Shown piece after piece: positions 1-32,916 of a stretch of 32,916 bases of DNA. The DNA is from Burkholderiales bacterium (GTDB lineage: Bacteria > Pseudomonadota > Gammaproteobacteria > Burkholderiales > Burkholderiaceae_D). The stretch's first letter is position 1. Every line of letters begins with the position of its first letter. The notes beneath the pieces are model-generated. The model was given only the letters and a program-made list of their open reading frames with translations, ran no database searches and had not been told where the DNA came from. A program made the translations under genes and the position numbers. The stretch covers positions 1-32,916 of the forward strand of contig CANJOT010000013.1 in NCBI GenBank assembly GCA_947475815.1, in the 5' to 3' direction.

Positions 1-70
1 CCAGAAGACTGGCGCTCAGATGGTCGCTCAATCGAACGCCAGTGCCCAACGTCGCCTTGGTTCGTGCCAT
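1..70 (-). CDS. IS4-family transposase, N-terminal fragment (runs off the left edge)
   Basis: An ATG at 70-68 on the minus strand opens a frame that stays open to the window edge (23 codons). The peptide begins MARTKATLGTGVRLSDHLSA, which resembles the start of transposases with an Nterm_IS4 domain (often of the form M-x-R-x-K-x-x-L-G-x-G-x-R-L-x-D). A run of six G lies a few bases upstream of the ATG and can act as ribosome binding site. Only the N-terminus is visible, so catalytic residues and intactness cannot be judged. The family call is from recall of the N-terminal pattern. Confidence 0.6.
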   Translation of the reverse strand, partial: MARTKATLGTGVRLSDHLSASLL

Positions 71-179
71 GTTTTGCCCCCCGCTGTTGCGATGGGGCTA
101 TTGTGACAGATATTTATCTAAACGAACAGTATTGAGACCTGACCCCGGGGCGTGACCCCGGGGCGCGGGGCAAAAAACC
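71..179. mobile_element. Probable IS end with 13-bp direct repeat
   Basis: This stretch separates the transposase start from the stop codon of the dioxygenase gene. It holds two tandem perfect copies of TGACCCCGGGGCG (140-152 and 153-165), preceded by AGTATTGAGACCTGACCCC, a type of sequence often seen near IS ends in betaproteobacteria (recall). The IS terminus probably lies in it, but the other end of the element is outside the window, so the terminal inverted repeat and target duplication cannot be defined. Confidence 0.35.
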
Positions 180-1010
180 TCAAACCGGCCGATCCCCCCT
201 CAGCGTAATCCGATGCAAAATCCTCCGAAACCCATGATAATCATTCACCGGATTATGCTGCGCGCACCGATTATCCCAAAACGCAATCGAGTTCAAGCGC
301 CAATTGAAGCGACAGGTAAATTCAGGCTTCACCTGGTGCGCAAACAGAAAATTCAGCAACGGCGTGCTCTCTGCCTCGGTCATCCCCTCGATGCCAGCGG
401 TATGCGCAATATTCACATACAAAGCCTTGCGACCGGTTTCGGGATGCGTGCGCACGATCGGATGTATGGCCTGATATTCAGTCTTCGCGCCCTGCTTCGC
501 ATCCGTCTTCAAACGGTCTTCACGCGTCTTCGAAACATCCGCCTTGGCCGACGTGCTGATGCCCTTCAAACCGACGAGTAAACGCTGCATCGTGTCCGAC
601 AGGCCCTCATAGGCCAGATACTGATTGGCAAACATCGTATCGCCCCCGTACGGCGGCAATTCGCGGGCAATCAGCATGGTGCCCATCGGTGGAATGTCGA
701 GGTAGGTCGTATCGGCATGCCAGACACCGCCAAAATTGACTGTCTCATGCTCCAGCTTCTTGACCTCAATGATCTCCGGATAGCCTTCCATACCGTTGAC
801 AAACGGATATTCAACCGGCTCACCGAGCATGCGCCCGAGGTGTAGAAACTGCGGCAAATCAAGCGCCTGATCGCGAAAGAAAATCACCAGATTCTCCAGC
901 CAGGCGCTGCGCAACTCGGCAGCCAGATCGGACGAAACCCCCTGACTGAGGTTGACACCTGAAATTTCGGCGCCAAGGGCACCGGCTATTTTCTTGATTT
1001 GCAAGGCCAT
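180..1010 (-). CDS. TauD/TfdA-family Fe(II)/2-oxoglutarate-dependent dioxygenase
   Basis: A 276-residue non-heme iron dioxygenase, the usual length for TauD. Enzymes of this family hydroxylate a substrate while decarboxylating 2-oxoglutarate, often to release sulfite from alkylsulfonates or to open aryloxyalkanoates. The iron ligands are visible: H98 and D100 in WHADTTY, and H252 in QHNPVNDY; R267 in HRITLRGD matches the 2-oxoglutarate-binding arginine. The spacing (98, 100, 252, 267) parallels E. coli TauD (99, 101, 255, 270). GGGAG upstream of the ATG supports the start. The gene is divergent from a LysR regulator, a common arrangement for an inducible catabolic enzyme and its activator. 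Its substrate cannot be read from the sequence. The stop lies about 15 bp from the probable IS end, but the C-terminus looks complete. Confidence 0.88.
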   Translation of the reverse strand: MALQIKKIAGALGAEISGVNLSQGVSSDLAAELRSAWLENLVIFFRDQALDLPQFLHLGRMLGEPVEYPFVNGMEGYPEIIEVKKLEHETVNFGGVWHADTTYLDIPPMGTMLIARELPPYGGDTMFANQYLAYEGLSDTMQRLLVGLKGISTSAKADVSKTREDRLKTDAKQGAKTEYQAIHPIVRTHPETGRKALYVNIAHTAGIEGMTEAESTPLLNFLFAHQVKPEFTCRFNWRLNSIAFWDNRCAQHNPVNDYHGFRRILHRITLRGDRPV

Positions 1011-1133
1011 CTGTACAGGTCTCCCGCAGGCATAAAAACATCAGCCTGACGATTCAGGTTATTTGAAGATGCAATGGTAATGGGTTTTGTCCGTCAAACA
1101 AGTCAAATAATTTTAGGTATTGTTCAGATAACT

Positions 1134-1146
1134 GGAATAAAATTCC
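1134..1146. promoter_or_regulatory. Palindrome in the dioxygenase/LysR intergenic region
   Basis: GGAAT-AAA-ATTCC is a perfect 5-bp-arm inverted repeat midway between the divergent dioxygenase gene (start 1010) and the LysR gene (start 1201). LysR proteins commonly bind AT-rich dyads of this type between themselves and their target. Whether this regulator binds here is inference. Confidence 0.35.
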
Positions 1147-1169
1147 GACTCTTCCAATCGCCCAATACC

Positions 1170-1196
1170 CTCGACACGCTCGATACGCTCGATACG
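1170..1196. repeat. 9-bp tandem repeat touching the LysR gene start
   Basis: Three copies of CTCGAYACG (1170-1178, 1179-1187, 1188-1196), followed by a decayed fourth copy (CCCGATGAA) that includes the proposed ATG at 1201. The tract occupies the place where the ribosome binding site should be, and no Shine-Dalgarno-like purine run is visible. Confidence 0.75.
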
Positions 1197-1200
1197 CCCG

Positions 1201-2091
1201 ATGAATGTCAACCTCAAGCTGATGCATTCGTTCCTGCTGGTCGCCGAACACAGCAGTTTCCGCGAAGCCGCCGAACGCGCCAACCGCTCGCTGCCGGCGG
1301 TGAGCATGCAGATCAAACAGCTCGAAGCCCAGCTCGGCGTGACGCTGTTTCATCGCACAACCCGCAAGGTAGATCTGACCCGTGAGGGCGAGCAACTGCT
1401 CATTCGCGTGCGCAAATCACTGGCAGAAATCGAATCGGGCCTGCTGGAGATCAAGAGCGCCGCCGGCATCGAAAGCGGCCAGATCAATTTTGCCTGCGTG
1501 CCAACGGTGGCCAGCACGCGCCTGCCGGCCATACTGGCGGCGTTTCACAAAGCCCACCCGGCCGTGTCGCTGTCGTTGCGCGAACTCGCCGGCAAGGATC
1601 TGCTCGAGGCGGTGCGGCGACGCGATGTCGACTTCGGCCTGTGTCCGCGCATGGAAAAAATGAGCGGTTTCAGTTTTCATCCGATTCTTGAAGAAAACTA
1701 TTTCGCGCTCGCACCGGCAAGCGTGAAAACAGCACGCAAGGGGCGCATTACGGTCGCCGAACTGGTGCAGCAACCGCTGCTCGAACTGGCCGCCAACTCA
1801 GCCCTGCGCGATCACGTCGATCGTGTGCTCAAGGCGCATTCGCCAGAACGTGAAACGCGCTTTGAAATGATGCAGGCCACGACGCTGGTGGCCATGGCGG
1901 AAGCCGGCATGGGTGTGGCGCTGCTGCCGGCCATCGCCATTCCGGCGACCACCATTCTCAAGCCGCTGCTCATCGTCGAGCCGAAAATCAGCCGCGAGAT
2001 CGGCATCATCTCGATCAAGGCACACAGCCTGTCTCCGGCCGCCGCCCGGCTGACCAGCTTCATCGAAAGGATGTTGCCGGGCAAGCCGTAA
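1201..2091 (+). CDS. LysR-family transcriptional regulator
   Basis: A 296-residue LysR-type regulator, normal length. The N-terminal winged helix-turn-helix is seen at about residues 5-65 (FREAAERANRSLPAVSMQIK, then LEAQLGVTLFHRTTR); the rest is the periplasmic-binding-like effector domain. Such proteins usually activate a divergent target on binding a small ligand, and the dioxygenase gene at 180-1010 is the obvious candidate. The ATG at 1201 is the best start because the family N-terminus begins just there, but it has no clear ribosome binding site and sits at the end of a 9-bp tandem repeat. M8 at 1222 is an unlikely alternative because it would leave little sequence before the DNA-binding domain. 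Confidence 0.92.
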   Translation: MNVNLKLMHSFLLVAEHSSFREAAERANRSLPAVSMQIKQLEAQLGVTLFHRTTRKVDLTREGEQLLIRVRKSLAEIESGLLEIKSAAGIESGQINFACVPTVASTRLPAILAAFHKAHPAVSLSLRELAGKDLLEAVRRRDVDFGLCPRMEKMSGFSFHPILEENYFALAPASVKTARKGRITVAELVQQPLLELAANSALRDHVDRVLKAHSPERETRFEMMQATTLVAMAEAGMGVALLPAIAIPATTILKPLLIVEPKISREIGIISIKAHSLSPAAARLTSFIERMLPGKP

Positions 2092-2105
2092 CAGTCACGC
2101 GGACG

Positions 2106-2744
2106 TCAATAATTAGGCGGCGGGTAATTGGGCGGCGGATAGTTCGGTGGCGGGTAGTTTGGTGGCGGATAGCCGGCCGGCGGCCGGTAGGTCGAAGGCG
2201 GCGGGTAAGAAGTCTGGGGCGGATACGATGGCGGCGGCCGGTAGTTGGAGGTCGGCGCCGGCGGCGGCGGTGGCGGTGGCGAACGATAGGGCTGCTGCAC
2301 GCCCTGCTGACTGAGTTGCCCCGATACGGGCACCTTATGGCCTTTGGCGTACATGCACTGCACGTAGGAACTGTCGTAGCGGCTCTGGCTGATGTATGCC
2401 GACTGCTGACCGGCACCGGCGCCGGCGGCAGCACCGGTCATCAAGCCGACCCCCGCACCGACACCGGCTCCGCCGTGACCGCCAATCGCGGCACCAGCCA
2501 GTGCGCCCACCATGGTGCCAACCACGGCACCCTCGACGGCGCGATCCGCCGCAGCCTGATTCGGCGTATTGCCACCCGACTGCGCCAGCGCGTACTGGCG
2601 GCAATCGGCTTCGTCATACCGAAACTGGTCAAAGCTCTTGCCCGTGCCCGGCAATGCCATCACGCCAGGGCCGGAAGGAATGGAAACACACGCGCCGAGC
2701 GTTGCCACGGCGAGCAGGGTGACACCAATACGGACGGATTTCAT
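2106..2744 (-). CDS. Glycine-zipper lipoprotein with proline-rich C-terminal repeats
   Basis: A 212-residue protein with a lipoprotein signal (lipobox LGAC, cysteine near residue 19), so it is probably an outer-membrane lipoprotein. Residues about 70-113 form a glycine-zipper region rich in GxxxG and alanine (VVGTMVGALAGAAIGG and onward), as in YMGG-type and OmpA-like glycine-zipper proteins, which may insert in or lie along membranes. After about residue 150 the chain turns into proline/tyrosine-rich repeats and ends in four PPPNY units. GGGAG upstream of the ATG fits the start. It lies 15 bp downstream of another proline/tyrosine-rich secreted protein gene, so the two are probably co-transcribed. 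No catalytic function is apparent. Confidence 0.8.
   Translation of the reverse strand: MKSVRIGVTLLAVATLGACVSIPSGPGVMALPGTGKSFDQFRYDEADCRQYALAQSGGNTPNQAAADRAVEGAVVGTMVGALAGAAIGGHGGAGVGAGVGLMTGAAAGAGAGQQSAYISQSRYDSSYVQCMYAKGHKVPVSGQLSQQGVQQPYRSPPPPPPPAPTSNYRPPPSYPPQTSYPPPSTYRPPAGYPPPNYPPPNYPPPNYPPPNY
2109..2168 (-). repeat. Four 15-bp repeats encoding PPPNY
   Basis: The last 20 sense codons of the lipoprotein gene encode PPPNY four times. The units use different synonymous codons (CCA or CCG for middle prolines, AAC/AAT and TAC/TAT combinations), so the amino acid sequence is more conserved than the DNA. Confidence 0.85.
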
Positions 2745-2759
2745 GATCGGGCTCCCGCG

Positions 2760-3164
2760 TTATTGCGGCACGGGCTGGGCCGGCACGCGCTGCCACGGCT
2801 GGGCACATTCACCCACATAAGGATAATAGGCACGTGCGCTGGCACAGTAATACCACTCGGATGCCGCGGCCTGCGGCGCCGGCGCGGGCGGCGCCGGATA
2901 CTGCTCGACATACACGGGCGGCGCTGCCGGAGCAATCACAACCGGCGGGTATACATAAGCCGGCGGGTAGGGATAAGCGTAATACGGTGACGGCCAGTAA
3001 TACGGCGAAAGCCGCACAGCGACATGCGGCGCACCGATATACACACCCAGACGCACACCACCACTATGGCGAGGACCATGATGCTGTGCAAATGCGCCCG
3101 TGCTGGCCAGCATGCCTGCGAGCAGGATGCTCGCCCCCGCTACCGCCTTGGAAATCTTGTTCAT
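2760..3164 (-). CDS. Small secreted proline/tyrosine-rich protein
   Basis: A 134-residue protein beginning MNKISKAVAGASILLAG, with a Sec signal peptide ending near STGAFA-QHH. The mature part is rich in P, Y and A (SPYYWPSPYYAYPYPPAYVY) and ends in a small domain with two cysteines (WYYCASARAYYPYVGECAQP), similar to uncharacterised secreted proteins often found in betaproteobacteria. The frame extends upstream to 3257, but the ATG at 3164 is preferred: it starts the signal peptide and has a GGGGTG run upstream. The next gene follows after 15 bp. Function unknown; periplasmic or envelope-associated is inferred. Confidence 0.75.
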   Translation of the reverse strand: MNKISKAVAGASILLAGMLASTGAFAQHHGPRHSGGVRLGVYIGAPHVAVRLSPYYWPSPYYAYPYPPAYVYPPVVIAPAAPPVYVEQYPAPPAPAPQAAASEWYYCASARAYYPYVGECAQPWQRVPAQPVPQ

Positions 3165-3244
3165 GACACACCCCGGTGATCGGATCATGTGCTCAGAATA
3201 GACGCTTCCACCGCGCGGTGTTGTAACAAATTGTTCGAAACAGA

Positions 3245-3268
3245 AACCAGCCGCCACAAGGGCTGGTT
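3245..3268 (-). terminator. Hairpin terminator after the MarR gene
   Basis: AACCAGCC (3245-3252) and GGCTGGTT (3261-3268) are perfect 8-bp arms around an 8-nt loop. On the minus strand the hairpin begins at the MarR stop codon and is followed by a T-rich stretch (TTTCTGTTTC), as in a Rho-independent terminator. Confidence 0.6.
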
Positions 3269-3885
3269 CAGGTGCTTTTTTTCACCACTTTGGCACGTCC
3301 GGCACCACCGGCTCTGGCCTTGCCACCGAGCAATTCGCGCCAGTCTCTGGTCTCGGGCAGGCGCGTGGCGGCGCTGTCGGACAGGCTGGCCATCAACTTG
3401 CGCAAGGCCGCCAGTTCAGTACCTTTCAGGCCGGCAAGCAATTCTTTTTCAATGGCCATGGAGAGCGGTACGACTTCGTGATACGCCGCCTGCCCCTTTT
3501 TGCTGGGCGTGAGCATCACCTGCCGGTAATCAGCGGCATTGCTGCGGCGCTTGATCATGCCCAACTCGTCCAATTGGGAGAGCGCGCGTGACACATTGAC
3601 CGGACTGAGCATGGTGCGCGCCGCCACCTGCTTGGCCGACAGGGGAAACTCATTATTGAGCACGGCCAGCACCCGCCAGGCATTGAGCGACAGCCCGAAA
3701 CGCTCAGTCACCATGCGGGCGAGCATGGAGGCCACTCGATTGGCGATCCGCGAGAATTCGTAGGGCAGCCAGTTTTCAAGGCGGAACACACCGTCCTCGA
3801 GTACGTGGTCCTCGTGCTCCCGGGCATTGTCGCGTTGTGCCTTGGCACCCGGCGTCTTTTTTGAATTCTGCGACTTGTCTGTCAT
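3268..3885 (-). CDS. MarR-family transcriptional regulator
   Basis: A 205-residue protein with a MarR winged-helix core (about residues 45-165): helices around LSLNAWRVLAVLNNEF, the recognition region LSPVNVSRALSQLDELGMIK, and the wing RRSNAADYRQVMLTPSKKG. It has an N-terminal extension of about 35 charged residues and a basic C-terminal tail (KARAGGAGRAKVVKKST), both longer than in typical MarR proteins of about 150 residues. The start at 3885 is preferred over 3921 because AAAGG lies 8 nt upstream. The gene is divergent from the ankyrin-protein gene. Ligand and targets unknown; MarR proteins usually repress themselves and nearby genes. Confidence 0.88.
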   Translation of the reverse strand: MTDKSQNSKKTPGAKAQRDNAREHEDHVLEDGVFRLENWLPYEFSRIANRVASMLARMVTERFGLSLNAWRVLAVLNNEFPLSAKQVAARTMLSPVNVSRALSQLDELGMIKRRSNAADYRQVMLTPSKKGQAAYHEVVPLSMAIEKELLAGLKGTELAALRKLMASLSDSAATRLPETRDWRELLGGKARAGGAGRAKVVKKST

Positions 3886-3927
3886 TACCAGCCTTTCGAT
3901 CAAGCGAAGTCTCTCGTGCAAGCCCGG

Positions 3928-3958
3928 ATTATGCCACTGCCAAACTGACGAATGTCAG
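3928..3958 (-). promoter_or_regulatory. Possible sigma-70 promoter of the MarR gene
   Basis: On the minus strand CATAAT (3933-3928; 5 of 6 to TATAAT) is preceded by CTGACA (3958-3953; 5 of 6 to TTGACA) with a 19-bp spacer, longer than ideal. The position, about 40 bp upstream of the chosen ATG, is suitable. Confidence 0.35.
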
Positions 3959-4043
3959 GTTCTCAAAGCGGATATCCCGATTCCATGTATATTTTCTGGA
4001 CGGGCGTACCGATCATCCGCCCATCACCACAAGGAGTTATGTC

Positions 4044-4769
4044 ATGAACCCACAACGCAGCTTCGTTGCCATGGCCCGACCGATATTGAGATTCGCGCTC
4101 GCCTGTGGAGTGGCCGGATTGATCGCCGTCACGCCGGCGCGCGCGCAGGTGGGACCGAACGCAAACGAGGCCGCGGCCTACACCGGCCTGCACGCCGCGG
4201 CCTGGCGTGGCGATCTGGCGGGCATGGAACGACTCATCGCCAGCAAGGCCGACCTCAATGCCCGCGACCGCCATGGCCGCACGCCGCTGCATGTCGCCAC
4301 GTTCGCCCGCCAGCCGGAAGCCATACGCCTATTGGTCCGCGCCGGTGCCAAGCTGGAACTGCTCGAGAACGATCGATACGACGGGGTCACCATCGCTGCC
4401 GTCGCCAACGATGAAAACACCCTGCGTTTGCTATTGTCACTCGGCGCCAGCGCCGGCCTGACGACCAGCCGGTATGACGGCACGGCGCTGATTGCCGCCG
4501 CCCATCTTGGGCATGCCGGCGTGGTGCGGCAACTGATCGCCGCGCGCGCCCCGCTCGATCACGTCAACAATCTGCACTGGACGGCGCTGATCGAATCGAT
4601 CGTGCTCGGTGATGGTGGTGCGCGCCATGTCGATACCCTGCGCGCGCTGGTGGGCGCAGGCGCCAGCACGGCGCTGACCGACCGCGAAGGCAACACGCCG
4701 CTGCGTTTGGCGCGTGCCCGCGGTTATACCGAGATGATCAGGATCCTCGAGGCTGCCGGAGCGAAGTGA
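4044..4769 (+). CDS. Exported ankyrin-repeat protein
   Basis: A 241-residue protein with a signal peptide (about residues 1-35, ending TPARA-QVG) and about six ankyrin repeats filling the rest. Clear repeats include GLHAAAWRGDLAGMERLI, GRTPLHVATFARQPEAIRLL, GTALIAAAHLGHAGVVRQLI and GNTPLRLARARGYTEMIRIL. Ankyrin repeats are protein-binding scaffolds; small periplasmic ankyrin proteins in proteobacteria are sometimes linked to oxidative stress defence (AnkB next to catalase), but no such neighbour is seen here. AAGGAG at 4031-4036 sets the ATG at 4044; the frame is open further upstream, but that part is non-family sequence. Partner unknown. Confidence 0.87.
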   Translation: MNPQRSFVAMARPILRFALACGVAGLIAVTPARAQVGPNANEAAAYTGLHAAAWRGDLAGMERLIASKADLNARDRHGRTPLHVATFARQPEAIRLLVRAGAKLELLENDRYDGVTIAAVANDENTLRLLLSLGASAGLTTSRYDGTALIAAAHLGHAGVVRQLIAARAPLDHVNNLHWTALIESIVLGDGGARHVDTLRALVGAGASTALTDREGNTPLRLARARGYTEMIRILEAAGAK

Positions 4770-4801
4770 GGCTGGCGTAACAGCGCCCCGGGCAGAGACC
4801 T

Positions 4802-5371
4802 TCACATACGCTGCAGAATTTCGCTGCGCTTTTTCTGGTACTCGACTTCGCTGATCTTGCCGCTCTTACGCAAGGCTTCGAGCTCATCGAGTTTCTGCGT
4901 GGTGGTATCACCCGGAACGATGGCTGCCAGCGTGTTGGCGGCAACCATCTTTGATTCGAGCACACCGGCCCGCCCGGTCTTGTCGTCGACCACCTGCAGT
5001 GCGCTACGCGCCATGAACAGGCCCATCTTCACTTCCTGCCAGACAAAATAATTCTGGCCGCTCTCGACTTCAACACCGACACTGGCAACATTTTCGGCAT
5101 GCGACTCAACGGAATATTTGCCCGGATCAAGGGTCAGGAAGAAATAGGTCTTGGACGCGGTCTGGCCAATGTTGCGGCCATTGAGTGATACCGTCATCGG
5201 GATCGCGCCACCGAAATTTTCATTGCGATAGACATACAGCGAGCCCTTGCCGGGCGCTGGCGTGAAGGCCTTGGCCTTGGTGTCAAGCTCGGGCGTTGCC
5301 ATCGGCACGGTCGCACAACCGGCCAGCCACAGGACCACCAGCAAGGAACAGATCATTCCAAACTTTTTCAT
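4802..5371 (-). CDS. DUF2846/SHOCT-domain lipoprotein
   Basis: A 189-residue lipoprotein: signal peptide with lipobox LAGC (cysteine near residue 19), a beta-rich middle domain of the DUF2846 type (GSLYVYRNENFGGAIPMTVS to about residue 125), and a C-terminal SHOCT-like helix pair (about residues 155-187: KLDELEALRKSGKISEVEYQ). SHOCT motifs are short oligomerisation helices. A GTG at 5377 would add two residues, but AGGAG sits at the right distance (8 nt) only for the ATG at 5371. It lies downstream of the universal stress gene, behind a hairpin terminator, so it probably has its own promoter. Function unknown; envelope location inferred. Confidence 0.8.
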   Translation of the reverse strand: MKKFGMICSLLVVLWLAGCATVPMATPELDTKAKAFTPAPGKGSLYVYRNENFGGAIPMTVSLNGRNIGQTASKTYFFLTLDPGKYSVESHAENVASVGVEVESGQNYFVWQEVKMGLFMARSALQVVDDKTGRAGVLESKMVAANTLAAIVPGDTTTQKLDELEALRKSGKISEVEYQKKRSEILQRM

Positions 5372-5393
5372 CGCCACCTCTCCTCGAAAACAG

Positions 5394-5413
5394 CGCCGGG
5401 TCCTTTCCCGGCG
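5394..5413 (-). terminator. Rho-independent terminator after the universal stress gene
   Basis: CGCCGGG (5394-5400) and CCCGGCG (5407-5413) form a 7-bp GC stem with loop TCCTTT. On the minus strand it is followed by CTGTTTTC, a short T-run. It lies 20 bp past the stop of the universal stress gene. Confidence 0.65.
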
Positions 5414-5433
5414 TCTGGCAAGCTTGCAGTTGT

Positions 5434-6273
5434 TCAGTGCGCCATGAGCACCGGCACCGTCATGGCATCAAGAATGCTGCGGGTCGCGCCACCCAACAGC
5501 AGTTCGCGAAAACGCGTATGGCCGTATCCGCCCATCACCAACAAGTCAACATTCAGATCAGCCACCAGCGACAACAGCGCATTGCCGATGTCGAGCGACG
5601 TGTTTTCAACACGCACCTCGACCTTGACGCCATGGCGGGCCAGATACAGGCCAATATCGGCACCGGGTTGTTCGCCGTGATCATAAGATTGCGATGCGGG
5701 GTTGATGACGACCACCGTGACCGCCTGCGCCTTTTGCAGCAGCGGGAGAGCACCGGTCAGGGCATGAGTGGCTTCAACGCTGCCATCCCAGGCCACCAGC
5801 ACCTGCCCGCCAATGCGCTCGAATTTGCCAACCCGCGGCAGCAGCAGCACCGGACGACCGGAATTGAGCATGACGTATTCGGGCAGGTCGGAGATGGCGC
5901 TGGAGACCGGATCATCACGGTCACTCTGGCTGATGACCACCAGATCGGCATAGCGTGCCTGCAGGGCCAGACCGCTGGCCGGGTCTTCATTGACCAGCCG
6001 GGTTTCGTACGAGGACACGCCAACATTGCCGACGATGGAATCAAACACCTTGGTCGCACCCTTGGCGGCCTCGTCAGCGGCGTCCATCAGGCTTGAAAGA
6101 ATCATGCCGGTAGGATCCATGGCCACATCCTGATAGATGTAACGCGCAATGCCGTTCATGGCCACGCCGGCAAGATGCGCATTCTGGTCGACCGCCAGCT
6201 GGGCGGCGGCCGTCATGCGCGCATGGGCATGACTGGAATGATCAACGTGGACAAGTATGCTGGTGTAGGACAT
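5434..6273 (-). CDS. Universal stress protein, two-domain UspA family
   Basis: A 279-residue protein with two Usp folds. The first starts YTSILVHVDHSSHAHARM; the second starts near QVLVAWDGSVEATHAL and ends with the nucleotide-binding-type loop GGYGHTRFRELLLGGATR followed by SILDAMTVPVLMAH. The second domain shows G-x2-G-x9-G-G, close to the ATP-binding pattern G-x2-G-x9-G-(S/T). The ATG at 6273 is chosen because AAGGAA precedes it and the Usp fold begins directly after it; the frame continues upstream without family similarity. A near-consensus FNR/ANR box lies upstream, and some Usp proteins in Pseudomonas are Anr-induced for anaerobic survival, so oxygen control is plausible. Confidence 0.9.
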   Translation of the reverse strand: MSYTSILVHVDHSSHAHARMTAAAQLAVDQNAHLAGVAMNGIARYIYQDVAMDPTGMILSSLMDAADEAAKGATKVFDSIVGNVGVSSYETRLVNEDPASGLALQARYADLVVISQSDRDDPVSSAISDLPEYVMLNSGRPVLLLPRVGKFERIGGQVLVAWDGSVEATHALTGALPLLQKAQAVTVVVINPASQSYDHGEQPGADIGLYLARHGVKVEVRVENTSLDIGNALLSLVADLNVDLLVMGGYGHTRFRELLLGGATRSILDAMTVPVLMAH

Positions 6274-6337
6274 GGAATTTCCTTGAGTGATGGGTTGCCT
6301 GTGCGCGGTTGTTTCACATCCTCTGCGCGACATCCTC

Positions 6338-6366
6338 ATGCTAGGACGGTTTTGGGTGCCCGTCCA
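6338..6366 (-). promoter_or_regulatory. Possible promoter of the universal stress gene
   Basis: On the minus strand TGGACG (6366-6361; 4 of 6) and TAGCAT (6343-6338; 4 of 6) are separated by 17 bp. This would place the FNR-type box at 6405-6418 about 80 bp upstream of the start of transcription. The boxes are weak, so this is tentative. Confidence 0.3.
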
Positions 6367-6404
6367 GCGGCCAGCCCACACAGAGAGTGATTGTTCGACG
6401 ATTT

Positions 6405-6418
6405 TTGATGCAGGTCAA
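6405..6418. promoter_or_regulatory. FNR/ANR/DNR-type box upstream of the universal stress gene
   Basis: TTGAT-GCAG-GTCAA matches the consensus TTGAT-N4-ATCAA at 9 of 10 positions. It lies between the divergent universal stress gene (start 6273) and the CoA-transferase gene (start 6508). The assignment to the stress gene is inference from known Anr control of some usp genes. Confidence 0.6.
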
Positions 6419-6507
6419 ACACCCTTGGAGCGCCCCCAAGCAGCTGGCCGGGCACCCGGACGCAAGCTGGGGTAAGCTCTCGGCTCGCCAAACAATCGGA
6501 GCAGACC

Positions 6508-7632
6508 GTGTTGACTGCAGGCAAGCCCCTGAACGGGCTGAAAGTGCTGGAACTGGGACAGGTGATCGCCGGGCCATTCGCCGGCGCGATTCTGTCCGAT
6601 CTCGGGGCAGAAGTGACCAAGATCGAGCGCGTCGATGGCGGCGACGAAGGCCGCCGCATGGGCCAGCCCTTCCGTCATGGCGATTCGCTGGTGTTCCAGA
6701 TTTTCAACCGTGGCAAGTCGTCGATGACGCTCGACCTTAAGTCGGCCGAGGGCCAATCAACCCTGCTGCAGATGGCTGCCAACACCGACCTGATCGTCCA
6801 TAACCTGCGCCACGGTGTGCTCGAAACCATGGGTCTGGACGGCAAGACCCTGTGCGCCACCTACCCGCGCCTGATTTTCTGCGAGATTTCGGCCTTCGGA
6901 CACACCGGGCCGATGGCGTTTCACCCCGGCTACGAACCCCTGATCCAGGCCTACAGCGGTCTGTCGAGCACCAACGGCGGCCCGGATGATCCACCGGTGC
7001 GGGTCGGCCCTTCCGTGTGCGATCAGGGGGCTGGCATGTGGGCCGTCATCGGCCTGCTGGCCCTGTTGCAGCAACGCAATGTCACAGGGCGCGGCGGTGT
7101 GGTCAATACCTCACTGCTGGAAACGGCGCTGTGCTGGAACGGCCAGAAGAACGACGCCTGGCTCAACCTCGGTGAACTGCCCGTGCGCCACGCTTCCGGT
7201 CACCCGGGGTTTGTGCCCTATGAGGCCTTCGACACGGCCGACGGTCCGCTGCTGATCTGCTGCGGCAACGACCGGCTGTTCGTCAAACTGGCCGAGGAAA
7301 TCGGCCGGCCTGAATGGGTCAGCGATGCGCGCTTCATCAACAATCGCGCCCGCATCGATCACAAAAACGAGCTGCTGCCGATGCTCTCGGTCGAATTGAA
7401 GAAGATCACGCGCGACGAATGGGTGCGCCGTTTCGAGGCCATCGGCGTGCCCGTATCGCCGGTCCACAGTCTGGTCGAAGCGATGAATCAGGAACAGGTC
7501 ACCAGCCTGCAGATGACGCCACTCGTGCCGGGTGAAAATTTTGTACTCACCGCCCTACCCCTGAGTTTCGACGGCGTGCGGCCGCAGGTGCGCAGTGCCG
7601 CGCCCGGCCTGAACGAACGCAAATCCGGCTAG
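6508..7632 (+). CDS. Class III CoA-transferase (CaiB/BaiF family)
   Basis: A 374-residue CaiB/BaiF-type CoA-transferase. These dimeric cytosolic enzymes move CoA between carboxylic acids through an aspartyl-CoA thioester. The N-terminal family signature is clear (LNGLKVLELGQVIAGPFAGA, then LSDLGAEVTKIE), and D172 in VCDQGAGMWAVIG sits where the catalytic aspartate is expected. The C-terminal part has the usual ITRDEWVRRFEAIGVPVSPV element. The frame starts at GTG 6508, followed at once by TTG; the initiation codon is slightly uncertain. The acyl substrate is not predictable. The stop codon overlaps that of the convergent transporter gene. Confidence 0.9.
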   Translation: MLTAGKPLNGLKVLELGQVIAGPFAGAILSDLGAEVTKIERVDGGDEGRRMGQPFRHGDSLVFQIFNRGKSSMTLDLKSAEGQSTLLQMAANTDLIVHNLRHGVLETMGLDGKTLCATYPRLIFCEISAFGHTGPMAFHPGYEPLIQAYSGLSSTNGGPDDPPVRVGPSVCDQGAGMWAVIGLLALLQQRNVTGRGGVVNTSLLETALCWNGQKNDAWLNLGELPVRHASGHPGFVPYEAFDTADGPLLICCGNDRLFVKLAEEIGRPEWVSDARFINNRARIDHKNELLPMLSVELKKITRDEWVRRFEAIGVPVSPVHSLVEAMNQEQVTSLQMTPLVPGENFVLTALPLSFDGVRPQVRSAAPGLNERKSG

Positions 7633-8579
7633 ACCGTCGGCTCGATCTCGATGGGTTGCGCCCGCTGACGTTCCTGTAAACGGGCCTGCTCGCGCGCTTC
7701 GTGGCGCGCTTCCTGCCTGTTGCGCAGCCAGTTGCCGAGCAGGCCACAGACCACGATCACCACCATGCCGCTGACCGACCAGAAATCCGGCTGGTGGGCA
7801 AACACCAGCCAGCCCGACAGGGCCGCAAACACGACCTGAAAATAAATGAAGGGCGCGAGCACGCCGGGCCGGGCGCGGCCATAACCGAGTATCAGCAGGT
7901 AATGACCGAGTGTGCTGCACACACCCAGCAGGCCAAGCAACACCCAGGTGCTCAGGCTGGTCGGCCAGTCCCAATAAAAAGGCGCCAGTCCCGACACCGA
8001 CAGCGTGGCGACGATGCCGGTAAACAGATGCATGGCCGCCGGATCGTCGTCGCGTGAGAGGTGGCTGGTGAGCAACTGGAAGGCTGCGCTGGTCAGCACC
8101 AGCAGCACCGGCAAAAGCATCACCCAGTGAAAATCCACTGTGCCGGGCCGGATCACCAGCAGCGCGCCCAGCAAACTTCCAATCAGTAGCACCCAGCGGC
8201 CCCACGACACCACCTCGCCCATCCAGCGCGCGGCAAACAGCGTGATCACCATGGGCGTGAGCATCAGGATGGCGGTGAATTCGCCCAGCGGCACGAAGCG
8301 CAGCGTGTAATAGGCAATCGCGCTCGAAATCACGATCGTCAGGCCGCGCAGGATCTGCAGCCATGGGTGGCGCATGCGCAGCACACCGAGGCCGCGTTTG
8401 GGCAGGATCATCAAACCGGTGATGAGGGTCTGAAGTGCGTATCGGGTCCACAGTGCGATGACGATGCTCACCATGGAACTGAGATACTTGGACAGCGTGT
8501 CGAGGGCCGCAAAACAGACCATGGCCACGATGACGAGAATAATGCCCTGCCGGGTGCCGCTACTGCTGAAACGCTGCAT
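7629..8579 (-). CDS. EamA/DMT-superfamily transporter
   Basis: A 316-residue inner-membrane protein with about ten hydrophobic segments arranged as two EamA repeats (first from GIILVIVAMVCFAALDTLSK, second from LLPVLLVLTSAAFQLLTSHL). Members export metabolites such as amino acids or act as permeases; the substrate is unknown. The C-terminal tail is charged and cytoplasmic (RNRQEARHEAREQARLQERQ). The frame is open to 8666, but the ATG at 8579 is preferred because the first membrane segment follows shortly after it; the ribosome binding site is weak. Its TAG stop shares the palindrome CTAG with the TAG stop of the CoA-transferase gene. Confidence 0.85.
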   Translation of the reverse strand: MQRFSSSGTRQGIILVIVAMVCFAALDTLSKYLSSMVSIVIALWTRYALQTLITGLMILPKRGLGVLRMRHPWLQILRGLTIVISSAIAYYTLRFVPLGEFTAILMLTPMVITLFAARWMGEVVSWGRWVLLIGSLLGALLVIRPGTVDFHWVMLLPVLLVLTSAAFQLLTSHLSRDDDPAAMHLFTGIVATLSVSGLAPFYWDWPTSLSTWVLLGLLGVCSTLGHYLLILGYGRARPGVLAPFIYFQVVFAALSGWLVFAHQPDFWSVSGMVVIVVCGLLGNWLRNRQEARHEAREQARLQERQRAQPIEIEPTV

Positions 8580-8699
8580 GCAAAAAAGAGCCGAAGCCCG
8601 CCAGAACGTGAAGGATGGAAAGCGCCGCGTGCGCCGATGCGCGGCACCGGCACTCTCCCTGAGCACTCAGTATACAGACCGGCCCCCGGCGAGCCTTTC

Positions 8700-8716
8700 T
8701 GTTACCGGATGTAACA
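8700..8716. promoter_or_regulatory. Operator-like inverted repeat between divergent genes
   Basis: TGTTAC-CGGAT-GTAACA is a perfect 6-bp-arm inverted repeat in the divergent gap between the EamA gene (start 8579) and the DUF1800 gene (start 8777). A related GGTAACC lies at about 8744-8752. It looks like a regulator site, but no regulator is encoded next to it. Confidence 0.35.
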
Positions 8717-8776
8717 AGCGCTGGCCGGATGATCCTACCTTGCGGTAACCTTCGGAAAACACCGGGGGAACAAGGC

Positions 8777-10357
8777 ATGGCCCATTCTGATGCAGGACGC
8801 CGCGCGTGGCAGCTCTGCTGCATGCTCGCCGTGTTGCTGGCCGGCTGCGGCACCACCACAAAAAACATCCCGACTGCCAGTCCAGCACCACGCAGCGCGC
8901 CGGCAGAGCCGCGCGTCGCCGGTGTCGACCCCGCCGGCCTGATCAATCGCGTCACCTGGGGCATCAATCCCTCGACCCTGCACGAGGCCGAAACCAGCGG
9001 CCTGCCGGCCTGGCTGGCGCGCCAACTGCACCCGGGACCGGCCACCCTGCCCGAGCCGGTGCAGGCAGTCATCGACACCATGGACATCAGCCGGGTGCCG
9101 GTCGAACAACTGGTGAGCCGCGCCGAGCAGCAACGCCTTGATGGCCGGGCAGCGTCCCAAGACCCCGATGCGCGCATCGCCTCGCGACAAAGCTACCAGC
9201 AGAACCTCAATCAACTGGCCCGCGAAACCGCCACACGCTCGCTGCTGCGCGCCATCCATTCCCCCAATCAGTTGCAGGAACAGATGACCTGGTTCTGGAT
9301 GAACCATTTCAGCGTCTTTCAGGGCAAGGCCAACGTGCGCGCCATGCTGGCCGATTATGAGGAGCGCGCCATCCGTCCTCATGTCCTCGGCCGCTTTCGC
9401 GACCTGCTGGGCGCCAGCGCGCACCACCCGGCGATGCTGCGCTTTCTCGACAACGACCAGAATGCCGCCGGGCGCATCAACGAGAATTACGCCCGCGAAC
9501 TGATGGAGTTGCACACCCTCGGTGTGGACGGCGGATATACCCAGCAGGATGTGCAGGAACTGGCGCGCGTACTCACCGGCGTGGGCATCAACCAGAGCAA
9601 TGCCAGGCCGCGCATGCGTGCCGCCCTTGAAGAGCGTTACGTGCGCCGCGGCCTGTTCGAATTCAATCCGGCGCGCCACGACTTCGGCAGCAAAACCCTG
9701 CTCGGCCAGCAGATTGCCGGACGCGGACTTGACGAACTCGAACAGGCGCTCGACCTGCTGGCGGCCCATCCGGCCACGGCGCGCTTTGTCAGCCGCAAAC
9801 TCGCCACTTACTTCGTCTCAGACAATCCGCCCGCAGCGCTGGTCGACCAGATGGCCAGACGCTTTTCGGCCACAGGCGGCGACATCGCCGCCACGCTGCA
9901 ACTGATGTTCGAGTCACGCGCGCTGCAAGAGTCGTTCGGCCGCAAGTTCAAGGACCCGATGGCCTGGATGGTGTCGGCGGTACGCCTGTCCTTTGACAAG
10001 CAGCCGGTGGTCAATGTCGCACCGCTGCTGGTGTTGCTCAACCGCATGGGCGAGCCGCTCTACGGCCGGCGCACGCCCGATGGCTACCCGCTGGAAGAAT
10101 CGGCCTGGACCGGTTCGGGCCAGATGAACGCGCGTTTCGAAGCCGCGCGCGCACTCGCCGCCGGCCCGCCCGCGCTGCTGCGCGCCGAGGGCGGGCCGGC
10201 CGAACGCCTGCCGCCGCCGCGGCTGGCCGACTCGCCGGTCGTCAAACCGATCACTGCCAGCCTGAGCGGTCCGAGCCGTCTGGCGCTGGCCGAAGCACGC
10301 ACGCCGCTGGAATGGAATTCGTTTTTCCTCGCCTCGCCCGAAATGATGAGACGCTAA
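8777..10357 (+). CDS. DUF1800-family lipoprotein
   Basis: A 526-residue DUF1800 protein. A lipoprotein signal is present (CCMLAVLLAGCGTTTK; lipobox LAGC), so it is probably anchored in the envelope. Family hallmarks are the N-terminal LINRVTWGINPSTLHEAE, the central WFWMNHFSVF and the segment NENYARELMELHTLGVDGGY, followed by QQDVQELARVLTG. The ATG at 8777 has AAGG just upstream; the frame continues to 8729 without signal character. It is followed after 16 bp by a DUF1501 gene, the usual partner of this family. The function of the pair is not established; it is often found in bacteria that process extracellular polymers. Confidence 0.9.
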   Translation: MAHSDAGRRAWQLCCMLAVLLAGCGTTTKNIPTASPAPRSAPAEPRVAGVDPAGLINRVTWGINPSTLHEAETSGLPAWLARQLHPGPATLPEPVQAVIDTMDISRVPVEQLVSRAEQQRLDGRAASQDPDARIASRQSYQQNLNQLARETATRSLLRAIHSPNQLQEQMTWFWMNHFSVFQGKANVRAMLADYEERAIRPHVLGRFRDLLGASAHHPAMLRFLDNDQNAAGRINENYARELMELHTLGVDGGYTQQDVQELARVLTGVGINQSNARPRMRAALEERYVRRGLFEFNPARHDFGSKTLLGQQIAGRGLDELEQALDLLAAHPATARFVSRKLATYFVSDNPPAALVDQMARRFSATGGDIAATLQLMFESRALQESFGRKFKDPMAWMVSAVRLSFDKQPVVNVAPLLVLLNRMGEPLYGRRTPDGYPLEESAWTGSGQMNARFEAARALAAGPPALLRAEGGPAERLPPPRLADSPVVKPITASLSGPSRLALAEARTPLEWNSFFLASPEMMRR

Positions 10358-10373
10358 GCCGCAGGAGCCCGCC

Positions 10374-11582
10374 ATGTCACCTTCCCCATCCTCTGCCATG
10401 AAGCGGCGCCGCGCCCTGCTGCAAGCGCTCGCGCTGGCACCGCTGGCCTGCGGCCCGGCGCGTGTGCGGGCCGCGCCGGCCACCAGCACACGACTGCTGT
10501 TTGTTTTTCTGCGCGGCGGTTACGACGCCGCCAGCCTGCTTGTACCGACCAGTAGCTCCTTTTATTACGAAACACGCCCGAACATCGCCATCGCCCGCCC
10601 CGGTACGGGCAACAATGCCGCCCTGCCGCTTAATGCCGACTGGGGCCTGCATCCGGCGCTCGCCACCAGCATCCTGCCGCTGTACGCCGCCGGTCAGGCG
10701 ATTTTCATTCCGTATGCGGGCAGCCACGAGCTCACGCGCAGCCATTTCAGCACTCAGGACAACATTGAGCTTGGCCGCACCCCTGACGCCGTCAGCACGC
10801 GCCGCTCGGGCTTTCTGAACCGTCTGGCCGAGGAGCTCGGTGCACCGGCCATCGCCTTCACTGATCAGGCACCGCTGATCCTGCAGGGCAATGTCGCGGT
10901 GCCCAACACCGCCCTGCGCCTGCCACCGCGCAGCCTGGTTGACGCGCGCCAGAGCGGCATCATTGCCTCGATGTACCGCGACACCACGCTGGCCACCCCG
11001 GTCGACGAGGGTTTTGCCCTGCGCGACGAAATGCAGCGCGACATGGCCGCCGAAATGAATGCCGCCAACCGCAATGCCATTAGCACGCGCGGCTTTGAAC
11101 TGGAGGCGCGACGCGTCGCGCGCCAGATGCGCGGCCGTTTCAACATCGGTTTTGTCGATGTCGGCGGCTGGGATACCCACGTCAATCAGGGCAGTGGCAC
11201 CGGACAGCTGGCCACGCGCCTGGATGAACTCGGCCGCGGCCTGGCCGGCTTTGCCCAGGAAATGGGAGCGCTCTGGCAGGACACTGTGGTGGTCGTGGCC
11301 AGCGAGTTCGGCCGCACCTTCCGCGAAAACGGCAACCGCGGCACTGACCACGGCCACGGCTCGGTCTACTGGGTGCTGGGCGGCGCTGTGCGCGGTGGCC
11401 GCATCGCCGGCGAACAGGTGCAGGCGCGCGCCGCCGACCTGCAGGACAACCGTGATTACCGCGTGCTCAATGAATACCGGGCGGTACTGGGTGGCCTGTT
11501 CGGGCGGCTCTACGGCCTCGACGCAACGCGTCTGGCGCGCATCTTTCCGGGCGCCGCAACGGTCGACCTCGGCCTCGTCTGA
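10374..11582 (+). CDS. DUF1501-family exported protein
   Basis: A 402-residue DUF1501 protein, of the alkaline-phosphatase/sulfatase-like superfamily. The N-terminus (MKRRRALLQALALAPLACG, from residue 9) is a signal peptide of Tat character, with an RR pair before a hydrophobic stretch ending RAA-PAT. Family motifs include LLFVFLRGGYDAASLLVP, FVDVGGWDTHVNQ, and VVVASEFGRTFRENGNRGTD followed by HGHG, which would form the metal site. AGGAG 7 nt upstream supports the ATG at 10374. It is co-transcribed with the DUF1800 gene. No direct biochemical role is established for the family. Confidence 0.9.
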   Translation: MSPSPSSAMKRRRALLQALALAPLACGPARVRAAPATSTRLLFVFLRGGYDAASLLVPTSSSFYYETRPNIAIARPGTGNNAALPLNADWGLHPALATSILPLYAAGQAIFIPYAGSHELTRSHFSTQDNIELGRTPDAVSTRRSGFLNRLAEELGAPAIAFTDQAPLILQGNVAVPNTALRLPPRSLVDARQSGIIASMYRDTTLATPVDEGFALRDEMQRDMAAEMNAANRNAISTRGFELEARRVARQMRGRFNIGFVDVGGWDTHVNQGSGTGQLATRLDELGRGLAGFAQEMGALWQDTVVVVASEFGRTFRENGNRGTDHGHGSVYWVLGGAVRGGRIAGEQVQARAADLQDNRDYRVLNEYRAVLGGLFGRLYGLDATRLARIFPGAATVDLGLV

Positions 11583-11778
11583 GAGCCGGTCCGGCCATTT
11601 TTCTCTGGCCCAAACGGCGCCCCGGCGCTACAATGCTGCCTGTATAGACTTCTCATCGAGACCGGCAAGAGCCGGCCGGCAACACTGGCCCCAGAATAAT
11701 GATTAAGCGCCCCGCGCGTCTGCTGCGTTTGTCCGTCCGCCCGAATGTATCGTTTGCCATGCAGGCAGGACGGCACTG

Positions 11779-13068
11779 ATGCCGAAACTGCCCTTCTTGC
11801 CGAAAAACCATTTCTACGGCTGGAACATCGTCGGCGCTGGCATGGCGATGCAGTTCCTGCAAACCCTGCTGCTCAACCAGGCCTTCGGCGCCTACATCGC
11901 CCTGTTGGTGGAAGAGCGCGGCTGGAGCAAGACCTCGCTGTCTGGCGCAGCGGCCATGCAATCGGTCGAAGCGGCCTTTCTCGGCCCGCTTCTGGGCTGG
12001 CTGGTCGACAAACTCGGACCCCGCGCGCTGATTACCGTTGGTGTGATCATGTGGGCGATCGGCTTTGCCATGCTCAGCCAGATCGACTCGATCGGCGGTT
12101 TTTACGTGGCCGTCATCCTGCTCGCCATCGGCACCTCGCTGTGCGGTTTTTTCCCGGTAACAGTGACCATCATCCAGTGGTTTTCCAAAAACCGTGGCCG
12201 CGCCCTGGCGATATCCAGCATGGGCATGGGTCTGGGTGGCATGTGCATACCGCTGATCGGCTGGTCCATGGACACCTTTGGCTGGCGCCATACCGCCATG
12301 GCCTCAAGCGCCATCGCGGTGCTCATCGGCGTGCCGCTGGCGACCGTGTTCCGGCGCCGGCCAGAGGATTATGGCCAGACCATCGACGGCCTGCCGCCAC
12401 AACCCAAGCTCAATGAAAATGACGCCAGCGAAGGCGTCAACGGCCAGGCCGAGTTCACCACGCGCGAAGCCCTGCGCACCAGTGCGTTCTGGCTGATCGG
12501 CCTTGGTCACGGCAGCGCGCTGCTGGTGGTCACGGCCATCAACGTGCATGGCATCACGCACATGAAACAGGGCCTCGGTTACAGCCTCAGCGAAGCCTCG
12601 CTGGTGATCACGCTCATGACCTTCTTCCAGCTGGGCGGCAACAGTCTGGGCGTATGGATCGGCGACCGCTTCGACAAACGCCGCATCACGGCGTTCTGCA
12701 TGCTGATGCACGGCGTCGGGCTGCTGTTTCTGACCTACTCCACCAACATCGCCATGCTGGTGGTCTTCGCCATGCTGCACGGCGCGGCTTGGGGTCTGCG
12801 CGGCCCAGCTATGCAGGCCATGCGCGCCGACTATTTTGGCCGCAACGCCATCGGCATGATCATGGGCCTGTCGGCGCTCATCACCGTGGTAGGCCAGATC
12901 ATCGGCCCGATGCTGGCCGGCGCCTTTGCCGACTACACGGGCAATTACGTCACCGGCTTCACCATCCTGGCCGTGATGGGGGCCGCCGGCGCGGGCTTTT
13001 TCCTGGCGATCAAGACACCCGAACAAGTGGCGCGCGCCAAAATGGCGAAATCCTATCCTCCGGTATGA
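11779..13068 (+). CDS. Major facilitator superfamily transporter
   Basis: A 429-residue MFS protein with 12 predicted membrane helices. Between helices 2 and 3 is [17 protein letters not shown], the MFS motif-A region; the counterpart in the second half is [17 protein letters not shown] cytoplasmic loop (about residues 195-230) separates the halves. The overall look, with [14 protein letters not shown] and a short N-terminus ([13 protein letters not shown]), resembles the OFA/monocarboxylate-type group, so an organic acid is a possible substrate; this is weak inference. AGGA lies 9 nt upstream of the ATG. The last 16 bp overlap the convergent ABC ATPase gene. The 196-bp gap before it holds no recognisable gene. 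Confidence 0.9.
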
Positions 13069-13772
13069 ACGGCTAAAGCCGCAGGCCGGTCCGACAGGAT
13101 CTGGCCATCGACCAGTTCGATGATGCGGTCACAGCGCGCCGCCAGATCCATGTTGTGCGTGACCAGCAGAAAGCTCGCGCCGCTGTCGGCGCTGATGGCG
13201 CGCATCAGCGCAAAGACATCATGGGTGGTTTTGGTATCGAGATTGCCGGTCGGCTCGTCCGCCAGGATGAGCGGCGGCGCCAGAGCCAGGGCACGCGCGA
13301 TGGCAACACGCTGTTGCTGGCCGCCGGACATGTTGCCCGGCAGGCTGTCGGCCCAGGGCTTCAGCCCAACCTTCTCAAGCAGTTCCATGGCGCGCGCACG
13401 CATCTTGCGGTCCGGCCGGCCACGCTCGAGCAGCATCGGCATCATGACGTTCTCAAGCGCCGTGAACGCCGAAATCAGGTAGTGATACTGAAACACAAAG
13501 CCGACGCTGCGACCGCGCAGGCGCGTCAGGTCGGCATCGCCGAGCAGGCCGGTGTTCTGGCCCTGAATGGTCAAGGTACCGGCCGTGGGCCGGTCGAGCA
13601 GGCCGATGAGGTTGAGCAAGGTGCTCTTACCGGAACCCGACGGGCCGATCAGCGCAGCGAATTCGCCAGGCTCAAGACTGAAGCCGATGCCGTGCAAGAC
13701 CTCGCTTTGCGCCGGCGTGCCGATCGCGTACGTTTTCTTGATGCCATCGAGTTGCAGGACGGGCTCAGCCAC
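13053..13772 (-). CDS. ABC transporter ATPase (LolD/MacB-type)
   Basis: A 239-residue ATPase with Walker [11 protein letters not shown]-loop [11 protein letters not shown], signature [15 protein letters not shown], Walker [13 protein letters not shown] and the switch histidine in LLVTHN. The sequence belongs to the LolD/MacB/FtsE group that works with FtsX-like permeases. The GTG at 13772 is the likely start: GGAGG lies 6 nt upstream and the frame overlaps the permease stop (GTGGCTGA), a sign of translational coupling. A TTG start at 13793 is possible but lacks such a site. It is the third gene of the adaptor-permease-ATPase operon. The 3' end overlaps the MFS gene by 16 bp. Confidence 0.93.
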
Positions 13773-14994
13773 GGATGGCCTCCACCGGCTCAAGCCGTGC
13801 CGCGCGCACAGCCGGCGTGACCGCGGCCACCAGACCCGTCAGCGTCGCCAGCAGGCTGGCCCACAACACCAGGCTGAGGTTGAGCACGACTGGAAACAGC
13901 GGCGTGCCATCGGGATTTTTGGCCACGTATTGCCAGCCCAGCACCAGCAGGCCCGCCAGTGCCGAACCCATCAGCGAACCAAGCAATCCGACCAGCGCGC
14001 CCTGAATCAGGAACACCCGTCGCACCTGACCACGCGACCCGCCCATGGCGCGCAAAATGCCAATGTCGCGCGAGCGCTGCACCACCGACACCACGAGCAC
14101 GCTGGCAATGCCGGCAGCCACCGATAGGGCGACGCACAGGCGGATCAGCTGACTCGACATGGTCTGCGCGTTCAGCCCCAGAAAAAACTGGTTGTTGCTG
14201 GCAATCCAGGAGAGCGCCTTCAGCCCGGTATCACGCGTGATGGCGTTGGCGACGGTCTCGGCGTCGAAGGGCTCGGGCACGGTCACTTCCAGGCGCGACA
14301 CGCTGCCCGTCAGGTTGACCAGACTTTGCGCGCTCGCCAGCAACACGTACACATTGCGCTCGTTGATGGCGCGGCTGCCCAGATCAAACACGCCCGTGAT
14401 GGTCAGCGTCAGGCCGGCACCGCTGGCACTGACCAGACGCAGCTTGTCGCCGAGCTGTACGCCGAGATCGTCCATCAGCTGGCTACCCACGAGCATGTCG
14501 TTGCCCGTCAGGCGGGTGCTGCCAGCAATGATTTTCTCAGGCAGGGGCACGATGCGAAAATAACTGTCCGGATCGATGCCGATGAGCGACACCGCCTGAT
14601 TGACTTCGCCGCGCACAATGAAGGCCGGGCCGCTGGCGACCGGCGATACGGTCTGTACATCGGGCCGGCGCTGCACCTCATCGCGCATTTTCTGCCACTG
14701 GTCGATGGCGCTGATACGCTGCGGTGGGGTCTGCAAGGCCTGCAGCAGGGTTTCACCGGCGCGCGGCAGCGCCAGCGGCCGGGCGGCCTGACGCGGTCGC
14801 TCGAGCACGATATGGGGCTGCGAACTGAGCACACGCTTGAACAGATTGCCCTGCAAACCATCGAGCAGGGCCGACATGAAGACAATCACCGCCACACCGA
14901 TGGCCACCCCGGCGATGATGAACAGCGACTGAATGCGCCCCTCGCGCAACAGGCGCACAGCGACGATCCATTCAAACGGCAGAAAGGAATTCAC
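13765..14994 (-). CDS. ABC transporter permease, MacB/LolC (FtsX) type
   Basis: A 409-residue permease with the FtsX layout: one membrane helix near residues 22-45 ([20 protein letters not shown]), a large periplasmic domain (about 50-270, MacB_PCD type), and three C-terminal helices (from [20 protein letters not shown]). The cytoplasmic stretch [19 protein letters not shown] and the end [12 protein letters not shown] are typical. This group moves substrates out of the periplasm or inner-membrane leaflet by mechanotransmission. The start is GTG at 14994, overlapping the TGA of the adaptor gene (GTGA). It is encoded apart from its ATPase, unlike MacB. Confidence 0.92.
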
Positions 14995-16202
14995 GGCACC
15001 GGCGTGGCGCGCACGCGCCGGCCATCGGCCACGACCGCATCGAGGATCACTTCATCGCCAGCGATCACGCCCGACACGATCTCGACCTTGCCCGTCTGGC
15101 GCTGGCCGGTCTTAACGGCCTGCCGCACAGCACGCCCGGCGACATGCTTCATCACCCAGGCCGCGCCGTCGCTGCTGTATTGCAGCGCCGCGGCCGGCAC
15201 GACGATGGCGGCGTCGAGCCGTTCCACTTCGAGTTCGACCGAGATGGTCATGTCCTGACGCAGATAGGCCGGCGCTTGGGCAACATCGAGTTTGACCTGC
15301 ACCGAGCCGCGTTGTAGATCGATGGCGGGATTGATATACACCAGCTCGGCACCAAAACGCTGATCGGGATACGCGTCCGCCGAGGCCAGCGCCTTCTGCC
15401 CGGACTTGAGCCGGGCGAGATTCTTCTCGTCGATCTGCACCACCAGCTGTGTGCTGCCGGCCGGCGACAACACCATCAGCACCTTGCCGGGCTGTACCAC
15501 GTCGCCCCGCTGCACATTGCGCGCAATCAAAATGCCGGCGACGGGCGCCCGCAGCGTGGTGTAGGCCTGACGCGTCTGCGCCATGGCCAGACTGGCCTGT
15601 GCCTGCGCCACCGCGGCACGCGCGGCCAGCAGCTCGCTGCCGCGCTCATCATTGCTGCTCACCTGCAGGCGTGCACTGCGCAGCTGGCTCTCGGCCACAT
15701 CGAGCGTGCGGCGCGCGTCATCGAGTTGCGCCTGACCGATAAAGCCCTGACGCTGCAATGCAAGCAGCCGCTCATGCTGGCGCTGGCTGTTTTGCAGATT
15801 GACCTCGGCCTGACGCACGGCCTGCTGCGCCGCCGGCAGCGCGAGTTCGCGCACCTGACGCAGACGCGCCTCGGTCTGCATCAGCGCCGCGCGGGCCTGC
15901 TCGACACTGGCGCCGGCTTCACTGCCATCGATTTCAATGAGCGCCTGACCCGCCACCACCGACTGGCCTTCGCGCACCGGCACGGCACGCACCGCGCCGC
16001 TGATCTGGCTGCTCACGTCGACCCGCAAGGGTGTCACCACCCGGCCGCTGGCGACGATGGTACGCACCAGACTGGTGGCCGCCAGCACGCGCGTCGTTAC
16101 ACGCGGACCCAGCAGGTAACTGGCCACCAGCCAGACCAGCAGCATGACGCCGGCAATGGTGACCAGGCCGATTCTGAAGCGTTTGCCAACACTGCCTGCC
16201 AT
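14991..16202 (-). CDS. Periplasmic adaptor protein, MacA/HlyD family
   Basis: A 403-residue membrane fusion protein. A membrane anchor (about residues 10-32, GLVTIAGVMLLVWLVASYLL) is followed by a lipoyl half-domain (VPVREGQSVVAGQALIEID), a long alpha-helical hairpin (about residues 95-215, rich in A, Q, R, E), the second lipoyl half (TTLRAPVAGILIARNVQRGD) and beta-barrel domains. Such adaptors link an inner-membrane pump to an outer-membrane channel of the TolC type; no channel gene is in the window. First gene of the operon with permease and ATPase. The substrate could be a drug, peptide, lipid or siderophore; undecided. Confidence 0.92.
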   Translation of the reverse strand: MAGSVGKRFRIGLVTIAGVMLLVWLVASYLLGPRVTTRVLAATSLVRTIVASGRVVTPLRVDVSSQISGAVRAVPVREGQSVVAGQALIEIDGSEAGASVEQARAALMQTEARLRQVRELALPAAQQAVRQAEVNLQNSQRQHERLLALQRQGFIGQAQLDDARRTLDVAESQLRSARLQVSSNDERGSELLAARAAVAQAQASLAMAQTRQAYTTLRAPVAGILIARNVQRGDVVQPGKVLMVLSPAGSTQLVVQIDEKNLARLKSGQKALASADAYPDQRFGAELVYINPAIDLQRGSVQVKLDVAQAPAYLRQDMTISVELEVERLDAAIVVPAAALQYSSDGAAWVMKHVAGRAVRQAVKTGQRQTGKVEIVSGVIAGDEVILDAVVADGRRVRATPVP

Positions 16203-16346
16203 ACGCGATTTCCTGCCCTGAATGTTGTTGCAAGGGACCCGGCCAGCAGACTACCCGGCAGGCTGCAAATCGAGTATAACATTGGGAAATTCGGCGATCC
16301 TTTGGCCGGCGCACAGATCCAATTGCAACTTTTTTAACAGCAGCCC

Positions 16347-17321
16347 ATGAGCCACTTCGATGTCTTCAACGGCGACGCCGACGGCCTGTGCGCGCTGCAC
16401 CAGTTGCGCCTCGCGCGACCCGCTGAACACGCGCCCGACAGCGTCTGTGTGAGCGGTGCCAAGCGCGACATCGCCCTGCTTGCGCGCGTCGATGCGCAGG
16501 CCGGCGACAGCGTCACCGTACTCGACATCTCGCTCGAGGCGAACCGCGATGCCCTGCTCGCTCTGCTGGCCCGTGGCGTGCGGGTTGAATATTTCGATCA
16601 CCACCGCTCCGGCCCCGTGCCGCGCCATCCTCTGCTGCAGGCTCACATCGACAACAGCCCGACCGTCTGCACCGGCATGCTGGTCGACCGCTATCTGAAC
16701 GGCAGCCAGCGCATCTGGGCGGCGGTGGCGGCCTTCGGCGACAACTTCACCGCTGCGGCCCGCGCGCTGCTGGTCGACATGGCGCTCGATGCGCAACAAC
16801 TCCTGCAACTCGAACAGCTCGGCACCTGTCTGAACTACAACGGCTACGGTGACCACGAGTCCGACCTAATCATCGCGCCCATCACCCTCGCCAACCTGCT
16901 GCGGCCCTACACCGACCCGTTCGCCTTCATGCGTGAAGAGCCCGCCTTCACCACCCTCCAGACTGCTCGCGCCGCCGACCTCGCCCAGACCCTGGGCCGG
17001 GCCCCTGAAGTACGCCTCGCCTGCGGCGACATCCACGTGCTGCCCGACACCCCGTGGAGCCGGCGCGTGCGCGGCGAATTCGGCAATCAGCTGACCCAGG
17101 CCCGGCCCGAGGCCGCCCACGCCGTGCTGACGGTTAACAGTCAGGGCGGCTATATGGTCAGCGTGCGCGCACCGCAGGTGCGCCTGACCGGTGCCGATCG
17201 GGTCTGCCGGCAGTTTGAAGGCGGCGGCGGGCGACCGGCGGCGGCCGGGATCAATCATCTGCAGCCGGGGGAGTTTGAGGTTTTTGTGCGGGCGTTTGAA
17301 AGCACTTTTAGCCCCGATTGA
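16347..17321 (+). CDS. DHH-family phosphoesterase
   Basis: A 324-residue DHH/DHHA1 protein. The four metal-binding motifs are visible: FNGDADGLCA (D10, D12), VTVLDIS (D60), YFDHHRSG (D84-H85-H86), and FGDNF further on; the C-terminal DHHA1 part ends in GGGGRPAAAGINHL. The family includes RecJ exonuclease, nano-RNase/pAp phosphatase NrnA, pyrophosphatases and c-di-AMP phosphodiesterases. The length is closest to NrnA-like phosphodiesterases, but the exact substrate cannot be settled from motifs. The gene stands alone, divergent from the adaptor gene and followed by the lower-GC cassette at 17348. Confidence 0.85.
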   Translation: MSHFDVFNGDADGLCALHQLRLARPAEHAPDSVCVSGAKRDIALLARVDAQAGDSVTVLDISLEANRDALLALLARGVRVEYFDHHRSGPVPRHPLLQAHIDNSPTVCTGMLVDRYLNGSQRIWAAVAAFGDNFTAAARALLVDMALDAQQLLQLEQLGTCLNYNGYGDHESDLIIAPITLANLLRPYTDPFAFMREEPAFTTLQTARAADLAQTLGRAPEVRLACGDIHVLPDTPWSRRVRGEFGNQLTQARPEAAHAVLTVNSQGGYMVSVRAPQVRLTGADRVCRQFEGGGGRPAAAGINHLQPGEFEVFVRAFESTFSPD

Positions 17322-17347
17322 TACCGCCCCCCGCTCTGTAACATAAA

Positions 17348-17382
17348 TTTGCACGATAACAACAAATATGTTATCGTGCAAA
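17348..17382. promoter_or_regulatory. Perfect 14-bp inverted repeat, likely operator of the AbiE-like cassette
   Basis: TTTGCACGATAACA (17348-17361) and its exact reverse complement (17369-17382) flank a 7-nt spacer. It holds a possible -35 (TTGCAC, 17349-17354) and, 17 bp further, a weak -10 (TATCGT, 17372-17377), so a bound protein would block transcription. An alternative promoter TTGATA (17318) with CATAAA (17342) lies just upstream. There is no T-run after it, which argues against a terminator. Classical AbiEi antitoxins bind inverted repeats to repress their own operon, so autoregulation by the next gene is the favoured reading (inference). Confidence 0.75.
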
Positions 17383-18396
17383 AACACTGTTATAAATCTA
17401 CCCAACGTGGACCAACTCGCGACACGCGCCCTCGCCTATCTGCACGAAACCTTGGACGTTTCCACGGCAACAACGCAACCGTGGCACGGACGGGATGAAC
17501 TGCCTTATTTCATCCGCGACGCGTTTGATTTCGAATGCATCGAACTGCACGGCACCGCCATCTTGCTGGCCCAAGACCGCCGCCAGGAGCGGTCGTCCCC
17601 CCGTGACATCAAAACCTGGCTAGAGACCATTCGGTCCCTGACCGGCTACCCGGTTGTTTATGTGACGGACTCAGTCGTCTCTTATGAGCGCAAGCGCCTG
17701 ATCGAACAAAAGGTGCCCTTCATCGTGCCAGGCAACCAGCTTTATCTGCCCGATCTGGGCATCGACCTGCGGGAATACTTTCGTCAGTGGCGCGGCCCGA
17801 CACAAGCACCACTGAGCCCCTCGGCGCAGGCACTGCTGATCACGGCCTTGTTGCGCCAACCGTGGGCGCCCGAATGGTATCCGGGCGAAGCCGCGGCCCT
17901 GCTTGGCTATTCGTCGATGACGATATCAAGGACGGTGCATGAACTGGCCGCCGCCGGTCTCGCCGAGATACATAAAGTCGGGCGCTCCCAATATCTGGCC
18001 ATGAAGCATGCTCCACGTGAAATGTGGGAGCAGGCCAATCCGTTGATGCGCAGCCCGGTTCAGCGCAGTATCTGGACAGCCACAACAAGTACGCCGCAAC
18101 CACCGCTGCGAATCGCCGGACTGAGCGCATTGGCAAGCCAGACCATGCTCAACGAACCACGAATCCGGGTCTGCGCCATCAACCGCACCACTTGGCTCCG
18201 CATTAAAGCTGAAATCGAAGAATTGCCAGAAGCCCGGCCCGGCGCGCAGGAGTGGCAACTCTGGAACTACAGTCCGATGATTGAGCCCGCGACCCTGACA
18301 GTCGATCCGCTCTCACTCATACTGAGCCTGCGCGACAACACTGACGACCGCGTTCAGGAGGCCATCGACGTCCTAAAGGAGCAACTGCCGTGGTAA
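17368..18396 (+). CDS. Winged-helix protein, putative antitoxin/autoregulator of an AbiE-like module
   Basis: A 342-residue protein in three parts. Residues about 14-145 form an alpha/beta domain that I do not recognise as a named family (TGYPVVYVTDSVVSYERKRL, then VPFIVPGNQLYLPDLGIDLR). Residues about 150-215 form a winged helix (YPGEAAALLGYSSMTISRTV, ELAAAGLAEIHKVGRSQYLA). Residues about 230-342 form a C-terminal domain. It overlaps the next gene, an AbiEii-like nucleotidyltransferase, by 7 bp, the order expected for antitoxin before toxin. Unlike AbiEi, the winged helix is in the middle, not at the N-terminus. The start is uncertain: the ATG at 17368 lies inside the inverted repeat and has no ribosome binding site; GTG at 17407 is an alternative. 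Confidence 0.75.
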   Translation: MLSCKNTVINLPNVDQLATRALAYLHETLDVSTATTQPWHGRDELPYFIRDAFDFECIELHGTAILLAQDRRQERSSPRDIKTWLETIRSLTGYPVVYVTDSVVSYERKRLIEQKVPFIVPGNQLYLPDLGIDLREYFRQWRGPTQAPLSPSAQALLITALLRQPWAPEWYPGEAAALLGYSSMTISRTVHELAAAGLAEIHKVGRSQYLAMKHAPREMWEQANPLMRSPVQRSIWTATTSTPQPPLRIAGLSALASQTMLNEPRIRVCAINRTTWLRIKAEIEELPEARPGAQEWQLWNYSPMIEPATLTVDPLSLILSLRDNTDDRVQEAIDVLKEQLPW

Positions 18397-19184
18397 AAGG
18401 CCTCGACATCTTTCGTGAATGGTTCGCGCAGTATCCCGACCAGTATTTCTTGATTGGTGGCACTGCGGCAAGTCTAACAATGGAGGAAGCTGGCCTGGAA
18501 TTTCGGGCCACCAAGGATCTTGATGTAGTCCTTCACGTTGAAGCATTGACTGCAGGCTTCGGTGAAACCTTCTGGAAATTTATCGAAGCTGGAAAATATG
18601 ATATCCGGCAAGCGAGTGATAGGGGACGGCCAAGCTTTTATCGCTTCCAAAAACCCGCTGATGACCGCTTCCCGGTCATGGTTGAACTGTTTGCACGCGC
18701 ACCCGACGTGCTGCGCCCCATCAAGAACGGACAACTTACGCCAATTCCCTTTGACGAGGTGGTTTCCAGTCTTTCAGCGATTCTGCTCGACGATGACTAC
18801 TATGCATTCATTACCGCTGGCGGGCGTGAAAGCGAAGGTTTGACCTGGATAGGCGAAGATCGTCTGATACCGCTCAAGGCAAGTGCCTGGCTGGACCTGA
18901 GTGCACGGAAGCAGCGAGGCGAGCAGGTGGACACCAAAAACATCCGCAAACACGCCAACGATATTCTAAGATTGTCGCAACTTCTTGCGGCAACCACCAG
19001 AATACCGTTACACGGCAAGATTGCCGACGACATGCGAAAATTCTTGAATGCTGTGGCCGACGATACATCGCTCAACCCAAAAGCTTTGGGCTTGGGCGGG
19101 ACAAGCTTGACCGAGATATTGGCTCGCGTCGCCCAAGCGTACCTGCCACACGATGGAACGGATAATCGCTCTGATCTGAACTGA
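18390..19184 (+). CDS. AbiEii-like nucleotidyltransferase, putative toxin
   Basis: A 264-residue protein of the nucleotidyltransferase (DNA polymerase beta-like) superfamily. The core motif is visible: GG at residues 23-24 in YFLIGGTAASL, then D43 and D45 in RATKDLDVVL, and a third acidic candidate, E99 in FPVMVELFARA. The C-terminal half has KASAWLDLSARKQRGEQ, then a K-N-I-R-K-H-A-N-D-I-L-R-L helix, as in AbiEii-type proteins. AbiEii-related toxins transfer nucleotides to tRNA or other targets and arrest growth. GTG start at 18390 with AAAGGAG 8 nt upstream, overlapping the preceding stop by 7 bp, so translation is coupled. Base composition is clearly less GC-rich than in flanking genes, suggesting transfer. 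Toxicity is inferred, not shown. Confidence 0.78.
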   Translation: MVKGLDIFREWFAQYPDQYFLIGGTAASLTMEEAGLEFRATKDLDVVLHVEALTAGFGETFWKFIEAGKYDIRQASDRGRPSFYRFQKPADDRFPVMVELFARAPDVLRPIKNGQLTPIPFDEVVSSLSAILLDDDYYAFITAGGRESEGLTWIGEDRLIPLKASAWLDLSARKQRGEQVDTKNIRKHANDILRLSQLLAATTRIPLHGKIADDMRKFLNAVADDTSLNPKALGLGGTSLTEILARVAQAYLPHDGTDNRSDLN

Positions 19185-19209
19185 CATGATTCAGCCGTAA
19201 CCCGATAAA
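19181..19209 (+). promoter_or_regulatory. Probable sigma-70 promoter of the exonuclease III gene
   Basis: CTGACA (19181-19186; 5 of 6 to TTGACA) and GATAAA (19204-19209; 4 of 6 to TATAAT) are separated by 17 bp. The -35 overlaps the stop codon of the upstream nucleotidyltransferase gene; the predicted transcript would begin about 70 nt before the ATG at 19288. Confidence 0.45.
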
Positions 19210-19287
19210 ATCGTGTTGCAAACCGGATCAAAACAACACCTCACCGAGCTCCATGTAACTCATGATCTATATCGTAAAAGCAGACCA

Positions 19288-20061
19288 ATGAAAATCGCCA
19301 CCTGGAACGTCAACTCCCTCAAGGTTCGCCTTGGCCACGTGCTCAACTGGCTGGCCGAAAATCCGGTGGATGTGTTGTGCCTGCAGGAAACCAAACTCAC
19401 CGACGACAAGTTTCCGGTGGCGGAGATCGAGGCCGCTGGTTATCAGCCACTGTTCGCCGGGCAGAAAACCTACAACGGCGTGGCCCTGCTGGTGCGCCAG
19501 GGGCGCGTGACCGCGGACGTCACGGTCAACATTCCCGGTTTCGAGGATGAACAGAAGCGCGTCATCAGCGCGACCGTCGATGGTGTGCGTATCGTCTGCG
19601 CTTATGTACCGAACGGTCAGGCGATCGATTCGGACAAGTATCAATACAAGCTGCGCTGGCTGGCGGCGATGCGCGACTGGATCGCAGACGAACTGAGCCG
19701 CCATCCCAAGCTGGCCCTGCTCGGGGATTACAACATCGCCCCGGAAGACCGCGACGTGCATGATCCAAAAGCCTGGGAGGGGCAGGTGCTGGTGTCGGTG
19801 CCGGAGCGCGCCGCGCTGGCCGCCTTGCAGGCGCTCGGTCTGCACGATTCCTTCCGGCTGTTCGAGCAGGCGGAAAAATCGTTCAGCTGGTGGGACTATC
19901 GCATGCTGGGCTTTCGGCGCAATGCCGGCATGCGCATCGATCACATCCTGCTCTCCGACGCCTTGCGCGCCGCCTGCACGGCCTGCGTCATCGACCGCGC
20001 CCCGCGCAAGCTGGAACAACCCTCCGATCACACGCCGGTGATCGCAACCATCGAAGGCTGA
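19288..20061 (+). CDS. xth: Exodeoxyribonuclease III
   Basis: A 257-residue AP endonuclease / 3'-5' exonuclease of the ExoIII (EEP) family, which cleaves DNA at abasic sites in base-excision repair. Catalytic motifs are all present: MKIATWNVNSLKVRL (metal-site Asn), CLQETKL (Glu34), ALLGDYNIAPEDRDVHDP (Asp, Asn), SWWDYR, RIDHILLS, and the terminal PSDHTPV with the active-site Asp-His. The length is near E. coli XthA (268). The ATG at 19288 is where family similarity begins; the frame is open upstream to 19213 but that part is unrelated. It is convergent with ubiT. The upstream cassette seems inserted between this gene and the DHH gene. Confidence 0.96.
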   Translation: MKIATWNVNSLKVRLGHVLNWLAENPVDVLCLQETKLTDDKFPVAEIEAAGYQPLFAGQKTYNGVALLVRQGRVTADVTVNIPGFEDEQKRVISATVDGVRIVCAYVPNGQAIDSDKYQYKLRWLAAMRDWIADELSRHPKLALLGDYNIAPEDRDVHDPKAWEGQVLVSVPERAALAALQALGLHDSFRLFEQAEKSFSWWDYRMLGFRRNAGMRIDHILLSDALRAACTACVIDRAPRKLEQPSDHTPVIATIEG

Positions 20062-20077
20062 GCGTCACCGTTCAGCC
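20056..20077. terminator. Inverted repeat across the convergent xth and ubiT stops
   Basis: GGCTGA (20056-20061) and TCAGCC (20072-20077) are 6-bp arms that contain the stop codons of both convergent genes, around a 10-nt loop. No T-run follows on either side, so it is at best a weak or Rho-assisted bidirectional terminator. Confidence 0.3.
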
Positions 20078-20497
20078 ACGGGCCTGCGCGAAGAAGGGCA
20101 GCTCCAGTGCATCGAGTGTGTTCTTGATCAACAGACCGAGCTCGGTATCGCCTTCAATGGCCAGGCGCCGGCTGAAGAACAGGGTGTCGGGATCTTCCTG
20201 ACGCCGCATCAGCAGGTAGAAGTCGCGCGCACAGGCGGCGATGGTGACATCGGCCAGCACATCGGCGCGGCAGGCGGAGAACTGCCGGCCATCGCAGCGC
20301 ACATCAAAGCGCAGCTGTGCGTCCGTGACGCGCACGCGCACGACCTTACCGGTCAGGGCCGCCAGCACGTCGGCCGGCAAGCGCCCGCGCAGCACCAGAT
20401 TCACTGCATTGGCAAACAGAAAAGAACCTGGCACAACGGGTAGCAGGGACAGCAGTCTGCCCAGAGCGGCAGGCAGTTGGGGCGAGGTCGGATTCAA
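20072..20497 (-). CDS. ubiT: UbiT, SCP2-domain ubiquinone biosynthesis accessory protein
   Basis: About 141 residues with an SCP2 (sterol-carrier) domain, a lipid-binding fold. The C-terminal signature RRQEDPDTLFFSRRLAIEGD followed by TELGL and KNTLDALEL closely matches E. coli UbiT. UbiT binds isoprenoid ubiquinone precursors and supports the O2-independent pathway with UbiU and UbiV, encoded just upstream. The start is uncertain: the frame is open to 20743 inside ubiV, but no family sequence is seen before the SCP2 domain. A TTG at 20497, with GGAG 8 nt upstream, gives a sensible N-terminus (NPTSPQLPAALGRLLSLLPV). There is a 79-bp gap after ubiV. Confidence 0.85.
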   Translation of the reverse strand: MNPTSPQLPAALGRLLSLLPVVPGSFLFANAVNLVLRGRLPADVLAALTGKVVRVRVTDAQLRFDVRCDGRQFSACRADVLADVTIAACARDFYLLMRRQEDPDTLFFSRRLAIEGDTELGLLIKNTLDALELPFFAQARG

Positions 20498-20576
20498 TAG
20501 GGTGACTCCATCACATGCAGCGGGCTGAACTACAGAGGACTGAACGACTGCGGCAACAAGGACAGCGGTAAAAACC

Positions 20577-21497
20577 TCAGGCCTGCGCGCCGCGCTGACC
20601 GCCGGATTGCGCGACATGCCACTCCAGACCCGGCGCACCATGCCAGAAACCATTGCATAAACCGGTCGGTAGCAGGCTGTTGATTTCCTGCTGCACATCG
20701 ACGGCAGCAAGCCGCCCGGCCAACACGCCGGATACGCCGTCAATCAGCCGGACCATATGCTGCGATTGCGGCGCAATGCGCACCACCGACACCCCCAGAT
20801 CACGCATGTCATCAAGCGCATCAAGCAGATTGTTGTAGCGTGCCGACTGCGTCTGGATACCGTTGAGCACGAGGAAATCTTCGCCCTCGCGGGTCTTGAG
20901 GAGCAGTCCGTCGGCATCGGCAAGGCAACTGAAGCGGCAGTCATCCTTGGGCAGGTCGTGATGGCGTGCCGTGAAACAGCGCGCCGAATGCGCCAGCGGC
21001 ATGCGGCCGTGCACAAACACTTCGGTCTCAGGCAGCGTCGCGCCGGAAGCCAGAATCTGCGCCAGATTGGCGCGGCTCATTTCAAAGGGCATCACCCAGC
21101 GGCAGGCACCCAGTCCACCGAGCAGCTGCACACTCTGTTCGTTGTAGAGATTGAGAGACGGCCCGGCCACGAAGGGCAGTCGATCGGCGAGCAGATGTAC
21201 CGCACCCATGTCGTTGGCCTCGACCAGAAAACGGCCGTTGCCGGTGATGCGCTGCAGCAGCGTAATGTCCGACTTGGACTCGAGCAGGGTCTGTGTCGAC
21301 AACACCACTTCCTTGCCGGCGGCGCTGAGCGTCTCGGCGATCGCCAGCCAGTCCGGCAGACGAAATTCGTGACGCCGTGCGCAGACCGTTTCACCGAGGT
21401 AGACAATATCGACGGGCGCGCTGGCGAGCATGTCATAAAACGCCAGCGCCTCCACACGGGGCCAGAGGTAGGGCAAAGGACCGACAGAAAGTTTCAT
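20577..21497 (-). CDS. ubiV: UbiV, O2-independent ubiquinone hydroxylation protein (U32 family)
   Basis: A 306-residue peptidase-U32-like protein. E. coli UbiV and UbiU form a heterodimer, each with a 4Fe-4S cluster, that hydroxylates the ubiquinone ring without oxygen, using prephenate as oxygen donor. The four cluster cysteines are present: C39 (GETVCARRHE), C174 (HSARCFTARH), C187 and C191 (KDDCRFSCLAD). The 174-187-191 spacing equals that of E. coli UbiV (180-193-197), and C39 has the same number. The ATG at 21497 starts at the family N-terminus MKLSVGPLPYLWPR; the frame is open to 21530. It lies 7 bp after ubiU. Confidence 0.95.
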   Translation of the reverse strand: MKLSVGPLPYLWPRVEALAFYDMLASAPVDIVYLGETVCARRHEFRLPDWLAIAETLSAAGKEVVLSTQTLLESKSDITLLQRITGNGRFLVEANDMGAVHLLADRLPFVAGPSLNLYNEQSVQLLGGLGACRWVMPFEMSRANLAQILASGATLPETEVFVHGRMPLAHSARCFTARHHDLPKDDCRFSCLADADGLLLKTREGEDFLVLNGIQTQSARYNNLLDALDDMRDLGVSVVRIAPQSQHMVRLIDGVSGVLAGRLAAVDVQQEINSLLPTGLCNGFWHGAPGLEWHVAQSGGQRGAQA

Positions 21498-21504
21498 GTG
21501 CTCT

Positions 21505-22500
21505 TCATTTCCATGAACGGTGGTAAGCACCGAGGGTGTGCTGCTGACCCTCGGCCACCTTGTTGAGTTCGCTCATCCAGACCGGCTTGACGGCATATCG
21601 CTGGTGTTCATCGAGGCACTGATCGATGGCCGCACGCCACACCCGGGTGACCTGGCCGACGTAGGCCGGACTGCGTTGCCGGCCCTCAATCTTGATGGCG
21701 CGCACACCCATGGCGGCCAGCTGCGGCAACAACTCGAGGGTGTTCAGGCTGGTCGGTTCTTCGATGGCGTAATACTCCTCGTCATTGACGTCAAAACGCC
21801 CTTTGCACAGCGTGGGATAGCCGGCCAGTTCGCCATCGGCATAACGGTCGATGAGCACGCCATTGAGGCGCGACTCGAGCCCGGCCGGTGTCTGTTGCCA
21901 GCGCACCGCCTTGGCGGGCGAACACACGCCATGGGTATTCGGCGCCTCGCCGGTCACATAGGACGACAGCGCACAACGCCCTTCAACCATCACGCACAGA
22001 CTGCCAAATCCGAACACTTCGATTTCCACATCCGTGTTGGCGGCGACATCGGCCACCTGGGCAAGCGACAAGACGCGCGGCAAGACCGCGCGCCGGATAC
22101 CAAAACGCGCGCCGTAAAAATTGATCGCCTCGTGGTTGGTGGCCGAGGCCTGTACCGAGAGGTGCAGATGCACCTCTGGCCAGGTGGTACGGGCGTAGTC
22201 CATGAGTGCCGGATCGGCGAGCAGAATGGCGTCAATGCCGGCCTCGGCGGCACGGTCAATCGCTTTGCGCCACGTGCCACCCTGCAATGCCTGCGGGTAG
22301 GTATTGAGCGCCATCAAGACCTTGCAGCCGCGCTCGTGCGCGTAACGCAGGCCCTGCTCGAGCGTCTGGTCATCAAAATTCAGGCCGGCAAAATTGCGCG
22401 CGTTGGTGGCATCGCGAAAGCCGAGGTAAACGGCGTCAGCGCCGTTGTCAACGGCCTGCTTGAGGGCCGGCAGACTGCCCGCCGGACAAACCAGGTCCAT
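21505..22500 (-). CDS. ubiU: UbiU, O2-independent ubiquinone hydroxylation protein (U32 family)
   Basis: A 331-residue U32-family protein, the same length as E. coli UbiU, and partner of UbiV. With the start at 22500 (MDLVCPAGSLPALKQAVDNG) the cluster cysteines fall at C169 and C176 (GSLCVMVEGRCALSS), C193 (THGVCSPAKA) and C232 (YPTLCKGRFD), the same numbers as in E. coli UbiU. AGGTG lies just upstream of this ATG. The frame is open to an ATG at 22560, which would add 20 residues without family similarity (TLKTPLRKNSRANAAGQVA). An FNR-type box lies upstream at 22626. It is the first gene of ubiU-ubiV-ubiT and should be induced without oxygen (inference). Confidence 0.95.
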   Translation of the reverse strand: MDLVCPAGSLPALKQAVDNGADAVYLGFRDATNARNFAGLNFDDQTLEQGLRYAHERGCKVLMALNTYPQALQGGTWRKAIDRAAEAGIDAILLADPALMDYARTTWPEVHLHLSVQASATNHEAINFYGARFGIRRAVLPRVLSLAQVADVAANTDVEIEVFGFGSLCVMVEGRCALSSYVTGEAPNTHGVCSPAKAVRWQQTPAGLESRLNGVLIDRYADGELAGYPTLCKGRFDVNDEEYYAIEEPTSLNTLELLPQLAAMGVRAIKIEGRQRSPAYVGQVTRVWRAAIDQCLDEHQRYAVKPVWMSELNKVAEGQQHTLGAYHRSWK

Positions 22501-22625
22501 CGCCACCTGCCCGGCCGCATTGGCGCGGGAATTTTTTCTCAAGGGGGTCTTCAGGGTCATCTTGTTGGTTACCGGTCATTCATGCAGGGACGGGGCACTG
22601 TCGCCGACTGAACGCCGGCAACGCC

Positions 22626-22639
22626 TTCATGCAGATCAA
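22626..22639. promoter_or_regulatory. FNR/DNR-type box upstream of ubiU
   Basis: TTCAT-GCAG-ATCAA matches TTGAT-N4-ATCAA at 9 of 10 positions. It is 66 bp upstream of the longer possible ubiU start and 126 bp upstream of the preferred one. No good -10 hexamer is visible at the class II distance (CGACAG there), so the exact promoter is unclear. Confidence 0.6.
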
Positions 22640-22667
22640 GGAATTCTTACCCCTTGGCCCGCCATGT

Positions 22668-23360
22668 TCAGTGGTGCTCATGGCTGTACGCCGCCAGAGC
22701 AGCGGCGTCGACGACGGTGATGATGCGGCCACTGACGTCAATCAACTGGTGGTTGACCAGGTCGTGGAGAATGCGCGAGAAATGTTCGGGTGTCAGACTC
22801 AGGCGCGAAGCCACCACGGTCTTGCTGGCGGGCAGGGCAAAACGGTTGCCATCATTGTCCCGATGGTTCCTGAGCAGAAAGCTGACGACACGCTGTGTGC
22901 CGGAATCGAAGGAATTGGACGCCATGTCCTGCAGCAGACCCTGCAGTTGCAGGCTCATGCTGAGCAGCATCCTGCGTGCAAAGCGCGGCTCGGCGTCGAG
23001 CGCATTGAACACCACGTCGCTGGGCACATGCAGCAGGACGGAATCACCCAGAGCCTGAGCATTGACGATGTGCGGCCGGTCAAGAAAAATCAGGCCTTCA
23101 CCAAAGCTGTGGCCGGCCTCGACGATGGCGAGGACTTTTTCGATGCCCTGGGATGAAGCCAGCGCGAGTTTGACACGGCCCACCACCACTGCATGAAAAC
23201 CGGCGCAGGGATCGCCCCGGCGAAACACAAGCTTGCCGCGCGCCACGCGCAACACCGTGGTGGATGCGGCAACGCGCGCCAGATCGACTGGGCCAAGCTT
23301 GCTGAACAAGGGCAAGCCGGACAGGAAGCCGGCAACCTTCGTGGTTTCTTTACTCTTCAC
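22668..23360 (-). CDS. Crp/Fnr-family transcriptional regulator (DNR-like)
   Basis: A 230-residue Crp/Fnr protein. The cyclic-nucleotide-binding fold spans about residues 12-125 (FLSGLPLFSKLGPVDLARVA, GEGLIFLDRP), the dimerisation helix follows, and the C-terminal winged helix is at about 155-215 (TVVASRLSLTPEHFSRIL). The recognition helix has ExxSR (E192, S195, R196), the FNR/DNR-type motif that reads TTGAT half-sites, not the CRP type. There is a single cysteine (C52), so the FNR 4Fe-4S sensor is absent; a heme/NO-sensing DNR-like role is possible. GTG at 23360, with GAGG 6 nt upstream, is preferred to TTG at 23372. It is adjacent to ubiUVT, and a box precedes both. Confidence 0.9.
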   Translation of the reverse strand: MKSKETTKVAGFLSGLPLFSKLGPVDLARVAASTTVLRVARGKLVFRRGDPCAGFHAVVVGRVKLALASSQGIEKVLAIVEAGHSFGEGLIFLDRPHIVNAQALGDSVLLHVPSDVVFNALDAEPRFARRMLLSMSLQLQGLLQDMASNSFDSGTQRVVSFLLRNHRDNDGNRFALPASKTVVASRLSLTPEHFSRILHDLVNHQLIDVSGRIITVVDAAALAAYSHEHH

Positions 23361-23408
23361 CGCCTCCCTCAATCACCAGAGCGATGCCGGCAATCGTGCC
23401 GGCAGGAC

Positions 23409-23450
23409 ACTTTAGCAAAAGCGAATGGCGCAAAGATTGACGTGGATCAA
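23409..23450 (-). promoter_or_regulatory. Class II FNR-type promoter of the Crp/Fnr gene
   Basis: TTGAC-GTGG-ATCAA (23437-23450) matches the FNR/DNR consensus at 9 of 10 positions. On the minus strand TAAAGT (23414-23409; 4 of 6 to TATAAT) lies at the distance that puts the box centre near -41.5, the classical activation position. The transcript would start near 23402, some 40 nt before the gene. Control may be by the regulator itself or by another Fnr-type protein. Confidence 0.65.
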
Positions 23451-23490
23451 GTCCGGCGCGATGCCCCGGACCTGGATTGCGGAACGAATT

Positions 23491-25053
23491 TCATTGCCCC
23501 TCGTCATGCTCCAGACCGAGTTCCTGGATCTTCCGGGTAATGGTATTGCGACCGATGCCCAGACGATGAGCGGCCTCAATGCGGCGCCCGCCGGTGTGGC
23601 GCAAAGCCACCCGAATGACGGCGGCCTCAAACTGTCGCGTCAGCTGCTCCATGACCTGCTCGCCGCCCTGCGACAGCAGGCCTGCGGCAGCGCGCGCCAG
23701 TTCTTCTTCCCAGCCGCCCTCCACAACGCTGGCCGGCTCGCTACTTGCCGGTAACAGACTGGCGGGCAAACTGGCAGATACGCTGGCAGGTACGCTGACA
23801 GGCGCGCTGGCCGGGGCATTGGCGGCCGGCATGTCGGCCTCGGGCTTGCCCGCTGACCGGCCGAGGGCGCGCGCCTTCAAGGCGGCATCGGGTGCACGCA
23901 TTTCGGGGGGCAGATCTTTCACCTCGACCATCTGTGCCGGCGCCATCACGGTCAGCCAGTGACAGAGGTTTTCCAGCTGACGCACGTTGCCCGGAAAGCT
24001 CAGGGTACACAAGACCTTCATGGCGGCATCCGAAATGCGCTTGGTTTCCACGCCCAGATCCTTGGCGCTTTTCTGCAGGAAATTGCGTGTCAGCAGCGGG
24101 ATGTCTTCGGCGCGCTCACGCAGCGCTGGCAGGCGCAGGCGGATGACGTTGAGGCGGTGATACAGGTCTTCGCGGAACAGGCCCAGGTGCACCAGTTCAT
24201 CGAGGTTCTGGTGGGTCGCGGCAATCACGCGCACGTTGGCCTTGAGCGGACTGTGGCCGCCGACGCGGTAGAAGTGGCCGTCCGACAGCACACGCAACAA
24301 ACGCGTCTGCAACTCGGCTGGCATGTCGCCGATTTCATCGAGGAACAGGGTGCCGCCTTCGGCCTGTTCGAAGCGGCCGCGGCGCATGGTCTGCGCGCCG
24401 GTGAAAGCGCCACGCTCGTGGCCAAACAACTCGGACTCAAGCAGGTCTTTGGGTATGGCCGCGGTATTGAGCGCGATGAACGGCTGGTTGGTGCGCGGGC
24501 TGTGCTTGTGCAGGGCCTTGGCGACCAGTTCCTTGCCGGAACCCGACTCGCCGGTAATAAGCACCGTGACGTTGGACTGGGCCAGCCGGCCGATGGCACG
24601 AAACACATCCTGCATGGCCGGCGCCTGCCCAAGGATCTCGGGCGTGGCTTCAATTTTTTCTTCGACGCCGGCTTCGCGCAGACTTTCTTCGACGGCGCGG
24701 CGGATCAGCTCGACGGCCTGATCGACATCAAAAGGCTTGGGCAGGTATTCAAAAGCACCGCCCTGAAAGGCCGACACGGCCGACTCGAGATCGGAAAACG
24801 CGGTCATGATGATGACCGGCAGGCCGGGGTGTTTCGCCTTGGCTTTGGCGAGCAGCTCGAGCCCGGCATTGGCGGTGATACCGCCCGGCATGCGGATGTC
24901 AGACACCAGGACCTGAGGCGAGCCCTGCTCGAGGGCGGCCAGCGCCTCCTGTGCATTGCTGAAGGTACGGCAGGGCAAACTCTCGCGCGCAAGCGTTTTT
25001 TCGAGAACCCAGCGGATCGACTGATCGTCGTCAACTACCCAGATTGGCTTCAT
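23491..25053 (-). CDS. ntrC: NtrC, nitrogen-regulation sigma-54 activator
   Basis: A 520-residue response regulator. Order: receiver (about 1-120; acidic D8-D10, phosphoacceptor D52 in VSDIRMPGG, lysine in YLPKPFD), AAA+ domain (about 140-375; Walker A GESGSGKE, the sigma-54 contact loop ELFGHERGAFTGA, RVIAATHQNLDE), and a Fis-type HTH at the end (RIEAAHRLGIGRNTITRKIQ). NtrC is usually about 470-480 residues; the excess is a low-complexity A/P/S/V linker (about 410-435) before the HTH. It acts with NtrB upstream and should bind the enhancer sites in front of glnA. The ribosome binding site is weak. Confidence 0.96.
   Translation of the reverse strand: MKPIWVVDDDQSIRWVLEKTLARESLPCRTFSNAQEALAALEQGSPQVLVSDIRMPGGITANAGLELLAKAKAKHPGLPVIIMTAFSDLESAVSAFQGGAFEYLPKPFDVDQAVELIRRAVEESLREAGVEEKIEATPEILGQAPAMQDVFRAIGRLAQSNVTVLITGESGSGKELVAKALHKHSPRTNQPFIALNTAAIPKDLLESELFGHERGAFTGAQTMRRGRFEQAEGGTLFLDEIGDMPAELQTRLLRVLSDGHFYRVGGHSPLKANVRVIAATHQNLDELVHLGLFREDLYHRLNVIRLRLPALRERAEDIPLLTRNFLQKSAKDLGVETKRISDAAMKVLCTLSFPGNVRQLENLCHWLTVMAPAQMVEVKDLPPEMRAPDAALKARALGRSAGKPEADMPAANAPASAPVSVPASVSASLPASLLPASSEPASVVEGGWEEELARAAAGLLSQGGEQVMEQLTRQFEAAVIRVALRHTGGRRIEAAHRLGIGRNTITRKIQELGLEHDEGQ
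23759..23818 (-). repeat. 12-bp tandem repeat in the ntrC linker
   Basis: Five imperfect 12-bp units based on CTGGCAGGTACG on the plus strand (23759, 23771, 23783, 23795, 23807), encoding a repeating four-residue A/P/S/V pattern in the hinge between the AAA+ and DNA-binding domains. The repeat keeps the frame. Confidence 0.8.
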
Positions 25054-25089
25054 CGTTTCGTTTCACAGCTCATATTCACAGCCCCTAGT

Positions 25090-25122
25090 CGCAGCCTTTG
25101 CGCAGCCTTTGCGCAGCCTTCG
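25090..25122. repeat. 11-bp tandem repeat between ntrB and ntrC
   Basis: CGCAGCCTTTG occurs twice (25090-25100, 25101-25111) and once with one change (25112-25122) in the 133-bp gap between ntrB and ntrC. No gene or clear promoter is visible there. Confidence 0.75.
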
Positions 25123-25186
25123 CGGCGCTGGTCGTCAGCCAGCCCGCTCAGCTTGTTGAACCCATGCCGCCGGCCGGGTAAAACGA

Positions 25187-26308
25187 CTACGGCAACGGCA
25201 GCAAGATCTTGAAATCGGTCCGGCCTGGACGACTCTCGCATTCAATCACTCCGTGATGCTGCTGCACGAAAGTCTGCGCCAAAGTCAGTCCAAGACCGCT
25301 TCCGCCCTCACGGCCGGACACCAGCGGAAAGAAAATTCTCTCCTTGATATCTTCCGGAATGCCCGGACCATTGTCGATGACATGCAATTCCAATGCCAGC
25401 CGGTAGCGTTTTTTTGCAATCGTGACCTGGCGGGCAATGCGCGTGCGAAATATGATCTCCGCCGGCTCGCCGCCGGCAATGAAATTGCGCAGCGCCTGCG
25501 CGGCATTGTGGGCGATATTGAGCAATGCCTGGATCAACTGCTCCTTGTCACCGCGGAATTCGGGCACGCTGGTGTCATAGTCGCGCTCGATGTCCAGTCC
25601 CTTGGGAAATTCTGCCAGGATGACGCTGCGCACCCGCTCGCAGACCTCATGCACGTTCACATCACCAACGATATGCGGCCGGCGATGCGGCGCCAGCAGC
25701 CGGTCGACCAGCGTCTGCAGCCGGTCGGCTTCCTTGATGATCACCTGGGTATATTCGCGAAACTCAGGGGCATTGAGCTCGAGTTCGAGCAACTGCGCCG
25801 CGCCGCGGATGCCGCCCAGCGGGTTCTTGATCTCGTGAGCCAAATTGCGAATCAGCTCACGGTTGGCCTGCGTCTGGTCGAGGATACGTTCTTCGCGGTC
25901 AAACTTGATCTGTGCTTCGATGGCCTGCAGTTCGAGCACGACCGGGGCGTGCGGCTCATCAATGAGCACGGTGATGATGCCGTGCAATTGCAGCGCTTCG
26001 CGCTGATAACGCTCGAGCGTCAGGTCGAGGCGCTTGTTGCTGAAGGTGAACAGCAGGGCCTCCTCGAACAGCGCGTCAATCACCTTGCCATTGGTGAACA
26101 GGCGCGAAAATTTCTGCGATACCAGCGTCTTGAAGGAAAAATCGAGCAGGGTTTCGGCTGCCGTGTTGGCAAAATCGACCCACCCGTCGGCGTCAAGAAT
26201 GATGACCGCTGAGGTCAGCAGGTCCAGCGCAGCATAACGCACGGCGTTCTCGCGGCCAGCCTTGCCAGCACCGCGGCCCCCGGGTTTAAACGATGACTCG
26301 ATCGACAT
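25187..26308 (-). CDS. glnL: NtrB (GlnL), nitrogen-regulation sensor kinase
   Basis: A 373-residue cytoplasmic histidine kinase. A PAS domain (about 25-130) is followed by the phosphorylated H-box RNLAHEIKNPLGGIRG (H158), the N-box (QALLNIAHNAAQAL), and the G-boxes HVIDNGPGIPEDIKERIFFP and GREGGSGLGLTLAQ. Controlled by PII proteins, it phosphorylates NtrC when nitrogen is scarce. There is no membrane segment. The start at 26308 has only a weak ribosome binding site. It lies 133 bp upstream of ntrC and 75 bp downstream of the DUF4124 gene, within the glnA cluster. Confidence 0.95.
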   Translation of the reverse strand: MSIESSFKPGGRGAGKAGRENAVRYAALDLLTSAVIILDADGWVDFANTAAETLLDFSFKTLVSQKFSRLFTNGKVIDALFEEALLFTFSNKRLDLTLERYQREALQLHGIITVLIDEPHAPVVLELQAIEAQIKFDREERILDQTQANRELIRNLAHEIKNPLGGIRGAAQLLELELNAPEFREYTQVIIKEADRLQTLVDRLLAPHRRPHIVGDVNVHEVCERVRSVILAEFPKGLDIERDYDTSVPEFRGDKEQLIQALLNIAHNAAQALRNFIAGGEPAEIIFRTRIARQVTIAKKRYRLALELHVIDNGPGIPEDIKERIFFPLVSGREGGSGLGLTLAQTFVQQHHGVIECESRPGRTDFKILLPLP

Positions 26309-26383
26309 GATTGGCAGGCCGCCGGCTGCGCCGGTCGGCCCTGTTCCCTAGGTAAACCGCACCGCCCGCCGGCGGCAAAGCAC

Positions 26384-26941
26384 TTACTGGAGTTTTCCCA
26401 GTTCGCTCTTGACCGAGTTGATATCGCCCTGCACGCGATCAAGGTCATCTTTCATGCGCTGCACGCGATCGGTGTAACGCTGGTAGTTGCGCTCGTCGCC
26501 CTGACGCTCGGGCTGGCCGTTGCTGTACGCCTTGGCCAGTTCGGCATAACGTGCTTCCTGAGCGCGCAACTCTTCTTCCAGAATGCGTTTGCGATCCGTG
26601 TCACGCGCCCGCTGGGTGGGTGCATCGACCCGTGGAAAGGCGGCAGGCGTGGGGGACGATGCAGACGGGGCCGGTCGTGCCGGCGCTGCAGCCGGCGGGC
26701 GCGGCAGCGCAGTGGGCGCCGGCAGCACCACGGAGGGCTCAATGTTCAGACGTGAGCAATTGCGCTCATCGGCCGGTGGCCGGTTGGTATATTCAACGCG
26801 CCCGTCGGTCATGGTGCACTTGAACATGTTGTCCTGAGCGTTCGCTCCGGTGGGGGCAAACACCAGCGGGACAAGCGCGAGCACGCCACACACCAGCAGC
26901 GTGCGGCCGAGTTCAACAGACAGAAAACGGTGTTTATTCAT
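26384..26941 (-). CDS. DUF4124-domain exported protein
   Basis: A 185-residue secreted protein: signal peptide (about 1-36, ending GANA-QDN), a short DUF4124 domain with two cysteines (MFKCTMTDGRVEYTNRPPAD, then NCSRL), a proline/alanine linker (about 72-100) and a C-terminal coiled coil (about 110-185, charged with heptad-like spacing). The gene sits between glnA and ntrB, as in related betaproteobacteria by recall, but no link to nitrogen control is known. The ATG has no strong ribosome binding site. Function unknown. Confidence 0.8.
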   Translation of the reverse strand: MNKHRFLSVELGRTLLVCGVLALVPLVFAPTGANAQDNMFKCTMTDGRVEYTNRPPADERNCSRLNIEPSVVLPAPTALPRPPAAAPARPAPSASSPTPAAFPRVDAPTQRARDTDRKRILEEELRAQEARYAELAKAYSNGQPERQGDERNYQRYTDRVQRMKDDLDRVQGDINSVKSELGKLQ

Positions 26942-27019
26942 GTATCAATGGTCGGGTCTCTGAACTGCCAAGTCTAGGGCAAACGTGGCGTCATGACAAT
27001 CAATCCGGGACCATCAACA

Positions 27020-27052
27020 AAAACGGCGCGCAGCCAGGCTGCACGCCGTTTT
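27020..27052 (-). terminator. Strong terminator of glnA
   Basis: A 16-bp stem with one mismatch: left arm AAAACGGCGCGCAGCC (27020-27035), right arm GGCTGCACGCCGTTTT (27037-27052), with a very short loop. On the minus strand it is followed by TTTTTGTTG, so it fits a Rho-independent terminator, and the A/T ends of the stem make it potentially bidirectional. It lies 35 bp past the glnA stop. Confidence 0.88.
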
Positions 27053-27087
27053 CGTGTCTGATCAATCATCGACCAGAAGCGCTGACT

Positions 27088-28503
27088 TTACGACGAGTAA
27101 TACATATCGAACTCGATCGGATGCGTGGTCATGCGGAAACGCGTGACTTCCTGCATCTTCAGGTCGATATAGGCATCGATCATTGAATCGGAGAACACGC
27201 CACCCTTGGTCAGGAAGCTGCGATCACGGTCGAGGTAGCCGAGGGCTTCGTCGAGCGAGGAACAGACCGTCGGCACGAGCGCGTCTTCTTCCGGCGGCAG
27301 GTGGTACAGATCCTTGGTGGCAGCTTCGCCCGGATGGATCTTGTTTTCAACACCGTCCAGACCAGCCATCAACAGTGCCGCGAAGCACAGATACGGGTTG
27401 GCCATGGGGTCCGGGAAGCGCGCTTCAATGCGACGGCCCTTGGGGTTGGGCACGTGCGGAATGCGGATCGAGGCCGAACGGTTGCGCGACGAGTAAGCCA
27501 GCTTGACCGGCGCTTCGAAGCCCGGCACCAGACGCTTGTACGAGTTGGTACCCGGGTTGGTGATGGCGTTGAGGGCGCGGGCATGCTTGATGATGCCGCC
27601 GATGTAATACAGGGCGTAGTCGGACAGACCGGCGTAGCCGTTGCCGGCAAACAGGTTCTGGCCGTCTTTCCAGACTGACTGGTGCACGTGCATGCCCGAA
27701 CCGTTGTCACCAACGATGGGCTTGGGCATGAAGGTCGCCGTCTTGCCATAGCTGGCGGCAACGTTCCAGACCACATACTTGAGGATCTGCGTCCAGTCTG
27801 CACGCTGCACCAGCGAGGAGAACTTGGTGCCGATTTCACACTGACCAGGCGCGGCCACTTCGTGGTGATGCACCTCAACCGGCACGCCGAGCGATTCGAG
27901 GATCAGAACCATCTCGGAACGCATGTCCTGCAAGCTGTCAACCGGTGGCACGGGGAAATAACCGCCCTTGATGCCGGGACGGTGGCCGAGATTGCCGCCT
28001 TCAAATTCCTTGCCGGTGGACCACGGTGCTTCTTCCGAATTGACCTTGACGAAGCAGCCCGACATATCGGCGCCCCAGGTGACGGAATCAAAAATGAAGA
28101 ATTCGGGTTCCGGGCCGAAGTAGGCGGTGTCGCCCAGACCGGAGGCCTTGAGGTAGGCTTCAGCGCGCTTGGCGATCGAACGCGGGTCGCGGTCGTAACC
28201 TTTGCCATCGGACGGCTCAATGACGTCACAGGTCAGCACGATGGTCGACTCTTCGAAGAAGGGATCGACATACGCAGTGGAAGGATCAGGAATGAGCAGC
28301 ATGTCGGATGCTTCGATGCCCTTCCAGCCGGCAATCGAAGAACCATCAAAGGCGTGGCCTGATTCGAATTTGTCCATGTCGAACTGCGAAACCGGCACCG
28401 TGACGTGCTGCTCCTTGCCCCGGGTATCGGTGAAACGGAAATCAACGAACTTGATTTCGTTGTCCTTCGCCATTTTCAACACATCTGCGGCGGTCATGCC
28501 CAT
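27088..28503 (-). CDS. glnA: Type I glutamine synthetase
   Basis: A 471-residue GlnA that makes glutamine from glutamate, ammonia and ATP, as a dodecamer. Typical segments: [58 protein letters not shown] and NRSASIRIP. The adenylylation site is conserved: Y400 in [10 protein letters not shown], so the enzyme is probably switched by GlnE. AGGAG 9 nt upstream supports the ATG at 28503; ATG at 28497 is an alternative. Upstream lie a sigma-54 promoter and NtrC-type sites, and ntrBC are encoded downstream, so nitrogen-responsive transcription is expected. A strong terminator follows. Confidence 0.98.
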
Positions 28504-28617
28504 GGGATCAATCTCCTGGAAAGTTTAAAAAAAACCTGATCAATTTATTCGATGCGCCCGACGGTTTTTCCTCACGCAAGCCAAGGGTCCGGTACGGCGT
28601 TTATTCGGGCTGTAATA

Positions 28618-28634
28618 TAGCACTAACCATGCCA
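28618..28634 (-). promoter_or_regulatory. Sigma-54 promoter of glnA
   Basis: On the minus strand TGGCATGGTTAGTGCTA runs from 28634 to 28618. It matches the sigma-54 consensus TGGCAC-N5-TTGCW with GG and GC exactly 10 bp apart. Transcription would begin near 28608, giving a leader of about 105 nt before the glnA ATG. Confidence 0.82.
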
Positions 28635-28726
28635 TCTGGTGGATGGCTCGTCTGCACTTTTTTCTCGCAGACAAACCGGCTGCAACACCATCATCCGGCT
28701 GAATTCGGGCAAGAACGGGACGACAG

Positions 28727-28756
28727 CGCACCAATATAGTGCACCAATGTGGTACG
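28727..28756. promoter_or_regulatory. Two overlapping NtrC-type enhancer sites of glnA
   Basis: CGCACC-AATAT-AGTGCA (28727-28743) and TGCACC-AATGT-GGTACG (28740-28756) each match TGCACC-N5-GGTGCA at 10 of 12 positions and share four bases. The first is centred about 127 bp upstream of the predicted sigma-54 start, in the range of known glnA enhancers. Confidence 0.72.
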
Positions 28757-28766
28757 ACTCTATTTT

Positions 28767-28783
28767 TGCACCAGCAAGGTGCA
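28767..28783. promoter_or_regulatory. Perfect NtrC-type enhancer site of glnA
   Basis: TGCACC-AGCAA-GGTGCA is a perfect palindrome matching the NtrC consensus at 12 of 12 defined positions. Its centre is 40 bp (about four helical turns) from the centre of the first site, so dimers could bind on one face of the helix. It ends 7 bp before the stop codon of hemW. Confidence 0.85.
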
Positions 28784-28789
28784 GTTCTT

Positions 28790-30004
28790 TCAGGCCGGCA
28801 AAAACAGCGCCTGCAGATCATTCAGAAAGCGCTGACCCAATGCACTCGGGCGGATACGTTCGTGATCGCGCTCGATCAAACCACGCTGCTCGGCCTGTCG
28901 TAACTGCGCTTCAATGCTGGCCAGACTCAGGCCCGTACGCTCGACAAACATGTGCAAGGGAAAGCCCTCAGCGAGTCTCAGGGTATTCAACATGAACTCA
29001 AAGGGCAGATCCGCAGCGCTCACCTGAGACTCTTCCTGAATGAAGCGCCCGGATGCTGCTGCATCCAGATAAGAAGAAGGTTGCTTGAACCGGACCTGGC
29101 GGATGATGCGATCCGGAAAACTGAGCTTGCCATGCGCGCCGGCACCGATGCCGAGGTAATCACCGAAGCGCCAATAGTTGAGATTATGACGACTTTGCCG
29201 GCCGGCCTGCGCATAGGCCGACACCTCGTAGTGCTGGTAGCCGGCAGCGCCGGTCTGCGCGCTGATCATGTCCTGCATGGATGCGGCATCATCCTCATCG
29301 GGCAGCACCGGCGGAAACTTGGCAAACACGGTGTTGGGCTCAAGCGTCAGATGGTAGAGCGACAGATGCGGCGGCGCATAAGCGATGGCGGTATCGATGT
29401 CGGCCTGCGCCTCGGCCAGCGTCTGGCCAGGCAGCGCGTACATCAGATCAAGATTGAAATTGTCAAAATGACGCTGGGCAATGGCAAGCGCGCGATGCGC
29501 CTCGTTGTCATCATGCACCCGCCCGAGCGCCGCCAGATGACCCGCATGGAAACTCTGAATGCCGACCGACAGGCGATTCACGCCGCTGGCCCGGTAGGCG
29601 GCAAACTTGCCGGTCTCGAACGTGCCGGGATTGGCCTCGAGCGTAATCTCGGCGTCGGCTTCAAGCGGCAACAGGGCACGAATATCGGACAGCAGACGAT
29701 CCAGCCCCGCGGCGGACAGCAGGCTCGGGGTGCCGCCGCCAATGAACACCGCGTGCACCTTGCGCCCCCACACCAGCGGCAGGGACTGTTCCAGATCGGC
29801 ACGCAAGGCATCGAGATAACGCGTCTCGGGAATGTCCTCGATGCCGGCCGGATGCTGGTGCGAGTTGAAGTCGCAATACGGGCACTTGCGCAGACACCAG
29901 GGGTAATGCACATACAGGGTCAGGGGCGGCAGCGTCGCCAGACGGCCACCCGGCGCCTGCGCGCCACGGCGCTGCAACTGGCTGACGGGGATGATCGGAA
30001 TCAT
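28790..30004 (-). CDS. hemW: HemW, radical SAM heme chaperone
   Basis: A 404-residue radical SAM protein. The cluster motif C-x3-C-x2-C is in YVHYPWCLRKCPYCDFNSHQ, followed by VFIGGGTPSLL, EITLEANPGTFE, VNRLSVGIQSF and a C-terminal HemN-like domain. HemW was long annotated as an O2-independent coproporphyrinogen oxidase; it is now seen as a heme-binding chaperone that delivers heme to membrane cytochromes. The CxxxCxxC motif without the extra HemN N-terminus and the length of about 400 favour HemW over HemN. The ATG at 30004 overlaps the rdgB stop (ATGA); the frame is open upstream in rdgB. Last gene of the operon. Confidence 0.93.
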   Translation of the reverse strand: MIPIIPVSQLQRRGAQAPGGRLATLPPLTLYVHYPWCLRKCPYCDFNSHQHPAGIEDIPETRYLDALRADLEQSLPLVWGRKVHAVFIGGGTPSLLSAAGLDRLLSDIRALLPLEADAEITLEANPGTFETGKFAAYRASGVNRLSVGIQSFHAGHLAALGRVHDDNEAHRALAIAQRHFDNFNLDLMYALPGQTLAEAQADIDTAIAYAPPHLSLYHLTLEPNTVFAKFPPVLPDEDDAASMQDMISAQTGAAGYQHYEVSAYAQAGRQSRHNLNYWRFGDYLGIGAGAHGKLSFPDRIIRQVRFKQPSSYLDAAASGRFIQEESQVSAADLPFEFMLNTLRLAEGFPLHMFVERTGLSLASIEAQLRQAEQRGLIERDHERIRPSALGQRFLNDLQALFLPA

Positions 30005-30621
30005 GGCGCTGCCCCTGCGGCCGCATGAACGCGCAGCGACTCCAGCAGCCGGCTCAAAGCCAGCCCGCGATGGCTGATGCGGTTTTTTTCGTCGGCCGGC
30101 AACTCGGCGGCGGTCTTGCCCTGTTGCGGCAAAGAAAACCACGGGTCGTAACCAAACCCGCCCTGCCCGCGCGGACTGGCGATCACCTCGCCAAACCAGC
30201 TGCCCTCGGCAACCAGTGGTTGCGGGTCGGCGGCATGGCGCATCAACACCAGCACACAATGGTAATACGCGCGCCGGTCGGCATGCGCCGCAAGATCCGC
30301 CACCAGTTTCAGGCTGTTGCGCTCATCCGAGCGCGGCTCGCCGGCGTAACGCGCCGAATACACCCCCGGTGCCCCGCCCAAAGCAGGACAACAGATGCCA
30401 GAATCGTCGGCCAGTGCCGGCAGGCCGGTCAGCCTGCTGGCGTGACGGGCCTTGGCAAGGGCGTTCTCAAGAAAGGTATCGTGCGGCTCTTCAGCCTCGG
30501 ACACGCCCAGCTCGCCCTGCGCCACCAGAGTGATGTTCAGCGGTGCGAACAGTGCCGCGAACTCGCGCAGCTTGCCGGCATTATTTGAGGCCAGAACCAG
30601 CCGGTTGCCGGGAATCAGCAT
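30001..30621 (-). CDS. rdgB: RdgB/HAM1 non-canonical purine NTP pyrophosphatase
   Basis: A 206-residue house-cleaning enzyme that hydrolyses ITP, dITP and XTP to monophosphates, keeping them out of DNA. Family motifs: LVLASNNAGKLREF at the start, EEPHDTFLENALAKARHAS, LPALADDSGICCPALGG, GVYSARYAGE, and GQGGFGYDPWFSLP and SHRGLAL near the end. The length is near E. coli RdgB (197). The start lies 8 bp after the rph stop and the stop overlaps the hemW ATG by four bases. The rph-rdgB-hemW order is common in proteobacteria. Confidence 0.96.
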   Translation of the reverse strand: MLIPGNRLVLASNNAGKLREFAALFAPLNITLVAQGELGVSEAEEPHDTFLENALAKARHASRLTGLPALADDSGICCPALGGAPGVYSARYAGEPRSDERNSLKLVADLAAHADRRAYYHCVLVLMRHAADPQPLVAEGSWFGEVIASPRGQGGFGYDPWFSLPQQGKTAAELPADEKNRISHRGLALSRLLESLRVHAAAGAAP

Positions 30622-30629
30622 GCCGCGGC

Positions 30630-31352
30630 TCAGAGCCCGAGGGCGGCTTTCTGCGCGCTCATGAGCTGACCAATGCCGGCGCCGGCGAGGTCGAGCAAGG
30701 CGTTCATTTCCGCGCGGGAAAACGGTGCGCCCTCGGCCGTGCCCTGGATTTCGACGAAACCACCGGAGCCGGTCATGACCACGTTCATGTCGGTGTCACA
30801 GCCCGAATCTTCTTGGTAATCGAGATCCAGCAAGGGCACGCCGTCGACAACGCCAACCGACACGGCGGCCACAAAATCGCGAATCGGCGAGACCGTCAGC
30901 AGGCCCTGTTTGAGCAGCAGGCCAATGGCGTCATGGGCGGCGACAAAAGCACCGGTGATGGCGGCCGTGCGCGTGCCCCCATCCGCCTGCAGCACATCAC
31001 AGTCGAACTGGATGGTGCGCTCGCCCATGGCGGACATGTCGAACACACTGCGCAGGGAGCGACCAATGAGGCGCTGGATTTCCTGGGTGCGGCCGGACTG
31101 TTTGCCCTTGGCCGCTTCGCGGTCCATGCGGCTATGGGTCGAGCGCGGCAACATGCCGTATTCAGCCGTCAGCCAGCCCTGGCCGCGGCCTTTCAGAAAT
31201 CCGGGCACTTTCTCTTCAACACTGGCCGTGCACAGCACACGCGTGTCACCAAACGACACCAGCACGGAACCCTCGGCATGGCGGGTGAAATGCCGCGTAA
31301 TGGTGACCGGCCGCAGGGCGTTGGCCGCGCGGCCATTGGAACGTTGAGTCAT
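30630..31352 (-). CDS. rph: RNase PH
   Basis: A 240-residue phosphorolytic 3'-5' exoribonuclease that trims tRNA precursors, normally a hexamer of about 238-residue subunits. Recognisable segments: [80 protein letters not shown] and [20 protein letters not shown]. The phosphate-binding arginine region ([16 protein letters not shown]) is intact. The start at 31352 is the family N-terminus ([15 protein letters not shown]). It lies 17 bp after the PP2C gene. Confidence 0.97.
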
Positions 31353-31369
31353 GATGCGGGGTACTCCCT

Positions 31370-32299
31370 TTATTCTTTGGGCAGGGCCTGATTGGACCTG
31401 CGGATGCTTTCGCGGATTTCACGAATCGCTTTTTCAATCTCGTCGTCGGAGAGCGCGTCGACCACGCCCACCGGCAGAGTCGGGTTCGTCTGGCGAATGG
31501 TCGTGGTCATGGTGCCGACCGGCATGGTGAGCGTCGAGACGTCCACTTCCGTGAGTGTATCAGTGCCCTCCCAGGTCATGGCCAGCGCGGTCACATTGTC
31601 CGACGCCGCGCCAGCCTTGTTGAGCGCCACCTGGACGAGGTCGGGCACGGCTCGCATCACGGTGTGCGCGGCGAAGGCATTGACCATCATGGTATCGGAT
31701 ACCGACGACCACAGGCCATCCGAGCACAGCAGAATGGTATCGCCCGGCACCAGGCGCATCTTGCGCGAGATTTCGATGCGCGGACGCTCGGGCGAACCGA
31801 GGCAGTTGTAGACCTTGTTGCGATCCGGATGCGTCAGTGCTTCGAGCGGCGTGATCAACTGCTGGTCGACCAGGCTTTGAACGCGCGAATGATCGTGCGT
31901 CTGGCCGATGATCGCGCCTCCGCGCATCCAGTACAGGCGCGAATCACCGACGTGCGCCCAGTAGGCGTGGCCGTGCTGGATGACGCAGGCCACCACCGTC
32001 GTGCGTGGAAAATCGGGCAGACGGTGCATGGCCTTGTAACGCACAATTTCATCCTGGGCATTTTCCAGACTTTCCTGAAGAAAATGCAGCGGATGGCGCA
32101 GCGCCGGCGTCGCCGCACGCTGGAAATCGGCGCCGACGGTCTGCAGGGTGATCTGTGCCGCCATGTCGCCCTGGACATGCCCGCCCATGCCATCGGCCAC
32201 CAGCATCAGCAGGGCTTCGCGGGTATAGCAATACCCCATGCGGTCCTGGTTGGACTTGCGGCCGCCGGTCTTGCTTTCCTGGAATATCGAAAATCGCAT
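31370..32299 (-). CDS. PP2C-family Ser/Thr protein phosphatase
   Basis: A 309-residue PPM phosphatase that uses two metal ions to remove phosphate from Ser/Thr. Motifs: N-terminal [30 protein letters not shown] (metal-binding Asp), [25 protein letters not shown] and DNVTALAM. It ends with about 50 residues beyond the catalytic domain (about 255-309). AAGG just upstream of the ATG supports the start. It lies 11 bp after the Ser/Thr kinase gene, so kinase and phosphatase form a reversible pair. The natural substrates are not known. Confidence 0.93.
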
Positions 32300-32310
32300 G
32301 ATGCCTTGAA

Positions 32311-32916
32311 TCAGGGTAATGATTTATCGCTGCGGATATGCAGGCTGAGGGTAGAGTCCGGAACATCGGTCTGTGGGCCGCGGCGGCCGAAAGTACGCAA
32401 CAGATCCCGCACGGTCGATCCGAAGGTCCGTGCCGGCGCGGTGGCCGTGCGTTCGCTCAGGGCTTTTTGCAGGGCGAACACACTTTGTGGCCGGGCCAGC
32501 GGGTCGAGTCGCAGGCACCATTCCACCAGACCGATCAGTTCTGCAGAATAACGATCGGCCAGATCACGGTAACGCTGACCCATCTTGTCGGCCAGCAAAC
32601 GGCCGTCGGCCGGCTGCGGTGCGTGCCCGGACATGCTGGCATACATGGAGGCGCCTATGCTGTAGATGTCGGTCCAGGGTCCGAGTTCGCCTAATTTTTC
32701 GTACAACTCGGGCGGCGCGAAACCGGGCGTGTACATGGGATAGAGCTTGCCCGTATCGGCCTGCAGGGTCTGGCGCGCGGCACCGAAATCGAGCAACAGC
32801 GGCGAAGCGTCGAGGCGCAGGTAGATGTTGGCCGGTTTGATATCGAGGTGCAACAGCTTGTTGGTATGCACCTCGCGCAAGCCGTTCATGACCTGATTGA
32901 ACACCTGACGGATGAA
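32311..32916 (-). CDS. Serine/threonine protein kinase, C-terminal part (runs off the right edge)
   Basis: The frame is open to the window edge (201 codons visible). The kinase C-lobe is clear: the catalytic loop LLHLDIKPANIYLRL (HLD in place of HRD; D, K and N present), the DFG loop LLLDFGAARQ, the activation/APE region TPGFAPPELYEKLGELGPWT followed by DIYSIGASMYASMSG, and the final helices. A tail of about 50 residues follows the kinase fold. The N-lobe and ATP loop are outside the window. It is the first visible gene of the operon ending in hemW, paired with the PP2C phosphatase. Confidence 0.93.
   Translation of the reverse strand, partial: FIRQVFNQVMNGLREVHTNKLLHLDIKPANIYLRLDASPLLLDFGAARQTLQADTGKLYPMYTPGFAPPELYEKLGELGPWTDIYSIGASMYASMSGHAPQPADGRLLADKMGQRYRDLADRYSAELIGLVEWCLRLDPLARPQSVFALQKALSERTATAPARTFGSTVRDLLRTFGRRGPQTDVPDSTLSLHIRSDKSLP

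Follow-up and report, generated by a model that had tools for sequence, protein, structure and literature searches.

The window, by which we mean the whole stretch of 32,916 nucleotides analyzed here, comes from a 3.93-Mb draft genome of a Burkholderiales bacterium (377 contigs, 98.65% complete). On its minus strand the genes follow one another in the order glnA, a gene for a DUF4124 protein, ntrB, ntrC, REG, ubiU, ubiV and ubiT, after which comes an exoA-like gene on the plus strand. REG (22668..23372, minus strand) encodes a Crp/Fnr protein that belongs to the Dnr-like lineage and is 234 amino acids long when read from the TTG at 23372; its relatives suggest a start at the GTG at 23360. The three genes behind it on the same strand, which serve the oxygen-independent synthesis of the respiratory coenzyme ubiquinone, are ubiU (21505..22560; NF047963, 559.4 bits, cut-off 440), ubiV (20577..21530; NF047965, 381.1 bits, cut-off 275) and ubiT (20072..20743; NF047962, 137.7 bits, cut-off 46.9), and since all three products score over their NCBIfam cut-offs, the identity assigned to them in an earlier note on this DNA is borne out. 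The ubiT reading frame overlaps ubiV, and the true ubiT start probably lies later than the start of the frame. The nearest matches to the UbiU of this genome, with up to 79% identity, belong to Oxalobacteraceae and other Burkholderiales. REG and ubiU are separated by 107 bp, a gap in which no terminator-like site was found on the minus strand. Positions 22626-23450 thus span REG together with the two predicted boxes described below, and the ubi genes occupy 20072-22560.

The module is flanked on its upstream side by ntrC (23491..25053, minus strand; TIGR01818, 672.7 bits, cut-off 558.6) and on the other side by the plus-strand gene at 19213..20061, which we take to be exoA/xth-like. REG and ubiUVT, four genes in all, fill the ntrC-exoA junction as one block. 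The junction was compared across the 5 of 30 loci with an NtrC of more than 50% identity nearby: exoA and ntrC are directly convergent in four of them, ntrC lies about 1.2 kb away in the fifth, and no REG or UbiU was found in these five genomes at the thresholds used, among the matches listed. Insertion of the block as a unit and its loss in the relatives both fit this pattern. A foreign composition of the module was considered and rejected, as its GC content equals that of the window (0.620 in both) and so gives no compositional sign of transfer. Beyond the exoA-like gene, two adjacent reading frames at 17368-19184 resemble an AbiE-type pair by eye; they had no match in Pfam or PADLOC.

The REG protein carries both domains of the Crp/Fnr superfamily at scores over the cut-off (PF00027, 56.9 bits; PF13545, 55.8 bits). 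Its reading head is of the ExxSR type (E196-x-x-S199-R200), C56 is its only cysteine, and against the four-cysteine FNR family NF008365 it reaches 46.6 bits, below the cut-off of 228. Judged by its single cysteine and this score, REG is not an iron-sulfur FNR, in agreement with the earlier note, which had pointed to the single cysteine and the ExxSR motif. The same note had called the regulator DNR-like, and this also holds: the closest solved protein is Pseudomonas aeruginosa DNR (PDB 3dkw, E 3.7e-30), and in a 60-row tree REG groups with members of its family among Dnr-like relatives, at a fork that the tree leaves unresolved. The terminal branch of REG in this tree measures 1.24, against a median of 0.23. 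A comparison of 14 genomes gave REG a best identity of 54.8%, where the others range from 62 to 77%, whereas UbiU is not unusual in the same comparison (77.6%; others 74-89%). REG is most likely a fast-evolving regulator of the Dnr lineage, and its fast evolution may reflect a relaxed function.

Two predicted FNR-type boxes accompany these genes. The box upstream of REG, TTGATCCACGTCAA (23437..23450, minus strand), is an exact TTGAY-N4-RTCAA palindrome (10/10), and the weaker box in the REG-ubiU gap, TTGATCTGCATGAA (22626..22639, minus strand), lies within CCTTGAT-N4-ATnAAGG. Read on the plus strand, the two sites are TTGACGTGGATCAA and TTCATGCAGATCAA, respectively, and each agrees with TTGAT-N4-ATCAA at 9 of 10 positions, which confirms the boxes that the earlier note had placed upstream of REG and ubiU. 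Its further proposal of a -10 element at the class II distance from the REG box is plausible: a putative extended -10, TGC-TAAAGT, with its hexamer at 23409..23414 on the minus strand, can be read from the sequence, and with transcription inferred to start at 23402 the box, centered at 23443.5, would stand at -41.5 (class II). A sigma-70 scan did not report this hexamer. No good -10 was seen at the class II distance from the 9/10 box on the ubiU side.

Sites of this kind are more frequent than expected. With up to two mismatches to TTGAT-N4-ATCAA, the window holds 26 sites, whereas shuffled sequences average 7.74 and reach 16 at most; for TTGAY/RTCAA, 60 dinucleotide shuffles gave expectations of 0.03 exact sites and 2.45 sites with at most one mismatch, where the window has 2 and 9. 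Sites with one mismatch also occur within genes of the window (22304, 22732, 24718 and 25021), as would be the case if the two boxes were chance matches beside independent genes. However, only 0.017 sites with at most one mismatch are expected by chance in the two gaps (225 bases), and the REG promoter site is found again in another genus, as described below; chance, which the shuffles also reject, is an extremely improbable explanation. A motif scan of the whole genome, one of the checks named in the earlier note, returned 25 exact palindromes versus 3 for a reversed-pattern control. These include sites near ccoN, hemN, narK and ompW, and many of the 25 lie within or between unrelated reading frames. 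A regulon map based on them was not retained, as anaerobic targets could be read only for ccoN, hemN, narK, ompW and a universal stress protein gene. The latter, a typical FNR/Anr target, lies in the window (5434-6381, minus strand), with an exact TTGAY-N4-RTCAA upstream of it at 6405-6418.

The arrangement recurs outside this genome. In a genome of another genus (G280), REG again lies directly upstream of ubiU, in the order box-REG-ubiU-ubiV-ubiT seen in the window. The two REG proteins are 52% identical, the boxes upstream of REG share 13 of 14 positions, and the distance from the box to a -10-like hexamer is the same to within 1 nt. The REG-ubiU gap of G280 holds CCTTGATGCATATTAAGG where the window has its weaker box. 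The extended form CCTTGAT-N4-ATnAAGG was tried as a distinctive REG motif and discarded, since besides the window and G280 it matched two other loci among those compared, too few for this use. Among 12 loci chosen for their weaker REG matches (35-39%), nine have a more distant REG on the same strand as ubiU and immediately upstream of it, at a gap of 87-187 bp; two G230 loci, taken for UbiU and FNR, were not counted. In the nine loci with this order, any box adjacent to REG either overlaps a -10-like hexamer or comes after it, a placement that would suit repression rather than activation; the direction of control may therefore vary between loci. Of the 45 loci scanned at ubiU, 26 showed no upstream box with at most one mismatch, and the same was true of 35 of the 43 scanned at REG; the scanned loci are partly redundant and comprise those in which the anchor was found more than 200 bases from the start of the stretch. 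In a divergent group the REG-ubiU interval is occupied by a further reading frame, and no box was found there.

Linkage between the two genes was assessed in 392 genomes of the family, counting REG at 42% identity or more (matches to E 8.4e-58). Among the matches listed, REG is present in 104 of the 392 genomes, and 97 of these 104 also have UbiU (94 from the listed UbiU matches and three from the genome table), against 47.8 expected under independence with relatedness ignored. Of 94 genomes, 31 have REG no more than 10 kb from ubiU and 66 no more than 25 kb, again among the matches listed. The corresponding figure for FNR within 25 kb of ubiU is 0 of 38, among the matches listed, these being the genomes with both FNR and UbiU matches; the two share a contig in 9 of the 38. 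In a wider sample drawn from the order, with REG matches counted to E 6.5e-42, REG and ubiU stand within 12 kb of each other in 10 of 43. Between or beside them are found genes for a hemerythrin and a membrane protein and, in some loci, NrdDG, HemN, NarK or NDH-2.

Two further proteins recur in these islands. The membrane protein, of about 430 amino acids (positions 208-1512 of locus L166; also L272 and L277-L281), is found beside REG and ubiUVT and is absent from the block in the window; it has no match in Pfam or NCBIfam. A reading frame of about 130 amino acids appears at 2800-3204 of L166 and, by a likeness judged by eye, in the REG-ubiU interval of L263-L269; the L166 copy had no Pfam or NCBIfam match.

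Which protein acts at the boxes is a separate question from their presence. A search of the genome for Crp-type helix-turn-helix domains gave five matches, two of them strong, full Crp/Fnr proteins: REG and a four-cysteine FNR scoring above the NCBIfam FNR cut-off. The FNR gene shares a short contig (C215) with a piece of cbb3 oxidase, and another contig (C2) opens with ccoN, accompanied by an exact box; the assembly has probably divided a single cco-fnr cluster between the two contigs.

Control of ubiUVT by FNR-type factors is not new. It is described for E. coli Fnr in the available part of PMC10470549 and for P. aeruginosa Anr in that of PMC10247376, and a survey of Pseudomonadota (PMC11707229, ISME J 2024), as far as its accessible text goes, gives FNR sites upstream of ubiU in 1180 of 1566 loci and, in 1362 of 1566, a predicted FNR site before ubiU, ubiT or both. 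The window resembles the Fnr and Anr systems in its FNR-type box, in the genes concerned and in the probable anaerobic activation; in those systems, however, the regulator is a global iron-sulfur FNR encoded elsewhere, whereas here the gene of a one-cysteine Crp/Fnr protein heads the ubi genes. It likewise shares with the survey a predicted site ahead of ubiU and/or ubiT, whereas the survey attributes its sites to FNR and has no "dnr" in the text available. A closer parallel in layout is Sphingopyxis granuli, where, in the part of PMC7713065 at hand, fixK (SGRAN_3861) adjoins ubiTUV (SGRAN_3858-3860) by locus tag and boxes lie upstream of both, at -60.5 and -40.5. There too a Crp/Fnr gene stands beside ubiTUV; by the same source, however, that FixK has four cysteines (the iron-sulfur FNR type) and belongs to an alphaproteobacterium, while REG has one. 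No Dnr-type regulator for ubiUVT was found in the open-licence papers searched, and neither Rodionov 2005 (PMC1274295) nor PMC12403760 contained ubi or U32 terms in its text. The recurrent regulator of the Dnr lineage in operon position was thus not found in print.

Because FNR-type control of these genes is known and the genome encodes a four-cysteine FNR beside REG, the boxes cannot be assigned to REG alone and do not by themselves implicate it; FNR boxes and REG boxes are indistinguishable. Genomic linkage is therefore the stronger evidence for REG. FNR might nevertheless drive the operon alone, with REG carried along in an island of anaerobic genes and having no action on ubiUVT. The true FNR of this genome and the published frequency of FNR sites at ubiU agree with such an account, and the presence of NrdDG, HemN, NarK, NDH-2, hemerythrin and the membrane protein in REG islands means that the linkage of REG to ubiU may reflect shared anaerobic use. 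Against it, the block in the window consists of REG and ubiUVT only, REG occupies the operon position in at least three genera, and the FNR gene itself is unlinked to ubiU. We consider control by FNR alone a possible explanation of the locus and, on balance, an unlikely one.

The signal to which REG responds is a further point. The earlier note tied ubiUVT to a neighboring NO- or redox-sensing regulator, and of this proposal the neighborhood link stands and is recurrent, while NO sensing is not supported. Were REG a heme-based NO sensor of the DNR type, it would tie anaerobic ubiquinone synthesis to NO. In favor of this, DNR is its best solved match, with the same domains and the ExxSR motif; annotated relatives adjoin heme d1/nitrite reductase genes (Eleftheria) or nap genes (Vitreoscilla); and the genome carries pieces of narG as well as narK, which would allow nitrite and some NO to be formed. 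However, DNR, the NO sensor of denitrification, has H139 and H187, and in the alignment of the two proteins REG has Gln and Arg at these positions. The C-helix His is kept in 58 of 59 aligned rows (the window and 58 relatives), the window protein having Gln (Q144), and the surrounding RRLHGLI of the relatives reads LQLQGLL. The position of DNR His187, presumably a heme ligand, corresponds to R190 and is Arg across the clade. The REG of G280 keeps the C-helix His, and in the nine operon-type loci with a more distant REG it is replaced by Leu. In this 98.65% complete assembly, moreover, NirK was not found, NirS is represented by a weak PF02239 match and no clear NirS, and NorB was not among the three PF00115 (COX1) matches, which were partly read by eye. 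We take these three to be an aa3 oxidase and two cbb3 pieces; the CcoN piece is confirmed, and the others are presumed from their place and from recall. No denitrification genes beyond nitrate reduction were found in the genome. With no NirK or NorB found, no clear NirS and the C-helix His lost, NO sensing is the least supported element of the earlier proposal, and we regard it as improbable.

From the gene identities, the boxes and their geometry, the recurrence and the linkage, we infer with moderate confidence that box-REG-ubiU-ubiV-ubiT forms an operon induced under anaerobic conditions and controlled by FNR and/or REG, with REG as a local regulator of the Dnr lineage. In such an operon the site at -41.5 would recruit an FNR-type activator, which may be the four-cysteine FNR of the genome and possibly REG; as both carry ExxSR, REG itself is a possible activator there. 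Transcription would begin some 30-40 nt ahead of the REG start codon and run on through the 107-bp gap into ubiUVT, and REG may adjust its own operon, perhaps via the other palindrome, the one between REG and ubiU. A bolder proposal, which we put forward tentatively and hold to be rather doubtful, is that ubiUVT in this family has its own autoregulated, operon-encoded Crp/Fnr regulator, derived from Dnr, freed from NO sensing and responding to some other signal (e.g., quinone or redox state), the regulator and ubiUVT moving together as a self-contained unit.

The global FNR is the factor usually held to switch UbiUVT. A further regulator standing repeatedly in front of ubiUVT would represent a second, pathway-specific layer of control, and the way in which bacteria match quinone supply to nitrate respiration would become testable. 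The loss of a His that is near-invariant in the clade offers a concrete handle on a possible change in sensing.
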